Origin: Crocinitomicaceae bacterium
Lineage (GTDB): Bacteria > Bacteroidota > Bacteroidia > Flavobacteriales_D > Crocinitomicaceae
Length of the DNA stretch: 64,000 bases
Direction: 5' to 3'
Assembly: GCA_024643545.1 (NCBI GenBank)
Contig: JAHEMR010000034.1
Location: 62,001 to 126,000 of the forward strand
The notes under the pieces were generated by a model. It had not been told where the DNA came from. It made no database searches and saw nothing but the letters and a program-made list of their open reading frames with translations. A program made the translations under genes and the position numbers. Every line of letters starts with the position of its first letter. Position 1 is the first letter of the stretch. Shown piece after piece: positions 1 through 64,000 of this stretch.

Positions 1-2207
1 GTTGCTGATGTTTGCCAGTAGAATATTTCATTAGCTTGTGGTGCTGTAACCGGAATCAATGAAACACCCGCCGCACAAGTCGTGTAAGCAGCAGCATTGA
101 TTGCTGGAGAAGTTGGAGGTGGAATCACGAGAATGGTGTAATCCTCAAATTCACCATAAGTTGCTGGACCACAAGAACTAGCAATTGTTCCAATATAATT
201 GTTTGCGATACGCACTCTATGATTTCCAGGTGCAACAGAACCTGGTATCGTATATAGTAAAGAAAGATTTGCTAAATATCCTGTTCCAGTATAAACTGCC
301 TCATTGGCATCAAGGAAATCGTAGTCATCATTCCAATCGACCCAAATATAGAAGTAATGTGTCCCTAAATTTGGTGTGATATTAAAGGTAATGTTAGCTC
401 CCGTCACTTGAGAACAGATCAAATTTGAAAAATTTGAATAACCACCTGAAGCAGAGGCCACAGATGCATTCGTAATATTTGATACACCACCTGTAGTTGT
501 AAAGTTAGAGATATAATAGGAAGATGATGTTGTAAATCCTGTAGGAACACATTGCCCTAAGGTAATTTGTACTGGATTAGAGGTCCCTGTTGTACCAGCT
601 GAACAAGCAACAATACATCGATACCAAATATTTGCACTGATTACCTGAGATAATGTCGCTGCTGAAGCACCAACATTTGTCCAAGGTCCTGTTGAACTTG
701 GAGCACTTTGCCATTGATACGTAACACCAGTACCAATGGTAGGTGTTTGTAAAGAGAGATTTATCGATGTTCCCGGAGGACAAGATGTAACACTTGCAAC
801 AGTATTACCCGGAGTAGGGGTACCGGCACAAGGAGGAGGTGCAACTACTGTTATTTTATAATCTTCATATTCTGCCGAGGTCGAAGGTCCACAGGACGAC
901 TGAGCACCGAAATAACCATTTGCACATCTCATGCGATAGTCACCTGGTGTTTGACCAGCCGGGATGTTCACCGTAATATTAGCACTAGCAATGTAACTCG
1001 AACCAAGAAAAATAGCCTCACCAGCATCAGCAAAATCATAATCATTGTTCCAATCTACCCATAAATGAAAGTAATCGGAACTGTAGATAGAATTTAAAGT
1101 TACATTAAAACTCATTCCCGGGTATTGGGAAACAGCTACAGAATTGTAATAACTTCCATACCCACCTGCACTTAGTCCCGTGGGATTAGTGAAATTCGTA
1201 ATACCTCCAGTTGTTGTGACATTAGTTAAATAATATGAGGAAGAACTTGTTGGAACACATGGCCCGAAATCAACTAATGTAGGATTAGATGTCCCAGCAT
1301 TCACACCACAATAAACTACACATCTGAACCATGTTGGTGCCGTAATCGTTGGAGAAAAAGTTGGTGAACTTGTTCCAACATTAGTCCAAGGACCTGTTGA
1401 ACTTGGTCCAGATTGCCACTGGTATATAAGTCCAGTACCTGGAGTTGCATTCTGAAGTGTTAGAGTTGTTGTCGTAGAAGGAGGTACTGCCGCAGGTGTA
1501 GCGACCGTATTACCAGGTGTTGGTGTTCCAGAACATGGAACTACAGTTATTAAGGAAAAATCATCTACTGTTAGATACCAAGGCGCACTAGATGCAACAC
1601 ATCTGATACCTATATAATAAGCTCCCGTAGTAGGAACCGTAAAGTTCCCGTTTAAATCAGCATAATTTGCATTCGTAATATTTGCTGGAACAGATGCAAT
1701 TGTATTTGTTTGAGCAGCTAGAGTTGCAGCTGTACCATAGGTTAAACTTAAAGGACCAAATCCAGCAATCCCATCAGCCTTGTACAAAACTCTAGAATTG
1801 TATGTAACACCCGCTGTCAAATTGAAAGGACCTACAGTATATACATTGCCTGCAGTTTGACCGTATCTAAACGACATGAATTTTGTATCTGCATTCCCTG
1901 ACCTATTGTAGGTTGTTTGGTTTGCAATGTACGTAGGCTGTAATGTTGTAGTACCAGAACGCGCCCAAGCCCCACCAGTCACTGTTGGAAAACCATTAGC
2001 AACTGTAATAGATGAAAAGTTTTCGTTATAAGGTATTGAAATCTGACCAAATACCACGTTCATCATGTTCACAACTATCGCAACGACAGAAATGGCGATC
2101 AAAAATGAAGGTTTCTTTTGATTTTTAATTTTGAAAACATTGAAAAAACGAGAAATTGCTTTCATTTTTCTAGTCATTGTTTTCATAGGAGAATAAAATT
2201 GTTCCAT
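1..2207 (-). CDS. Secreted GEVED-domain protein, C-terminus cut by window edge
   Basis: A minus-strand frame stays open from an ATG at 2207 to the left edge, so the C-terminus is missing. The start gives a basic N-terminus and a hydrophobic stretch near residues 37-55 that ends in VFGQ, as in an export signal. The segment that follows resembles the choice-of-anchor modules that open large Bacteroidota surface proteins. Two repeats follow, each with an Ig-like part (YQWQSAPSSTGPW type) and a GEVED part; the diagnostic tails read AEYEDYKIT near 850 and GEFEDYTIL near 130. Such proteins are usually T9SS cargo acting as adhesins or matrix proteins, but the sorting signal would lie outside the window. 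An earlier start is unlikely; in-frame ATGs at 2186 and 2177 are alternatives. Confidence 0.8.
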   Translation of the reverse strand, partial: MEQFYSPMKTMTRKMKAISRFFNVFKIKNQKKPSFLIAISVVAIVVNMMNVVFGQISIPYNENFSSITVANGFPTVTGGAWARSGTTTLQPTYIANQTTYNRSGNADTKFMSFRYGQTAGNVYTVGPFNLTAGVTYNSRVLYKADGIAGFGPLSLTYGTAATLAAQTNTIASVPANITNANYADLNGNFTVPTTGAYYIGIRCVASSAPWYLTVDDFSLITVVPCSGTPTPGNTVATPAAVPPSTTTTLTLQNATPGTGLIYQWQSGPSSTGPWTNVGTSSPTFSPTITAPTWFRCVVYCGVNAGTSNPTLVDFGPCVPTSSSSYYLTNVTTTGGITNFTNPTGLSAGGYGSYYNSVAVSQYPGMSFNVTLNSIYSSDYFHLWVDWNNDYDFADAGEAIFLGSSYIASANITVNIPAGQTPGDYRMRCANGYFGAQSSCGPSTSAEYEDYKITVVAPPPCAGTPTPGNTVASVTSCPPGTSINLSLQTPTIGTGVTYQWQSAPSSTGPWTNVGASAATLSQVISANIWYRCIVACSAGTTGTSNPVQITLGQCVPTGFTTSSSYYISNFTTTGGVSNITNASVASASGGYSNFSNLICSQVTGANITFNITPNLGTHYFYIWVDWNDDYDFLDANEAVYTGTGYLANLSLLYTIPGSVAPGNHRVRIANNYIGTIASSCGPATYGEFEDYTILVIPPPTSPAINAAAYTTCAAGVSLIPVTAPQANEIFYWQTSA

Positions 2208-2391
2208 AATGTATAAAATTGGTACAAATAAAGTTTTGGTTGCTAAATTTACATCATAAAAAAGTGTTACTCAAAAATGTTGAAAACAAACAACCCGATG
2301 AAAAACATTGATTGCTTTTCATCGAATATTTATTACAATTGATCGAATATTTAATAATTTGATAAAAAGTTGCTAACATTAGAATCTTTCT

Positions 2392-2399
2392 TACTTTTG
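2392..2399 (+). promoter_or_regulatory. Promoter -7 element TACTTTTG
   Basis: An exact match to the Bacteroidota -7 consensus TAnnTTTG lies 19 bases before the GTG start of the phosphodiesterase gene. Transcription would begin near 2406, which makes the ATG at 2402 (a six-codon reading frame that stops across the GTG) an unlikely start. Confidence 0.5.
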
Positions 2400-2418
2400 A
2401 AATGAAAATTTATCTCAA

Positions 2419-2919
2419 GTGAAAAAAATTGGATTACTATCTGATACCCATGGATTTATCGATCCAAAAATCAAAAAACATTTCGCAGATGTAGATGAAA
2501 TCTGGCATGCGGGAGATATTGGGACACTCGAGGCGTTAGATGAATTACGATCTTTCAAACCCACAAGAGCTGTTTGGGGAAACATCGATGACCACAACAT
2601 CCGAAAGGATACGAAAGAATTTCTGAGATTTCAAGTTGAAGGGGTTTCTGTGCTCATTACCCATATCGCCGGTCGACCTGGGAAATATGCGAATCCTGCA
2701 TATGCCGAATTAATGAAGAACGGAGCGCCTCAATTATTCATTTGCGGGCATTCCCATATTACACTTGTTCAAATGGACCCAAAATTCAACATGTTATGGA
2801 TGAATCCGGGCGCATGTGGATATAAAGGATTTCATAAAGTAAAGACTATTTTACGCTTTTGCATTTCGGGTGATCGTATTCATGACCTTGAATTGATTGA
2901 ACTAGGTCCACGCGCATAA
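2419..2919 (+). CDS. YfcE/MJ0936-type metallophosphoesterase
   Basis: This 166-residue protein has the full small calcineurin-like phosphoesterase motif set in order: SDTHG at 8-12, HAGDIG near 31, WGNID near 53 and GHSH near 111. These residues bind the two catalytic metals. The family contains cytoplasmic phosphodiesterases of uncertain natural substrate. The length is normal and no signal peptide is seen. The start is GTG; the nearest upstream ATG (2402) runs into TGA. A TAnnTTTG element just upstream suggests its own promoter. The family assignment is firm, the substrate unknown. Confidence 0.9.
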   Translation: MKKIGLLSDTHGFIDPKIKKHFADVDEIWHAGDIGTLEALDELRSFKPTRAVWGNIDDHNIRKDTKEFLRFQVEGVSVLITHIAGRPGKYANPAYAELMKNGAPQLFICGHSHITLVQMDPKFNMLWMNPGACGYKGFHKVKTILRFCISGDRIHDLELIELGPRA

Positions 2920-3025
2920 GAGCGCATTTTCAACGACTATATCCGTTTAAATTCGACTGCTACAGCTGTTTGGCTTGGTGTTGATTGGGTTTGTATCTAA
3001 TTTCGATGAACCTAATCCATTCATC

Positions 3026-4768
3026 ATGAAAAACCTACTTGCTTTTCTTTTTACTTGTTCGATACTTTCATTTCACGCACAAATTTGCAACATCGACTTT
3101 GGCCAAACTTCTCCTGGAATTTACCCAGACACACTCCTTCCGGGAACTGTTGGACAGACCTATGGTTCAGACATTACTTTTGTCATGCCTACCGATACGA
3201 TGGGATATAATTTTACGAATTTTCACCTTTTATCAGTATCGCTTCCAGTCGGACTAACTTGGCAGTGTAACAACCTCGCAAACAATTGCGATTACAATCC
3301 ACAAATAAGTCAATATGGCTGTGTTCACATTAGTGGAACTCCCCTACTCGCTGGACAATACAACGTCGAAGTGACAGTAATTGCCGACCTCACAATTATC
3401 CAGGGATACCCAATTACCTTTCAACTATTAATGGAAGTCCTCCCAAGCACAACAAACGTTTCAAACAACGGTTTTGATATGACCGGCTCTTCCGGATGCG
3501 CACCAATCACAGTTGATTTCACCAATAATCATCCAGGGATGCTTTCCTACTATTGGAATTTTGGAAACGGCAACATTTCATTAAGTGAGAATCCAGTTCC
3601 GCAAGTATATACGATTCCAGGAGACTACCTGGTATATTACACCGCTTGGAATACTATTGACACAACAGATGTTTACACCTTGACGAATGTGAACATCAAC
3701 ACCATGAGCAATTATGGAAACTCTTTTCCTTCCTATGAAAATGCGGATGCCTATTTTAAATTATTTCAAAATGGCATTCAAATATATCAATCTAGTATTA
3801 TTGGTGATCAAAATCCACCTGTTCAATGGAACACCAGTATCAATCTAAATCCACAACAGACATATACCATTGAAATTTGGGAAGCCGATGAAAGTTTTGG
3901 AGAATCGTATTTTGGCACTGATGATTTCATGGGAAGTCATACCTTGAACTTTAATGGGTGTAACGGATGTGGAGCTGGAACAGCTAATTTCAACTACACG
4001 ATTAATCATCAAATCATTTACCCAAGTCCGACGATTGTTGCTCAGGACACCGTTCATGTATATGGATATCCACAAATGCCAACCATTTCTTTTGACCAAG
4101 CAAATCACACCTTGACAACACTGAATTTGGGCTGCGCAAATCAATGGTATTTTAATGGAAGTCCAATTTCTGGTGCTACAAATGCAAGTCATATCGTTTA
4201 TAACAGTGGGATTTATTCAGTTGTAGCAATAAATTCTTCTGGATGCGTGAGTTTCTCTGACACTTTAACGGCTGTTTATTGCAATCCGTTCATCTCACCG
4301 AGTATTGCCTTGAATTCTGCAAACGAATTGGTCCTATCAAATTACCCCGTAGCTTCAACCATTGAATGGATTTTAGACGGCGCAGTGCTTCCAAACCAAA
4401 ATAATGATACGATTACACCGCCAACGAATGGAACCTACAGTGTTCAAGTCACTGATGCATATGGATGTAGCTTCGGGACCAGTGATTTTCAACTTTCCGT
4501 TTCCATCGCGGAATTTGAAATTGGACAATGGATGATTTATCCAAATCCCACAAGGGATATCATTCACATTGACGTTGAAGAAAAAATGATTGGAGCAACA
4601 GTGGAACTTTTGGATTTAAGTGGGAGAATCATGACGACTTCAAAAATAAACCAGTCCACTAACCTATTTGAATTGGGTGATTTCCCAAGTGGAACCTACT
4701 TTATTTGCATCAATAATAACGGAATAAAACAAACGAAGAAGTTGATTATTGACGAATGTGCTCATTAA
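3026..4768 (+). CDS. T9SS type A secreted protein with PKD domain
   Basis: I chose the ATG at 3026 because it begins a typical signal peptide (MKNLLAFLFTCSILSFHAQ); the longer frame starts at a TTG at 2975 with no export features, and a near-consensus -7 element (TAATTTCG, 2998-3005) sits between the two. The 580-residue product has an N-terminal putative Ig fold near residues 20-140, a PKD-like domain near 160-225 (YYWNFGNG), and further Ig-like modules. The C-terminus is a type A sorting domain: YPNP near residue 505, then LLDLSGR and SGTYF. It should cross the outer membrane by T9SS. The function of the N-terminal part is unknown; the tail KKLIIDECAH is slightly longer than usual. Confidence 0.85.
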   Translation: MKNLLAFLFTCSILSFHAQICNIDFGQTSPGIYPDTLLPGTVGQTYGSDITFVMPTDTMGYNFTNFHLLSVSLPVGLTWQCNNLANNCDYNPQISQYGCVHISGTPLLAGQYNVEVTVIADLTIIQGYPITFQLLMEVLPSTTNVSNNGFDMTGSSGCAPITVDFTNNHPGMLSYYWNFGNGNISLSENPVPQVYTIPGDYLVYYTAWNTIDTTDVYTLTNVNINTMSNYGNSFPSYENADAYFKLFQNGIQIYQSSIIGDQNPPVQWNTSINLNPQQTYTIEIWEADESFGESYFGTDDFMGSHTLNFNGCNGCGAGTANFNYTINHQIIYPSPTIVAQDTVHVYGYPQMPTISFDQANHTLTTLNLGCANQWYFNGSPISGATNASHIVYNSGIYSVVAINSSGCVSFSDTLTAVYCNPFISPSIALNSANELVLSNYPVASTIEWILDGAVLPNQNNDTITPPTNGTYSVQVTDAYGCSFGTSDFQLSVSIAEFEIGQWMIYPNPTRDIIHIDVEEKMIGATVELLDLSGRIMTTSKINQSTNLFELGDFPSGTYFICINNNGIKQTKKLIIDECAH

Positions 4769-4804
4769 CCAATGTGCCAATTAACGAAATGTCTAATGGA
4801 TGAT

Positions 4805-4839
4805 GAAAGTTCGTTTCAGTTGAGCTAAAACGAACTTTC
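4805..4839. terminator. Hairpin between convergent genes
   Basis: Perfect 12-bp arms, GAAAGTTCGTTT and AAACGAACTTTC, are separated by 11 bases between the convergent ends of the T9SS protein gene and the RND permease gene. No long T-tract follows on either strand, so this may be a transcript-end stabiliser rather than a classical intrinsic terminator. Confidence 0.45.
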
Positions 4840-4851
4840 AATCATGACCAA

Positions 4852-7800
4852 TTATTCTTCCGTTTCGACAATTAGTTTTTTCGTTCTAGCGCGAATTTTA
4901 TCTTGAATGCGATCGACCGTATAATACATCATCGGTACAACAATGATCGTCAAGAACATAGAACTTGTCAAGCCACCAATTAAAATCCATGCGAGTCCAT
5001 TTTTCCATTCGGCACCTGAACCAGTTGCTGTTGCAATTGGAATCATTCCCACTACCATGGCGATGGTTGTCATTAAAATTGGACGCATACGCTCTTTCAC
5101 CGATGATAACAAGGCTGTATAGGTTGACATTCCTGTTTCCTTCAAGTGATTGGTGAAATCCACAATCAAAATGGCATTCTTGGCGACGAGTCCCAGGAGC
5201 ATCAGCATTCCTAACATAGTAAAGATTCCCATGTTTGATGAACTCAAAGCCAATGCTAAAATTGCTCCGATTAGGGATACTAAAATGGAGAACAAGACCA
5301 CAAATGGGTACACGAAATTGTCATATAACGCAACCATGATAAGGTAAACGAGTATCAAACCAATGCCCATCGCGGTTCCTAGTGCTCCCATCGATTCTTT
5401 TTGACGTTTAATTTCACCACCCCAAGTCAAACGAACATTTTCATCTAGCGGATTTTTCTCTAAATACTTCTCGATTTCTTTAGAAACATTTCCTGCTGCT
5501 GTACCCAAAACCCAACAACGCAATGTCGTATTTGAAATTCGGTTTTTTCGTTCTAATGTTCCATTTCCATTTTCTACAGATACTTCTGCGAACTCTCCTA
5601 ATTGAACTTGCTTGCCATCTGAGGTATTAAAGGACATGTTTTTAATGTCATCCACGTTTTTTCGATCGAATGCATCTACCATCACACGGATATCGTATTC
5701 ATGCCCTTTCACATCGAATTGACTATCGTCATTTCCTGCTAATGCATTTTGAAGTTGCATCCCAACAACAGCAATTGGTAGTCCAAGTTGCCCCATCTTT
5801 TCTCGGTTCAATTCAATTCGAATCTCCGGCGTGATGTCATCAGTAGAAATCGCTGGGTCTTTTGCTCCTTTAATTGTAAGCAAATAGGATTTTAACCTCC
5901 TTGCCTCCTTGATTAAGAGTTCATTATCATCAGAAGAAAGAAATATTTCAATGGGTGCCTCTTCTGACTCAACCATTCCGATGTTCAAGGCTTTCACTTC
6001 TATTCCCGCATGCTGAGTTTTTATTTTCTTGCTGATTTCATCCATGTACTTCAACGTCGGATACTTTTTTTGCATCCCAGGCTTCATCTTCACGGTAATT
6101 TCAGAACGATTTTCAGAACCAAAAGACGTTGCTCCCATCCCTGAACTTGGTCCACCGACATTTGCGAATACCGTTTCTATGACGTCCTTTTGCGCCAATA
6201 AAAATTGCTCGATTTGCAATGTAATCGCATTGTTCTCTTCAAAGGTTGTACTCTTGTCGTATTTCAACTTGATCATAAACTTACCTTGATCTCCTTGTGC
6301 AACAAACTCCTGTCCAACTATTCCCAATCCCATTGTCGAAAAACTGGCAATAAACAATCCAATAATCACCCCTGCCATTATTAACTTATGGCGTAAGGAC
6401 CACCCAACTAACTTCACATATTGATCCGTAAAAATGGTCACGCGACGTTCAAACCAAAGTAAAAATGCTTGAAACGGTTTTTTCGGATTGAGCTCCACTT
6501 CTTTCGCAAAACGAGAAGCCAACCATGGCGTTAAGGTAAAGCAAACAAACAAGGACATCAATGTTGAAACTACTACTACGATGGAGAATTGGTGTAAAAT
6601 ATCAGAAATGGTCCCTTCAATAAATACGACCGGCGAAAATACCACGACATCCACCAAGGTAATCGCAAGCGCTGTGAATCCAATTTCATTTCGACCATCC
6701 AATGCCGCTTGACGACGTTTCTTGCCCATTTGTAAGTGACGGTAAATGTTCTCTAATACCACAATCGAGTCGTCTACAAGGATTCCGATAACAAGTGACA
6801 TGGCAAGCAAGGTCATCAAGTTCAAGGTATAGCCAAGTAGATACATCGCAACAAACGTTGAAATCAACGAAGCCGGAATCGAAACCAATACAATAACCGC
6901 ATTTCTCATGCTGTGTAAGAACAATAACATGACTGCAGCAACAAGAATAATCGCTAATTCAAGGTCATGAATAACCGCATCTACGGACTCCACTGTCGGA
7001 CGAGACGTATCTGTTGCAATGGTGAATTTCAAACCTTCTTTCTTGTATTTTTCTTCCAGGATTCCGAAACGTTCTTTCGTAGCTTTAGACATTTCAACGG
7101 CATTGGCGTCACTCTGTTTTTTTAATCGAAGTCCGATACCATTTACTCCATTCAATCGAGAAACAGCAATTTGATCATCGCTTGCATCCACGACTTCAGC
7201 AACATCTTTCAGTTTGACACTTGAAGTCCCCTTCGCATAGAGAATTAAATTTTCGATGTCCGAAATACTTTGGTATTTTCCCGCTAAACGAACCGTCATT
7301 TGTTCACCTTCACCTTTGACTTTACCGGTTGGAAACTCCACATTCGCGGAAGCAATAACTTGATTGATTGTTGTTAACGATAATCCGTACCGTTTCAATT
7401 TATCTTTATCGACATTAATGCGAAAAGCACGGCGTTCACCACCGATAACTTGCACCTCTGCTACTCCTTTTGTTTGTTTAATCTGTGGAAGGATTTGGTC
7501 ATCCATTAATTCCATCAAATCACGTTCGGACATATTCGACGCAACCGCACTCACTTGCAATACAGGCGATGCATTCGGTTCGATTTTCGCAATAACCGGT
7601 GTTTGAGCGCCTTCTGGTAAGTTGCTTAAAATATTGTTGATTTTCCGCTGTGCATCCTCAAGGGATTTATCAATATTCGCAGATGCTTTAAATTCCAGCA
7701 ACAAAAGTGATGCATTATCTAAAGAGAATGACGTGACCTCATTGATGTTTTCAATACCACTTAAGGCATCTTCCAATGGCTTCGAAACTTGCGTCTCTAC

Positions 7801-7974
7801 AGTTGCCGGTGAAGCTCCGGGATAAGTTGTTGTTACCGTCAGTAAGGGTGGAGAGAAATCTGGAAGGAGCTCATAAGATAGTTGATTATAACTGATGAGT
7901 CCACCGCCGATTAAAATGGTAAAAATTACAATGATAAACGATGGACGTTTGATCGATAGTTCTGTGAGTGTCAT
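4852..7974 (-). CDS. RND efflux permease (AcrB/HAE1-type), system 1
   Basis: This 1040-residue inner-membrane pump is the last gene of a regulator-TolC-adaptor-permease operon and follows the adaptor gene by 6 bases. The N-terminus (IKRPSFIIVIF) and YPGASPATVE are typical of the AcrB/MexB and HAE1 families. The proton-relay aspartates are present in GILVDDSIVVLENI near residue 400, and the matching lysine in GLVAKNAILIVDF near 935. Family members use the proton gradient to expel drugs, dyes or lipophilic compounds from the periplasm through a TolC channel. There is no sign of the heavy-metal Met relay of CusA, and substrate range cannot be read from sequence. A paralogous system lies at 49.6-55.8 kb. 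Confidence 0.95.
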   Translation of the reverse strand: MTLTELSIKRPSFIIVIFTILIGGGLISYNQLSYELLPDFSPPLLTVTTTYPGASPATVETQVSKPLEDALSGIENINEVTSFSLDNASLLLLEFKASANIDKSLEDAQRKINNILSNLPEGAQTPVIAKIEPNASPVLQVSAVASNMSERDLMELMDDQILPQIKQTKGVAEVQVIGGERRAFRINVDKDKLKRYGLSLTTINQVIASANVEFPTGKVKGEGEQMTVRLAGKYQSISDIENLILYAKGTSSVKLKDVAEVVDASDDQIAVSRLNGVNGIGLRLKKQSDANAVEMSKATKERFGILEEKYKKEGLKFTIATDTSRPTVESVDAVIHDLELAIILVAAVMLLFLHSMRNAVIVLVSIPASLISTFVAMYLLGYTLNLMTLLAMSLVIGILVDDSIVVLENIYRHLQMGKKRRQAALDGRNEIGFTALAITLVDVVVFSPVVFIEGTISDILHQFSIVVVVSTLMSLFVCFTLTPWLASRFAKEVELNPKKPFQAFLLWFERRVTIFTDQYVKLVGWSLRHKLIMAGVIIGLFIASFSTMGLGIVGQEFVAQGDQGKFMIKLKYDKSTTFEENNAITLQIEQFLLAQKDVIETVFANVGGPSSGMGATSFGSENRSEITVKMKPGMQKKYPTLKYMDEISKKIKTQHAGIEVKALNIGMVESEEAPIEIFLSSDDNELLIKEARRLKSYLLTIKGAKDPAISTDDITPEIRIELNREKMGQLGLPIAVVGMQLQNALAGNDDSQFDVKGHEYDIRVMVDAFDRKNVDDIKNMSFNTSDGKQVQLGEFAEVSVENGNGTLERKNRISNTTLRCWVLGTAAGNVSKEIEKYLEKNPLDENVRLTWGGEIKRQKESMGALGTAMGIGLILVYLIMVALYDNFVYPFVVLFSILVSLIGAILALALSSSNMGIFTMLGMLMLLGLVAKNAILIVDFTNHLKETGMSTYTALLSSVKERMRPILMTTIAMVVGMIPIATATGSGAEWKNGLAWILIGGLTSSMFLTIIVVPMMYYTVDRIQDKIRARTKKLIVETEE

Positions 7975-7980
7975 ACCTGC

Positions 7981-9036
7981 TTACTTAGACAATTTAACAT
8001 TTGAATTATTCTCTAAATTCACCTGACCTTTGACAACCACTACGTCGCTTTTCGACAATCCAGAAACGACTTCGATGTATTCGCCATCTGAAGTTCCAGC
8101 TGAGAAAGATGTTAAAATTGACTTGCCATTTCTCACAACGTATACTTGTGGATTTTTAGATGACCCCACCAATGCTTTTCTTGAAACGGCAAGCGTAGTA
8201 ACACTCGTTGAATTTTCCAATGAAACCGAACCATACATTCCTGCCATGATTTTATTGACTCCAGTGTTTTGAATGGTTGTTTGAATTTTGAAATTGTGTG
8301 ATCCATCCGCTTGAACAGCAATCATGCTCACGCTTCCATTAAATTCATCACGACCATAAATATCTGCGTTGGCAACAACTTTTTGTCCTTTCTTAAATTT
8401 CATCACATCACGCTCTGGAACAGAAATCGTCAATTTAAGCGTTGAAATATCCGTCAATTCAACGATTGGCGTACCCGGCATCACCATGGAACCTAAGTCA
8501 ACAAGTTTTTTTGTTACTACCCCACTAAACGGAGCAACAACACTCGAGCTTTTCAATTGCTTTTGCAATTGTTTCAATTGAACTTCAGCAGACTTTAAAG
8601 CCAACTCCATCTTCTCCGCCTCCATTGCTGAAACCGCTTGGTCTTTTCGCAGGTTAGAAAAACGAATATTGTCATTTTTCAATTGTTCGATGTTCAATTT
8701 TGCGTTTTCAATTTGCAACTGTGTCAATTCGTTGTCCAAACGAGCCAAAACCTGACCTTTTCCAACGACATCACCTTCCTTAACTAATAACTCGACTAAT
8801 TTTCCAGAACCATCGGAAGCAATGTTATTTTGGTGGTTTGCTTCGAATGTCCCCAGAAAACTCATGGAGCGATCAAATGTGTGCGTTGTTGGATGTTCAG
8901 CTTCAACAAGAATGGCTTGTTTCGCATCGTAAATAAATATTTTTTCTTCAGCTGCTTTTTTATTACTGAATAATTTGACAATGATTAAAGCAATAACCAC
9001 AATGGCAACTACTGAAATGGAGATAATTCGTTTCAT
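7981..9036 (-). CDS. RND periplasmic adaptor (membrane fusion protein), system 1
   Basis: The 351-residue protein has an N-terminal membrane anchor (residues 5-23), a lipoyl-like half motif (GSGKLVELLVKEGDVVGKGQ), an alpha-hairpin rich in Leu, Gln and Lys near residues 105-150, and a second lipoyl half (VVAPFSGVVTKKLVDLGSMV). This is the AcrA/MexA layout. It would join the permease to the outer-membrane channel. No lipobox cysteine is seen, so it is probably held by an uncleaved signal anchor. It lies between the TolC and permease genes with gaps of 11 and 6 bases, so the operon is very likely. Confidence 0.93.
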   Translation of the reverse strand: MKRIISISVVAIVVIALIIVKLFSNKKAAEEKIFIYDAKQAILVEAEHPTTHTFDRSMSFLGTFEANHQNNIASDGSGKLVELLVKEGDVVGKGQVLARLDNELTQLQIENAKLNIEQLKNDNIRFSNLRKDQAVSAMEAEKMELALKSAEVQLKQLQKQLKSSSVVAPFSGVVTKKLVDLGSMVMPGTPIVELTDISTLKLTISVPERDVMKFKKGQKVVANADIYGRDEFNGSVSMIAVQADGSHNFKIQTTIQNTGVNKIMAGMYGSVSLENSTSVTTLAVSRKALVGSSKNPQVYVVRNGKSILTSFSAGTSDGEYIEVVSGLSKSDVVVVKGQVNLENNSNVKLSK

Positions 9037-9047
9037 TTTACTTTTTG

Positions 9048-10352
9048 TTATTTGATGTTTCCAATTGATTTGAGGTATTCTAATTCAGCTTGACGCAATT
9101 GTATGTACGAAGAAATTACGTTTGATTGCGCCTGTTCTAGTCCAGTTTCAGCCATAATTAAATCGTTCGAACTGATTAATCCTTCCTTGAACTTTACATT
9201 TGCATTCGCATATACATTTTCTGCTAAACGAAGTTGCTCTTTACTTAAATCTAGCGATTCTGATTTTACGGTGATTTGACGTTTATTCGTTGAAATCGCA
9301 TAGTTCAACTGTTGGTTTAGCAATTCATATTGGTTGTCAATTTTCTCCAAATTCAATTGATTCAATTTCGCTTTGTTCACACGTTCCAATCCAGAAAACA
9401 AGTTCCAATCTAAACGAAGTCCGAGAAATGCACCTGGGATTCCCGTTCTGAAATCATCTTGCGGTTTTAAATTGACATTATAATTGTAAATCCCATAAAA
9501 ATTAACGTTTGGCAAATAACTCATTCGAATTCCTTTTCCCTCTTCCTCGTTGAGTTTACGTTGGGACTCAACCAAATTCAATTGCAGTAAATTTGGTGAA
9601 GCTTCTTTTAAAATGGTTTTCTGAACCATTGCATCTTCCGTCAGTAGCAATTCCTTCCCAGAAGGAAAACCAATTAATATACGCATCAGGTTTTCCAATT
9701 GATCCTTCGTAGCCAATAAGTTTGATTTTGAATTCATCAAACTCAACTCGTTTATCTTAATCTTATCTACTTCTGTTGGGATGATGACACCTTGAGCCAA
9801 AGAAGACTCCATGTTTTTCAAAATGACACGGGTGTGTGCAATATTCGCATCAATAAACACCAATTGCTGTTTGATCCCTTGAAGCAAGAAAAACGTATTT
9901 GATACTTGGTAACGAACCTCTTGTATCGCAATATCGCGCTGTGTTCCAACGAGCTCCGTATTAATTTTCAATGCGGCTAATCCATAATTCACTTGAGAAT
10001 TAAACAAAATTTGCGTCAACTGTAAATTATTAGACAGAACGAAAGGCACACCAAACTTCACCGTATTATAAACTCCTGCTGGTCCACCAAAAGCAGATGC
10101 TGGAATGATCTGACCTGGAATAACAGCGTTGTATTTATAATCCGCATTGAAATTTAATTGTGGCATACGTGAAGACAAATAAGCCTCACGTTGACGTTCG
10201 TTTATCAGAACATCTAAATTCGCATTTCGAATTTGAAGGTTGGCTGTATCAGCCATTTGAATGCAAGTGGGTAGATCAAGTACTTGAGCACGTGAAGTAT
10301 TCAGGTGAAAAAGCACCAAAAATAGACCTGCGATTTTAAACGATTTACACAT
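9048..10352 (-). CDS. TolC-family outer-membrane efflux protein, system 1
   Basis: This 434-residue protein has a signal peptide ending near SRAQ and the duplicated TolC architecture: long Gln/Asn/Leu-rich helices with LRLDWNLFSGLER in the second half and a closing helix near residues 385-430 (LIMAETGLEQAQSNVISSY). It should form the outer-membrane channel for the adaptor and permease downstream. Its ATG overlaps the end of the regulator gene by 8 bases, which points to translational coupling. Confidence 0.92.
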   Translation of the reverse strand: MCKSFKIAGLFLVLFHLNTSRAQVLDLPTCIQMADTANLQIRNANLDVLINERQREAYLSSRMPQLNFNADYKYNAVIPGQIIPASAFGGPAGVYNTVKFGVPFVLSNNLQLTQILFNSQVNYGLAALKINTELVGTQRDIAIQEVRYQVSNTFFLLQGIKQQLVFIDANIAHTRVILKNMESSLAQGVIIPTEVDKIKINELSLMNSKSNLLATKDQLENLMRILIGFPSGKELLLTEDAMVQKTILKEASPNLLQLNLVESQRKLNEEEGKGIRMSYLPNVNFYGIYNYNVNLKPQDDFRTGIPGAFLGLRLDWNLFSGLERVNKAKLNQLNLEKIDNQYELLNQQLNYAISTNKRQITVKSESLDLSKEQLRLAENVYANANVKFKEGLISSNDLIMAETGLEQAQSNVISSYIQLRQAELEYLKSIGNIK

Positions 10353-10968
10353 GTTTATTGGTATTAGGAAATAAATAATTAATCAACATTTCTTTGACTA
10401 TTTCTTGATGCTCTATTAAACGAGCTTCATGTTCTTTGGCATCAATTTGGTATATTCCACAGATGAGTTTTTTACTCATGATCGGAAAATGACAGTTCGA
10501 CATGAATAACAACGTCACATTAATCATGTTCACTTTACGCATGCTTCCCGCTTCTTGCGCTTTTTCGCATTCTTCAAAGATTCCTGTCTGGTGAAGCCGT
10601 CCCAGGAAATTTGATTGATCAAGTTCGGCATCGGATTCTTGATTCAGTCCGGCGTGAATAAATAATGGTAGTTCAGGATGCTTGCGCAAAAACTCAAATT
10701 CTTTGTCAATGAGTAAGCGGGTTTTATCCTCTAAAGCCAGGTCTTGTTTAAAAACGTACACCATGCTTTCTATGAAATCAGAAAGCGCTGCTTCTAGAAT
10801 TAATTCAAACAATTTCCCTTTGGATCGGAAATAGTAATTGAGTAACGCAACATTGATGCCAACTGATTTGGCGATTTCACGTGTTGTACACCCCGAAAAT
10901 CCTTTCGTCATGAATACCTTGCGGGCGGCATCCTTGATTTTTTGTTCCGTACTGACGTCTTTTTTCAT
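10345..10968 (-). CDS. TetR/AcrR-family regulator of RND system 1
   Basis: The N-terminal helix-turn-helix is clear: IKDAARKVFMTKGFSGCTTR, then EIAKSVGINVALLNYYFRSK, the TetR signature. The rest is a helical ligand-binding domain of about 150 residues. I place the start at the ATG at 10968 (207 residues); the longer frame begins at a GTG at 10998, upstream of a -7 promoter element at 10986-10993, so it would not be on the transcript. As first gene of the efflux operon it most likely represses the operon by binding the palindromes at 11003-11053 and is released by a pump substrate. The ligand is unknown. Confidence 0.92.
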   Translation of the reverse strand: MKKDVSTEQKIKDAARKVFMTKGFSGCTTREIAKSVGINVALLNYYFRSKGKLFELILEAALSDFIESMVYVFKQDLALEDKTRLLIDKEFEFLRKHPELPLFIHAGLNQESDAELDQSNFLGRLHQTGIFEECEKAQEAGSMRKVNMINVTLLFMSNCHFPIMSKKLICGIYQIDAKEHEARLIEHQEIVKEMLINYLFPNTNKHV

Positions 10969-10985
10969 TGTTATTTTAAGCGTTG

Positions 10986-10993
10986 CAAATTTA
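10986..10993 (-). promoter_or_regulatory. Promoter -7 element TAAATTTG of RND operon 1
   Basis: An exact TAnnTTTG match on the minus strand, 17 bases before the ATG of the TetR gene. Transcription should start near 10979. It fixes the TetR start and places the adjacent palindrome over the -33 region. Confidence 0.6.
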
Positions 10994-11002
10994 AACACTT
11001 AT

Positions 11003-11053
11003 TTTAAACAATTGTTTAAATCGACGTAAAAATTAAACGCTTGTTTAATTTTT
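11003..11053. promoter_or_regulatory. Two operator-like palindromes upstream of the TetR gene
   Basis: Site 1 (11003-11020) is a perfect 18-bp palindrome, TTTAAACAATTGTTTAAA. Site 2 has 11-bp perfect arms at 11028-11038 and 11043-11053 around the spacer GCTT, with the same TTAAAC half-site. The centres are 29 bases apart, close to three helical turns. A single half-site, TTTAAACA, lies next to the -7 element. This is what is expected for two dimers of the adjacent TetR regulator controlling its own operon. Binding is inferred from position and symmetry. Confidence 0.65.
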
Positions 11054-11069
11054 GTTTGTTTTTGGGAAC

Positions 11070-11100
11070 AAAAAAAAGGCTTGTGAATCACAAGCCTTTT
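11070..11100 (-). terminator. Intrinsic terminator after the 11.1 kb gene
   Basis: Read on the minus strand, 12-bp perfect arms (AAAAGGCTTGTG and its complement) enclose a three-base loop and are followed by a run of T. It lies 20 bases past the stop of the gene ending at 11121 and insulates the TetR promoter region from it. Confidence 0.85.
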
Positions 11101-11120
11101 CAAAATCGTTTGAGGTTAGA

Positions 11121-12374
11121 TTACAATCCATTCGCAGCTTTACGAAGGGTCAAATCCAAAAACAATTCATCCATTTTTTCTTTTTGTTTCCTATCGCGGT
11201 TAGAAAGATCCAACTGACCTAATGACTTTAATGTTGCTTCAGCATCTGCTGTATTTCTCAAAGCGAAGTAACACTCTAAAAGATCAAAGTAAATAGCAAC
11301 AGTCACATCTTTATCAATGCGCGCTTTTTTGTCATATACATCTGATTCTGTTAAAATCACTTTAAACGCATCAACAGCAGCAGTCAACTTTTGTTTTGCC
11401 AATGTTTCATTTGTCGTCAATGTTTTTAGGCCAATAGTCGCGTTGTTATATGCTTCCATCACGTCAGCGTGTGCATCGTTTTTAGATTTCACATAATCCA
11501 ATGACGTCGCGCGAGAAGTTACTTCATACCCAATGCGGTCGTTAACCAAATGATTTATGAATTTCAGATTTTCCTTTAATAAATTCTCTTCTGTAGATTT
11601 AACTAACATGGTAAAATCTGAGGAAGGAGCCGTTTTAGAAGAAGATGATTTGTACGTTTTAAACGCTGAAAGTTCAGCAGGAGCAACGTAAAAAATTTCT
11701 TGATTATTCAATCCAGCAACACGAACAGACATTGGCATGCGGTACGTGAATTCAATCCAGTAATACGTTACTTTGTACGTGGTTCTTACACCATCTTTAA
11801 CGGACACTTCATCTTTTGCTTCCGATTTGATGGACGGCTGAGAATTTTCGAATCCTTCAATATTTACAGCGTAAGAAAGTGCATTTACTTGTGCTTTTGT
11901 AAATCCGTCTAACACCAAATAAGTTGCCGCTAATGAAGGATAATCGTAGCTTGATTTCAAAACTGGTTGTGAAATCGTTCTACGGTATGGTTGCGCAACG
12001 TAATCTTTTACGGGCTTCGTATTTTCGTTCAACAATTGTTTTTCAATCACTTTCGTTGCTGTGGACTTTGCGTTATACACTTCCATTTCTTTCGCATATT
12101 TATCATCCGCAGCTTTTACTTTTGCTGGATAATCAGCAAGTTCACGTTGGTAATCCGCCTCCGCACGCGCTTTGTCTGCTTCGAATTGAGCCATCAATTT
12201 CGCGTTTTCACCTTCTGCAGAAGAGGTAATCACAGAATAGTAATTCTCTACTTTTGGTTGAATTGGATTCGTTGGTAATTTAACATACGTATACGTGATG
12301 TCTTCTGATTTAACCGATTGACCAAATACAAGGCCTACAAAACAGGTTAGAATAAGGGATAATGTGAACTTCAT
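11121..12374 (-). CDS. Exported protein of unknown family
   Basis: I do not recognise this 417-residue protein. It has a signal peptide (MKFTLSLILTCFVGLVFGQ), then a charged Ala/Lys/Glu-rich helical stretch near residues 55-115 that looks like a coiled coil. The centre is a beta-rich region with YWIEFTYRMPMSVRV near residue 207, and the C-terminal third is helical and TPR-like (ECYFALRNTADAEATLKSLG). There is no lipobox and no T9SS signal, so it is probably periplasmic. It has its own -7 element and its own terminator, so it is a single-gene unit. No function is proposed. Confidence 0.8.
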   Translation of the reverse strand: MKFTLSLILTCFVGLVFGQSVKSEDITYTYVKLPTNPIQPKVENYYSVITSSAEGENAKLMAQFEADKARAEADYQRELADYPAKVKAADDKYAKEMEVYNAKSTATKVIEKQLLNENTKPVKDYVAQPYRRTISQPVLKSSYDYPSLAATYLVLDGFTKAQVNALSYAVNIEGFENSQPSIKSEAKDEVSVKDGVRTTYKVTYYWIEFTYRMPMSVRVAGLNNQEIFYVAPAELSAFKTYKSSSSKTAPSSDFTMLVKSTEENLLKENLKFINHLVNDRIGYEVTSRATSLDYVKSKNDAHADVMEAYNNATIGLKTLTTNETLAKQKLTAAVDAFKVILTESDVYDKKARIDKDVTVAIYFDLLECYFALRNTADAEATLKSLGQLDLSNRDRKQKEKMDELFLDLTLRKAANGL

Positions 12375-12412
12375 TTGTTTTACTTTTTAGAAAATGTGTC
12401 TTTTTGACGATG

Positions 12413-12420
12413 CAAATATA
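12413..12420 (-). promoter_or_regulatory. Promoter -7 element TATATTTG
   Basis: An exact TAnnTTTG match on the minus strand, 38 bases before the start of the exported protein gene ending at 11121. Confidence 0.5.
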
Positions 12421-12554
12421 GAAAGGATGCGTTGAATGGAAAAATAAGCAACTTATTTCAGATAAATTAAATAAACCGCCATTTAATTTGCGGAATTCGC
12501 AACTGATTAAGTTTGACTTTTAATTTTCAATTTTACGCGCGTTAAAAAAACTGC

Positions 12555-12562
12555 TAATTTTG
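12555..12562 (+). promoter_or_regulatory. Promoter -7 element TAATTTTG and leader hairpin
   Basis: An exact TAnnTTTG match 41 bases before the radical SAM gene. The leader between them contains a small perfect hairpin (TGAGTT, loop AATC, AACTCA) at 12570-12585. The promoter would serve both the radical SAM and lipoprotein genes. Confidence 0.5.
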
Positions 12563-12603
12563 AAATGAATGAGTTAATCAACTCACCGTAAACAAAGTAA
12601 GTT

Positions 12604-13773
12604 ATGTCAAATAATTACAAAAACCCACATTTAATTTTTGGATTCCAAAAGTTTGTGACTGAATTAAGCATAAAATTGGGGTTGATGGCATTTCTTTATA
12701 CGCGTTACAAAAATCCTAAAACCTTTTTTAAGGTATTGAAGGGAATCGCTGCTTTTAAATCACGTTTCACAATTGGACAAAAAATTCCCAAACTCGCCAA
12801 AGTAGATGGAAAGGTTTACATGAATTGCAATGTAAGTGGATTTCCCTCCCCCTACTTCTTCATTCCTATGGAAATGGAAGCGAGAAAATCCTTGAATTTA
12901 CCGAATACCCTTTTGGAACAGCAGTCCGTGGTTCAAATTGCATTGACAAAAAAATGCCCACTCAACTGTGAACATTGCTTCGAAGGTGACATTTTAAATC
13001 AAAAAGAAACCTTGACTTTAGAAGACCACCTCAAAATCATTTCCAAATTACAAAGTGCAGGGGTTCCAATGATTCAATTCGCAGGAGGAGAGCCCATGAG
13101 CAGATTGGCGGATCTGTTGACATTGCTTAAATCAGCGAAAAAAACAAGTGATTTTGCCATTTATACCTCCGGATTCAAATTGAACCGTGAAAATGCCTTT
13201 GCATTAAAAGATGCAGGACTTACCTCCGTTTTATTAAGCATTGATCATTACCTTCCAGAAAAACACAATGCATTTCGTAGAAACGACAAAGTTTTTTCAT
13301 GGGCAATGGAAGCAGCAAAAAGTGCCGTAGAAGCAAAACTAGTATTGACTTTTATCGTCTGTGTCACAAGGGAATTCTGCCAACGCGAACATTTATTGAA
13401 TTACATGAAATTCGCGAATGAACACGGAGCAGCTTTTGTGGAGTTTTTAGAACCACGATCCATCGGAAACTACCAAGGAAAGGATGTGATGCTACGACCA
13501 TTTGAACTCGACATACTTGATGATTTCTTTCTTGAAGTAAACACGAAAAAAGAATTCAAACACCTCCCCATTCTTATCTATCCTGGATACCAACAACGTA
13601 CCATAGGTTGTGCCGGAGGTGGCTCCAAGTACTTATACATTGATACTGATGGCTATATGAATGCATGTCCGTATTGCCGAAATAAAAAAACACATATTTT
13701 AGATGATCGACATGAACAATCGATTGCAGAAATGAGACTAGAAGGATGTGAAATTGTCGAAAATCTTGCTTAA
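12604..13773 (+). CDS. Radical SAM protein with C-terminal cysteine cluster
   Basis: The radical SAM motif CxxxCxxC is at C118, C122 and C125 (KKCPLNCEHCFEGD), and the SAM-binding GGEP follows at 161-164. A C-terminal set, C336, C355, C358 and C382 in TIGCAGGG, ACPYC and EGCE, could hold an auxiliary [4Fe-4S] cluster, as in SPASM or twitch enzymes; it is shorter than a canonical SPASM domain. The N-terminal 100 residues form an extra domain with a basic, partly hydrophobic segment. The 389-residue protein has no signal peptide and should be cytoplasmic. The next gene, a lipoprotein, starts 15 bases downstream, so they probably share a transcript. The substrate is unknown; no RiPP precursor is evident nearby. 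Confidence 0.88.
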   Translation: MSNNYKNPHLIFGFQKFVTELSIKLGLMAFLYTRYKNPKTFFKVLKGIAAFKSRFTIGQKIPKLAKVDGKVYMNCNVSGFPSPYFFIPMEMEARKSLNLPNTLLEQQSVVQIALTKKCPLNCEHCFEGDILNQKETLTLEDHLKIISKLQSAGVPMIQFAGGEPMSRLADLLTLLKSAKKTSDFAIYTSGFKLNRENAFALKDAGLTSVLLSIDHYLPEKHNAFRRNDKVFSWAMEAAKSAVEAKLVLTFIVCVTREFCQREHLLNYMKFANEHGAAFVEFLEPRSIGNYQGKDVMLRPFELDILDDFFLEVNTKKEFKHLPILIYPGYQQRTIGCAGGGSKYLYIDTDGYMNACPYCRNKKTHILDDRHEQSIAEMRLEGCEIVENLA

Positions 13774-13788
13774 CCAAAACTTTAATTT

Positions 13789-15516
13789 ATGAACATGAAA
13801 TTTATCCGATCGAAATCCTTTATGACATGCATTTGTTTCATCTGGTTAGCCGGAATCATCTCTAGCTGTGGAACCTATTATAAATTGGGCACTGTGTCAT
13901 ATGCTAGGGATCAAAAACTCATGTCCGAAATCACACAAGAAAATACCGTGGTTTTTGTACATAGCACAGATGAATTGCTTCAATTATCAAATGTAAAAAT
14001 CGTAAACAATGTGCTTGAAGGAACATTGATCCCAATAAATCAAGCGGAATTATCTTTCTTTCATCTGATTCAGAGCAAATATTCCCATCAAATGTACTTT
14101 GATCAAAATAAAGTAAATGAAGCAAGGTATAAGGCCGCTCAGGAACAATTAAAAATTGACACACTTCAATTAGGTGGGGATTCCTTAAATAATCCGGGCT
14201 ATGCTTGGAATGAGCATATTCATCAAATACATCTCTATTGCAAAAATGTTGTCAAGAATGAGCAAAGAATAAGTATTGATTTAAAAGCGATTGATCAAGT
14301 TGCATTTTTCAAAAAAACAAGAAGTGCCGGAACGATTTTTGCAACAGTCGTTTTGGGCGGTTCTTTAATCCTTTTAATTTTACTTGCAATTGCGTGTAAT
14401 TGTCCTCATGTCTATGTTCAAAATGGTGACACATTTGAATTCACGAACACGCTTTTTACCGGTGCATTAAGTGATAAAATAGAACGTTTTGATTACAAAA
14501 CATTGCAAGATTTCTATCCAGATAATGCTTCCATTTTCATGCAAATTAAAAATGAGGAAAACGAAAAACAATTCACTAATCTACTCGGATTAAAAGTAGC
14601 ATACCATGACCCTTCCTTTGAGGTAATGACAGACAAGAATGGAAAACTGTATAGCATTAGTTCTCCAACAAAGCCTATTCATACCGTTGATCAAGAGAAC
14701 ATAGATCAATTAGAAAGCATCGCAATGGATGACGAATCGTATTTTAGTTTTGACACTCGAACCAAAAACGGACTTGTAAGTACCCTATTATCCTTTAAAA
14801 AACCTTCCGACGCTTCAAACGCAAAACTAATCTTGAACCTGAAAAACTCAGAATGGTCAGGATACATTCACCAAAAATTTCTAGAAAATCTGGGGTCCTA
14901 CCAAAAGGAATGGCTTGAATCAAATTCAAATAAAACGGCAGAACAACAACAACAAGCGCTTAAAAAGGGTGGCATTCCTTTGGTTGTTTATGTGAAAAAG
15001 AAAAACAAATGGATTGAAGTGGAAACCATTCAACCGGTTGGAAACGTTAGTGATCAATCCATTGTTATACCGATTGACGAAAAACTGTTAACTGAACCGA
15101 CCATCGAAATTAGGTTGCAAAGCGGATTTAAATTTTGGGATTTAGATTATGTGGCGATGGATTTCACCAAGCAAAAAGAATTCGAAATTCAAACGATCCA
15201 ACCATCCTTTGTGAGTGGAAACGAGAGCAACCTTCAGGCCTTAAGCACGAATGATAAATCGTACATCGCAACAGAATCCGGGTCTGAGGCAATTTCTGTT
15301 CGTTTCGATGGAATAAGAACGAATAAAAACAGAACACTGTTCTTAGAAAGCAAAGGGTATTACATTCGAAGCAAAATGGAAACCACCGATCCAAAATGGA
15401 TGGAGCTGGCAAAAATGTCCCGTAAAAATGGTCTTGGTCGATTTTCACAAGAAACGTTCCTAAAAACCATGATGTCAATTCAACAGTTAAATCTGACAAG
15501 TGCAGCAAATAAATAA
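13789..15516 (+). CDS. Membrane lipoprotein of unknown function, paired with radical SAM gene
   Basis: The 575-residue product begins with a lipoprotein signal ending in IISSC (lipobox Cys near residue 27). An ATG two codons in (13795) is an equal start. A strong transmembrane segment lies near residues 178-201 (ATVVLGGSLILLILLAIACN), followed at once by CPHVYVQNGD, so the protein may be lipid-anchored at the N-terminus and also span a membrane. The rest is beta-rich with no motif I recognise. Its position 15 bases after the radical SAM gene suggests a shared pathway, which is inference only. Confidence 0.8.
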   Translation: MNMKFIRSKSFMTCICFIWLAGIISSCGTYYKLGTVSYARDQKLMSEITQENTVVFVHSTDELLQLSNVKIVNNVLEGTLIPINQAELSFFHLIQSKYSHQMYFDQNKVNEARYKAAQEQLKIDTLQLGGDSLNNPGYAWNEHIHQIHLYCKNVVKNEQRISIDLKAIDQVAFFKKTRSAGTIFATVVLGGSLILLILLAIACNCPHVYVQNGDTFEFTNTLFTGALSDKIERFDYKTLQDFYPDNASIFMQIKNEENEKQFTNLLGLKVAYHDPSFEVMTDKNGKLYSISSPTKPIHTVDQENIDQLESIAMDDESYFSFDTRTKNGLVSTLLSFKKPSDASNAKLILNLKNSEWSGYIHQKFLENLGSYQKEWLESNSNKTAEQQQQALKKGGIPLVVYVKKKNKWIEVETIQPVGNVSDQSIVIPIDEKLLTEPTIEIRLQSGFKFWDLDYVAMDFTKQKEFEIQTIQPSFVSGNESNLQALSTNDKSYIATESGSEAISVRFDGIRTNKNRTLFLESKGYYIRSKMETTDPKWMELAKMSRKNGLGRFSQETFLKTMMSIQQLNLTSAANK

Positions 15517-15594
15517 ACTTGAGTCAAACTGATTTTTGTTCGTAATCATTTCATGGTATAAAAAAAAATCCTAATTTCATTAAAAATTTAAACC

Positions 15595-16059
15595 ATGAAA
15601 AAAATATTACTTTTTATTTGTTTTGCTTTCGCAATGGCAAGTTTCAATTCCTGTAGTGATAGCGGTACTAAAGTTGATGACGCTAGCCTGAAAAAAGCAC
15701 AAGAATTAGAAAAACAAGCACAAGAAAAACTAGATGAAGCAAACCGTCTAAAAGAAGAACAACTTGCCGCTGAAGAAGAGATGATTCAACGTGAAAAAAC
15801 GGTTGAGCGTGCTAAATTGGAAAGACAATTTCCAGATTATTCGGATGTCGTTATCGTTACGCAACGATCTTATTTTCATTCCAATCCAAACGATGAGGCA
15901 ACAACTAAAAAATTCCTTGTAAATGGTGACCAAACTGTTGTCTTAAAAACAAGAAATGGCTACGGTTATGTTGAGTTCTACAACCCCGCTGCAGATAAAG
16001 TGACAGCTGGATGGTTAGACCTTCATGATTTAGAGGTAGTAGATTACCCTGGAGAATAA
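15595..16059 (+). CDS. Small coiled-coil lipoprotein with SH3-like end
   Basis: The 154-residue protein has a lipoprotein signal (MKKILLFICFAFAMASFNSC), a highly charged coiled coil near residues 30-80 (repeats such as KKAQELEKQAQEKL), and a compact C-terminal part with VIVTQRSYFHSNP and GYGYVEFYN that resembles a bacterial SH3-like fold. Such proteins often sit in the periplasm and bind peptidoglycan or partner proteins. It ends at a bidirectional terminator. The SH3 assignment is tentative. Confidence 0.75.
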   Translation: MKKILLFICFAFAMASFNSCSDSGTKVDDASLKKAQELEKQAQEKLDEANRLKEEQLAAEEEMIQREKTVERAKLERQFPDYSDVVIVTQRSYFHSNPNDEATTKKFLVNGDQTVVLKTRNGYGYVEFYNPAADKVTAGWLDLHDLEVVDYPGE

Positions 16060-16076
16060 AATTCGGGAAATGTTTC

Positions 16077-16108
16077 AAAAAAAAGAACCGAATTCGGTTC
16101 TTTTTTTT
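16077..16108. terminator. Bidirectional intrinsic terminator
   Basis: A perfect palindrome centred on GAACCGAATTCGGTTC is flanked by A-runs and T-runs on both sides. It lies between the convergent stops at 16059 (+) and 16112 (-) and should end both transcripts. Confidence 0.9.
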
Positions 16109-16111
16109 TGT

Positions 16112-17425
16112 CTAATAACAAAGCACAATAGTGCCAGGTGTAATGTGTTGATAAATTGTTTGAGCGGTTGCCAAAGGTAAATTGATGCAGCCATGAGAGC
16201 CATCGGCTAAATAGAGTGCATTTCCAAATTTGTTTCTCCAACGAGCATCGTGCAATCCAATTCCATTATTAAATGGCATCCAATAGCGCACATGAGCAGA
16301 ATATCCAGGTCCTTTTAGTTCTGCATTCGTTTCCATATACTTGACATAATAAGCACCTACCGGCGTTGCGTGACCTAATTTTGGACACCCCGTTACAACT
16401 GCACTTTCTATAATCAAAACACCATTTTTATAATACCACAATTTTTGATCCGCAATACTAATTTCCACATAGGTTTTATTTGAATCAAAAACTCCAGCAG
16501 GAAGTCCTTTCATTCCATAAGATGGTTCACGCGATACCTCTTCCGCATTACGAACGCTACCAATAATTTTCATTAACTCTTTGTACACATTTAAACGAAG
16601 ACCTATGTCCCCTCCCCTAATGGTTTTCGTTTCTCCTTTTGAACTTGTGATTGTCACACTTGGAATGATCTCATCGTATTTCGTGGCTAAATCTCTCACG
16701 AAAGCAATTGATTTGGATGAATTTAAATTCACCCTCATATTGGAATCTAATATCAACCAATTGGCAAAAGTTTTTTTATCGATGACCACATTCTCATTCT
16801 TAAATTGAAGCGTGATTTTTGCAGATAAACTTTTCTTCAAGGCAATTAATCCTTGTTTAGTCGTCTCATCGGATAAATGATATTTGGGCTTTTTATAAAA
16901 CCGTATGCGATCCATTTTCAGTTCCGCATCTTCAGAAGCAATTGATTTAAGTAAAGCATCCGTTAGCATGGCTGTATCCAACTGATTTCCTTCGATCGCT
17001 TCAATCGGCTTAAATTCGTTATTCACATAATTATACGTCGCATTTTTTGGCCGTTGAAAAGGAACCTTGTAAAACAAATAAGCGAATGTTTTTTTAAATT
17101 GTTTTTTGTTTCTAATTTGAAATGTGGTGTCAAATTCAAATTTTCCTGGCACACTTATTTTAAATTCCCATGTTCGACCCACTGTATCCAATGTATCAAA
17201 AGTAACAAGTTCCTTACCTTCTATTTTCTGTCCTTTTTGAACTTCCGTTTTTAAACTCGCATGAAATTCATTCGGACTTTCAACTTCAAGTAAGTAGACA
17301 GTTTCGACTTTGGCTGCGGATTTTTTCGTTTTCTTACTTTTTTTCGATGTCTCACAAGCGTACAGAACTGCAATCACACAAGATAGCATACAAATGATCG
17401 ATGTATACTTCATTGAATTTCTCAT
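16112..17425 (-). CDS. L,D-transpeptidase (YkuD family) lipoprotein
   Basis: The C-terminal domain has the YkuD catalytic signature: H392 in GIGLHDARW and the cysteine nucleophile C413 in GSHGCINLP. The N-terminus is a lipoprotein signal with the lipobox VLYAC. A middle region of about 200 residues resembles the bulky accessory domain found before YkuD in large L,D-transpeptidases. Such enzymes make 3-3 crosslinks in peptidoglycan or attach proteins to it. The ATG directly follows the TAA of the propeller gene (TAAATG), so translation is probably coupled. It is the last gene of a set with a FISUMP lipoprotein and a propeller protein. Confidence 0.9.
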   Translation of the reverse strand: MRNSMKYTSIICMLSCVIAVLYACETSKKSKKTKKSAAKVETVYLLEVESPNEFHASLKTEVQKGQKIEGKELVTFDTLDTVGRTWEFKISVPGKFEFDTTFQIRNKKQFKKTFAYLFYKVPFQRPKNATYNYVNNEFKPIEAIEGNQLDTAMLTDALLKSIASEDAELKMDRIRFYKKPKYHLSDETTKQGLIALKKSLSAKITLQFKNENVVIDKKTFANWLILDSNMRVNLNSSKSIAFVRDLATKYDEIIPSVTITSSKGETKTIRGGDIGLRLNVYKELMKIIGSVRNAEEVSREPSYGMKGLPAGVFDSNKTYVEISIADQKLWYYKNGVLIIESAVVTGCPKLGHATPVGAYYVKYMETNAELKGPGYSAHVRYWMPFNNGIGLHDARWRNKFGNALYLADGSHGCINLPLATAQTIYQHITPGTIVLCY

Positions 17426-18727
17426 TTATTCGAATGTTATTTTAAAAACCATGACAGAATTCCCTCCTCCATTTTCTTTTCCTTGAGCTGTGACAATTAG
17501 TTCTTTGTCATCACTTGAAATGTCCATTCCGACCGGATAGGAATCCGCAGGAATTTCAGTTACAACCTTCATATCCCGTGTGCGCACACATACAATCTTT
17601 GATCCATTATTGACAGCAGCGAAGAGGTATTTCCCATCGGATGTAGTAACAATTGTGCGCGCTCCGGATCCAACGGAAACGGTTTCAAACTCATTAAAAG
17701 CGACTTCTTTTCCTTCATTTTGCACCCGACTTTTGACGAATGCGCGCCAAGAACATTTTTGAACCATTCCAGGAGTATTAGCGCTGAGGTATAGAAATTC
17801 ACCGTTGATCACCAAGTGACGGACATTCGATTGCATTCCTTTAATTGTTCCTAAAAACTCATAGGTTTTCGCATCAAAAACAGCAATTCCTGCTGCCCCT
17901 CCCATTTTCCCAACCAAAAGAAAATCACCATCCGGAGTAAAAACTGTCCCCCTCAAACAATAGCCACATTCACTGTCCCGATTGACATGTCCTGCACCAA
18001 AATCCAATTTCATTTGATAATCCACAACGAGGTGTTTGTGGTAATAGAAATCCATCGGATTTTCACTTTCAATATTGATGATCCCAAGGGTGTTATCTCC
18101 CCAATGGGTAACCGCGATAAATTTATTATCTAGTGAGCAAGCAATCATTTTAGGAAGCGGTCCGGTGGGCATTACACGAACGATTTCATCTTTTTCGGTG
18201 TCAATTATCGCAAGGGCAGACGGACATTCCGCATTGCTATCATAATCTCTGCGGTAATAGGTTACCCACAAATACTTTCCATTGTGTGAAAAGCAGCTTT
18301 CTACTGGTTTTCCTTGAAAAATATTATAATTCGCAAGCGTGCGGTTGTATTTATAATCAAAAACTGTTGTTTCATTGTTTTTAAATAGGTTTTGATTGGA
18401 GGCATCGAATGAATGTTCGATCGTTTTAATCTTCTTTTTTGTTTTAGCGTTATAAACAACCGTTTTACATCCTTCCAAAGATTGGACATAGAATTTTTCC
18501 CCATCCAAACTATAGTTCACGGATTTAGGAGAGTTAATCGACTCATCAAATGAGTCATTTTCATTCGAGGGCTTTGCATAATTATGCTGAAAACGATTCA
18601 CAAGTTCCAAAGTGACCTCATTTGAACCTTTCGACTTTTGTCCAATTTGGATATGAACCACTTGTGATTGCAAAAGATAGCTTAGGCAAATAAATGCTGT
18701 TAATACTAAAAATTTCATTTCTCTCAT
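17426..18727 (-). CDS. YncE-like beta-propeller protein, exported
   Basis: The start is the ATG at 18727, whose ATGA overlaps the TGA of the gene before; the longer frame begins at a TTG. A signal peptide ends near YLLQSQ. The 433-residue product contains repeated blades of the YVTN/YncE type: DGEKFYVQSLEG, NGKYLWVTYYRRD, DNKFIAVTHWGDN, DGKYLFAAVNNGS and DDKELIVTAQGKEN. Such periplasmic propellers usually bind ligands or partner proteins and have no catalytic residues. The tight coupling to a transpeptidase downstream and a FISUMP lipoprotein upstream suggests a joint envelope role. Confidence 0.85.
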   Translation of the reverse strand: MREMKFLVLTAFICLSYLLQSQVVHIQIGQKSKGSNEVTLELVNRFQHNYAKPSNENDSFDESINSPKSVNYSLDGEKFYVQSLEGCKTVVYNAKTKKKIKTIEHSFDASNQNLFKNNETTVFDYKYNRTLANYNIFQGKPVESCFSHNGKYLWVTYYRRDYDSNAECPSALAIIDTEKDEIVRVMPTGPLPKMIACSLDNKFIAVTHWGDNTLGIINIESENPMDFYYHKHLVVDYQMKLDFGAGHVNRDSECGYCLRGTVFTPDGDFLLVGKMGGAAGIAVFDAKTYEFLGTIKGMQSNVRHLVINGEFLYLSANTPGMVQKCSWRAFVKSRVQNEGKEVAFNEFETVSVGSGARTIVTTSDGKYLFAAVNNGSKIVCVRTRDMKVVTEIPADSYPVGMDISSDDKELIVTAQGKENGGGNSVMVFKITFE

Positions 18728-19359
18728 TTTAATAACCAAATTCGGTAACCATTATTTACACTTGCCAATTCGATGGTAAATTTCTTTAATTTCAAATCCC
18801 AAACCATAATTTGGGCCTGATTATCGGACAAATGTTCTTCATCAAAGATCCAAAATTGCACAAACTTTAAATTGTAATTCCGACCATTAAACGCTCGTTG
18901 CACATAACTTTTGTCAACAAATTCGAGAGTCCATTCTTTTTTACGATGCACCAATTCATTCTTCAATTTTTCGGCTATCTTAAGCGTTAGTTTCTTCGGG
19001 TTTGGAATGATTCCCCGTTTATCCGAAAGCGCATAATAATTGTAAAGAAGGCCATTTTTATTTTTCTCATCGGCATAGCACCAAGCTGGTTTTTTATCGT
19101 TACAGGCTTTTTTCCATTCAATGGCATTTTGAGCGTGTAAAATGGAATCACCATTCATAAAGCACTTCACCTCCGAGAACTGCGTCTCAAATTGAGCTGT
19201 TTGGAAGTCCGTATGAAATTCAGATTGTTGCTTTTGGATTTCTTGATTTCCTTCAGATGGTTTTTCTCCAGTTTGACACGCATAGAAAGAAAAACACAGA
19301 AAACTGTACACCAAATTCCTATAAAACGCTTGAAAGAAATTTACTTGCATATTTCTCAT
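18724..19359 (-). CDS. Lipoprotein with a truncated FISUMP-like segment
   Basis: The 211-residue protein has a lipoprotein signal with the lipobox SFYAC. Residues near 68-120 keep the core landmarks of the FISUMP domain (FMNGDSI, a Trp-bearing AIEWKKA, PAWCYAD, LYNYYALSD, RGI) but lack the GWRIPS-type second half, which is replaced by a different C-terminus. The same landmarks occur twice in the large protein encoded at 20440-24231, so this looks like a shortened relative. It overlaps the propeller gene by 4 bases. Function unknown. Confidence 0.75.
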   Translation of the reverse strand: MRNMQVNFFQAFYRNLVYSFLCFSFYACQTGEKPSEGNQEIQKQQSEFHTDFQTAQFETQFSEVKCFMNGDSILHAQNAIEWKKACNDKKPAWCYADEKNKNGLLYNYYALSDKRGIIPNPKKLTLKIAEKLKNELVHRKKEWTLEFVDKSYVQRAFNGRNYNLKFVQFWIFDEEHLSDNQAQIMVWDLKLKKFTIELASVNNGYRIWLLK

Positions 19360-19390
19360 TTAAAACTAAGAACCATCCCGAATTCTAAAA

Positions 19391-19398
19391 CAAAACTA
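19391..19398 (-). promoter_or_regulatory. Promoter -7 element TAGTTTTG
   Basis: An exact TAnnTTTG match on the minus strand, 31 bases before the FISUMP lipoprotein gene. It could drive the lipoprotein-propeller-transpeptidase set separately from the genes upstream. Confidence 0.4.
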
Positions 19399-19417
19399 AA
19401 AATTGACAACTCTAAAC

Positions 19418-19741
19418 TTAATCAAGAGTATAAACACCCGCTCTCAAAATACAGCAGTCCTTTGCATCCTTTACGGTAACCGTTGCTTTTTTACCACTCA
19501 CAACAATTGCAATGTTTTTATCCTTTGAAAAGTATTTATTCGGAGCAGTGGATGTAAACAAAAAACTTAAGGGAGCCTCGCATTCACAATTGAAATGCAT
19601 TGGATTCACAAAGACCTCATAGAGACCATTTTCACCTGTATCCATCAAAACGAATTCATTCATCTTAGCATCCGTAAACTGTTGTGCTGAAACATCTTGC
19701 ACGGATACTAACAGGCAAAAGAAATAGAAAATAATTTTCAT
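19418..19741 (-). CDS. Small exported protein, unknown
   Basis: A 107-residue protein with a signal peptide ending near VSAQQ. The mature part has four cysteines arranged as CEC and CC (HFNCECEAP and KDCCILR), which may form disulfides in the periplasm. No family recognised. It follows the gene at 19764-20420 by 22 bases and is probably in the same operon as the FISUMP/MORN gene. Confidence 0.65.
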   Translation of the reverse strand: MKIIFYFFCLLVSVQDVSAQQFTDAKMNEFVLMDTGENGLYEVFVNPMHFNCECEAPLSFLFTSTAPNKYFSKDKNIAIVVSGKKATVTVKDAKDCCILRAGVYTLD

Positions 19742-19763
19742 TTGGAGTAAATATTGGTGTTAT

Positions 19764-20420
19764 TTATTTTTTCTTAAGCGTAATTTCTTTCGTATCACAT
19801 GCGCCATCGTAAACCAAGGAAATACCTTTCAATCCGAACACTTTGTGAAAAGAAAGTATGTAAACTGCGTCACCAATATATTCACTATATGTCCAAGATT
19901 GTGTTGATTGATCAAAATCAATTTCAACTTCCTGACCATTTACATTTTTAGAGAATGATTTTGGGTTAGCGGGAAAATGCATCACCATTTCATCATGCCA
20001 AAGCGATTTCTCATCTGTGTACCATTTTAAAGGAAAACTTGGGTCATTTGATTTCATCGTAGCTACCCAAATTCCATTGGCGTTTTTCTCAACTTTCACC
20101 ACCTTAACCCAGATGTTCATGGATGATTTATCTACTACGTAATCAGGTTCAATTTCTCCATCTTCTGACACAAGCATTTCACCATTTTCATCACACCTTC
20201 TTTCTTCCGTGGTATTTTGTTTGAATTTCAATTCATTATCCACTTTAAATAGCTCAGCCCAGAAAGAGGAGAATACAGGCATTTTATCCCTCACCTCTTC
20301 CACTTTTGGTGTTGCTTTTTCCACCTTTTGTTCTGACGTGTTTTTCTTTTTTTCTGGATTAGCATTTTGTCCACAAGAGACGATCAGCATTGAAACGATT
20401 ACGAATTGAAGTGTTTTCAT
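19764..20420 (-). CDS. Lipoprotein of unknown function
   Basis: A 218-residue protein with a lipoprotein signal (lipobox IVSC), a short charged linker rich in Lys and Glu, and a beta-rich domain with SFPLKWYTDEKSLWHDE. It starts 19 bases after the stop of the FISUMP/MORN gene and is probably co-transcribed with it. No family recognised. Confidence 0.7.
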   Translation of the reverse strand: MKTLQFVIVSMLIVSCGQNANPEKKKNTSEQKVEKATPKVEEVRDKMPVFSSFWAELFKVDNELKFKQNTTEERRCDENGEMLVSEDGEIEPDYVVDKSSMNIWVKVVKVEKNANGIWVATMKSNDPSFPLKWYTDEKSLWHDEMVMHFPANPKSFSKNVNGQEVEIDFDQSTQSWTYSEYIGDAVYILSFHKVFGLKGISLVYDGACDTKEITLKKK

Positions 20421-20439
20421 GATTTAGTTTTTTTTTAAG

Positions 20440-23400
20440 TTAATTTTTCACGCAACGCACGGCCATTCCAACGTTGTTTAAATATTCATCCGTTATTGGA
20501 CCATCGGTATATACATATCGGTATTCACTATACATATAGAACATTGGAATGGTGAATAAACTGTAGCTAATATATGATGAAACTACCCCATTGCTAGAGC
20601 GTCTTGAACTTGTCCAAAACTTCGTGTCAACATCGTTCATGTAGAAAGTGCCATCTTCAGATCTAAATTTACTAGGAAAAGCATTGAAACCGAAAAGATT
20701 GGTGCCGTTTTCTTTTCCCCATCCCGTTGTACTGCGTAACGTGTATGTGGCAACTTGTTTACTGTTATCATCATTTGATAACATTCTAAAAAGTGCACTT
20801 TGAGTATCGCTATAATCTATTCCTTGATTTTTTGCGTTCTCAATTTTCTGTTCCAACTGTTTTACTTTCGGTTGTGCGTCCTTCACCAATTGATCAAATT
20901 CTATGTGGCTCGGAATGTGCCATCCTTCCGGAGCCAATCCTCTTGGATCATTCAATGCTGCTGCGTTGTATAATTTTCCATATTTAGCGGCTGTCGTTGG
21001 ATCATTATTATAGTAGCACCACGCTGGATTTCCACTTCTCCATTCTGCAATGGTTCTAGCTTCTGGAATTTCATCCCCATTTCGAAAATGATCCACATTC
21101 AAATTCTCAGCCATCCAAATTTTATCACCTATTTTCACTTGTTTACAAACAAAAGGTTTTATGAATTCGCCATCCTTAAAATCACCGTCTAAAATTTTTC
21201 CAGATGCCAAGGTCATTTTACCTGTCCCATTTGGTCTATTTCCATCACATTGACCAACATATACATTTTTGTTTTTGAACGTAATTTTTCCGTTGGTTAA
21301 ATACCCATCTTCGAACTGTCCTTCGTAGCGACCAGCTTCACCAAACTCATTATCCTCAAGGATCACAAATACGCCAGAACCACTTGGGACAGATTCTTTC
21401 ATTTCTCCTTTATAAAAAGACCCATCTTCATATAAAATGTAATTCTGAACGTTGTTGACAAAACCGATTTTATCTTCCATCACTCCTCCATATCCATCTC
21501 CCTGAAGACAAGAAATATTTTCGTAATCCATGAAATAACTTAAATAAATACCATTTTTCATGACTTCATCGTTTTCGAAAAACCGTTTAAACAAAAGATT
21601 CAAATTCTCGGCATCTATATCGTCTGCATAGCTTTCCGGGACTCCCAATTCCTTTGTTAATTGTTTTCTTAAAAATGGAGCTACTTCATCGTATTTTTTC
21701 AAAAGACCGTACTCCTTTAGAATTAAGTTATCCCTAATCAATGCCAATTGACCCATTGTCAATGAATAATCTTCTGGTCCTTGATCTTCATTGTATTCAT
21801 TCTTAATCATTTTAACCGCTAATCCTGTCCCCATGTTTGACTCTCCACCAAGGATCATCTCTTTTTTACCCTTTGAAAAGGAAACAAATGCGGCTTTATC
21901 TCCAGAACTAGACTTATTCGATGTCCAAAAAGCAGCGATATCTTCGCCCGCGAGAAAACCACGTTGGTCTCTAAAACCAAGTGGAATTAATCCAAAATAA
22001 GCATTCGTTCCAAATTCATCGTCTTCATTTTCTTCTCCCCAAGAATAAGGACACTTTAAACTGTTTGCTGCAACGTTCACTCCACCGCAAAAAACGGCCA
22101 ATCTTTCATAATCTTTGGTTGATGGTATGCGGTACCCTTCAGGTAAAATTCCTCGTGGATCAGTTAATGCATAATAATTATAAAGCTTTCCTTTCTCGTA
22201 AAAATTCATTGAGTCGTTCTCGAAATAACACCAAGCTGGTTGGCGCGAACTAGTAGCTTGCGCCCATTCTTCTGGAGTTATTGCTTGAGGAATTACATCA
22301 CCGTTTAAAAAGTGACTAACCCTAAGGTTGTACCCTGTCCAATGTTGTTCATCAAATTCCTCAGTTGACAAAGTTAATTTCGTGAATAAACTTTGGTCCA
22401 AACCATAACCTATTTTACGACAAAACGCATGTAATTCCGAAATAACGCGATTGATTTCTGAAAGGGAACTAATACCCTTCCAATTTGGCGGTAATGTACT
22501 TTCGTAAAGGGGATCTAAGACGATGATTTCATCGCCATTAATTAATCCATCCTTGAGTACAGACAATAAGTCAGTTGTGTTTAATGCTTTTGATTCAACT
22601 AATTGATTAAACAACTCATTGTAATTACTCGACGCTTCCAAATACAGTGAATCTTCGTATTTGTCCTCCCCAGTAAAGGACATTAAGAACGTTCGATAGG
22701 CATTTAGGGTATTTTCAGATTTTGCTAATTCAAATTTATTATTTCGTTCATTTTTAACTAATTTTTGAAGCAAGGCTTCTACCTCTAACACTTTATCAGA
22801 ATCTGGGTATTTATTGAGATAGGCTTCATATTCATTCTGTGTGTTTAAACGTCTAGTCTGTTCAAAATCTTCAATCATCTTCACTTGACGTTCTTTTATA
22901 GTTAAATCAGTCAAGATAATATTGAATGTATTGTTGCCGAAAAACTCAAAATCAATCTGATAACCAGACTTTTCCTTCATTTTTTTATTCAATGCAGCCT
23001 GGAATTCGAAATCATTACAAATTAATTTTGAGCCAGGCTTGCCATAGTTAAAACGATAACTATTTTCCTTACCTGGTTTATAAAAGGATGAGTTATTTGA
23101 GAACATTGACACAATTTCTTCACTGATCTCTTCCAAGGAATATTTTTCGTTTTCTATCAAAACAACATCGCTAAAGTTTTTATTTAACCTTGGATTAATA
23201 GAAATACGAACCATATATTCTTTACCCCTCGAATCTCTTTCATAAAAATGAGTATAAATCGTATTTGACAACTGAATCACTTCATTGAATACATCGCTTC
23301 GGTTCGTTAAGTATCCGGAAACCAAGGTTGTTTGATTTAATCCTCCTACCAAATTAAGCGGTTTGGTGAAACCTACTTCGCTAAAATCAAATGCGTCTGT

Positions 23401-24231
23401 AAACACTAAATTGCATTGATCCGCCATACCCGAGGAAACTTTAGTTGACTTGAAATCTACTTGAAGATCAACCTTCAATGTTCGAACGATTAGCTGATTC
23501 AAGGTTTCCCTTTTTAATAGACCGTTCTCCTTCATGGCCAACTTAATTTCCTTGGAGAAATCGATTAAACTGATCCATTCAAACTGTTCCCCATATTCAC
23601 TTTTCAAAAGATTGAATTCTTCAAGGTACCTTGACCGAAAACTGGATTCATTTACAATTTGGGAGAAACCCTCTTCAGTTATAAATATTGGACAATAAAT
23701 GGCTTTTAGTTTATAACCAAAAAATGAATTGATGTTCTTTTTCAAATGAGAAGCCTCAAGTAAATCAGCTAATTTCTTCATGTCAACATCAATAAACCAT
23801 GAAACATGGTCCTTATTTGGTGATTGATCTTTGCCTGCATAAACGATGCTCACAATTGCTTCTTGACCTTGAAGTTCAATAAACTTGGAAATTTCACTTA
23901 CACCTTCCTTTAATTCTAATGCTGAAGGTTCAATAAATGGCACCGGTTTTATCTGAGCTAATCGAAGATTGGTGTTTTCTTGAACGCCCCTATATATGAG
24001 CTGATATAAAATCTGATACCTCGCTTTTTCAGCACTCTTTTTTTCGTTTTTCGTGAAATTATCTAATTGAAAATAGCCACTAAATTTACCCTTTGAAAAT
24101 CGATTCAATTGGGTAACTTCAAACGGTTCTTCCCAAGCTTTTTGACTTAGTACAACTGACGAAATAAATAATAATTGAAATATGAATATAAAATGAGTAA
24201 ATAATCGATTGGTGTATTTTTTAAAAATCAT
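20440..24231 (-). CDS. Large exported FISUMP and MORN-repeat protein
   Basis: This 1263-residue protein has a signal peptide ending in VVLSQ. The first 450 residues are unfamiliar; a helical stretch follows. A first FISUMP-like domain spans roughly 635-850 (HFLNGDVIP, PAWCYFEND, LYNYYALTDPRG, GYRIPS, FWTS). MORN repeats occupy about 935-1020 (YKGEMKESVPSGSG, YVGQCDGNRPNGTGKM). A second, better preserved FISUMP domain fills 1030-1263 (IWMAENLNVDHFRNGDEIP, PAWCYYNND, GWHIPS, FWTSS, VGMAVRCVKN). FISUMP domains are common in surface lipoproteins of Fibrobacter and Bacteroidota, with no known activity. There is no lipobox and no T9SS tail. It leads an operon with the two small exported proteins downstream. 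Confidence 0.85.
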   Translation of the reverse strand: MIFKKYTNRLFTHFIFIFQLLFISSVVLSQKAWEEPFEVTQLNRFSKGKFSGYFQLDNFTKNEKKSAEKARYQILYQLIYRGVQENTNLRLAQIKPVPFIEPSALELKEGVSEISKFIELQGQEAIVSIVYAGKDQSPNKDHVSWFIDVDMKKLADLLEASHLKKNINSFFGYKLKAIYCPIFITEEGFSQIVNESSFRSRYLEEFNLLKSEYGEQFEWISLIDFSKEIKLAMKENGLLKRETLNQLIVRTLKVDLQVDFKSTKVSSGMADQCNLVFTDAFDFSEVGFTKPLNLVGGLNQTTLVSGYLTNRSDVFNEVIQLSNTIYTHFYERDSRGKEYMVRISINPRLNKNFSDVVLIENEKYSLEEISEEIVSMFSNNSSFYKPGKENSYRFNYGKPGSKLICNDFEFQAALNKKMKEKSGYQIDFEFFGNNTFNIILTDLTIKERQVKMIEDFEQTRRLNTQNEYEAYLNKYPDSDKVLEVEALLQKLVKNERNNKFELAKSENTLNAYRTFLMSFTGEDKYEDSLYLEASSNYNELFNQLVESKALNTTDLLSVLKDGLINGDEIIVLDPLYESTLPPNWKGISSLSEINRVISELHAFCRKIGYGLDQSLFTKLTLSTEEFDEQHWTGYNLRVSHFLNGDVIPQAITPEEWAQATSSRQPAWCYFENDSMNFYEKGKLYNYYALTDPRGILPEGYRIPSTKDYERLAVFCGGVNVAANSLKCPYSWGEENEDDEFGTNAYFGLIPLGFRDQRGFLAGEDIAAFWTSNKSSSGDKAAFVSFSKGKKEMILGGESNMGTGLAVKMIKNEYNEDQGPEDYSLTMGQLALIRDNLILKEYGLLKKYDEVAPFLRKQLTKELGVPESYADDIDAENLNLLFKRFFENDEVMKNGIYLSYFMDYENISCLQGDGYGGVMEDKIGFVNNVQNYILYEDGSFYKGEMKESVPSGSGVFVILEDNEFGEAGRYEGQFEDGYLTNGKITFKNKNVYVGQCDGNRPNGTGKMTLASGKILDGDFKDGEFIKPFVCKQVKIGDKIWMAENLNVDHFRNGDEIPEARTIAEWRSGNPAWCYYNNDPTTAAKYGKLYNAAALNDPRGLAPEGWHIPSHIEFDQLVKDAQPKVKQLEQKIENAKNQGIDYSDTQSALFRMLSNDDNSKQVATYTLRSTTGWGKENGTNLFGFNAFPSKFRSEDGTFYMNDVDTKFWTSSRRSSNGVVSSYISYSLFTIPMFYMYSEYRYVYTDGPITDEYLNNVGMAVRCVKN

Positions 24232-24349
24232 AGCAATTTTCTTCGTTATTTAGGGTAATTAGGGGTTCTTTGAAGTTTTTAATAAACGTTTTTCAACTAA
24301 AAAACATATACTTCATAGAATCCATTTATGCCTATCAAACATGTTTACA

Positions 24350-24357
24350 CAAACTTA
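24350..24357 (-). promoter_or_regulatory. Promoter -7 element TAAGTTTG in the 24.2-24.5 kb gap
   Basis: The 303-base gap from 24232 to 24534 holds no gene. It contains this exact TAnnTTTG match on the minus strand, about 120 bases before the FISUMP/MORN start, next to the small palindrome AAACATGTTT. No clear terminator for the helicase gene upstream is seen. Confidence 0.4.
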
Positions 24358-24534
24358 CACTAATTATTTCGAAAGTAAAAATAACGGATTTTAAGGCCTG
24401 TTTTACATCCAAAAGTCTGACGAAAATCTTTTAGTATTCGAATTTATTCAGATAAAAATTGTGACAAGTATTTAAAAACACAATCACATACTAAGAACAT
24501 TTATTCTTATGCAGGAAAAAAACGATTTGTTTAT

Positions 24535-25854
24535 TTAGTTTCGTTTTCTTTTCGGTTTCCCGTATTTATCCATCATCGCCTTTTTATGGTCATAACGGAC
24601 ATTTACCTTTTTGTTTTTGGCTTTCTTTTCATGGAATGCTGGTCCAACCTCTCGCTTGGCAAGTTTCAAAAGTTTTCCCGGGATTTGAGTAACTGGTTTT
24701 TCGAATTCCAATAATTCATCGGTCATTTCCACTTCGCTTGGCACATCCGTAAATGAAAGCTCCCGTTGCATTAACAATTCAATTTTTGATAACGCATCTG
24801 CATCCTTCTCACTGACAAAGGTAATCGCCACACCCTTTTTATCTGCACGTCCTGTTCGACCAATGCGGTGAATGTAATTTTCTGGAATCTCCGGGATATC
24901 GAAATTGATGACATGCGTAACATCGGTAACATCAATACCGCGTGCAATAAGATCGGTAGCAATCAATACGCGAAAAACACCTGTTTGGAAATTTTGAACA
25001 CTGTTAAAACGGAAGTTTTGCGCTTTATTCGAGTGAATCACCCCAACTTCGTTTTGCAAGTACGTTTCCACCTCTTCAAATAGCATATCAGCGAGTACTC
25101 TCGATTGCACGAAAACCAATACTTTGGAGGAATCTACCGTATTTTCAAGTAAATGATGTAGCATCTGAACCTTCGACAAAAAGTTTGGAACTCGGTATCC
25201 AATTTGATCAATTTGTGCGAGTGCCGTACCGGAACGTGCTGCTTCTACGCGCACGGGAACAGTGAAGTTTGCATCTAGAAAATCAGAGACTTCTTCCGAT
25301 AAGGTCGCAGAGAACACCATATTTTGGCGTTTTACTGGCAAGAATTCAAATATTCGCAAGAGCTGCGCGCGAAATCCTAAACTTAAGGTTTCATCTACCT
25401 CATCGATGACAACTTTCTTCGCGTGCTTTAATTGCAGTGATCCATTAGCCGCCAAATCGAGAATTCTACCAGGAGTTCCAACAAGGACATCTAATCCTTG
25501 AAGAACCATTGCTGCTTGGGTATTCATGTTCGTCCCACCATAAACACCACCAACGGCAACGTTCATATATGGCGTTAACTTTTCAACTTCACGAACTACT
25601 TGAGCAACTAACTCACGCGTTGGAACAATGATGAGAATCTGTGGATGTGGCTCTTTGGAAAATTTCCACATGCACAAACATGGAAGAATGTAAGCTAATG
25701 TTTTCCCCGTTCCTGTTTGGGCTATACCAATGGTATCTTTTCCAGACATCATCACGTTGAAACTTGCTGCTTGAATGGTTGTTGGCGTTGTGTAGCCTAA
25801 ATCATCTAAGGCATTCCAAAGTGGTTTCTTTAAGTTTAAGTCACGAAAAGTCAT
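24535..25854 (-). CDS. DEAD-box-family RNA helicase (RhlE-like) with DEVD motif
   Basis: All helicase motifs are present: a Q-motif (FRDLNLKKPL to PTTIQ), motif I AQTGTGKT at 45-52, PTREL at 78-82, TPGR near 127, SAT, ARGID and HRIGRTGR. Motif II reads DEVD at 151-154 instead of DEAD. The C-terminus is a short basic tail. Such proteins unwind short RNA duplexes in ribosome assembly or mRNA decay. I use the ATG at 25854 (439 residues); the longer frame starts at a TTG that lies within the promoter -7 element. It appears to be a single-gene unit. Confidence 0.93.
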   Translation of the reverse strand: MTFRDLNLKKPLWNALDDLGYTTPTTIQAASFNVMMSGKDTIGIAQTGTGKTLAYILPCLCMWKFSKEPHPQILIIVPTRELVAQVVREVEKLTPYMNVAVGGVYGGTNMNTQAAMVLQGLDVLVGTPGRILDLAANGSLQLKHAKKVVIDEVDETLSLGFRAQLLRIFEFLPVKRQNMVFSATLSEEVSDFLDANFTVPVRVEAARSGTALAQIDQIGYRVPNFLSKVQMLHHLLENTVDSSKVLVFVQSRVLADMLFEEVETYLQNEVGVIHSNKAQNFRFNSVQNFQTGVFRVLIATDLIARGIDVTDVTHVINFDIPEIPENYIHRIGRTGRADKKGVAITFVSEKDADALSKIELLMQRELSFTDVPSEVEMTDELLEFEKPVTQIPGKLLKLAKREVGPAFHEKKAKNKKVNVRYDHKKAMMDKYGKPKRKRN

Positions 25855-25869
25855 GGGGAAAATTTTGCG

Positions 25870-25877
25870 CAAAGTTA
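25870..25877 (-). promoter_or_regulatory. Promoter -7 element TAACTTTG
   Basis: An exact TAnnTTTG match on the minus strand, 15 bases before the helicase ATG. It overlaps the TTG at 25872, which rules that codon out as a start on this transcript. Confidence 0.55.
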
Positions 25878-25906
25878 CGGAAAGAAATGACGCGAATCAT
25901 GATAAG

Positions 25907-26787
25907 CTACAATTCATTAGCTCTATTTCTAATGACTTGATTTATTGAATCTAATATTTCACTCAAGGTTATTGTATTTAATTCTAAGAAAGCAATCCAT
26001 TTTTTCCCTAAATCTTTTAGAGATGCTCCTAAATGGTATATCTTTTTTCCGTCAATAATTAAAACCGATCATGACTTCGGTCAAAAGAAATCCACTTTAT
26101 TTCACCATATTGCTCATTGGCTTTTGAAAGATCTAAACGTATTGATTTCGTTATAAACTTTGATAGCAATATAACCTTAACAGATTTCTTTTTTTTTGAC
26201 AAATGAATCAGCGTACTCTCATCAAAGTAATTATCAATCAAGATAATTTGTTCTTTCGCTGATCTAATTATTTGCTACGAAAAAGCATACGCATCAAAAA
26301 CTTGCCCTTCAAAAAATACTCCTTGAATTGGTAAGGATGCCGATTGAATTTGTAAATCTATTTCATGCATCTTTTTTGAAATTGTTTCCACATTATCTTC
26401 CAAACGATTCATTCGATTGTTTAATGCGTAACCTTTAAGTAAATAGTCCTTCAATATTCGGTTTGCCCAAATTCGAAAATGAGTTCCTTGAACTGATTTT
26501 ACGCGATAACCCACAGAAATAACTACATCGAGATTATAAAATTCAATTCTCCTTTTAACTTTTCTGCCTCCTTCGTTTTGAACTGTCAAGTAATCCTTGA
26601 CAGTTGCATTTTTACCTAATTCACTCTCCTTGAAGCAATTATTAATATGTAAACTAATATTTTGATTTGTTTGCTTGAATAGTCTTGACATTTGTTGCTG
26701 AGACAATCAAACCGTTTCGTCCTCAATTTTGACTTCGATGGATTCATTCAATGTATCGGATCGATACAACATCAATTCGTTTTTCAT
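25907..26787 (-). pseudogene. RhuM-family protein gene with three inactivating lesions
   Basis: Read on the minus strand from an ATG at 26787 to a TAG at 25907, the translation matches RhuM-type proteins along its whole length: ETV*LSQQQMSRLF, QNISLHINN, VVISVGYRVKSVQGTHFRIW, then the C-terminal module with IILIDNYFDE, SHDRF and YHLGASLKDLGKKW. Three lesions break it. A TGA at 26707-26709 replaces the conserved Trp of ETVWL. A TAG at 26275-26277 falls in the AYAFxx segment. One T is missing in the run at 26061-26064, shifting the frame after SHDRF. The open pieces are 26275-26706 and 26059-26241. Members of this family occur in genomic islands and prophages. The gene is dead but otherwise well preserved, so decay is recent. 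Confidence 0.88.
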
Positions 26788-26894
26788 GTTTTGTCGTTGC
26801 TGATTATCTCTAACCTAACGCAATTTCCAAAGCATTATTTTATGATCAACTGGATGAATTTGAAACGTAAATGTTTTGTATTGACTAGATCAAG

Positions 26895-28598
26895 CTATTT
26901 GATCAAAGTCAACTTCTCAACAAAATCACCGATTAAAGAATTACCGTAAACGACATACATTCCAGCTTCTAATTTTGACAAATCGAGCACTTGTCCTTTT
27001 GCGTACGGTTGCTCAAGCATTTTCTGGCCTGTAAGGGAATAAATAACGACTTCCCCTTCTTCCATTCCGTTAATAGTTAATTCTCCAATTGAAGGATTCG
27101 GGTACAATTCAATATTTCCTTGAACAGGTGATGAAAGTCCAACATATCCATTGATGTTCAACGTTGTATTTGTAATGATTGCCGGATTAAAATCAAAGTA
27201 GATATAGGCAGTATTTTTTATTTCCGAATTTAACGTCAAATTAGGTAGCTCCTTGATTTCGTAAGTGAAGTACCCTTGACTTCCTTCCAAACTATCAACA
27301 GATGGCAGTAATTGAATTCCACTAAATCGGAAAACTGCTTCTCTCGTAATCGGATCTACGGAATAACTTACGGGATGTTTTGAGCCTACAAATCGAAAAG
27401 TAGACAAATCCAAATTAGTCGAAAGCGTATCGCGAACCACGACATTCAAAGCAGGATAATTCCCGTCATTTTGAAAACGAACGGTATATTGCATGTTTTC
27501 TTGCACATCCGGTTGAATGTAGGTTGGCAACTGACATTGTTTATCATTCGGATCATATGAATTTAATACGGTTGCAGCGAATGCAGCATTGTTAAATTGC
27601 ACATCTAGCTCTCCTTGCGCAGAAACTGACGCGAAAAAGTTAAACAAGGTTCCCGCAGGCGTGTTTCCTGCAAAAGAACAAGGGAAATAATACATTTGAC
27701 ATCCAGATAAATAGGCTTCCAAAATCGTAACTGTATCATTTGCAAAAGTCGCATTCGGTAAAGAGGTCAAATCAGGAGTCACACCAGAAGGAATCGCTAT
27801 TTTGATGACACTATTCGCATAATTCCCACAGGAAACATTACACACTTGCACACTTACATTTCCATGTTGCAGTGGCGCCAAAAACTGAAATGCAGCAGCG
27901 GATGAAATTTCAAGGTCCGGAGTTAAGCCATTTCCTGCACATTCCAAGGTCATGTTCATTGGAACACCTAAAGCATGTCCAGTTGCATCAAAGGAATTAA
28001 TCGTGAAATCAGCAGATGTTTGAATGTATCCGTGATTTTGCAACCATGAATCACTAATGCCAACAGTATAAGGTGTTGCCGCAACATCCAACTCCGTGTA
28101 ATAGGCATTGCCAAATGAATTTTGTGGGTAAATTGTTGTGGTGACACCTACGTTATTTGTCACATCATAGGGAACATTTTGAAGAAAAGTAGCTGTTGGA
28201 TTCAACATGGAAATCACATTAAAAAACCCACAATTACTTGTATTTGTAATGACCCATTCAATGGTTGAACTTCCAGCAGGCTGTCCGGATGTCCCACTAG
28301 TTACCGTAACTAAAGCGTTATAAATTCCCGCTTGACTGTAATCGTGTTCGAAAATGTAACAATTTTGGCTATTTGGTGCAGAGAACACTGTCATATTCTC
28401 CGTATTTCCATCCATCCAATCCACCGAAATTTGCGCGCCTGATTCAGGCAGTGCGCCAGTTGTTGTGCAAACAGACATATTGGAATGACAACCAATTCCA
28501 GGGATGGAATTGTACATTAAGTTGATGGAATTAACTTGCCCAAAAAGGGAATAAAAACTGGAGATTAGGGTGAAAATGGAAAATAGTATTTTTTTCAT
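26895..28598 (-). CDS. T9SS type A secreted protein with DUF7619-like repeat domain
   Basis: The 567-residue protein has a signal peptide (to SLFGQ), a PKD/Ig-like N-terminal region, a central domain with SYDPNDKQC and YTVRFQNDGNYPALNVVVRD that matches the conserved domain often found just before the sorting signal in Bacteroidota surface proteins (DUF7619 in my recollection), and a type A tail with LYPNPSIGELTI, YSLTGQKM and LEAGMYVV. It should be delivered to the surface by T9SS. Its ligand or substrate is unknown. Confidence 0.85.
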   Translation of the reverse strand: MKKILFSIFTLISSFYSLFGQVNSINLMYNSIPGIGCHSNMSVCTTTGALPESGAQISVDWMDGNTENMTVFSAPNSQNCYIFEHDYSQAGIYNALVTVTSGTSGQPAGSSTIEWVITNTSNCGFFNVISMLNPTATFLQNVPYDVTNNVGVTTTIYPQNSFGNAYYTELDVAATPYTVGISDSWLQNHGYIQTSADFTINSFDATGHALGVPMNMTLECAGNGLTPDLEISSAAAFQFLAPLQHGNVSVQVCNVSCGNYANSVIKIAIPSGVTPDLTSLPNATFANDTVTILEAYLSGCQMYYFPCSFAGNTPAGTLFNFFASVSAQGELDVQFNNAAFAATVLNSYDPNDKQCQLPTYIQPDVQENMQYTVRFQNDGNYPALNVVVRDTLSTNLDLSTFRFVGSKHPVSYSVDPITREAVFRFSGIQLLPSVDSLEGSQGYFTYEIKELPNLTLNSEIKNTAYIYFDFNPAIITNTTLNINGYVGLSSPVQGNIELYPNPSIGELTINGMEEGEVVIYSLTGQKMLEQPYAKGQVLDLSKLEAGMYVVYGNSLIGDFVEKLTLIK

Positions 28599-28711
28599 TG
28601 TAGGAGATTTTAGTTCGTTTTTCAGACGCCTGACTTTTTGATAAGTTGCATTCTGAAAAATAATAAAGTGAACAAAAATGAATTTACTTACCTTTAGAAA
28701 AAAATAACAAA

Positions 28712-31225
28712 ATGAAAATCAAGCTATTCATCATTTTTATTCTTGCAAACGTATCCTTGCAAGCACAATGGACTCCTTTAACCGATGTTAATACGGAAGT
28801 TGCGACATCGAATTCAGATGACATGAAGGTTTTAGGCACGGTTAATGGGAAGACTGTTTCCGTATTTTGGAAGGTTGTAAATGCACCAATAAATTATGAA
28901 TTACGCATGCAAGTATTGAACGATCAAGGTGTTAAACAACTAGGTCCGGATGGCGTATTGGTCAGCAACAACATGTCCATGAGTACATCTACGGCAATCA
29001 TGAAGATGGCTGTTGATCAAAATGAAAATGTATACATTGGTGCAACAGGAACAAATGGTGGAATTGGATTTGCGTTCAAATTAGACATCAATGGAAATCA
29101 CCTTTGGGGAACAAACGGAATCAATTTAGGTGCCGGTTATGTCGTTACCATTTTACCGTTATCCACCGGTGAAGCGGTTATTGCTTGGAATGCCAATAAT
29201 CAAACAATGCTTCAAAAGTATAGTGCAACCGGCACACCAATCTGGACAGTCGCTCAGCAAGTAAGCAACGGTGCAACGAATGGCAAATCGCCTGGAGATT
29301 TATTCGAATTATCAAACAATGAGTTTTTATTAGTCTTTCACGTGATTTCCTTTGGAATTAATTCGACCCTTTGGGCGCAGAAATACAGCTCTATGGGACT
29401 TCCATTGTGGACCAATCCTGTTCAACTTTCAAATAAGTCTACTTCTTGGAACACTTCGTACAGTGCAACCCAAGATGGAAATAATGTGTATTACGGTTAC
29501 AAAGCAGCCACTGGAACACATTTTGACTCTTATTTACAACGCATCAATCCCGATGGAACTCTTCCTTGGGGAATAAACGGAAAAGATTTTGATATCACGA
29601 CCACACGAAACGAAATGGACACCAAAGTCGCATTCAGTACCGGCTCACCTTATGTCTGGTCGATTTGCAACTACACGAATTCAGGTCAGAGTACCTACGG
29701 TGTATACATCCAAAAATTTGACAAAGTAACTGGTGACCGCCAATTTACTGATACCGCAAAAGTTATTTACCCAATTGGATCTTGGAAAGTGAATTCCGGA
29801 GATTTGATGATAGTAAATGGACTTCCTGTATTCTTACTAAAAAGTGGCTTAGATAATGGTGCAACACCAACAACATTACATGCATGCATGCTCGACGCAA
29901 GCGGATCATTCGCATGGACCTATGAAACCAAACCAATGGGAACATTTTCCGCAAGTAAAAAACGGATCCATTTCTCAAAATCAACGAATGGAAAAGTTGT
30001 CGCGACCTTCATTGAGACAAAAGCAACAGGAGGATCCAAGATCTATGCACAAAGTGTATCCACCAACAACAACAATACAGGAACAGCTGTAGTCACGGCA
30101 TGTAATTCCTACACGTGGATCAACAATGTAACGTATACATCCAATAACAATACAGCAACGTATTTATTGACAAATGTTTCCGGTGGAGACTCTCTTGTAA
30201 CACTGAATTTAACCATCACTTCCCCTGTCCAAGATACACTGACGGTAAACACGTGCGGTTCCTATTCTTGGAATGGAAATACCTATTCCAACAGTGGAAT
30301 CTACGTTGGTCCAACAGTAAACTGTGTCACATCGTATTTAAACCTGACCATTTCACCTATTACGGTTCATAATTTGAGTGTTACCGAATGTGGATCATAC
30401 ACCTGGAATGGAACAACATATACAAGTTCCGGCATTTACACAAGTCCAGTTGTCAATTGCGTAACAGAAACACTTGATTTAACGATTACTCCGAGTACAA
30501 ATGACACAACTATTGCTTCTGCCTGTGGCTCCTACCTTTGGAATGGAACAAACTACACAAGTTCCGGCATTTACCCTGGTCCGACCAGCAATTGCGTTAC
30601 AAGCTATTTAGACCTAACAATTACAACGAACACCAATGACACGTTAACGGTTCAGTCTTGTTCCGATTATGTATGGAATGGAAATACCTATACAACATCT
30701 GGAGTTTATCAAGGTAATACAACGAACTGCACCACTGAATTCTTGCAGTTAACGATCCAAAACATTGACGCTTCCACCTCCGTTTCTGGCATGACACTTT
30801 CTGCCAACACAACGATTCAAGGCACAACCTATCAATGGGTCGATTGCGACGCGAATAATGCACCGATACCAGGGGCAGTGAATCAATTTTTCACAGCGAC
30901 GGACAATGGAAATTACGCTGTTATCATTACACAAGGGAATTGCGAAGTAATGAGTGCGTGTGTAACCCTTTCAGACGTTGGAATACTAGAAAATTCAAGC
31001 GCAGACATTAGTGTTTACCCGAATCCAAGTTCCGATCAAATCACGATTCAAGCAGAAGGTTTCGAAGGCAGAACATTTTCCATTTATGATCAACAAGGTC
31101 GTTTGGTTATGAATGGTCGATTGGCTGGTCTGAAAACACAGATCTCCATAGAATCCTTTGCTACTGGTTCCTACTTGGTGAAAATTGCAGAAGCTCAACA
31201 ACCAATTATTCTCCTGAAGAATTAG
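28712..31225 (+). CDS. T9SS type A secreted protein with four 45-residue repeats
   Basis: The 837-residue product has a signal peptide (ANVSLQAQ). Residues 20-460 form a repeated propeller-like region (LWGTNGINLG, PLWTNPVQLS). Four 45-residue repeats, plus one degenerate copy before them, follow at 506-686, each with CGSYxWNGxTYxxSGxY and a second Cys. An Ig-like module and a type A sorting tail end the protein (YPNPSSDQITI, YDQQGRLV, GSYLVKI). Probably a surface adhesin or matrix protein. The last four bases overlap the convergent helicase gene. Confidence 0.85.
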   Translation: MKIKLFIIFILANVSLQAQWTPLTDVNTEVATSNSDDMKVLGTVNGKTVSVFWKVVNAPINYELRMQVLNDQGVKQLGPDGVLVSNNMSMSTSTAIMKMAVDQNENVYIGATGTNGGIGFAFKLDINGNHLWGTNGINLGAGYVVTILPLSTGEAVIAWNANNQTMLQKYSATGTPIWTVAQQVSNGATNGKSPGDLFELSNNEFLLVFHVISFGINSTLWAQKYSSMGLPLWTNPVQLSNKSTSWNTSYSATQDGNNVYYGYKAATGTHFDSYLQRINPDGTLPWGINGKDFDITTTRNEMDTKVAFSTGSPYVWSICNYTNSGQSTYGVYIQKFDKVTGDRQFTDTAKVIYPIGSWKVNSGDLMIVNGLPVFLLKSGLDNGATPTTLHACMLDASGSFAWTYETKPMGTFSASKKRIHFSKSTNGKVVATFIETKATGGSKIYAQSVSTNNNNTGTAVVTACNSYTWINNVTYTSNNNTATYLLTNVSGGDSLVTLNLTITSPVQDTLTVNTCGSYSWNGNTYSNSGIYVGPTVNCVTSYLNLTISPITVHNLSVTECGSYTWNGTTYTSSGIYTSPVVNCVTETLDLTITPSTNDTTIASACGSYLWNGTNYTSSGIYPGPTSNCVTSYLDLTITTNTNDTLTVQSCSDYVWNGNTYTTSGVYQGNTTNCTTEFLQLTIQNIDASTSVSGMTLSANTTIQGTTYQWVDCDANNAPIPGAVNQFFTATDNGNYAVIITQGNCEVMSACVTLSDVGILENSSADISVYPNPSSDQITIQAEGFEGRTFSIYDQQGRLVMNGRLAGLKTQISIESFATGSYLVKIAEAQQPIILLKN
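30227..30769 (+). repeat. Four in-frame 135-bp tandem repeats
   Basis: Codons 506-686 of the T9SS protein encode four units of about 45 residues with paired cysteines (TCGSYSWNGNTY, ECGSYTWNGTTY, ACGSYLWNGTNY, SCSDYVWNGNTY). The DNA copies differ at many third positions, so this is an old array, not a recent expansion. Confidence 0.85.
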
Positions 31226-33519
31226 ACCATGGTATGAGCTTGATACAATTTCAACTCGTCCCATGTGACTTTATTTCCTAATTTCTCCTTTAAAGGAGCT
31301 AAAGAAGTTCCTTCAAATCCATCAAAGATTGTCGCTAACTCGTTTATGCGTTTTGGCGACATGACATCACTTAATTCAATTTGCTCTGAACGTATAAGGA
31401 AGGCAAAATGACTAGCAATGGTTTGCGCGGACAATTGTCTTTCACGCGCAATCTCGTCAGCATCTTTTCCAGACTCCAACAATTCCAGGGTAATTTCGTA
31501 CGTGGATTTTTTTTCCTTTTTTGGTGGGTTTAACTTTTTACTGGATTTAGTAAAAATCACATCCTCCTCATCTGGATCATCTAACAGCGTTGGGATTTGT
31601 TTCAATTCTTGTTTGATTGTAGCTATTTTACCGATTTTGTATTGTGCAATTTCTTGATTCCAAACCACTGCTTTTGTAATCTCCTTTCCAGCAGCTACTG
31701 CTTCTATAAGCAATCGCGCTTTCTTCATACGAAGTATCGTTTCGGTCAGCAAGTCATCTAACTCCTCCAATTCTTCTGCATATTGTTTGGTCTTTCTGAC
31801 ACGGCTTAATTCGGCTATTTTTCTCAAGTTTGTCGTTAGCACATCATCCAATAGTTTGAAAAAATAGTGATAGGCTGCTTGAACGCGTTCATTTAGAAAT
31901 ACTGGATCAAATTTTTCTTGGTTTACCAACATCTCCATCTGGCGACAAAATTTTCGGGCCGGTTCCATGGTGGACTGAATTACTTGATTTTGGTGATTCA
32001 TCCAAGTCTTGTTCTTTCCTTTTTCGCTCTTTACACCAACAATCTTGTGACTCGCATCTTGACTCCCCCACTTCGAACTTAAATCGTACCAGTCAAACGC
32101 TTGTTTTAAAGAAGCTAATAGATAGTGCTTTGTGCTTTGCTCAAGGTAGCGCGGAAGAAGCTCCTCATCCGCTTTGTTTTGACTGAACGCAACCACTTGT
32201 TGGTCATTTGAAAGTCCATTCATGCGCATTTGTTTCAACAGCACCAATCCATCTAGGGAACGCAATCGAGATAATGCGACATACGCTTGTCCGGGAGCAA
32301 AAACATCCGAAACATCCAATACCGCTTTTTCGAAGGTTAATCCTTGACTTTTGTGCACGGTAATCGCCCACGCTAATTTCAATGGATAATGTACGAATGT
32401 CCCAAGGATTTCCTCTTTCACCTCACCCGTTGCATCGTTAATTGCGTAACGCATATTATTCCATTCAAACTTCTCGACAACAATCGTTTTGTTTTCCTCT
32501 GGAAAAAATACGGTGATTTCCTGATCACTGAGGGACTTTATACGTCCCATTTTTCCGTTATAATAATTTTTATCGAGCGTTAAATCGTTTTTAACGAACA
32601 TGACTTGCGCACCGACTTTTAATTCCAAGTTTTCCTCAAGTGGAAATAAGTGTTTTGGGTATTCGCCCGTTATCTCTGCGGAGTAGGAATATTTCTTTCC
32701 ACTTAAAGCTTGAAGTGCCTTTGCATTCATTTCATCCGCTTTAGAATTATGGGTGGTAAGCGTGATGTATCCCTCGTTTTTAGAAGAATCGAAATCAGGC
32801 TGAACGTATTTATTCAATACCTCGACATCTTCGGGGGTAATTTTGTTGTTGCGGAGGTTATTCAAGACCTGAATAAAGTCTTGGTCTTGTTGACGGTAAA
32901 TTGTGGTCAGTTCTATGTAAAGTGGCTGAATTTCCTTCAATACTTTGGCATGAAAAAAGAAAACACCATCATAAAAAGCGCTCAACACCTGCCATTCCTC
33001 TTGCTTCACAACAGGAGGAAGTTGAAGTAAGTCACCAATAAACAAAACTTGAACACCACCAAATGGTTCATGTACACGGCGAATATTTCGCAAGGTCCAA
33101 TCCATGGCGTCCAATAAATCCGCACGAAGCATACTGACTTCATCAATGATTAATAGTTCAATGTTTCGGATGATTTTCAAGCGCGTTTTATTCATGGAAA
33201 AATGACGCATGAGCGTATCCTTCGTTTCGAACTTCACGGAATTCGTATAGCTTGGATTTACCCCAAATTCAGGAATAAATCCTGAAAAAGGCAATTGAAA
33301 AAAGGAATGAATGGTGACACCGCCTGCATTCAAGGCAGCGATTCCAGTTGGGGCCACGATCACGGCATTTTTATGCGTAGAAGCAATGATTTTTCGAAGC
33401 AAAGTCGTTTTCCCTGTTCCGGCTTTACCCGTTAAGAAAATGGACTGATTGGTTTGGTTAATAAAATGCTCGGTAAATTCTGCTGGAGAACGGTTTTCGT
33501 TGGTCAATTTGGGCTTCAT
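31222..33519 (-). CDS. Pif1/RecD2-like DNA helicase with C-terminal HTH
   Basis: The 765-residue cytoplasmic protein has Walker A GKAGTGKT at 31-38, motif Ia APTGIAALNAGG, Walker B IDEVSM at 125-130, and the helicase C-terminal KSQGLTFEKAVLD and YVALSRLRSLDG motifs of the Pif1/UvrD_C2 group. After a helical middle, the C-terminus carries a helix-turn-helix-like domain (KDADEIARERQLSAQTIASH) known from RecQ-type and Pif1-type proteins of Bacteroidota. It probably resolves DNA structures in replication or repair. Its stop overlaps the convergent neighbour by 3-4 bases. Confidence 0.9.
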   Translation of the reverse strand: MKPKLTNENRSPAEFTEHFINQTNQSIFLTGKAGTGKTTLLRKIIASTHKNAVIVAPTGIAALNAGGVTIHSFFQLPFSGFIPEFGVNPSYTNSVKFETKDTLMRHFSMNKTRLKIIRNIELLIIDEVSMLRADLLDAMDWTLRNIRRVHEPFGGVQVLFIGDLLQLPPVVKQEEWQVLSAFYDGVFFFHAKVLKEIQPLYIELTTIYRQQDQDFIQVLNNLRNNKITPEDVEVLNKYVQPDFDSSKNEGYITLTTHNSKADEMNAKALQALSGKKYSYSAEITGEYPKHLFPLEENLELKVGAQVMFVKNDLTLDKNYYNGKMGRIKSLSDQEITVFFPEENKTIVVEKFEWNNMRYAINDATGEVKEEILGTFVHYPLKLAWAITVHKSQGLTFEKAVLDVSDVFAPGQAYVALSRLRSLDGLVLLKQMRMNGLSNDQQVVAFSQNKADEELLPRYLEQSTKHYLLASLKQAFDWYDLSSKWGSQDASHKIVGVKSEKGKNKTWMNHQNQVIQSTMEPARKFCRQMEMLVNQEKFDPVFLNERVQAAYHYFFKLLDDVLTTNLRKIAELSRVRKTKQYAEELEELDDLLTETILRMKKARLLIEAVAAGKEITKAVVWNQEIAQYKIGKIATIKQELKQIPTLLDDPDEEDVIFTKSSKKLNPPKKEKKSTYEITLELLESGKDADEIARERQLSAQTIASHFAFLIRSEQIELSDVMSPKRINELATIFDGFEGTSLAPLKEKLGNKVTWDELKLYQAHTMV

Positions 33520-33666
33520 TTATTTGAAGTTACGAAAATAGTTAGAATGATAGAGAAAAACCAAGGATAATAGAACATATACTAGTTCAAGACTCATTTT
33601 TACAAAGCATATGCAATTATCACTAATTTTACATCTGATGATCATAACGTTAATTGCTCTGTCTTT

Positions 33667-36600
33667 ATGAAAGACTTTTTTTTAAGTTGGGTTCTTTTTT
33701 GCAGTCCATTCTTTGTGTTTTCACAATCATCTTCAATTATCGGAAGTACATCTTTGAATGAGTATCCATATGGCATATGCGCGGACAATACCGGAAATGT
33801 CTATTTCGGAGCAACGAGTAATAATGAATCATGGGTGTTCAAACGTGATGTGAACAGCGCGATAGTATGGAGTAGGAAATTGAATACGATCGCATCGGGG
33901 TTTTCTTCTGATATTTCATACATCGATATTATTGGTGATACTATCTTTGGGTGTGGTTGGTTAAAAACTGGCACTACAATCGAAGGAGGTTTACTTTTCA
34001 AACTCAATGCCACTACCGGGGCAACCTATTGGGTCAAATCAGAATCTGTAAGTAACACCTATTTCACGAGTGTAAAATATGCCAATGGTAAGTACTTCGC
34101 CACGGGTACCCAAATGAACAATGCAGCAGGTTATAATGGAAAAGTCATGGCCGTTTCGAGTGCAAATGGCAACATTATATGGCAAACTAGCGCAATTGGA
34201 ATAACGTTCCCAGGATTTGGAGTTGATTATATCGATGATTTTTATTCTTCAACTGAAATGGTTAATGGCCAAATGTTTATCACTGGAAGGTCTTATGTGA
34301 GTGCAACACCAAACAATATGCGCACAATACTTTTAGGAATAAATGACCTTGGAACCATCTTTTTACAGAAATATTTAGAATTTAACACTGCAAATACAGG
34401 CGATTCTCGTTTTTATGGAATCAGTATCGAATTTGATGGTCCAGATTCATTGGTAGTGCTGCAATACGGTGATGATAACTGCAGTGGATGCACAGACAAC
34501 AAAGCAAGCCTCATAAAAACGGATTTAAATGGCAATGTATCTTGGTGCAAAGAGTATGATTTAAATGGAATTTCACTAGAAGTCGGACGTGGCTTAAACA
34601 TCACACCGAATAGTTACGTTTTCTACGGCTACGCGAATCTTAACCAAAACAACTCCAAAATGTTCGCCGTGAAAACAAGTAAAACTGGGGTTTTTCAAAC
34701 GGGAAAATTGATCAGTCTTGGAACTGGAAACTTAGGACACATAAGTGGTCCAGTCAACTGCGGAGGATCGAGCAATTACAAAAATAACAAGCACTACATT
34801 CCAGGAGCGTATTTTACCACAAATACAAACAGCCGAGATATTGCACAAATTGTATTGAATGACAATCTTGAGGACCCTCAAGGATGCCTAACCATTACAC
34901 CCGTTACGGCGACTACGAATATTTTCCCGCCTTTTTCGAATGTATTGAATGTAAACTTGCCTTCAGATGTAATTAACTTGACCATTCAGCCAACACCTAT
35001 TCAATACCCCTTCATATCACCTTGTAGTGCAAATGTCACATTTACCCAAAATTCAAACTGTAATTCTTCAGTGATTACCGCTGCTGTTACAACAATTAAT
35101 AATCCTACCTACACTTGGTCAAATGGCACCATTGGAAATACGACAACCGCATTCAATACAGACACTCTTTTCGTGTATGTTTCTAATCCAATTACGTGTT
35201 GCGTCATTGTGGACACCATTATCCCTGTACTCTCCAATTCCGGACTTTTTGTTCATTTACCAAATGATACGACACTTTGTTTAGGCCAAAATAATTCATT
35301 TACCTTAACTCCAAGTGTGCCTTTGAACGGAGGGACATTGACTTATCAATGGAGTAATTCGAGTCAAAACAACTCCCTTAGTGTTAATCAATCTGGAACA
35401 TATTGGGTTAGTGTTTCAAACGGTTGTCAAACGGTAACTGACACCATACACCTTACCATTCATCCTATACCCGTTTTAACCAATACTTTGTCAGATACCA
35501 TTTGTAATCAGCAAAATACAAACATAACTTTGACAAGTAATATTGCCTCGACATTTACCTGGCACGCCATCAATAATGGATTAATCTCTGGTGAAACAAC
35601 CGCGAACACGAATTCAAATTCGATTCAAGACATACTGATAAACAATACTTTAAGTCCTCAAATAGTGAGTTATGTAGTGAGTTCGACAGCTAGTGGTTGT
35701 AGTTCGACAGCTACCATGCAAATAACGGTTTTGCCAGCATTACCTGCGCCAATCATCACTGCTTCAGGACCTCTAACATTCTGCAATGGAGGTTCAGTAA
35801 CCTTGAGTTCAAATTATCCAACTGGAAATATTTGGAGTACTGGACAAACTTCTCAATCAATCACGGTGAATGCAACAAGCACTATTACACTGACAGGGAC
35901 CATCAATGGTTGTTCATCTCCATCAGCGAGTATTTCAATTAACGAACTAAACGTCAGCTTACCCACAGCATCCATTTCCGGTGGCGGGACATTTTGTCAA
36001 GGTCAAAACATTACACCGGTCACCGTAAACTTCACAGGAGCTGGACCTTGGACTTTGTCCTATCAAATTAATGGCGTGAATCAAACGCCAATTTCAACAG
36101 CAAACGCCTCTTTCACACTAGGTCAATCAGCAGGAAATTACCTACTTACATCAGTAGTGGATTTAAATTGCACCAACGCGGTGAATGGTGCATCGTTGAT
36201 TGTTATCAATCCTCTTCCAATTATTTCCTTCACAGCAGATACATTAATTGGTTGCGCTCCGTTAACCGTAAACTTCACGGGGACTTCGAATGGAGATCCG
36301 AATGCATGTTCATGGACATTAAGTAATGGTCAGACCTTAAATGGTTGTAATCCAAGTTATACCTTTACTCAAACGGGGTGCTATGATGTTGCATTAACGT
36401 CGACTTTAAATGGTTGTGCTGCAAGTGTTAATGAAAGTCAATTTATTTGCGTAGCAACCAACCCAAACATTGACAATTTTAACTCAACTCTTGAATTTTG
36501 CAGTCTTTCAGATGGGGGGATCACTTCATCAACATCTTTAGGGACAATTCCTTATTCTTATTTACTATTCCAGGGTTCAACATTGGTTGCTTCTAATGCA

Positions 36601-37422
36601 ACTGGAAACTTTAATGGTCTTCAAAGTGGGGAATACTCACTATTAGTCGTTGATCAAATTGGGTGCGCGGACAGTGTTACTTTGACAGTAGATTCAATTC
36701 CAGCGCCAATTGCGCCACTTCAAGATGCGATTGTTTGTGACTTAACACTGCAAATAAATGGAGTCTTGTCTTACACTGGAACCAATTGGACAGCAAATTC
36801 ACCTTTGATTCATTTCTCCGATGCTACCGGACAAAATCCAACGATTATTGCGGATACAACAGGAATTTATTCCATTACCTTGACGGATAGCGTGTGTAAC
36901 TTTAGTGAAACCTTCCAATTAACGATTGCGGAAAATCCATATACACAAGTGCTCGATACGAATTTATGCATTGGAGAAACACAATTAATTACAGCACTTC
37001 AACAACCACAAAATACAGCTTATCTGTGGTCAACCGGCGCTACAACTTCTTCTATTAATGTGACGTCATCTGGAAATTACATTGTGACTGCTTCAAACAT
37101 CTGCGGCGTTTATATAGACACGGCTACGGTAGTATTTTCTTCCTGTGACCTCGAAATACCAAATGTACTCACACCAAATAATGACGGAGAAAACGATTAT
37201 TTTCAACTCCTTTTCTTTGGTGAACTCAAAAATTTTCATTGCACTATTTTAAATAGATGGGGACAAGTCATAAGAGAATATGACAATCCTGCATTCATGT
37301 GGGATGGGAAAAATGAAAATCAAGATGACATGTTGGAAGGTGTTTATTTTTACATTGTTAATGCTGAAACGAATGGAGGTGTCGAAATTTCAAAACATGG
37401 ACATATTACCTTGTTACGATAA
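33667..37422 (+). CDS. Giant T9SS type B surface protein, paralog A
   Basis: The 1251-residue protein has a signal peptide (to FVFSQ), an N-terminal beta-propeller-like domain of about 380 residues (SIIGSTSLNEYPYG, NVYFGATSNNESWVFKRDV), several Ig-like modules, a PKD-like module (TADTLIGCAPLTVNFTGTSN), two more modules and a gliding-motility-associated C-terminal domain (IPNVLTPNNDGENDYF, NRWGQV, MWDGKN, EGVYFYI). Type B cargo is secreted by T9SS and attached to the surface with a partner protein. Paralog B follows directly downstream. Probable adhesin. Confidence 0.88.
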   Translation: MKDFFLSWVLFCSPFFVFSQSSSIIGSTSLNEYPYGICADNTGNVYFGATSNNESWVFKRDVNSAIVWSRKLNTIASGFSSDISYIDIIGDTIFGCGWLKTGTTIEGGLLFKLNATTGATYWVKSESVSNTYFTSVKYANGKYFATGTQMNNAAGYNGKVMAVSSANGNIIWQTSAIGITFPGFGVDYIDDFYSSTEMVNGQMFITGRSYVSATPNNMRTILLGINDLGTIFLQKYLEFNTANTGDSRFYGISIEFDGPDSLVVLQYGDDNCSGCTDNKASLIKTDLNGNVSWCKEYDLNGISLEVGRGLNITPNSYVFYGYANLNQNNSKMFAVKTSKTGVFQTGKLISLGTGNLGHISGPVNCGGSSNYKNNKHYIPGAYFTTNTNSRDIAQIVLNDNLEDPQGCLTITPVTATTNIFPPFSNVLNVNLPSDVINLTIQPTPIQYPFISPCSANVTFTQNSNCNSSVITAAVTTINNPTYTWSNGTIGNTTTAFNTDTLFVYVSNPITCCVIVDTIIPVLSNSGLFVHLPNDTTLCLGQNNSFTLTPSVPLNGGTLTYQWSNSSQNNSLSVNQSGTYWVSVSNGCQTVTDTIHLTIHPIPVLTNTLSDTICNQQNTNITLTSNIASTFTWHAINNGLISGETTANTNSNSIQDILINNTLSPQIVSYVVSSTASGCSSTATMQITVLPALPAPIITASGPLTFCNGGSVTLSSNYPTGNIWSTGQTSQSITVNATSTITLTGTINGCSSPSASISINELNVSLPTASISGGGTFCQGQNITPVTVNFTGAGPWTLSYQINGVNQTPISTANASFTLGQSAGNYLLTSVVDLNCTNAVNGASLIVINPLPIISFTADTLIGCAPLTVNFTGTSNGDPNACSWTLSNGQTLNGCNPSYTFTQTGCYDVALTSTLNGCAASVNESQFICVATNPNIDNFNSTLEFCSLSDGGITSSTSLGTIPYSYLLFQGSTLVASNATGNFNGLQSGEYSLLVVDQIGCADSVTLTVDSIPAPIAPLQDAIVCDLTLQINGVLSYTGTNWTANSPLIHFSDATGQNPTIIADTTGIYSITLTDSVCNFSETFQLTIAENPYTQVLDTNLCIGETQLITALQQPQNTAYLWSTGATTSSINVTSSGNYIVTASNICGVYIDTATVVFSSCDLEIPNVLTPNNDGENDYFQLLFFGELKNFHCTILNRWGQVIREYDNPAFMWDGKNENQDDMLEGVYFYIVNAETNGGVEISKHGHITLLR

Positions 37423-40400
37423 TAATTCACAATAACCCGGAACTTCATCACTCGGTTTTCATAATTCTTGATCTGTTTTAATGAAATTACATTTAAATTT
37501 ACATCTAAGTATCAAACTATTCTACCTTTTTCGCGCATGAAAAAAGTTTTGATTTATTGGATATTAATTTTTTGTCCAGCTCTTGTTTTTTCACAATCTT
37601 CTTCCATTATTGGAAGTCCGACAGTGAATGAATATCCTTATGGCGTATGTGCCGACAATGCTGGAAACGTGTATTTCGGCGCAACCAGCAACAATGATTC
37701 TTGGATTTTCAAACGTGACGTAAACAATGCGATTGTGTGGAGTAGGCAATTAAACACCGTTGCCTCTGGTTTTTCATCTGACGTTTCATACATTGATATT
37801 ATAGGAGATACCATATTTGGATGTGGGTGGTTGAAAACCGGCACTTCGATTGAAGGTAGTTTACTTTTCAAACTCAATGCCACTACAGGGGCAACCTATT
37901 GGGTCAAATCAGAATCTGTGAGCAACACTTATTTCTCAAGTGTGAAATATGCCAATGGAAAATACTTTGCTTCTGGTTCACAAATGAACAATGCAGCCGG
38001 GTATAATGGGAAAGTCATGGCCGTTTCGAGTGCAAATGGCAGCATTATATGGCAAACAAGCGCTATTGGAATAACATTCCCAGGATTTGGGATTGATTAC
38101 ATCGATGACTTTTGCTCATCAACAGAAATGGTCAATGGACAAATGTTTTTGACTGGACGTTCCTACGTTAATGCAACAACGACAAACATGCGTTCATTTC
38201 TGTTAGGGATAAATGACCTTGGAACCATCTTTTTACAAAAGTATCTAGAGTTTAATACCGCTACTTCTGGAGACAATCGATTTTATGGATTAAGCATTGA
38301 ATACGACGGTCCTGATTCACTTGTAGTGCTACAATATGGTGATGACAACTGTATCGGATGTACGGATTTTAAAGCAAGTTTGATAAAAACGGATTTAAAT
38401 GGAAATGTCTCCTGGTGCAAGGAATACGACTTAAGTGGTGTTTCAACAGAGGTCGGACGTGGCTTAAACATCACACCGAATAGCTACGTTTTCTATGGCT
38501 ACGCGAATCTTAACCAAAACAATTCCAAAATGTTCGCAGTCAAAACGAGCAAAACAGGTGTTTTTCAAACGGGAAAATTGATCAGTCTTGGGACGGGAAA
38601 TATGGGACACATAAGTGGTCCTGTCAATTGCGGGGGATCTAGTAATTATAAAAACGGTAAACATTACATTCCTGGTTCCTATTTCACGACAAATGCAAAC
38701 AGCCGTGACATTGCTCAAATCGTGTTGAACGACAATCTAGAGGACCCTCAAGGATGCTTGACAATTACGCCCGTAACCGCTACAACGAATATTTTCCCGC
38801 CATTCTCCAATGTATTGAATGTAAACTTGCCTTCAGATCTACTGAACTTAACCATTCAACCAACACCGATACAATACACATACATTTCTCCTTGTAATGC
38901 AACCGTTACCTTTTCTCAAAATTCCAATTGTGATTCCTCGGTAATAACTGCGTCTGTAACTACCGTAGCTAACCCAACATACACATGGTCAAACGGTGAT
39001 ATTGGAAATACGACAACCGCATACAATTCGGACACACTTTTCGTGTATGTTTCAAATCCAATTACGTGTTGTGTTGTAGTGGATACGATCATTCCAGTAC
39101 TCTCTTCTTCTGGAATTTTTGTTCATTTACCTAATGACACCACCATTTGTTTAGGGACAGGATCAGGTTTTACAATAACTCCGACAATTTCCCCAACAGC
39201 TACAGGAATCACTTACTTATGGAGTAATCAAGCAACCACTAATTCTATCAATGCGACTCAAACGGGAACATATTGGGTAAATGTCACGAATGGCTGTCAA
39301 ACGGTAACTGACACCATCAACCTAACGATAAATCCCAATCCAATTTTAACGAATGCTTTGACAGACACCATTTGCAATCAACAAAACACAAACATCAACT
39401 TGACTAGTAACATTCCAGCAACCTTTACTTGGCACGCCATCAATAATGGATCAATCTCTGGTGAAACAACCGCAAACACCAATTCAAATTCGATTCAAGA
39501 CATCCTCACAAACAATACGACGAGCAATCAAGTGGTCAGTTATGTCGTTACCACAACAGCCGGTGCTTGCAGCTCTACAGCAAACATCCAAATTACTGTC
39601 ATATCGCCATTAGCGGCACCGATTATTACCCCTTCAGGACCATTGACATTTTGCAATGGTGGTTCAGTTACCTTGAGTTCAAATTATCCAACTGGAAATA
39701 TTTGGAGTACTGGACAAACTTCTCAATCAATCACTGTGAATGCAACAAGCACCATTACATTGTCAATTTCGAGCAATGGTTGTTCATCGCCAACAGCGAG
39801 TATTTCCCTTACTCAACTTAATGCGAATCCTCCTTCTGCATCCATTTCAGGTGGCGGAACATATTGTCAAGGTCAAAACGTAACACCGGTAACCGTAAAT
39901 TTCACAGGAGCTGGACCTTGGACTTTGTCCTATCAAATTAATGGCGTAAATCAAACGCCAATTTCAACAGCAAACTCCTCTTTCACACTAGGTCAATCTG
40001 CAGGAAATTACCTACTTACTTCCGTTGTGGATTTGAATTGTACAAACGCGGTGAATGGAGCATCACTCATTGTCATTAATCCAATTCCGATTATTGATGT
40101 TAGTCCGATAACCATTTGTACTGGCTCAAGCGGCACCATTGCAAGCGTTGTGAATTTACCAGGAGGAACATACTTATGGAGTCCGAACGGAGAAACAACT
40201 TCTTCCATAAATGTCGCACCAACTAGTTCTAGTTCCTATTCGGTTGTTTACATTGTGAATAATTGTCCAAGTTTGGCTGATACGAGCTTAGTCAGTGTAA
40301 ATCCACTTCCGACCGTCTCATTCACAGCAGACACGTTGATTGGTTGTGCCCCGTTAACCGTGAATTTCACCGGGACTTCCAACGGAGATCCGAATGCCTG

Positions 40401-40560
40401 TTTGTGGACCCTAAGTAATGGACAAATATTAATTGGATGTAATCCAAGTTATACATTTAGTCAACCAGGATGCTATGATGTTGCATTAACGTCAACTTTA
40501 AACGGTTGTTCTGCAAGTGTGAATGCCAGTCAATACATTTGCATTGAAAACAATCCGATT
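33703..40560 (+). repeat. Tandem gene duplication with patchy near-identity
   Basis: Most of 33703-36440 repeats as 37576-40560. Long tracts are almost identical at DNA level, for example 33988-34044 against 37861-37917, and 35780-35880 against 39670-39770. Between them are stretches with many synonymous changes. The second copy has one added module of about 75 codons. Confidence 0.85.
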
Positions 40561-41091
40561 GCGCTATTTTCTGCCAATCCAAACATGATAAACCCGGACA
40601 ACTCAACGGTTCATTTTTTCAATCTTTCATCGGGTGCCACTTCTTACCTCTGGGACTTTGGTGATGCGGAACAGTCAGTCGAGGTTAGTCCATCTCATCA
40701 ATATGTTGTAAACGGTGGTGATTATTCGGTTACATTAACGGCTACCTCCCTACTCGGATGCACGTCGGAATATAGTTTAACCGTAATTTATGAAGAAGAT
40801 TTGACTTTCTACGTTCCGAATTCCTTTACACCAGATGGAGATCAATTCAATCAGGTTTTTTTACCGATATTCTCATCTGGAATTGATGAATCCAGTTACC
40901 ACTTAAGTATCTTCGATCGTTGGGGAGAAATCATCTTTGAATCCTATGATTTACACGTTGGTTGGGATGGAACATACAAGGTTAATCAAGGCTTGGTTCA
41001 AGATGGGATTTATGTTTGGAAAATCGATTTCAAGTTAAAGAAAAACGATGATCACCGATCCGTTACTGGACATGTGTCCATTTTGAAATAG
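37537..41091 (+). CDS. Giant T9SS type B surface protein, paralog B
   Basis: I use the ATG at 37537, which begins the signal peptide (MKKVLIYWILIFCPALVFSQ); the longer frame adds 23 residues with no export feature. The 1184-residue product matches paralog A closely through the propeller and first Ig modules. It then has one extra Ig-like module (VSPITICTGSSG to LVSVNPLPT), shares the PKD-like module with A, and ends with a different PKD module (SYLWDFGDAEQS) and a different type B tail (VPNSFTPDGDQFN, FDRWGE, GWDGTY). The upstream DNA of both genes shares TAAnTTTACATCT-like sequence, so the promoter was probably duplicated too. Confidence 0.88.
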   Translation: MKKVLIYWILIFCPALVFSQSSSIIGSPTVNEYPYGVCADNAGNVYFGATSNNDSWIFKRDVNNAIVWSRQLNTVASGFSSDVSYIDIIGDTIFGCGWLKTGTSIEGSLLFKLNATTGATYWVKSESVSNTYFSSVKYANGKYFASGSQMNNAAGYNGKVMAVSSANGSIIWQTSAIGITFPGFGIDYIDDFCSSTEMVNGQMFLTGRSYVNATTTNMRSFLLGINDLGTIFLQKYLEFNTATSGDNRFYGLSIEYDGPDSLVVLQYGDDNCIGCTDFKASLIKTDLNGNVSWCKEYDLSGVSTEVGRGLNITPNSYVFYGYANLNQNNSKMFAVKTSKTGVFQTGKLISLGTGNMGHISGPVNCGGSSNYKNGKHYIPGSYFTTNANSRDIAQIVLNDNLEDPQGCLTITPVTATTNIFPPFSNVLNVNLPSDLLNLTIQPTPIQYTYISPCNATVTFSQNSNCDSSVITASVTTVANPTYTWSNGDIGNTTTAYNSDTLFVYVSNPITCCVVVDTIIPVLSSSGIFVHLPNDTTICLGTGSGFTITPTISPTATGITYLWSNQATTNSINATQTGTYWVNVTNGCQTVTDTINLTINPNPILTNALTDTICNQQNTNINLTSNIPATFTWHAINNGSISGETTANTNSNSIQDILTNNTTSNQVVSYVVTTTAGACSSTANIQITVISPLAAPIITPSGPLTFCNGGSVTLSSNYPTGNIWSTGQTSQSITVNATSTITLSISSNGCSSPTASISLTQLNANPPSASISGGGTYCQGQNVTPVTVNFTGAGPWTLSYQINGVNQTPISTANSSFTLGQSAGNYLLTSVVDLNCTNAVNGASLIVINPIPIIDVSPITICTGSSGTIASVVNLPGGTYLWSPNGETTSSINVAPTSSSSYSVVYIVNNCPSLADTSLVSVNPLPTVSFTADTLIGCAPLTVNFTGTSNGDPNACLWTLSNGQILIGCNPSYTFSQPGCYDVALTSTLNGCSASVNASQYICIENNPIALFSANPNMINPDNSTVHFFNLSSGATSYLWDFGDAEQSVEVSPSHQYVVNGGDYSVTLTATSLLGCTSEYSLTVIYEEDLTFYVPNSFTPDGDQFNQVFLPIFSSGIDESSYHLSIFDRWGEIIFESYDLHVGWDGTYKVNQGLVQDGIYVWKIDFKLKKNDDHRSVTGHVSILK

Positions 41092-41115
41092 TAAGATTTG
41101 GAATTTTCAAAGAAT

Positions 41116-41319
41116 TTATTCGGAATGGATCTCAAATGCGAATACTTTATTTTTATCATTAAAAGCAACATACATTTCTAACTCATTTGGAAGTTTATCT
41201 TTCGTTGAAAACACATATCCTTTCGCATGTCGTTCTAGCCTTGCATCAAGATTATTTGTACAGCCAGTATAAGGACTTCCATTTGCACATCTAAGTTGAT
41301 AAACATAATACATATCCAT
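41116..41319 (-). CDS. Short GIY-YIG-domain protein
   Basis: The 67-residue product has the GIY-YIG fold signature: MYYVYQLRC, then SPYTGCTNNL, the catalytic-type Arg in DARLERHAKG, and a Glu in AFEIHSE. Stand-alone members of this family are usually about 80-95 residues and end in a helix like YLKSGSGRAF; here the frame stops after HSE, so the C-terminal helix is missing. It may be a decayed or minimal nuclease. It lies beside the rearranged ssrA end. Confidence 0.65.
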   Translation of the reverse strand: MDMYYVYQLRCANGSPYTGCTNNLDARLERHAKGYVFSTKDKLPNELEMYVAFNDKNKVFAFEIHSE

Positions 41320-41374
41320 GAAACGAGAATTTCAAGAAAATAATATATTGAAACTATTAACAGGTCCGTCTTAA

Positions 41375-41400
41375 CTCGCCTTCGTTTTTGAAACTCAAAA
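41375..41400. repeat. Partial copy of the hairpin at 41487-41525
   Basis: A 26-base segment (41375-41400) matches 41489-41514 with one mismatch but lacks the second arm. It is an incomplete copy of the ssrA-proximal terminator hairpin. Confidence 0.7.
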
Positions 41401-41480
41401 TATACGTTACTACCCAGGTGGACGGGTCCGCCGTAGCTCGCCGAAAGTGAAAAGATTTAAGTTTTGGAAATGGATTAAAT

Positions 41481-41525
41481 AAAAAAGCTCGCCTTCGTTT
41501 TTGATACTCAAAAACGAAGGCGAGC
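41481..41525 (-). terminator. Displaced original ssrA terminator
   Basis: Arms of 18 bases at 41487-41504 and 41508-41525 pair perfectly around a three-base loop; read on the minus strand the hairpin is followed by TTTTTT. It sits just beyond the orphan copy of the ssrA 3' end (41530-41546), the position expected for that gene's own terminator before the insertion. Confidence 0.75.
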
Positions 41526-41529
41526 GAAG

Positions 41530-41546
41530 GTGGAGCCGGAGGGGTT
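41530..41546 (-). repeat. Orphan copy of the ssrA 3' end (attachment-site-like)
   Basis: The 17 bases GTGGAGCCGGAGGGGTT here repeat 41699-41715 exactly, 169 bases away. The repeat is the T-arm and acceptor 3' half of tmRNA, a common integrase target. Together with the displaced terminator it marks a 169-base insertion at ssrA. Confidence 0.75.
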
Positions 41547-41660
41547 AGCTGACGCTTTCCCCTGGATCAAACGTGCAGTGGATCAAAAAGCTTCATCGCA
41601 AGGCGATTTTGTCTTTTTTTGTTTTCACAAATTTGAGGACGAGTCCTCATTTTTACCAAC

Positions 41661-41691
41661 AAAAAAAGCCACTCCTATGGAGTAGCTTTTT
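41661..41691 (-). terminator. Present ssrA terminator
   Basis: Read on the minus strand, GCTACTCC and GGAGTGGC pair around ATA (one G-U pair) and are followed by TTTTTTT, 9 bases past the tmRNA 3' end. The wobble pair is stable only on the minus strand, which fits termination of ssrA. Confidence 0.8.
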
Positions 41692-41699
41692 GATCAGAG

Positions 41700-42098
41700 T
41701 GGAGCCGGAGGGGTTCGAACCCTCGTCCAAACGACGAGTTTTCAAGCTTTCTACATGCTTATTCCTCGGTTGATTTTCGATCCAGGCACGGACAAGAACA
41801 CCCAAAACCTGAACTTAGGTACTGAATTTCGCATTTGCTTAGTACCGTCGCAAACACTAGCCTAATGGGATGAACTTTCGAGTGGTAAATCGATTAGGCG
41901 ACGATCTACCGAAAGTACTTGTCCAACCTACTGTGCTTCAGTCGGATTAAGCCAATTAACATTCAGCTAATTAAGCAGCAAGTGCGTATGACGTGTTGTC
42001 AATTATTGTTCGAGACAAGATATTTAAGAGGTTCACCTCAACCCTCTGCATGCTGACACTTGACTACCGCTATCGCTGTCAAATCCAAGGTCGGCCCC
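41700..42098 (-). ncRNA. ssrA: tmRNA
   Basis: The 399-base RNA is recognised by its tRNA-like ends: the 5' end GGGGCCG pairs with CGGCTCC at the 3' end, and the T-arm GAGGG-TTCGAAC-CCCTC is intact. After the discriminator A the DNA reads CTC, so CCA is not encoded and must be added. The tag reading frame lies at 41971-42000. A promoter -7 element ends 8 bases before the 5' end and a terminator follows the 3' end. tmRNA with SmpB rescues stalled ribosomes and tags the unfinished protein for degradation. Confidence 0.95.
41971..42000 (-). other. tmRNA tag-peptide reading frame
   Basis: Read on the minus strand the frame before TAA gives DNTSYALAA, ending in the ALAA typical of degradation tags. 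The first codon GAC is the likeliest resume codon, because upstream in-frame codons (ACA, ATA, ATT) do not fit the usual G-starting resume codon. The exact resume point is inferred. Confidence 0.7.
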
Positions 42099-42106
42099 AT
42101 TGATTG

Positions 42107-42114
42107 CAAAGATA
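42107..42114 (-). promoter_or_regulatory. ssrA promoter -7 element TATCTTTG
   Basis: An exact TAnnTTTG match with 8 bases between it and the mature 5' end at 42098, the spacing expected if transcription starts at or very near the mature end. Confidence 0.7.
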
Positions 42115-42164
42115 CAAGGAATTTCGAGATGATATTTGTATCCATCACAGATACCTGAAACTAA

Positions 42165-44012
42165 TTATTTAATAACGGTTACAAATCCTTGGTACAATTC
42201 TTTGACGGTGTTACCAGGATTGAAATACAACATATACGTATACACGCCATCTAAAACAGGGATTCCTGTTCGCTCGTCTTTACCATCCCACTTCAATTGT
42301 GTCGGTGAAAAGGTACAAACTACGTTGCCCCAACGATTGAAAATCCATCCACGTTCGACTTTTCCGTTTTGTATGATGATTTCAAAGGTGTCGTTGACCA
42401 TATCGCCATTCGGCGTGAATACGTTTGGAATGTATATAACAGAGGGTTCAATGATGCACGTTTCCATGTGCACATTCACCGTATGTAGATAGTCACACCC
42501 ATTTGCATTTTGCTCTATTTGTGTCAAAGTCTGCGCACTAAAAACCCACTGATTGAAAACAAGAACGGAGTCGAACTCGCACAAGGTGACATTTTCAGTT
42601 AATGGTGAAATTGAATAAAAACTCAAGTTTGCAATGTGCGTACTATCACATTGATTGATGTCCTGAAAAGCTGCAGAATATTGTCCCGGCACGTTCTCCC
42701 AATTTCCATTAATCAATGCTGAATCACCCGGACAAATCGTAATGGATTCTGTCGTTGTTTGAGGCGTGCATCCATTCATTACTACGATGGAAACACATTG
42801 TGTATCTGCACACGCACCTGACCCGAGTTGATAACATACTTGCCACGTTCCTACTCCTGCTGTTTGTGGATTAAATACTCCCGATGGGGATAAACATGTA
42901 CCGCAAGTCGAAGTCCAAACTCCTCCCCCATTCACTGCTTGAATTTGTTGCACAGCATCTTGATTCGTAAACGGTCCTGCTGGAGAAATGGCCGCATTGG
43001 CTCCTTGTGTTCCTGCAGTCACAGTAAATGTTTCAATCACGGAACATCCGTTGGCTCCTGTAACTGTAACGGTATAGTTTCCCGGACAAACATTCGCAAG
43101 TGTACTTGTCGTTGCTCCGTTTGACCAACTATAGGTGTAAGGAGCAAGTCCGTTCGTTACGGAAGTCTGAATGGATCCATCGCATACATTGAGACACGTT
43201 TCATTAGCAATTACAGAAGTAACTGTCATGCCTGGATTCACACTACAAAGTGGATTCATGCTTCCAATCCATGCATCATTTGCCGCATTATTCGCCATTC
43301 CGGGTGTTTGTCCAGTGGCAACGTCAGCACTTGTCCAGTTTGTAACTAAATTCCAATCGTTGGATGTTGTATTCGTGAAGGAAAATACTTTTCCAGCTGC
43401 GGAGCCAGCAAAGTATACAATGGCATTATTCGTATTATTTCCCCAACTCACACTGTGAAAAGGAACTCCGGTGGATGGAATATTCGGAACTTGAAATGAA
43501 TCATCCGTATTTGACATGGCCAACGGTGACCAAGATCCACCAACTGACCAATTGGCATCTGGCGGATATGCTTGATTCGTAGTGGTTGGACTCAACGTTG
43601 TTTTTTCCAACAGCATAGAGTTAGCTGGAATCACCAAACGGCAATTTCCATCAGCCATTGTGTTGTCATCCGGTGGTAAACTTGCATTTGGACTTGCATC
43701 ATTGTAAATCACAATGTATGTTCCTTGTGGAATACTTTGCCAAAATGGTATGTTCGCAAAACGAACAGCTCCTCCTGCAATACCTGTTCCCGAACCTGCT
43801 GCGAAATATCCATTGTTGTCATCAATAATGACTTTGCGTAAGTCCAAACTTGGAACTGGAGTAACACAGGTTGGTGTACCAATCACCACAAATTCCACAT
43901 ATTCACTTGAACCCGTTCCTTGAGAAACTTCATTAATTATTAATTGTTGTGCTTCAAATCCTTGAAACAAAAACAACAACACACTCAGAATTAATACTTT
44001 ATTCATTGTCAA
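42165..44012 (-). CDS. T9SS type B protein with lamin-tail domain
   Basis: The 615-residue protein has a signal peptide (two possible ATGs, 44012 and 44006), then a lamin-tail-like domain beginning QQLIINEVSQGTGSSEYVEF, an SprB-type repeat near residues 255-330 (VCDGSIQTSVTNG, YTYSWSNGATTS), further modules and a gliding-motility-type C-terminal domain (IPNVFTPNGDMVNDTF, NRWGNVV, WDGKDER). It should be surface-attached T9SS cargo. Lamin-tail domains in bacteria occur in secreted proteins, some tied to nucleases or adhesion; no nuclease motif is seen here. Confidence 0.88.
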   Translation of the reverse strand: MTMNKVLILSVLLFLFQGFEAQQLIINEVSQGTGSSEYVEFVVIGTPTCVTPVPSLDLRKVIIDDNNGYFAAGSGTGIAGGAVRFANIPFWQSIPQGTYIVIYNDASPNASLPPDDNTMADGNCRLVIPANSMLLEKTTLSPTTTNQAYPPDANWSVGGSWSPLAMSNTDDSFQVPNIPSTGVPFHSVSWGNNTNNAIVYFAGSAAGKVFSFTNTTSNDWNLVTNWTSADVATGQTPGMANNAANDAWIGSMNPLCSVNPGMTVTSVIANETCLNVCDGSIQTSVTNGLAPYTYSWSNGATTSTLANVCPGNYTVTVTGANGCSVIETFTVTAGTQGANAAISPAGPFTNQDAVQQIQAVNGGGVWTSTCGTCLSPSGVFNPQTAGVGTWQVCYQLGSGACADTQCVSIVVMNGCTPQTTTESITICPGDSALINGNWENVPGQYSAAFQDINQCDSTHIANLSFYSISPLTENVTLCEFDSVLVFNQWVFSAQTLTQIEQNANGCDYLHTVNVHMETCIIEPSVIYIPNVFTPNGDMVNDTFEIIIQNGKVERGWIFNRWGNVVCTFSPTQLKWDGKDERTGIPVLDGVYTYMLYFNPGNTVKELYQGFVTVIK

Positions 44013-44090
44013 TAGTCGACATTCAATCTTGTTTTGGTTTCGGTGCTAACAGCTCGTTCACCTCAAGGAGTTCAAAACAAAATTTCAATA

Positions 44091-44098
44091 CAAAAGTA
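44091..44098 (-). promoter_or_regulatory. Promoter -7 element TACTTTTG
   Basis: An exact TAnnTTTG match on the minus strand, 78 bases before the lamin-tail protein gene. Confidence 0.4.
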
Positions 44099-44227
44099 AT
44101 TGAACTAACTGAATTTAATCGACTAAGTACATGATAAAATTGTTAAGTAATCAAGTTAGTGGATTCAGATGCAAGTACTTTGAAGTTGTTTCATGGGGAT
44201 TCAGTACAGAATTTGTAACTTCACAGC

Positions 44228-45715
44228 ATGAAAAAACTGGTGCTTTTACTATTTATTGGCCTGTGCTACAAGGCATCGTTGGCGCAAAAAGCCAAGGAAT
44301 CTGATTCACTTCAATGGTTTTCTGACGCCAAATTAGGAATCTTTATCCACTGGGGAATTTACGCGGTGGATGGTACATCTGAAAGTTGGGCTTTTCACAA
44401 TAAAGGTGTTCCGTATCCATCGTATATGTCACAGTTACTTGGATTCAAAGCGGAGAACTATCACCCGGAAGAATGGGCGGAATTAATCAAGGAAAGTGGC
44501 GCTCAATATACGGTTATGACGACCCAACACCACGATGGCGTAGCATTGTGGGACACAAAATTAAAAACACCGAGAACAACCGAGTCTGAATTAAAAGAAG
44601 CACTTCCCTCCCTTTCAATGAAATACAGCAAAGATTTTTTGTGGAATGAAAAATTACCTTTAAGTGTCGTGCATCAAACTCCTGCTAAACAAGACTTAAT
44701 GCAGCCATTTGTTGAAGCGGTCCGCAAAGAAGGTCTTAAATTTGGAGCGTATTATTCGTTGTTGGACTGGTCTCACGATGATTACCCAACTTTCCTGAAA
44801 GACTACAACCGTTATCAAATCAAAAATGACAGCGTTCGTTGGAATCGTTTTCTATCCTTCATGCATGGACAAATCCTTGAAATCAATCAGCAATTTAAAC
44901 CCGATTTATATTGGTTTGATGGTGACTGGGAACATTCGGAATCGGAATGGCAGGCAGCAAAAATCGACCAAATCATTCATACGAGTAATCCGAATGCGAT
45001 CTTGAACGGAAGGTTAAAGTCCTACGGAGACTATGATACTCCAGAGCAGAATATGCCGATTGTTCATCCTGACAGAAACACCTGGGAACTTTGTTTGACA
45101 AGCAATGACAATTGGGGCTATCGCCCGAAGGACCACAACATGAAAACAGTGAATGAAGTCCTGCAAATATTCACCGAATGCATTGGCATGGGCGGAAATT
45201 TATTGTTGGACATCGGTCCAAAAGCAGACGGAACCATTCCAACAGAACAAGTAAACTTATTGAAAGCGTTGGGACGTTGGACCTCCAAACACAAAGATGC
45301 CATTTATGGCACCATTGCTGGACTTCCCGCTGGACATTTTCACGGCAACTCTTCCCTTTCCAAGGACTCAATGTCCATTTACCTCTTTCTACCTTCAATC
45401 GGCGTTGACACAACAAATCAAGCAACAAAAGAATTGAAGTATGGAACAATGACGACAACAGCGCCAGTCTCCAGTTCTAATCTCAAAGTAAATGTTCAAC
45501 TGAAAGGATTATTTTCCGACATTGAAAGCATCACCATTCTCGGAACGAAAACGAACGTTCCCTATAAAATTGTCGGTAAAATTGATTGGAGCTTTGTACC
45601 TGGAACAATTTATATGGACGTGCCCATTTCTTCATTGGATCCAGAGATTTCTGTCATCAAAATAAAACTAAAAACACCCTTGAAACTCTATCGAGGAAAA
45701 GGTGGTTTTCATTAA
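44228..45715 (+). CDS. Alpha-L-fucosidase (GH29), first copy
   Basis: The 495-residue protein has a signal peptide (to ASLAQ) and the GH29 opening DAKLGIFIHWGIYAV, then TTQHHDGVALWD and the nucleophile motif LYWFDGDW with Asp231. GH29 enzymes remove alpha-linked L-fucose with retention of configuration. The C-terminal beta domain after about residue 370 is normal for the family. No T9SS tail is seen, so it is probably periplasmic. The general acid cannot be assigned by eye. A DUF4838 protein and a second GH29 enzyme follow on the same strand. Confidence 0.93.
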   Translation: MKKLVLLLFIGLCYKASLAQKAKESDSLQWFSDAKLGIFIHWGIYAVDGTSESWAFHNKGVPYPSYMSQLLGFKAENYHPEEWAELIKESGAQYTVMTTQHHDGVALWDTKLKTPRTTESELKEALPSLSMKYSKDFLWNEKLPLSVVHQTPAKQDLMQPFVEAVRKEGLKFGAYYSLLDWSHDDYPTFLKDYNRYQIKNDSVRWNRFLSFMHGQILEINQQFKPDLYWFDGDWEHSESEWQAAKIDQIIHTSNPNAILNGRLKSYGDYDTPEQNMPIVHPDRNTWELCLTSNDNWGYRPKDHNMKTVNEVLQIFTECIGMGGNLLLDIGPKADGTIPTEQVNLLKALGRWTSKHKDAIYGTIAGLPAGHFHGNSSLSKDSMSIYLFLPSIGVDTTNQATKELKYGTMTTTAPVSSSNLKVNVQLKGLFSDIESITILGTKTNVPYKIVGKIDWSFVPGTIYMDVPISSLDPEISVIKIKLKTPLKLYRGKGGFH

Positions 45716-45813
45716 ACGGAAGTAATGGAAATCACAACGAAAACTTACGATATTCTAATTTATGACGTTTTAAATTTTCAAACGCTTAAAACTTCATTAT
45801 AATTCAGATCATC

Positions 45814-48234
45814 ATGCCAAAAAACAAAAAAATCAATGTGGAAGGAAAGGAAATTACGGTAATTTCCGAAAAGGAAAATGAATTCATATCTCTAACGGAA
45901 ATGTTAAAGGCAAAAGATGGTGATTTTTTTATTGCAGACTGGTTAAGAAATAGAAATACCATTGAATACCTTGGAGTTTGGGAGACCGTATATAATCCAG
46001 ATTTTAATTATGGCGAATATGCCATAATTAAATCTTATACAAAAATACTGGTCTTGTTTGCGTTTCTTTTCCAGTCATTCAGTTCATTCTCTCAAGAAGT
46101 TTACTACCCCTCTTTAAATACCACGCTTGAATTTTACCTTCGGGAAATCACAGGTTTTGAAACGGACTTCAAGTTTCATTTCGAGCTTCCCAACGACCAA
46201 ATTTTCAAGCGAACAAAAGAATGGGGCTCGGACGGATTCGGGGTAATAGCAGATCGAAAAAACCTTGTTTTTTACGGCGCAACCGAACAAGCCATTGAAC
46301 ACGCCATTTACTACACACTTGAGCATTCGTTCGGTATTCGCTTTTATAGTGCCGAAGAAACGTTTATTCCAAAATTGGAACGCATCAAACCCTTACCATT
46401 TACAGTATATGAACAAGTCCCAGCATTCGAATACCGTGAGGTTTTCTACGGTGAAGCGCGACGTGCGGGCTACGCAGAATCCTTCTTTTTAACGGATGAA
46501 CAAGGAACAGGAAGCTTTGAAAGACATCCAGGCTGGGGACTTTGGGTGCATACTTTACACCGATTATTACCACCTGAAACCTATTTTGAGAAACATCCGG
46601 AATACTATGCTTTACGCAATGGCATTCGAATGAAGGACCAACTTTGCTTGAGTAATCCAGAAGTACTTTCTCATGTGAGCAACGCACTTCAACTAGAAGT
46701 AAACAAACATCCCAATGAAAAATATTGGAGTGTCAGTCAAATGGACAATTACAACTTTTGCGAATGCGAAAAGTGTGCTCACATCGACGAAGAAGAAGGG
46801 TCACATTCCGGTTCCATCATTCGTTTTGTCAATGAAATAGCGAAACTCTTTCCGGATAAAGTCATTTCCACCTTAGCCTATCAATATTCCCGCACAGCAC
46901 CAAAAGTGACTAAACCACTTCCAAACGTGAACATCATGCTTTGTACGATTGAGGAAAATAGAGCGAAATCACTAACCGGTACCGGATTTGAAAAAGACCT
47001 ATCCGATTGGGCGAAAATCAGTCAGAATATCCTCATTTGGGATTATGTCATCAACTTCTCTCACATGGTCATGCCATTCCCCAATTGGCCAACACTGCAA
47101 GAAAACATCCAACTTTTTAAGAAATATGGCGTCAACATGCTCTTTGAACAAGGATACAATAATTCTTCTTCTGAAATGCAAGAATTGCGCTGCTTCCTTA
47201 TTTCCAAATGGATGTGGGATCCGTACATAGACGCGAACACGTTGATGGATAACTTTTTATCGAACTACTACGGTGCTGCCGGACCCATCGTTAAAGAAAT
47301 CCTTAATCAAGAAGTAAGTGAATTGCAAAAAAGTGGGAAAGCACTTACCTTGTATGAACCTCCAATGACGCACATTAAGGGATATTTGTCTCCTGAAAAC
47401 CTTCATTGGTACCATAACATGTTTCAAAAAGCGAAAAATCTGGAAGGACTTACAGAAAAACAATTGGAACGACTTGACATGGCGCAACAAAGCATGCGCT
47501 ATGCATCCCTGGAAATTTCAAAATCGCCAGATGCCGGCAAAGACTGGTATTTCTATTCTACGGACAATCCATACGATCAAATGCTTACCGACTTTGTTCG
47601 ACTAGCACTTAAAAATGGACCGAAACTTTTACACGAAATCAAATTGAGTCCAAAGGAATATGAGCAGATCACGCGTGATTATTGGAAAAACGGAAAGGTG
47701 AAGCACTTGGCTTCGAATGGAACTTTGAAATACCTCAACATTCCAAATAGTGCCTACCAAGATGGCGCAAAGAAAACCGACGGAAGTTCTATTGATTCCC
47801 TGACTTTCATGAGTGGACAACCCTTGATAAATGGCATTAAAGGGACCACAGACTATCAATACAATTGGCAGGGATGGCAAGGACGAAATGCGGAACTCAT
47901 CATTGACCTTGGAAAAGTAGATTCTATTTCGAACATTCGCCTGAACTTTTTAGAAAACAACTCCGCTTGGATTGTTGGTCCGAAAAGTTTGAACGTACGA
48001 ATTGCAACGAATTTGACCGATCTTGATGCATCAAATTCCTTTCAAGCATCGATTGAAAATCCAGATGCAGGAAAACAACTTCCTGCGGGGACGTATCCAC
48101 TGCAATTAACGCTTCCAAGTAAAACCGCAGGACGCTTTATACATATTCAGGTCATTAATCCGGGAGCATTGCCTAAATGGCGCGGTGTCGATGGAAATGG
48201 TTGGTTATTTATCGATGAAATTGAAATTCACTAA
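45814..48234 (+). CDS. DUF4838-type glycan enzyme fused to a KilA-N fragment
   Basis: The frame runs for 806 codons as a chimera. Residues 1-73 are the start of a KilA-N domain (KEITVISEKENEFISLTEML, FIADWLRNRNTIEYLGVWET, NPDFNYGEYAIIKS), a phage-type DNA-binding module normally 100 or more residues long. From about residue 75 the sequence becomes a signal peptide (KILVLFAFLFQSFSSFSQ) and then a DUF4838 protein with a GH67-like N-domain (GATEQAIEHAIYYTLEHSFG), a catalytic-type barrel and a discoidin-like end (WQGRNAELIIDLGKVDS). No ATG lies at the signal peptide, so its own start was lost at the join near 46030. The stop abuts the next fucosidase ATG (TAAATG). Confidence 0.85.
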   Translation: MPKNKKINVEGKEITVISEKENEFISLTEMLKAKDGDFFIADWLRNRNTIEYLGVWETVYNPDFNYGEYAIIKSYTKILVLFAFLFQSFSSFSQEVYYPSLNTTLEFYLREITGFETDFKFHFELPNDQIFKRTKEWGSDGFGVIADRKNLVFYGATEQAIEHAIYYTLEHSFGIRFYSAEETFIPKLERIKPLPFTVYEQVPAFEYREVFYGEARRAGYAESFFLTDEQGTGSFERHPGWGLWVHTLHRLLPPETYFEKHPEYYALRNGIRMKDQLCLSNPEVLSHVSNALQLEVNKHPNEKYWSVSQMDNYNFCECEKCAHIDEEEGSHSGSIIRFVNEIAKLFPDKVISTLAYQYSRTAPKVTKPLPNVNIMLCTIEENRAKSLTGTGFEKDLSDWAKISQNILIWDYVINFSHMVMPFPNWPTLQENIQLFKKYGVNMLFEQGYNNSSSEMQELRCFLISKWMWDPYIDANTLMDNFLSNYYGAAGPIVKEILNQEVSELQKSGKALTLYEPPMTHIKGYLSPENLHWYHNMFQKAKNLEGLTEKQLERLDMAQQSMRYASLEISKSPDAGKDWYFYSTDNPYDQMLTDFVRLALKNGPKLLHEIKLSPKEYEQITRDYWKNGKVKHLASNGTLKYLNIPNSAYQDGAKKTDGSSIDSLTFMSGQPLINGIKGTTDYQYNWQGWQGRNAELIIDLGKVDSISNIRLNFLENNSAWIVGPKSLNVRIATNLTDLDASNSFQASIENPDAGKQLPAGTYPLQLTLPSKTAGRFIHIQVINPGALPKWRGVDGNGWLFIDEIEIH

Positions 48235-49641
48235 ATGAAAACATACGTTACACTTATTCTTTCTAGTTTACTTTGGATGAACGTCCAAGCACAAGAACAC
48301 GAACAGCATTACTTCCCTCCTTCTGATCCGCTCGTTCAAGCGAAACTAGAAACGTGGCAGGACTTCAAATTTGGACTATTAATGCACTGGGGAACCTATT
48401 CCCAATTGGGCGTCGTGGAATCTTGGAGCATTTGTCCGGAGGATGAAGATTGGTGCATCCGACGTGGACCCTACAAAAACGATTATTTCGGTTACGTGAA
48501 AAACTATGAAAACCTACAAACGACTTTTAATCCTGTTCAATTCCAACCGGAAAAATGGGCGAAAGCAGCGAAGGATGCAGGAATGAAATACATGGTTTTT
48601 ACAACCAAACACCACGATGGATTCTGTATGTTTGACTCACAATTTACAGAATACACCGTCGCAAATGAAAAATGTCCATATTCCACAAATCCGAATGCAA
48701 ATATTGCCTTAAAAGTATTCGATGCCTTTCGCAAGGAAGGACTTTGGATTGGCGCGTATTTCAGCAAACCGGATTGGAGCAGCGACGACTATTGGGATCC
48801 GACTTTTCCTCCCTACGACCGAAATCCAAATTATGACCTAACCAAGAAACCTAAAAAATGGGCTGGGTTTGTGCAATTCACCCACAATCAAATCTTGGAA
48901 TTGATGAAAGATTATGGTAAAATCGATTTACTTTGGCTCGATGGTGGTTGGGTGCAACCAATGACCGCAACTTCGCCTCGCTGGGGATACAAACCTGTGA
49001 ATCAAGACATCAAAATGGATTCTTTGGTTGCGGAGGCACGAAAATTACAACCGGGATTAATCGTGGTGGATCGAGCTGTGGAAGGTGCAAATCAAAATTA
49101 CTTAACTCCGGAGCAACAAATTCCTGCGAAACCCCTTCCCTATCCGTGGGAATCTTGCATGACAATGGCGAACAGTTGGAGTTACGTACCGAATGATCAG
49201 TACAAATCCACCGCGAAAATTTTGGAAAATCTTTGTTTGATCGTTTCACGCGGTGGGAATTACTTGCTCAACATCGCGCCAAATGCGCAAGGTGAATGGG
49301 ATCCCATTGCTTATCAACGTCTCGCTGAAATTGGCAATTGGATGAACGAAAATGGTACAGCGATTTACGGAACGCATCCGGTTGCACCTTATGAAGTAAA
49401 AACCGAACAAGGAACATGGGTCTTCACGGAGAACAACCAATTGGAACTCTTTGCGATTTTTATTCCTGTTGATTTCGAAGTAATGTTTGTGGAACTTCCA
49501 GTCAATCAATTAAACTTAAGTGGTAAAAAGAACGTCACAGCACTTGGTTCATCTGCACATTATAAATTGAAAAAGTCCTCAGCGAACGTACTTTCATACG
49601 ACCACAAAGGACTTCCTCAAGTTTGGAAAATATCCAAGTAA
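48235..49641 (+). CDS. Alpha-L-fucosidase (GH29), second copy
   Basis: The 468-residue protein has a signal peptide ending MNVQAQ and the GH29 motifs DFKFGLLMHWGTYSQ, TTKHHDGFCMFD and LLWLDGGW, with Asp236 as probable nucleophile. It diverges strongly from the first copy and has an insertion with several acidic residues after the opening motif (CPEDEDWCIRRGPY), so it likely differs in linkage preference. It starts immediately after the stop of the DUF4838 gene, which argues for one transcript for these two genes. It ends 6 bases from the convergent RND permease gene with no obvious terminator between. Confidence 0.93.
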   Translation: MKTYVTLILSSLLWMNVQAQEHEQHYFPPSDPLVQAKLETWQDFKFGLLMHWGTYSQLGVVESWSICPEDEDWCIRRGPYKNDYFGYVKNYENLQTTFNPVQFQPEKWAKAAKDAGMKYMVFTTKHHDGFCMFDSQFTEYTVANEKCPYSTNPNANIALKVFDAFRKEGLWIGAYFSKPDWSSDDYWDPTFPPYDRNPNYDLTKKPKKWAGFVQFTHNQILELMKDYGKIDLLWLDGGWVQPMTATSPRWGYKPVNQDIKMDSLVAEARKLQPGLIVVDRAVEGANQNYLTPEQQIPAKPLPYPWESCMTMANSWSYVPNDQYKSTAKILENLCLIVSRGGNYLLNIAPNAQGEWDPIAYQRLAEIGNWMNENGTAIYGTHPVAPYEVKTEQGTWVFTENNQLELFAIFIPVDFEVMFVELPVNQLNLSGKKNVTALGSSAHYKLKKSSANVLSYDHKGLPQVWKISK

Positions 49642-49647
49642 ATCAGT

Positions 49648-52600
49648 CTAATGCGCGCTGTGCTCTTTCAACATAGCTGCGACATCTAATCCTTCTTTGC
49701 GAATAATTTTCAATTGCGCTTTTCCTTCTTTGTTTTTGATGTCCCTTTTGAATACATCGAAAATCATGTAAACCGATGGAACTACGACAAGTGTTAAAAT
49801 CATTGAACTCGTCAATCCGCCAATCAATACCCAAGCCAGACCACTTTTCCATTCAGCTCCTGGACCATGCGCCATGGCAATGGGCATCATACCCGTAATC
49901 ATGGAAAGAGTCGTCATCAAGATTGGACGCAAACGCGTTTTTCCGGAAGCAATCAATGCTTCAACAGTATTTCTACCTTCTGCTTTCAATTGATTCGCAA
50001 AATCGACAATCAAGATGGCATTCTTAGCAACGAGTCCAATCAACATAATCATTCCCAACATCGAGAATATACTCAAGGGTTGCATCGATAAAGCCAGCGC
50101 CAATAAAGCTCCAACTACTGCCACCGGAATCGAGAACAAGACAACGAATGGATACACATAGGAATCGTACAATGCAACCATGATCAAATACACGAACAAA
50201 ATCGAAGCTATCAAGGCAAATCCTAAATTCGCGAAAGCCTCACCCATGTTTTTCGAGTTACCTTCGAAACTCACCACTACCGAACTTGGATAGTTTTTCT
50301 TTTTCATGAATTTGGTCATTTCACCAGTTACTGTCCCACTAGAAACACCTAAAACTTGCGATGAAATCGTAATGGACGGCACCCGGTTTTTGCGCTCCAA
50401 TTTCGTTGAACCTGTTGACCTACCAATAGATGCAAACTGGTCCAAGCGGATGTTTTCTCCGCGGTTATTGATAAAAATCAAACCTGCCAAATCACCTTCG
50501 TTTCTGCGGTCAAAATTGTCGTACATTACATTGATATCGTAATCTTTTCCTTTGTCAGTGTACGATGCTTTGCTGTTACCTGAAAATGCTGCTTGCATGG
50601 TCATCCCTACCACATCCATACTTAATCCAAGTTCCGCCATTTTCTCTCGGTTGATGTCCACGCTAATCTCTGGATTTCCTGTCTCAATAGACATTTTCAC
50701 CTCCGCGGTTCCTTTGATGGACTTCAATTTATCGATTAATTCGTTCGTGATTTGGAAATTTTGATTCAAATCATTTCCGGTAACTGCCATTTGAACAGGC
50801 GCTTGATTGGCTCCACCAGTAATACTCACCGCGGCAGAACTGACCTTTACACCAGGAAGGATTTTCTCCAACTCCAATTTCATGTATTGTGCGTAGATGC
50901 TTGACTCCACTTCCCGTTGTTCACGCGGAACAAGTTTGACGTTTATTTCCGCTTTATTGTTGGTTGAATTACTTCCTCCGATTGCGTTCGATGCCGTTCC
51001 AATACTTGAAAAAACATTTTTAACATCTGCATTTTTGAATAAATGCTCTTCTGCTTTTTGCACGGCATCATTTGTTTGCGCTAAGGTTGCGTTCTGCGCT
51101 AGTTCAAGGTTCACGATAAACTCGCTTGTATCTCCTTGACTCACGAATTCCGTTCCAATGTAGCCTTTTCCAACCAACATGAAGGAAGCTATCACCACGA
51201 CAATAGTCCCAAGTATCACGTACCGTTTTTTTCCAAGCGCGTAAGCTAAAATGTGTCCGTACGTATCGGTAAGATTCGTAATAAATCGTTCAAATAGCAG
51301 AATAAAACGTCCGAACAATGTTTTATTCGTGATTTCTTCTTTGCGCGCCATGCGAGAAGCTAAAAGCGGCGTTAAGGTAAAAGAAACAAATAAACTCATC
51401 AAGGTGGACAATACAATCACCACGGAGAATTGCGATAGCAAGTTTGATATTATCCCACCAACAAGTGTTAACGGCAAGAAAACCACGACGTCCACCAAGG
51501 TAATTCCTAGTGCAGTGAATCCGATTTCTTTTCGTCCTTTGATGGACGCAGTTATTCGATCTTGTCCGAGCTCAAGGTGTCTGTAAATGTTTTCTAAGAC
51601 CACAATCGAGTCATCTACAAGGATTCCCACAACTAATGAAATCGCTAACAACGTCATTAAGTTCAAAGAATAGCCCAACAAGAACATGGCAACGAATACC
51701 GAAATCAACGAAGCCGGAATCGCAATCATGACAATTAGTGCATTTCGAATGCTATGCAAGAACAACAACATACAAAGTGCCACAATAAAAATCGCTAGTC
51801 CTAGGTCATACATTACTGCATTGGCAGCAGCTAAGGTAAAATCGGATGAATCCGAAGCAATATCAAAAGTTAAGTTTTTCGCTTTGTAAGTCGTTTCGAG
51901 GTTCTTGATTTCCTTTTTCACGAGTTTACTTAACTCAACGGCATTGGCATCGTTTTGCTTAATGATTAATAAGCCAATTGAATTTCTTCCGTTAATACGA
52001 CTAAAGGTTTTAATTTCTTTCGTTCCATCAAGAATTGTTGCCACCTCAAACAAACGAATCTTGGAACCTGTATTTTTATCGATTCCAACGGGCAAGTTAC
52101 GAATGTCGTCAAGGGATTGGTATTTCCCTTTTAACTTGATGACCGTTTGCGTGTTATCATTGGTCAATTTTCCAGTAGGAAACTCCAAATTCGCATTCTT
52201 CACCGCTTGACTAATTTGTAAAATGGACAAATTGTACAATTCCGCTTGACGTCGATTAATGTTGATGTTAATCATGCGTTCTTCACCACCAACTATTGAG
52301 ATTTGTGCGGCTCCTTTGACACGACCAAGTAACGGTTTGATTTCATCTTTTACCAAAGAATACAATTCACTAGGCGGCATTTTTGCCGTTACACCCAGAC
52401 GCATGATTGGCGCTTCATCAAAAGAGAATTTCCCCAAGGATGGAGATTGCACATCATCTGGTAAGCGCGAAAGAATCGCATTTACTTTGCGCTGTGCATC
52501 TTGGATCGCCTGATTCGCATCGGAATCTGGTTTCAACATCAATACCACCGAGGAAACACCTTCCATGGAAGTAGATTTAATCTCATCCAAATTTTCCAAA

Positions 52601-52818
52601 TTGGACAAGGCATCTTCCAACACTTTCGTCACTGAGTTCTCTACCTCGGTTGGCGATGCACCCGGATAAACTGTTGTGACACTCACCACAGGAATGGAAA
52701 ACTTGGGCATTAACTCGTAATTCAGCTTTGAATAACTGAGTAGACCAAGAAATCCTAATACTGAGAAGATCACCACGATGAGTGATGGTCTTTTTATCGC
52801 TAATTCCGTAATTGACAT
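49648..52818 (-). CDS. RND efflux permease, system 2
   Basis: The 1056-residue pump is a paralog of the permease at 4852-7974, with the same opening (ITELAIKRPSLIVVIF, YPGASPTEVE), the proton-relay GILVDDSIVVLENI near residue 400 and GLVAKNAILIVDFA near 935. The porter loops differ considerably, so the substrates probably do too. It is the last gene of a MarR-TolC-adaptor-permease operon, 8 bases after the adaptor gene. Its C-terminus ends in a charged cytoplasmic tail. Confidence 0.95.
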   Translation of the reverse strand: MSITELAIKRPSLIVVIFSVLGFLGLLSYSKLNYELMPKFSIPVVSVTTVYPGASPTEVENSVTKVLEDALSNLENLDEIKSTSMEGVSSVVLMLKPDSDANQAIQDAQRKVNAILSRLPDDVQSPSLGKFSFDEAPIMRLGVTAKMPPSELYSLVKDEIKPLLGRVKGAAQISIVGGEERMINININRRQAELYNLSILQISQAVKNANLEFPTGKLTNDNTQTVIKLKGKYQSLDDIRNLPVGIDKNTGSKIRLFEVATILDGTKEIKTFSRINGRNSIGLLIIKQNDANAVELSKLVKKEIKNLETTYKAKNLTFDIASDSSDFTLAAANAVMYDLGLAIFIVALCMLLFLHSIRNALIVMIAIPASLISVFVAMFLLGYSLNLMTLLAISLVVGILVDDSIVVLENIYRHLELGQDRITASIKGRKEIGFTALGITLVDVVVFLPLTLVGGIISNLLSQFSVVIVLSTLMSLFVSFTLTPLLASRMARKEEITNKTLFGRFILLFERFITNLTDTYGHILAYALGKKRYVILGTIVVVIASFMLVGKGYIGTEFVSQGDTSEFIVNLELAQNATLAQTNDAVQKAEEHLFKNADVKNVFSSIGTASNAIGGSNSTNNKAEINVKLVPREQREVESSIYAQYMKLELEKILPGVKVSSAAVSITGGANQAPVQMAVTGNDLNQNFQITNELIDKLKSIKGTAEVKMSIETGNPEISVDINREKMAELGLSMDVVGMTMQAAFSGNSKASYTDKGKDYDINVMYDNFDRRNEGDLAGLIFINNRGENIRLDQFASIGRSTGSTKLERKNRVPSITISSQVLGVSSGTVTGEMTKFMKKKNYPSSVVVSFEGNSKNMGEAFANLGFALIASILFVYLIMVALYDSYVYPFVVLFSIPVAVVGALLALALSMQPLSIFSMLGMIMLIGLVAKNAILIVDFANQLKAEGRNTVEALIASGKTRLRPILMTTLSMITGMMPIAMAHGPGAEWKSGLAWVLIGGLTSSMILTLVVVPSVYMIFDVFKRDIKNKEGKAQLKIIRKEGLDVAAMLKEHSAH

Positions 52819-52826
52819 GGACTTTC

Positions 52827-53894
52827 TTATTTAATGATTTCAACTTTCGATCCATCCGCAATGTTCAATTGTCCTGTACGAACAACCGCATCTGCTTTCG
52901 TTAATCCACCCAACACTTCTACATAATCTCCCTGTATGTAACCCGTTTGAATGCTGCGTTTAACAGCAACATTGTTGACAATCACATATACTTGTGGATC
53001 TTGTAATCCACCAACGATACACTGGATTGGCAACATCATTGCTTGACGTTCCTCAGACATCTCAAAAGAAACAACACCCGTCATTCCAGCCTTCAACGGT
53101 TCTTTTGCACTATTGGCTAGTTCAATTTCCACCGAATAATTTCTGGAGGCATCCGCTTTCGAAGCGATGTAGGTGATTTTACCATTTCGCGGTGACATTG
53201 GATACAAATCTGGTTTCACACTGATGTTTTGTCCAACTTTAAATCGTACCACATCGCGATCCAACAAAGAGGCTTTCATTTTCAAACTGGAAATATCCAA
53301 TATTTCAGCGATGCTCGCTCCAGGTGAAACAAATGATCCTACCTCCAAGGACAATTTATTAACGACACCTGAAATAGGAGAAACAATTTTTGTTGCTATT
53401 AGTTGACGTTTCAAGGTTGCTAAACGTGCTTCAGCACTTTTTACTTGCATTTTCAGGTCTTCAATTTGCTGCTTGGTAGCTGCATTTCCCGCAAACATGC
53501 CTTCGAATTTCGTTAAGTCTGATTTCGCTTTTTCCCAAGTCGCATTCGCTAGATCCAAATCAATCAACAATTGCTCATCATCGATTTTAGCGATTTGTTG
53601 TCCTTTGGTAACTGCTTGCCCTTCACGAATAGAGACTTGAACGATTCGCCCAGATTGCTCAGACAAGAAATTCAATGAATGATTTGGATTAAATACACCG
53701 TTCACCTCAATCAATTGATTCAATAATTGAGCTTTTGCTTGTACAATCGTCACTGGAAATATTACTGTTTTTGTTTCAGCAATGGACGCTTTTTCCTCCA
53801 TAACCTTTTTGTTACTAGATAATTTCCAAGCGACAACTGCGATTAAAAGAATGGAAATGATGGTTGGGACGGCTATTTTTCTGATTTTTTTCAT
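52827..53894 (-). CDS. RND periplasmic adaptor, system 2
   Basis: The 355-residue protein has an N-terminal membrane anchor, two lipoyl half motifs (GRIVQVSIREGQAVTKGQ and IVSPISGVVNKLSLEVGSFV) around an alpha-hairpin near 105-150, and the beta-barrel region of the AcrA/HlyD family. It would connect the permease and TolC partner encoded on either side. It carries no lipobox. Confidence 0.93.
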   Translation of the reverse strand: MKKIRKIAVPTIISILLIAVVAWKLSSNKKVMEEKASIAETKTVIFPVTIVQAKAQLLNQLIEVNGVFNPNHSLNFLSEQSGRIVQVSIREGQAVTKGQQIAKIDDEQLLIDLDLANATWEKAKSDLTKFEGMFAGNAATKQQIEDLKMQVKSAEARLATLKRQLIATKIVSPISGVVNKLSLEVGSFVSPGASIAEILDISSLKMKASLLDRDVVRFKVGQNISVKPDLYPMSPRNGKITYIASKADASRNYSVEIELANSAKEPLKAGMTGVVSFEMSEERQAMMLPIQCIVGGLQDPQVYVIVNNVAVKRSIQTGYIQGDYVEVLGGLTKADAVVRTGQLNIADGSKVEIIK

Positions 53895-53902
53895 GGGATT
53901 GA

Positions 53903-55258
53903 CTATTTAATAATTGACTTAATGTTTCCTGCTGCTTTTAATGCTTCCAACTCCGCCATTCGGATTTGGGCAACAGATCGCAAATAATTGGTTTGTGCTT
54001 CCTTTAAGCTTGTTTCAGCATTCAATAATTCTGCAGTGCTGATAATTCCTGATTGGTACTGTAACATGGTCGTTTGATAGATTGCTTCCGCCAATTGTAA
54101 GTTATTGCGTTGTGTTTCCATTGCTCCCAAACTGACATTCAACTTCGTTTCCATGTTTTTAAGTTGAAAATTCAAGGTGTTTTTGAGTTGTTCCTCATCC
54201 AACAAGCTTTGTTTTTGTTGAATACTCAATTGTTGAATTTTAGCATGCTTGGTAAATCCATCAAAAATGGGCACGTTCATATTAATGGACAGTACAGCGT
54301 TTGGATACCAAGTCGTTGCACTGCTCAAAAAATCCAATTGATTTCGTTGTGCTTGGTATCCATAACGAAAACCCAAAGACAAACTTGGTAAATACCCTGC
54401 CTTCAATTGATTGATATTGATTGTGTTCATACGGCGTTGTGCCATCAAGATTTGAAAATCGAGGTTAGTTGTCACGTCCATTTTGGTTGCAATGGAAGAT
54501 GCCACTTTTTCCTGTTCAATATTGGTAGAAAGTTGAATGGTTTCATCCAACGGATACGCCATCACGTATTTCAAGTACACCAATTGTTGCTGGTAATTCA
54601 ATTCAATATTGCTCAATTCAGTTTCCAAATTTGTGCGGTTCACTTTCAATTTGTCGTAGTCTAATTGCTTAGCAAAACCAAGATCCAATTGAACTTTGGT
54701 GATTTTCAATAAACTATCTAGTTTTTTCACATTGGCCAAAACAATCTCCTTTTGAAGTCCAATTAACTGCACATTGTAATAAGCGATGGCAACATCGAAT
54801 ATGACTTGTTCTTCGCTTTTGTTCACTGATAATTGCGTAATGGTTTGCAATTCTTTGTTCGCGCTCAACCCAGTAATGAGTGACTGATCGTATATCACTT
54901 GGGAAGCATCAATGAATCCATTCACCGTATACTTTGTACCGAATTTCACCGCTACATCTTGTCCGGGCTGACCAAAAACGGCTCCAGGAATAATGTTTGT
55001 CGCCAACTTCAGGTTATTGTTTACACCTCCCGATGCACGGACTTGAGGTAAATACAAAGCAAAGGCTTCATTAAATCGTTGTTCGTTTTTATCCAATTCC
55101 AATTTGGATTTTTGGATGTTTACTTGATGTGCGACACCGTATACAACGGCATCTTGCAGCGTAAACGATGTCCCTTGTTGACCGTAAACCAAAGCGCCAA
55201 AAAAGGCACAAATGAGTGTCAGTGTAAACCGTTTTACTTGGGAGAATTTGTGTTTCAT
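53903..55258 (-). CDS. TolC-family outer-membrane protein, system 2
   Basis: The 451-residue protein has a signal peptide ending VYGQQ and the TolC repeat layout with NVPIFDGFTKHAKIQQ in the second half and a final helix near 395-440 (LLNAETSLKEAQTNYLR). It serves as outer-membrane channel for system 2. Its start lies 3 bases after the regulator's stop. Confidence 0.92.
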   Translation of the reverse strand: MKHKFSQVKRFTLTLICAFFGALVYGQQGTSFTLQDAVVYGVAHQVNIQKSKLELDKNEQRFNEAFALYLPQVRASGGVNNNLKLATNIIPGAVFGQPGQDVAVKFGTKYTVNGFIDASQVIYDQSLITGLSANKELQTITQLSVNKSEEQVIFDVAIAYYNVQLIGLQKEIVLANVKKLDSLLKITKVQLDLGFAKQLDYDKLKVNRTNLETELSNIELNYQQQLVYLKYVMAYPLDETIQLSTNIEQEKVASSIATKMDVTTNLDFQILMAQRRMNTININQLKAGYLPSLSLGFRYGYQAQRNQLDFLSSATTWYPNAVLSINMNVPIFDGFTKHAKIQQLSIQQKQSLLDEEQLKNTLNFQLKNMETKLNVSLGAMETQRNNLQLAEAIYQTTMLQYQSGIISTAELLNAETSLKEAQTNYLRSVAQIRMAELEALKAAGNIKSIIK

Positions 55259-55261
55259 TTC

Positions 55262-55738
55262 CTAGTTGTTTTCTATGTATTGTTGCTTATTCCATTTATC
55301 AAAAACTTGAACCAATTCCACTTGCATGAAATCAATAAACGAAATGACATTTCGCAAATCTTGGTTAAAATCCTCTGTTTTGCTCGTTCGTACTGCTAAA
55401 ATTTCTTTTAGCAATTCATTTACGCTCAAGAGCTTATGCAAACCGTCCTTAGCGTTCGAATTCCAATTTTTTAATTGATGTTTAAAATACCGTTTGCGAT
55501 CGCCGGGAATGGTAATTGACTCTACTTTATTACGTAAAACCAAGGTGTTTAACGCGGTACTTACTGCGCTTTTACTCGTATTCAAGGTTTCGCGAATTTC
55601 ATCGAATGTCAATTCCGTGCGGTCAGAAACCAAGAGTAAAGCAAGAATTCGGGACTCCGTTGGTGGCATCCCCGCTCTTACCTGAAAAACACTCATTTTC
55701 TGAATGATTTCTAATTGTTCCGAACTTAATTCAATCAT
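55262..55738 (-). CDS. MarR/GbsR-type regulator of RND system 2
   Basis: The 158-residue protein has a winged-helix domain: PTESRILALLLVSDRTELTF, then DEIRETLNTSKSAVSTALNT and a wing with ESITIPGDRKRYF, as in the MarR/GbsR group. The start is the ATG at 55738; the longer frame begins at a TTG (55768) upstream of the -7 element and so off the transcript. As first gene of the operon it probably represses it through the inverted repeat at 55775-55800. The inducer is unknown. Confidence 0.9.
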   Translation of the reverse strand: MIELSSEQLEIIQKMSVFQVRAGMPPTESRILALLLVSDRTELTFDEIRETLNTSKSAVSTALNTLVLRNKVESITIPGDRKRYFKHQLKNWNSNAKDGLHKLLSVNELLKEILAVRTSKTEDFNQDLRNVISFIDFMQVELVQVFDKWNKQQYIENN

Positions 55739-55757
55739 ACTTGTCTCATTTCGGGTG

Positions 55758-55765
55758 CAAAGGTA
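55758..55765 (-). promoter_or_regulatory. Promoter -7 element TACCTTTG of RND operon 2
   Basis: An exact TAnnTTTG match on the minus strand, 19 bases before the MarR-type gene's ATG. Confidence 0.6.
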
Positions 55766-55774
55766 CAATGTTCT

Positions 55775-55800
55775 TTTGGTTCTGAATTAAAAGAACCAAA
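55775..55800. promoter_or_regulatory. Operator-like inverted repeat upstream of MarR-type gene
   Basis: Perfect 9-bp arms, TTTGGTTCT and AGAACCAAA, flank an 8-base spacer. The centre lies about 26 bases upstream of the -7 element, over the -33 region, so a bound regulator would block RNA polymerase. A further GTTCTTTT half-site lies at 55770-55777. Confidence 0.6.
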
Positions 55801-55865
55801 CTTTTTTTTGTGTTTTTAACAGAAATGAAACAAGCTACAACTGAACAATCCCTTATTTTTACTTT

Positions 55866-56666
55866 ATGGAAGAAAAATACCTTGACTTAAACCGAACGAA
55901 CTGGAACAACCGTGTCTCAGGACATTTAACATCCGATTTTTATGAAATGGATGCCTTTCGAGCAGGAAAAAGTTCCTTGAAAGAAATCGAATTAGCACTT
56001 TTAGGAGACCTTAAAGGAAAAAGCGTTTTGCATTTGCAATGTCACTTTGGTCAAGATACACTTTCACTCGCTCGCATGGGCGCACAGGTAACGGGAATCG
56101 ATTTTTCAGACAAAGCCATTGACGAAGCCAAAAATCTCGCAGCGGAATTGTCCATTGATGCGGAATTTATTTGCTGTGACGTTTACAGTGCTCCAGAACA
56201 TCTTCAAGAAAAATTTGACTTTGTTTATACAACCTACGGAACAATTGGCTGGCTACCTGATGTATCGAAATGGGCAGATGTCATCGCACACTTTTTGAAA
56301 CCGAATGGAAAACTCATTTTCGTTGACTTTCATCCAGTTGTTTGGATGTTCGATGACAATTTTACACATGTTGCCTATAATTACTTTCAAGAAGATCCAA
56401 TCATTGAAGAAGTTTCGGGTTCCTATGCGGACAAATCATTGGAAATAACCGACACAACCATTACCTGGAATCATGGATTAAGTGAAGTGTATCAAGCCTT
56501 GCAACGTGCAGGATTGACCATTGACCATTTTTCAGAGTATCCCTTCTCCCCTTATGACTGCTTGAATAACCTGATCGAAGAAGAACCCAATCGTTTTCAA
56601 GTGAAACACTTAGTGAATAAAATCCCAATGGTGTACGCAATGACCGCTCATCCAAAAAATCCGTAA
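55866..56666 (+). CDS. Class I SAM-dependent methyltransferase
   Basis: The 266-residue cytoplasmic protein has the nucleotide-binding motif I VLHLQCHFGQDTLSLAR at 54-70 and the acidic residue of motif II (VTGIDFSDKAIDEAK), with FDFVYTTYGTIGWLPD as motif IV. This subgroup is common in Bacteroidota and Firmicutes with no established substrate. The last 27 codons and following bases are duplicated at 57782-57870, after the next gene. The following exported protein gene starts 9 bases after its stop. Confidence 0.9.
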   Translation: MEEKYLDLNRTNWNNRVSGHLTSDFYEMDAFRAGKSSLKEIELALLGDLKGKSVLHLQCHFGQDTLSLARMGAQVTGIDFSDKAIDEAKNLAAELSIDAEFICCDVYSAPEHLQEKFDFVYTTYGTIGWLPDVSKWADVIAHFLKPNGKLIFVDFHPVVWMFDDNFTHVAYNYFQEDPIIEEVSGSYADKSLEITDTTITWNHGLSEVYQALQRAGLTIDHFSEYPFSPYDCLNNLIEEEPNRFQVKHLVNKIPMVYAMTAHPKNP

Positions 56667-56675
56667 ATTCGAGAT

Positions 56676-57731
56676 ATGAAAATTATTACAATCGTCTTTT
56701 TCTTTGCAAATTCTCTCTTTGCACAACAAATGGATTACTACCTGCATGTGAATCAAGCGGAAGAATTGTTTGTGTTGAACCACGATGCTCAGTGTTTTAA
56801 AGAATATCAAAAAGCGTTTCGCACGAAAGCACAATATTTCGCGAAGGACGCATACATCGCTGCGCAAATAGCGTATTATCTCAAAGACGAGAAAAAAGTA
56901 GTGCTTTATTTAAAACGTGCTTTTGAATTAGGACTTCCATTTACAGCGTTAAAGTCAGCACCAATCTTTCAGAAGATAGAAACAACTTCTGTTTACCCGG
57001 AAGTGGTTAAAGTATTCCAACAATGTAAGAAACCAACATTCGATGCGGCTGCACGCGATACGATTTATCAGAAGTGTTTTATGAGCGACAGTTTGAAATT
57101 TATCATGGGAAAAGATTCCAAAAAAATAGCGCAATTCAATCAATTTGAAGATTCTTTTCGAGACTATTTAAAGCAGGAATATTTATCCAAAGGAATCTTT
57201 CCGAATGAAAACCTGATTGGAATCGCAACGGACTCTGTTTTTGACGATTTTATGCGTCGTTATGGACATGTTGATCCATATGCAGCAGAGGAAAAACAAC
57301 TTTTTGGCTCAACAAATTCAATTCCAATAGAATATGGACTCGTTTCCAAATATTCATTTTCTGTTCTGCTTCATTCTTCCTGTTCCTTTCCAAATTACCA
57401 GAAATTTCTTTTCGATGCAGTGATGAATGGTTACATGCAACCGATTGAATATGGACTCTTACATGAAACAAGTATTGCTTGGAACCAACAGGCATCCAAT
57501 CCAAACGAAAAATGTACGCGATTAGTTAGCGACGCCTATTACAATATTTTGGGATTTGATCCGCGGAAAGACATTCAAACAAGAATAGATGATTCCAATA
57601 CCGAAGGAATTAAACAAGTTGAAAAAAACAGAGCAAGCATTGGAATGCAGAAATACAGTATTGATCAATTAAAAAGACTTGATCAAAAGAATCTAGGACT
57701 TAAATTTTTCTTTTATTTCTTGGAACGATAA
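56676..57731 (+). CDS. Exported protein, unknown, TPR-like N-terminus
   Basis: The 351-residue protein has a signal peptide (MKIITIVFFFANSLFAQQ). The first 110 mature residues are helical and TPR-like (YLKDEKKVVLYLKRAFELGL). The C-terminal part, with YGLLHETSIAWNQQ, matches nothing I recognise. It lies between a methyltransferase gene and a remnant of a second methyltransferase copy. No function is proposed. Confidence 0.75.
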   Translation: MKIITIVFFFANSLFAQQMDYYLHVNQAEELFVLNHDAQCFKEYQKAFRTKAQYFAKDAYIAAQIAYYLKDEKKVVLYLKRAFELGLPFTALKSAPIFQKIETTSVYPEVVKVFQQCKKPTFDAAARDTIYQKCFMSDSLKFIMGKDSKKIAQFNQFEDSFRDYLKQEYLSKGIFPNENLIGIATDSVFDDFMRRYGHVDPYAAEEKQLFGSTNSIPIEYGLVSKYSFSVLLHSSCSFPNYQKFLFDAVMNGYMQPIEYGLLHETSIAWNQQASNPNEKCTRLVSDAYYNILGFDPRKDIQTRIDDSNTEGIKQVEKNRASIGMQKYSIDQLKRLDQKNLGLKFFFYFLER

Positions 57732-57739
57732 TTAACGGC

Positions 57740-57865
57740 ACTTTTTCGCTTGATGATTTTCTAAATGTCTTAACCGAAGTAGAACCCAATCGTTTTCAAG
57801 TGAAACACTTAGTGAATAAAATCCCAATGGTCTATGCAATGAACGCTCATCCAAAAAATCCGTAA
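57740..57865 (+). pseudogene. 3' remnant of a second methyltransferase gene
   Basis: Translation in one frame gives FSLDDFLNVLTEVEPNRFQV and continues to HPKNP and a stop at 57863-57865, matching the end of the methyltransferase gene at 56583-56666. From 57782 to 57870 the DNA is the same as 56583-56671 at 86 of 89 bases, while upstream the similarity drops sharply. Nothing 5' of it remains. Confidence 0.8.
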
Positions 57866-57874
57866 ATTCGTCTC

Positions 57875-59107
57875 ATGAAATTAGTAGCAAGTATCCTGTT
57901 TGTTTTGATGATTCAACTATCCTGGACACAAGACAGCATTTCCGTTCTTTTTATTGGTAATAGTTATTTGAGCGTGAATAATTTACCACAAATGGTACAA
58001 GATTTAACAGAATCAATGGGTGACCACATGCTCATGGACAGTAAAATGAATGGTGGATTCACTTTTCAGTCGCACACAACCGACGCTGTTACGTATGATA
58101 AAATTCATTCAAATCCATGGGATTTTGTCGTCTTACAAGGACAAAGCCAAGAACCCAGTTTTCCCTATGACCAAGTGAACCAACAAACATTGCCTTATGC
58201 GCAACAACTTTCCGATAGCGTGTATGCCTCAAACGCTTGTTCGCAAGTGAATTATTACATGACTTGGGGAAGACAAGTTGGAGATCCGCAGTGGGATTCC
58301 ATCAATACTTTTGATAAAATGAATGAGCGTTTGCGCAACGCCTACTTACGAATTGCTGATTCCACAAATGCTTCCGTTTCTCCCGTTGGAGTGGCGTGGA
58401 AATACGTGCGTGATTTTTATCCTGCCATCAACCTTTATGCAGGAGATGGCTCCCACCCTAGCCTAGAAGGATCATATTTGGCGGCGTGTACCTTTTACAG
58501 TTCCCTTTTTCAAAAGTCCTGTTTAGGCGCGAGTTACACTGCTGGATTAAATCCTCAAACCTGTGCAATCCTCCAATTGGTAGCAAGCAATAGTGTTTTG
58601 GACAGTATTCCAACATGGAAATTGGTACACCATGATTCATTGTTCAGTGCTTCCTTTGTTGCTGGAGTCAATCAGTACGATGTGCTTTTCGCAGCAACGA
58701 CAAGTTCACCTGGAAACCTTGTTTGGGACTTTGGGGATGGTAGCTCCTTCGGATTTGGACAAAATCCAACACACACCTATACTCCAGGTACTTATACAGT
58801 AACTTTGTTTGCAAGTGGCGCATGTGGAATCGATACGGTTCAACAACAAATTACCGTGAATACGGTTTCATTAGACGGTATCACGACTCAATGGCCGTAC
58901 CTGTATCAAAATGAACAAGGTGATTTCGTTTGTCAAACAAGACTATTCGAGGTAACGAACATTGAAGCACTAAACCTTGCTGGGCAACAAATCCCAGTTT
59001 CATACACGGTTAATTCTGACGGCACAATTACCTTCGCCCAAAATCCCGATGTTTTCATGATTCGCATTGATTTTGATCACTATGTACTCATCCAACGCTT
59101 ACACTAA
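57875..59107 (+). CDS. SGNH/GDSL-like (DUF4886-type) exported protein with PKD domain
   Basis: The 410-residue protein has a signal peptide (to LSWTQ), then block I FIGNSYLSVNN, a Gln-rich VLQGQSQEPSF, and the catalytic-type DGSHPS near residue 192, as in SGNH/DUF4886 proteins. A PKD domain follows at about 270-330 (VWDFGDGSSFGFG). The last 75 residues resemble a worn type A sorting tail (VTNIEALNLAGQQIPV) without a YPNP motif. It may be a carbohydrate esterase; the substrate is unknown. Its stop overlaps the next start as TAATG. Confidence 0.8.
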   Translation: MKLVASILFVLMIQLSWTQDSISVLFIGNSYLSVNNLPQMVQDLTESMGDHMLMDSKMNGGFTFQSHTTDAVTYDKIHSNPWDFVVLQGQSQEPSFPYDQVNQQTLPYAQQLSDSVYASNACSQVNYYMTWGRQVGDPQWDSINTFDKMNERLRNAYLRIADSTNASVSPVGVAWKYVRDFYPAINLYAGDGSHPSLEGSYLAACTFYSSLFQKSCLGASYTAGLNPQTCAILQLVASNSVLDSIPTWKLVHHDSLFSASFVAGVNQYDVLFAATTSSPGNLVWDFGDGSSFGFGQNPTHTYTPGTYTVTLFASGACGIDTVQQQITVNTVSLDGITTQWPYLYQNEQGDFVCQTRLFEVTNIEALNLAGQQIPVSYTVNSDGTITFAQNPDVFMIRIDFDHYVLIQRLH

Positions 59108-59667
59108 TGGACTATATTACCGATCAAACGTTTGAAGGATTAAACTTTGCTGATATGAAAACAGCGGAATACGAGAATTGCGTATTCCAATCTTGCCAAT
59201 TGAACGGCGCTGATTTATCCAACTTTACATTTGTTGATTGCGAATTCATCAATTGTGACTTAAGTTCCATTCGTAGCAAAAAAACCTCTTTTCGCGATGC
59301 ATACTTTCGTGACTGTAAGTTGATGGGAATTCACTTTGAAGATTGCAATCCATATGGATTAAAATGCACTTTTGAGTCCTGTACCTTAGACTATTCCTTC
59401 TTTTACCAATGTCCATTGAAAGGATCAAGCTTCTCTAATTCACGCCTAATTGAAGTAGATTTTACGGAAGCCAGTTTAGAAAGCGTCTCATTTGACGGCT
59501 GCAACTTAACCGGTTCCGTTTTCCTCATGAGTAACCTTGAAAAGTCAGATTTTTCAGGTGCGCAAGGATACATCATTGACCCATCGAATAACCGAATGAA
59601 AGGAGCGAAATTTAGTCAAGATGGACTAGCGGGACTACTTCTTCCATTCGGGATCGAAATTTCTTAA
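59107..59667 (+). CDS. Pentapeptide-repeat protein (McbG/Qnr-like)
   Basis: The 186-residue protein consists of A(D/N)Lxx-type five-residue repeats (CQLNGADLSNFTFVDCEF, SFSNSRLIEVDFTEASLE), forming a right-handed quadrilateral beta-helix. The ending IDPSNNRMKGAKFSQDG, GLLLPFGIEI resembles the C-terminus of Qnr and McbG proteins, which mimic DNA and protect gyrase. Chromosomal relatives are common and most have no known role. It overlaps the SGNH gene by one base. Confidence 0.85.
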   Translation: MDYITDQTFEGLNFADMKTAEYENCVFQSCQLNGADLSNFTFVDCEFINCDLSSIRSKKTSFRDAYFRDCKLMGIHFEDCNPYGLKCTFESCTLDYSFFYQCPLKGSSFSNSRLIEVDFTEASLESVSFDGCNLTGSVFLMSNLEKSDFSGAQGYIIDPSNNRMKGAKFSQDGLAGLLLPFGIEIS

Positions 59668-59734
59668 CGTATCAAATCAATACAACAACCTGTATATTGA
59701 GCGCAGAGTTTCAACTTAAAAACAGTGCGATATT

Positions 59735-62008
59735 TTAGGCTTTTTCCTTTTTGATCGTTCGATTGATGTTGAAATTCAGACTAATGTAGATTGTTCTACC
59801 AGGACTTGGCATCGAAATATTCTTGAGACGAGAAAGATGGTCGATGTACGTTGAATTAAAAATGTTTCGACATCCAATTTGTACTTCAAAAGGTGCTTTA
59901 CCATTCCATTTTAATTGCATGGAAGCATCTAGCAATTGGTAAGCCGGACTTGCGGTTTCGTTAAAAGCAACTCTGTTTTGTGCATTCATAAACGTGTATT
60001 GCATAAGCACGTCCTTCACTTGAAGTTTTTTGCCAAAATTCAATTGGTAACGAAGACTCATCATGAGGCGTCCTGGAGGAATCATGGAAATACTACTGTC
60101 TGATTTCGTAGATACATTCAAATAAGAATACGTTGTTTCAATGTGCAAATCATGGGCGAAATGAGGATGATAATGCAATCCGATATCACTTCCGTAAAAT
60201 AAAACGCTGTTCAACTGTTTGTATTCAAATACCGGCAAATTAGACACCATAGAATCCATCGGTTGCAAGTAAATAAATTGTTGAATGTTATTCAAAAATG
60301 GATTCACAACGATAACAAAGTGATCTTTTTTCACTTCAAAACTTAAGTCCAATTGGCTCGCTCTTTCTGGACGTAATTGTTCATCGCCAATTTCATAGCG
60401 CAAGGCACCGTGGTGAAAGCCATCTGCTAACAGTTCTGACGGATGTGGCGCTCGATATCCCGTTGAAACATTCGTTCTAAAGGTAAACTTGTCGGAAGAA
60501 TAAATGGCGCCAATGGATGCATTTGGACTTCCATATTTCTTTGAAATGAGTTGTTTCCCATTAAATACCTCTAATGTTTTAATTTGCCGAAGGTCATACC
60601 TTAATCCGGCTTGAAAATTCCAAGGCCCCATGGAATACATCCACATCGAGAAAAGTCCATTGTCAAATGAAAGAGAATTTGGCAATAATTGTTCCGTTGC
60701 AGCAAGTCCATTGACGTTGTTTTGAAACATTCCTTGTATTCCATTGACTACTTTTAAGTTTTCACTAAAAGTATGCGTCCATTTAGCGGTATACAACGAA
60801 TTCCACAAACGCATTTGTATACCTGGAAAAGTAACTTCCTCATCGTATTCTGTCAATTGATTCAAGGTTTGACCGATCAAAAGGGACATTTCATTTTTTT
60901 CTAAAAACCATTTGTTTTCAAAGGAGAGGTAATGATTATCAAAAAATTGAGCTGGAATCATTTGATTTCGACCTTGGATGTTTGATTGAAATTCGAGTGG
61001 ATGAATAATGGAATCGTGACTATCCCCAGGTAATCCGCTCATCACATGATTAAACGAATAACGGAGGTGATGAACCTTATTTTTACCATTCCAAGAAAGA
61101 GCAGCTTTCAACACCGATTCATTGAACCTTGAATTCTGAGCGAATTTCTGATTTGGCAGCTGAAAATCTGCATGATTGGCATAACTTCCTCCTATTAAAA
61201 ACCGAAATTTCTGATTGGATTGTTTGTACAGCATTCGAAGCGTCCCTCCATCCGTATTGCTATTGTAAATTGACTGAACCTTTACGGATTCCGAATTCAC
61301 CGAAGCGTAGGATTCGTCTGAATAATACAACACACCTCCCAAAGCATCCGCGCCGTAGAGTAATGAAGCTGGACCTTTAATCACCTCAACAGATCCAATT
61401 CCGACTTCAGAAATTCCCATTCCATGATCTCCACCCCATTGCTGACCTTCCATGCGCATGCCATTTAACAAACTGACCACGCGAATTCCCTGTAATCCTC
61501 GAATGACCGGTTTTGAAATCCCATTACCAATATTCGACTGATAAACACCTGGAATCTTTGCCAAAGCCTCCCCCATATTCAGCGTGGCAATTCCGTTCAA
61601 ATCAGATAACTTTCGGGTTTCAATGAGAAACGGACTATTGTTTTTTTGAACATTGATTCCTGATGAAACGGTAATTTCCTCCAAATCCAAGTGTCTTTCG
61701 GACAGATAAACTTCAAGGCTTCCAATGAGGTATTGTCGTCCTAGTGCTTGTGCTGATTCGGTCAGGAACAAAACTTTTGATTCAAATTCAACAGCCGCAA
61801 CATGTAAATGAATGATTTTTGGATAATTTCCAAAGAAGATAAATGCCCCACTTTCATTTGAAAAGGAGGTCTCCCCTGTTTCTTCTATTTGTATGCGCGC
61901 GTTGGCAATCGGAAGGTTCGTTAACTTACTTTTAACGTAGCCTGATAGTTCTTTTTGTGCGGTGGTTGACAAGGCAACAAACGCAACGAGTAATGCAATA
62001 AATTTCAT
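59735..62008 (-). CDS. TonB-dependent outer-membrane receptor
   Basis: The 757-residue protein has a signal peptide (to STTAQ), a carboxypeptidase-like beta-sandwich domain at 20-110 (SGYVKSKLTNLPIANARI), a plug domain at about 120-230 (LNMGEALAKIPGVYQSN, PVIRGLQGIRVVSLLNGMR, EVIKGPASLLYGADALGG) and a 22-strand barrel ending in NFNI. The plug carries the motif QQWGGDHGMG. Without a SusD partner nearby, it more likely takes up a metal or small chelate than a polysaccharide. A His/Cys-rich small protein gene lies 201 bases upstream. Confidence 0.92.
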   Translation of the reverse strand: MKFIALLVAFVALSTTAQKELSGYVKSKLTNLPIANARIQIEETGETSFSNESGAFIFFGNYPKIIHLHVAAVEFESKVLFLTESAQALGRQYLIGSLEVYLSERHLDLEEITVSSGINVQKNNSPFLIETRKLSDLNGIATLNMGEALAKIPGVYQSNIGNGISKPVIRGLQGIRVVSLLNGMRMEGQQWGGDHGMGISEVGIGSVEVIKGPASLLYGADALGGVLYYSDESYASVNSESVKVQSIYNSNTDGGTLRMLYKQSNQKFRFLIGGSYANHADFQLPNQKFAQNSRFNESVLKAALSWNGKNKVHHLRYSFNHVMSGLPGDSHDSIIHPLEFQSNIQGRNQMIPAQFFDNHYLSFENKWFLEKNEMSLLIGQTLNQLTEYDEEVTFPGIQMRLWNSLYTAKWTHTFSENLKVVNGIQGMFQNNVNGLAATEQLLPNSLSFDNGLFSMWMYSMGPWNFQAGLRYDLRQIKTLEVFNGKQLISKKYGSPNASIGAIYSSDKFTFRTNVSTGYRAPHPSELLADGFHHGALRYEIGDEQLRPERASQLDLSFEVKKDHFVIVVNPFLNNIQQFIYLQPMDSMVSNLPVFEYKQLNSVLFYGSDIGLHYHPHFAHDLHIETTYSYLNVSTKSDSSISMIPPGRLMMSLRYQLNFGKKLQVKDVLMQYTFMNAQNRVAFNETASPAYQLLDASMQLKWNGKAPFEVQIGCRNIFNSTYIDHLSRLKNISMPSPGRTIYISLNFNINRTIKKEKA

Positions 62009-62176
62009 GTATAATATCTTCTAAGACACTGAATAAATACTCCGACGAATGGTTTTCCTGTCTTGAGCAGAAGGAAAATTTCATTTTTGGATAAACCGAT
62101 GGATGTGAGTTGTTTATAGGATCAATAACGAACGAGTTAAAGGGATCGCAAAGTCCAGGTAAATGAATCTCCACTA

Positions 62177-62192
62177 ATTGACTTTTGTCAAT
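62177..62192. promoter_or_regulatory. Inverted repeat between small gene and TonB receptor gene
   Basis: ATTGAC, spacer TTTT, GTCAAT: perfect 6-bp arms within the 201-base gap (62009-62209). No T-tract follows on either strand. It could be a regulator site for the receptor; the evidence is symmetry and position only. Confidence 0.3.
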
Positions 62193-62209
62193 CGTGCATC
62201 CAACAAATA

Positions 62210-62512
62210 TTAAGCGTTTTGAGGCGGGCCGCGAAGGGAAAAAGATAGATGAGTTGAGCTCTCTTTATCCAAAAGTTCTGCTAAAACTTCTGTTGTAATC
62301 GAAGGTTTTACTGAACGAAAAAAAAGAATGGATGGAACAGTGAAAAATCCAAGGTCGATATCACAGATTTTACAAGAACCATCATCGAAATGACTTTCAT
62401 TCAACGTGCTTGTCGAATATTGTTTGTGATCACATTCATGCCACCAATTTCGTGGCGTTAACAGCACGAAAAAAGTCAACAGTAATAAACCAGAAATAAT
62501 TTTATTCTTCAC
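62210..62512 (-). CDS. Small His/Cys-rich exported protein
   Basis: The 100-residue product has a signal sequence (GLLLLTFFVLL) and a short mature part with CDHKQ, SHFDD and CKICDIDLGFF, a spacing of Cys and His that suggests metal binding. The start is GTG at 62512. Short proteins of this kind, with a CxxC or His cluster, often precede TonB-dependent receptors in Bacteroidota; they may sense or pass on a metal. The function is inferred from position and composition. Confidence 0.6.
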   Translation of the reverse strand: MKNKIISGLLLLTFFVLLTPRNWWHECDHKQYSTSTLNESHFDDGSCKICDIDLGFFTVPSILFFRSVKPSITTEVLAELLDKESSTHLSFSLRGPPQNA

Positions 62513-62516
62513 AAAG

Positions 62517-62524
62517 CAAAATTA
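62517..62524 (-). promoter_or_regulatory. Possible -7 element TAATTTTG next to a GTG start
   Basis: An exact TAnnTTTG match on the minus strand only 4 bases before the GTG at 62512. If real, the transcript would begin at or within the start codon, so either the mRNA is leaderless or the element is a chance match. Confidence 0.3.
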
Positions 62525-62561
62525 GTGCAATTCTTTGAGTCTTATCCTTAAAATATTGAGC

Positions 62562-62592
62562 AAAAAAAACCCTGACAGTATCGCCAGGGTTT
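62562..62592 (-). terminator. Intrinsic terminator after the 62.6 kb gene
   Basis: Read on the minus strand, AAACCCTG and CAGGGTTT pair around a 10-base loop and are followed by a T-run, 22 bases past the stop at 62615. Confidence 0.8.
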
Positions 62593-62614
62593 ATGATATC
62601 TTGCGGAGTTAATC

Positions 62615-63751
62615 CTATTTCATCACTTTTTGCGTGTAAACAGTTGAACCAACTTCCAATTGGAAAAAGTACGTTCCAGCAGGTACATTCGCGGTCGCGA
62701 TGGAAAATTGTTTCACCGACTGTAATGCTTGTGTTTTCACCACTTGTCCAGCCATGTTTAACAACTTAATTGTTCCCGAAGTTACTTCGTCAAATTGAAC
62801 AGTTAATTCGGAACCCATTGGATTCAATACCGTAAATGGATTTTTCACCAATTCGTTTAATCCGCTAAGTTGTGCAGCGTCATTTACGACAATGGTTTTG
62901 ATGTTGGTCGATTTAATTGGACAATAAAGGATGAATTCAAGATTCACACAACCATTCCCCATCCCATTTGGGATGTAGTAGTAAATCGTATATGTTCCGA
63001 TAGTTACATTATTGGAATCAACGAATGTCCAAACTGTTTGCAACGTATCAACGCCAATCATGTTTGAAGACGTCATCGAAGCAGAAGTACACGCATTGAA
63101 ATCAAAATTGCAATCTTCGTATTGCTGAACAAAGTTTCCAATTGCCACCGGACCACAATTTGCATTGTTTACGATTAAGGTATCACCTGTATTTGCTCCA
63201 GAAACGGTCATGGAATCACACACGTTCATTTGACATCCATTCATATCTACAACGTTCACACAATAATTGAAGCCGGGAATCAGGTTGTAAAGATTTTGAA
63301 GTGTATTAGCTGTACTCCAAAGGAAAGTATATGGTGCAGTTCCACCAGTAACAGTGGTCAAAATAGACCCATCATTTGAACTCACCGTCGAACAAGGCGT
63401 TGTTGTTAAAGTTACATTGAAATTCGCACATGGATTCGGTCCACCACCTAAAATGATGAAAGATGCATTCATGGAATCAATTCCACCTGCTGGATTACTT
63501 TGGTTGTAATACACACCGTAATTTCCTGGACACAAATTCCCAATTTGATAGGTATTCGATGCAACAATCGCACCGTTTCCGTACCAAGTAATGGACGATT
63601 GAATCACTTGAGAAGGATTAGAAATGGCAGCTGTTCCGTCACAAACATTTGGTCCACTTGCTGGTGTGATGGCTAATTGTGCATTCGAAAATTGAGCTAA
63701 GAACAAAAGACTTAGTCCCAAAAACATTGTTTTAAGTAAATTTCTTTTCAT
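62615..63751 (-). CDS. T9SS type A secreted protein
   Basis: I use the ATG at 63751 (378 residues), which begins a signal peptide (to FSNAQ); the longer frame starts at a TTG at 63772 that overlaps a -7 element. The protein has Ig-like and SprB-like modules (DGSILTTVTGGTAPYTFLWS, near residue 130) and a type A sorting tail (NPFTVLNPMGSELTV, LLNMAGQVV, PAGTYFFQLEVG). It is probably surface or matrix cargo of unknown role. It is followed by its own terminator. Confidence 0.85.
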   Translation of the reverse strand: MKRNLLKTMFLGLSLLFLAQFSNAQLAITPASGPNVCDGTAAISNPSQVIQSSITWYGNGAIVASNTYQIGNLCPGNYGVYYNQSNPAGGIDSMNASFIILGGGPNPCANFNVTLTTTPCSTVSSNDGSILTTVTGGTAPYTFLWSTANTLQNLYNLIPGFNYCVNVVDMNGCQMNVCDSMTVSGANTGDTLIVNNANCGPVAIGNFVQQYEDCNFDFNACTSASMTSSNMIGVDTLQTVWTFVDSNNVTIGTYTIYYYIPNGMGNGCVNLEFILYCPIKSTNIKTIVVNDAAQLSGLNELVKNPFTVLNPMGSELTVQFDEVTSGTIKLLNMAGQVVKTQALQSVKQFSIATANVPAGTYFFQLEVGSTVYTQKVMK

Positions 63752-63769
63752 GTGTTGATTGAATTTGTA

Positions 63770-63777
63770 CAAACTTA
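63770..63777 (-). promoter_or_regulatory. Promoter -7 element TAAGTTTG
   Basis: An exact TAnnTTTG match on the minus strand, 18 bases before the ATG at 63751, which supports that start. Confidence 0.55.
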
Positions 63778-64000
63778 ATAATTTCTATTTTGCAAACGAA
63801 CAGATCACTAGGTAGTTGCCTATTTCAAAGCGATTAAGTGAAAGTATTTCGTGGAGGATGTGCGCACGGGTGCATTCCAACGGAACATCCAATAACAGCA
63901 ACGATGGATAAAACTTCGGAATCGATGGATTTTTCCAATTTGCCAAATCAAATATTTGTATTTCAAACCATTTTGCGTGTCAAAAACAATCTGCCGTGAA
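63778..64000. other. Unassigned right edge
   Basis: No confident gene. On the minus strand one frame is open from the edge to a TAG near 63820 and another, with a protein-like pattern (SLLLLDVPLE, ILHEILSLNRFEIGNYL), runs to a TAG near 63790 but has a TGA near the edge and no ATG. Either could be the end of a gene that begins outside the window, or a decayed one. Confidence 0.3.

What the first reader, a model, noticed from the sequence alone, without database searches (positions are those of the whole stretch)
45814..46090. KilA-N fragment fused in frame to a secreted glycan enzyme
The first 73 codons are a KilA-N start, and the next codons are a signal peptide whose own initiation codon is missing. 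The join is in frame and leaves an 806-codon open frame ending flush with the fucosidase gene. The result is either a cytoplasmic or signal-anchored chimera, or an enzyme that starts at a rare codon (TTG at 46054, or ATA/ATT at 46024-46029). The join also suggests phage-type DNA was once inserted here.
Basis: partly seen in the sequence, partly recalled or inferred. Interest (0 to 1): 0.65.

Follow-up and report, generated by a model that had tools for sequence, protein, structure and literature searches.

The report
KilA-N gene remnant joined at palindrome
The front part of a mobile gene that may help bacteria fight viruses has been welded onto a sugar-cutting enzyme, exactly at a mirror-image DNA motif that this gene family carries inside its own coding sequence and that many viruses carry on its own, possibly as a pass that spares them.

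Summary
ORF 45814-48234 begins with 73 KilA-N codons, then a signal peptide without its own start, then a DUF4838 enzyme. Relatives in the genus explain it. At this site G273 has nothing. G383 has an intact 272-codon KilA-N gene and an enzyme with its own ATG. G129 has a shortened KilA-N. Four species (G002, G284, G015, G393) keep only about 30 bp of it, in frame. Those 30 bp are a palindrome, and the window's join lies at its edge. The KilA-N module looks much younger than the species split (dS 0.37 against saturation), so it probably arrived horizontally.

The larger result: KilA-N genes of this family (PADLOC candidate PDC-S22) carry a perfect or near-perfect palindrome at the same codons, with different arms in different genes. 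Isolated copies of three arm types occur in viral contigs. This resembles BstA/aba, a KilA-N-like prophage defence protein with a cognate self-immunity DNA element in its gene. I infer, untested, that the palindrome is aba-like and that isolated copies are immunity tags. A fourth arm type was confounded by terminators.

The parts
44228..45715 (+). upstream GH29-type alpha-L-fucosidase gene (left anchor of the syntenic site)
   Evidence: Pfam Alpha_L_fucos 263.6 bits; its end lies upstream of the enzyme in all 13 loci read
45746..45813 (+). 5' leader of the KilA-N module; higher identity to G129 and G383 begins about 30 nt after the fucosidase stop (left edge approximate)
   Evidence: first 30-nt block after the stop 24 and 23 of 30, next nine blocks 248 and 252 of 270 (range 24-30) against G129 and G383; 82 of 88 nt before the ATG identical in each pair
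45814..46032 (+). KilA-N 5' fragment, codons 1-73
   Evidence: Pfam 37.1 bits; PDC-S22 84 bits over residues 1-74; 92.7% nt identity to the intact KilA-N gene of G383
46003..46032 (.). palindrome TTTAATTATGGC-GAATAT-GCCATAATTAAA (codons 64-73; the four outer core bases do not pair); 24-nt core 46006-46029; its right edge is the join
   Evidence: same place in other KilA-N genes
46033..46095 (+). signal-peptide codons of the enzyme (SYTKILVLFAFLFQSFSSFSQ) without a start codon of their own
   Evidence: comparison with orthologs that have an ATG here
46096..48234 (+). rest of the secreted DUF4838 enzyme; DUF4838 domain about 46342-47307
   Evidence: Pfam DUF4838 339.8 bits; found in 17 of 86 genus genomes, this one included
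48235..49641 (+). downstream alpha-L-fucosidase gene (right anchor)
   Evidence: Pfam 307.9 bits; directly follows the ORF stop

Best explanation
History (from comparison): a mobile KilA-N gene with its leader entered the gap between a fucosidase gene and a DUF4838 enzyme gene. In one allele a deletion joined the right edge of a ~30-bp palindrome, which lies inside the KilA-N coding sequence, to the enzyme's signal peptide and removed the enzyme's ATG. Four relatives keep only this palindrome, in frame. In the window's lineage a younger KilA-N 5' part with leader now sits on the left of the same palindrome. The simplest route (inferred) is homologous recombination between a KilA-N gene and the resident palindrome. 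The product is an open chimera: 73 KilA-N codons, signal peptide, enzyme. Function (inferred): the palindrome is a cognate DNA element of the KilA-N protein, like aba in the BstA system. Carried on a replicating phage or satellite genome it would tell the KilA-N defence protein to spare that genome. Viruses without KilA-N would carry copies to escape. In the chromosome it is a leftover and a recombination hot spot.
For: States at one site: empty in G273; intact 272-codon KilA-N in G383; shortened in G129; palindrome only in G002, G284, G015, G393; fused in G000. All five joined alleles have the same 22-codon spacing from the palindrome's last codon to the end of the signal peptide (my count). 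KilA-N part G000 against G383: dS 0.37, 92.7% identity; enzyme between the same genomes: synonymous sites saturated. In G000 the similarity ends at the palindrome edge. Palindrome in the family: 49 distinct 24-mers, mean 10.7 of 12 pairs against 7.0 in a codon-usage null, 33 of 49 with 11 or more; core Glu GAA 58 of 58 against 803 of 1134 elsewhere, Phe TTC 56 of 61 against 217 of 632. Arm mismatches do not favour G.T (8) over A.C (11), small numbers that point to DNA rather than RNA. Isolated copies: 18 of 23, 62 of 82 and 16 of 25 viral sites for three arm types lie outside KilA-N frames, against 1, 0 and 0 contigs for three arm-shuffled controls of the first type. S. suis satellites carry AAACTGGTC KilA-N genes, and three S. 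suis phages have an AAACTGGTC palindrome at the start of the gene that relatives annotate as scaffold. Owen et al. 2021 (PMC8585504; abstract and passages read) describe BstA/aba.
Against: No experiment. A fourth arm type (AAAGTGGTC) was mostly terminator-like: 35 of 54 distinct contexts with a T-run, 2 GAATTC cores, 3 of 120 sites in KilA-N frames. A 32-nt query of the window's own arm type found only 1 of 50,697 phage records and no plasmid. The enzyme-gene tree nests G129 and G383, which keep the enzyme ATG, among species with the joined allele, at support 61-92, so the order of events needs allele exchange or repeated insertion. The published aba (63 bp, spanning the start codon, CCCGCC direct repeats) has no palindrome (best 6 of 9 arm pairs). 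Owen et al. found that one chromosomal copy of aba gives no immunity, so the chromosomal palindromes here need another reason to persist. Contigs with isolated sites rarely show a KilA-N gene (2 of 16; 1 of 40, 15 of these 40 being of the discounted type), which fits escape tags but not self-immunity; many are fragments.
Confidence: 0.7

Rival explanations
1. The palindrome is an operator: the KilA-N protein binds it to regulate its own gene and, in phages, neighbouring genes.
For: L371 has two cognate palindromes just upstream of a KilA-N gene. Several isolated sites lie between genes, some just before a ribosome-binding site, as read from the sequences. PHROG 2657 is labelled transcriptional regulator. 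Own second copies near the gene are somewhat more frequent than swapped ones (5 of 141 against 24 of 2155).
Against: Second copies of a gene's own palindrome are still rare (5 of 141). Contigs with isolated sites mostly show no KilA-N gene.
Confidence: 0.25
2. The palindrome is a mutational product: template switching keeps turning a quasi-palindrome (N/K..EF..I/F codons) into a perfect one, without function.
For: The frame residues alone give a partial palindrome (null mean 7.0 of 12). Arms differ between genes while symmetry is kept.
Against: It does not predict isolated copies of the same arms, often with the same GAATTC core (24 of 55 distinct viral contexts of three arm types), outside KilA-N genes, nor second palindromes close by (12 of 60 contexts against 11 of 1007 random places).
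Confidence: 0.12
3. The fusion is a selected protein architecture in which KilA-N is used as an N-terminal domain of a glycan enzyme.
For: The frame is open and intact; dN/dS of the fragment against G383 is 0.06.
Against: 0 of the 12 other orthologs read has it. The low dN/dS can come from the time when the gene was a working KilA-N gene. The KilA-N domain is cut at profile position 62 of 107, before the later helices and beta-hairpin seen in the model of a relative.
Confidence: 0.05
4. The KilA-N 5' part has been in this lineage since the joined allele arose, and G002 and the G284/G015/G393 group each lost it later.
For: Vertical descent of the shared right junction explains all five joined alleles.
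Against: The KilA-N part and its leader are much less diverged from G383 and G129 than the enzyme is. Two independent losses ending at the palindrome edge would be needed.
Confidence: 0.2

Closest known systems
BstA / aba (Owen et al. 2021, PMC8585504)
   Same: Prophage-encoded defence protein with a KilA-N-like N-terminal domain; a short DNA element overlapping the gene; the element is cognate to each homolog; evidence that it acts as DNA (abstract and passages read).
   Different: The PADLOC scan of L050 reports only PDC-S22. The aba element spans the start codon and has direct CCCGCC repeats and no palindrome; here the element is a palindrome, at codons 64-73 in the window. Function here is untested.
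PDC-S22 (PADLOC-DB candidate defence family)
   Same: Full-length KilA-N proteins of this family match end to end: 377 bits for L050, 424 bits for G383.
   Different: A name for a prediction only. The one paper found (PMC12813430, passages read) names it in co-occurrence statistics; no mechanism or palindrome in the passages read.
KilA-N DNA-binding domain (Pfam PF04383)
   Same: Sequence match over the curated cut-off; AlphaFold2 model of a relative (pLDDT 90, pTM 0.55) with helices and a beta-hairpin.
   Different: No PDB chain matches the family profile at E 1. Foldseek finds only weak DdrC matches, best E 1.5e-3.
Homing-type selfish genes (recalled; only passages of PMC8263062 seen)
   Same: A free-standing gene that comes and goes at one intergenic site; join at a short shared sequence.
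   Different: The Pfam scan shows no nuclease domain; the supposed target lies inside the gene rather than being interrupted by it.

Membership tests
KilA-N domain (PF04383) | profile match over the gathering score | tested here: met
   37.1 bits against 23.8 for the fragment
KilA-N domain (PF04383) | complete domain | tested here: not met
   the window fragment stops at position 62 of 107; it is a remnant, not a whole domain
PDC-S22 candidate defence family | full-length HMM match of the intact gene | tested here: met
   G383 gene at the same site: 424 bits, 1-272 of 281; the window fragment matches 1-77 of 281 only
PDC-S22 candidate defence family | anti-phage activity | not testable with these tools
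   needs a plaque assay
BstA family | BstA HMM or sequence match | tested here: inconclusive
   the PADLOC scan of L050 at E 0.01 lists only PDC-S22, but I did not check that a BstA model is in that library and made no direct comparison
aba-like self-immunity element | DNA element inside the defence gene, different and specific in each homolog | tested here: inconclusive
   the internal, DNA-level, arm-varying palindrome is shown; specificity is not
aba-like self-immunity element | confers immunity on the replicon that carries it | not testable with these tools
   indirect only: isolated copies in viral contigs and phages
aba (BstA) proper | 63-bp element spanning the start codon with CCCGCC direct repeats | tested here: not met
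   the palindrome lies at codons 64-73 with another sequence; the printed aba has no good 9-bp inverted repeat
DUF4838 enzyme | Pfam PF16126 match | tested here: met
   339.8 bits, full profile 1-325

The most novel reading that the evidence does not exclude
A large, cross-phylum family of KilA-N defence-candidate genes writes its own cognate recognition or immunity site into its coding sequence as a palindrome that changes from gene to gene. Phages collect isolated copies of these palindromes, sometimes two side by side, as immunity tags against KilA-N proteins of prophages and satellites in their hosts. The same shared palindrome makes the genes recombine, which created the enzyme chimera in this window.
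Probability: 0.48. Interest if true: 0.92.

Novelty: new variant of a known kind. Interest (0 to 1): 0.73.

Why it matters
If the palindrome is an aba-like element, a self/non-self rule described for BstA in Gram-negative bacteria would extend to a much wider KilA-N family, with a site short enough to find by eye. Viral genomes could then be scored for which KilA-N defences they escape, and the open question of how a DNA element silences a KilA-N defence protein could be tested with a 24-32 bp oligonucleotide. For the window itself, it turns an apparent 'chimeric enzyme' into a recombination scar with intermediate forms in sister species.

Tried and rejected
Rejected or weakened: (1) an evolved KilA-N-enzyme architecture: 0 of the 12 other orthologs read. 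(2) Assembly error: both junctions are backed by relatives. (3) Palindrome as an RNA hairpin: G.T pairs not favoured over A.C. (4) Palindrome as a phage attachment site: in the S. suis phages it lies in the head-gene region. (5) Autoregulatory operator as a general rule: own second copy in only 5 of 141 genes. (6) A fourth arm type chosen as a further test, AAAGTGGTC: terminator-confounded and not counted as support; no second palindromes nearby above random (1 of 53 against 13 of 454). (7) Of the 12 contexts with a second palindrome, four (L198, L205, L208, L209) do not look like the KilA-N type by eye, and L112 and L371 are each counted at two sites. (8) My first motif search mis-placed the site in many genes; one search replaced it using the profile column, and seven alignment rows without that column were dropped there. 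Of the 17 ortholog genomes, four were not read (G016, G392, G022, G011). Of six KilA-N phage loci, the Mannheimia one gave no site. (9) The structure search gave no strong relative. Papers: 10 of 10 searches used. 'KilA-N' with 'palindrom' gave 6 papers, unrelated by title; with 'inverted repeat' none; the palindrome sequence itself none. This covers open PMC papers only, no preprints.

Full report
Observation. The window holds an 806-aa ORF at 45814-48234. Its first 73 codons are the start of a KilA-N protein (Pfam 37.1 bits, profile 5-62 of 107), and residues 177-498 are a DUF4838 domain. Between them, residues 74-94 read as a signal peptide (my reading; no predictor was run). The ORF abuts a fucosidase gene at 48235 and follows another at 44228-45715. 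The KilA-N part is single copy in this 2.75-Mb assembly. GC is 31.1% in the fragment and 27.8% in its leader, against 41.3% in the enzyme.

The same site in relatives. In the genus, 17 of 86 genomes, this one included, have the enzyme at E 1e-60; I read 13 of these 17 loci. Six show no KilA-N and no palindrome (G273, G008, G028, G342, G035, G013). G273, the nearest of these, has 9 nt between the fucosidase stop and the enzyme ATG. G383 has an intact 272-codon KilA-N gene here, and its enzyme keeps an ATG. G129 has a KilA-N frame of 99 codons from its ATG, and an enzyme with its own ATG. G000 has the fusion. G002, G284, G015 and G393 have no KilA-N apart from about ten codons (NYGE..A..K), in frame at the start of the enzyme, with possible starts (ATG or GTG) upstream of them. 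The five joined alleles share the same spacing of 22 codons from that stretch to the end of the signal peptide, which I take as one ancestral event.

The join is a palindrome edge. These ten codons are a near-perfect inverted repeat, window 46003-46032. The 24-nt core occurs once in the genome at up to 3 mismatches. Similarity to KilA-N genes of G047, G129 and G182 runs up to 46032 and stops. So the KilA-N fragment ends at the edge of a palindrome that its own family carries.

Age. The KilA-N codons of G000 and G383 have dS 0.37 and dN 0.023, and 82 of 88 leader bases are identical. The enzyme between the same genomes is saturated at synonymous sites. The last 240 nt of the fucosidase are 80% (G129) and 84% (G383) identical to G000; the first 30 nt after the stop 24 and 23 of 30; the next 270 nt 92% and 93% (my sums). 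The step is visible but not sharp, and the KilA-N comparison rests on 41 synonymous sites. I read it as a module that moved between species after they split, while the palindrome-to-signal-peptide junction is old. The simplest route is recombination of a KilA-N gene with the resident palindrome in the G000 lineage. The gene tree (support 61-92) nests G129 and G383 among joined alleles, so allele exchange or repeated insertion is needed; I cannot order these events fully.

The palindrome in the family. I took KilA-N genes from 80 viral loci found by other protein motifs and from 16 loci found with the window's fragment (L032-L047), and read the 24 nt at the profile column of N in N..EF..I. Among 49 distinct 24-mers the mean is 10.7 of 12 complementary pairs, against 7.0 when codons are redrawn from each gene's own usage. 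33 of 49 have 11 or 12, and by my count of the rows 16 are perfect with different arms. At other codon offsets the mean is 3.2. In the core, Glu is GAA in 58 of 58 and Phe is TTC in 56 of 61, against 803 of 1134 and 217 of 632 elsewhere. Arm mismatches are G.T 8, A.C 11, others 21, which does not favour an RNA hairpin. The scan of bacterial and archaeal genomes for one arm type stopped at its limit with 117 stretches from many phyla. Of the 118 sites there and 23 in viral contigs, 69 lie in full KilA-N genes, 44 in partial ones (some only cut by the end of the stretch) and 28 in none. In an AlphaFold2 model of a relative (pLDDT 90, pTM 0.55) most of the encoded residues lie in a helix, 63-72.

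Isolated copies. In viral contigs 18 of 23 (AATTATGGC arms), 62 of 82 (AAACTGGTC) and 16 of 25 (AATTCCCTC) sites are not in a recognisable KilA-N frame. Two of the five counted as KilA-N in the first set, L189 and L202, are weak fragments. Three arm-shuffled controls of the first type gave 1, 0 and 0 contigs. In annotated phages, 32-nt queries found 29 records (AAACTGGTC) and 44 (AACCGTGTC), KilA-N genes and partial matches included (27 and 23 of them over 80% of the query), against 0 for one shuffled query; but the window's own arm type found only 1 of 50,697 records and no plasmid. Distinct contexts of the three viral sets number 17, 22 and 16; 24 of 55 have the GAATTC core and 49 of 55 at least half of it, against 13 and 22 of 133 other palindromes in the viral loci scanned, KilA-N genes not removed. 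6 of the 55 lie inside ORFs of 100 aa or more. A second perfect-arm palindrome lies within 200 nt in 12 of 60 contexts (a few of them bacterial), against 11 of 1007 random places. KilA-N was sought in part of the contigs with isolated sites: 2 of 16 (two of the 16, L189 and L202, hold weak fragments, and one of the two hits is L189's contig) and 1 of 40 (15 of the 40 are of the discounted fourth type). That fourth arm type, AAAGTGGTC, gave 120 sites at the limit, of which 3 are in KilA-N frames; 35 of 54 contexts look like terminators and 2 have GAATTC. I do not count it.

Host match. A KilA-N gene lies between the repressor and integrase genes in streptococcal satellite phages Javan559, Javan581 and Javan279; around the KilA-N genes of Javan625 and of Staphylococcus phage EW the neighbours have no product names. 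The S. suis satellites Javan559 and Javan581 and the S. uberis satellite Javan625 carry the perfect AAACTGGTC palindrome in the gene, and Javan279 one with a single arm mismatch. S. suis phages phiSS12, phiLP081102 and phiZJ20091101-4 carry that palindrome outside KilA-N, at the start of the gene that relatives annotate as capsid and scaffold protein; in phiSS12 it overlaps the annotated start of a hypothetical protein. Of the five related phages compared, phiS10 (12 of 14 pairs) and Javan573 (10 of 12) have other palindromes near this place, close to those in the KilA-N genes of phage EW and L282; in Javan1 and phiARI0468b-3 the symmetry is weaker and in Javan576 poor. This is a small sample of hosts.

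Meaning. The full-length protein is PADLOC candidate PDC-S22 (377 and 424 bits). Owen et al. 2021 (PMC8585504, abstract and passages read) showed that BstA, a prophage defence protein with a KilA-N-like domain, is silenced by aba, a DNA element in its own locus, and that each homolog tested has its own aba. Two papers of 2024 still call the mechanism unknown or unresolved (PMC11087260 and PMC10884400, passages read). The palindrome fits an aba-like role: in the gene, DNA level, different between homologs, and present alone in viruses that would gain from immunity. It differs from the published aba in sequence, position and symmetry. The role is inferred. Chromosomal leftovers such as those in G002 and G015 are not explained by immunity; I read them as scars kept because they now encode the start of a signal peptide.

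What the chimera does. The enzyme's own start is gone. Either the whole chimera is made from ATG 45814 and the buried signal peptide acts as an anchor, or translation starts at a rare codon near 46027. The four palindrome-only relatives suggest that an N-terminal extension through the palindrome is tolerated. By comparison with the model of a relative the KilA-N part lacks the later helices and beta-hairpin and is unlikely to bind DNA. I expect a working or weakened secreted enzyme rather than a new function.

Identity figures around the left edge, the neighbours of the EW and Javan625 genes, the make-up of the KilA-N sample and the phage search with the window's own arm type were corrected; the odds were lowered slightly for these.

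Noticed in passing
L049 (G016:C12) palindromes at 7130 and 8378; L050 (G011:C57) palindromes at 4555 and 5189: A second, isolated copy of the KilA-N palindrome lies before a gene starting MINWHTST in two species (ABM-like by recall). In G016 it carries a graft of KilA-N sequence, in G011 only the palindrome, the same pattern as in the window.
   Followed up: partly
L038, L045, L047 (G003:C6:2524-4441): Three KilA-N genes stand in tandem with different palindromes.
   Followed up: no
G369:C59:10314-10788 and G300:C43:6453-6927: Two KilA-N N-terminal copies lie about 35 nt apart, one of them in a short frame or with stops; possible partial duplication at the palindrome.
   Followed up: no
L112 (Bacilli MAG), around 3832-4245: A cluster of palindromes of two related arm types (AATTATGGC and AAATATGGC) without a recognised KilA-N gene around them.
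   Followed up: no
L371:5272-5348: Two identical KilA-N palindromes stand just upstream of a KilA-N gene, as a promoter operator would.
   Followed up: no
phage hits H37, H39, H45, H63-H70, H72-H77: In staphylococcal phages, matches to KilA-N palindromes lie at the dUTPase gene; in phage DW2 the feature under the match is labelled putative SaPIbov1 derepressor.
   Followed up: no
L293:6001-6032 (phage BK070131.1): A near-perfect copy of the palindrome lies 76 nt after a CDS annotated KilA-N domain in a Helicobacter prophage; I saw no such palindrome inside that CDS.
   Followed up: no
L412-L531: AAAGTGGTC...GACCACTTT is a common intergenic, terminator-like hairpin in viral contigs.
   Followed up: partly
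L176: A KilA-N gene with the AATTATGGC palindrome in a contig labelled Candidatus Altarchaeum, an archaeon.
   Followed up: no
window 37468-41091 and 42165-44012: Two large secreted-looking proteins with a gliding-type C-terminal sorting region (label recalled, no family search) lie upstream of the fucosidase cluster.
   Followed up: no
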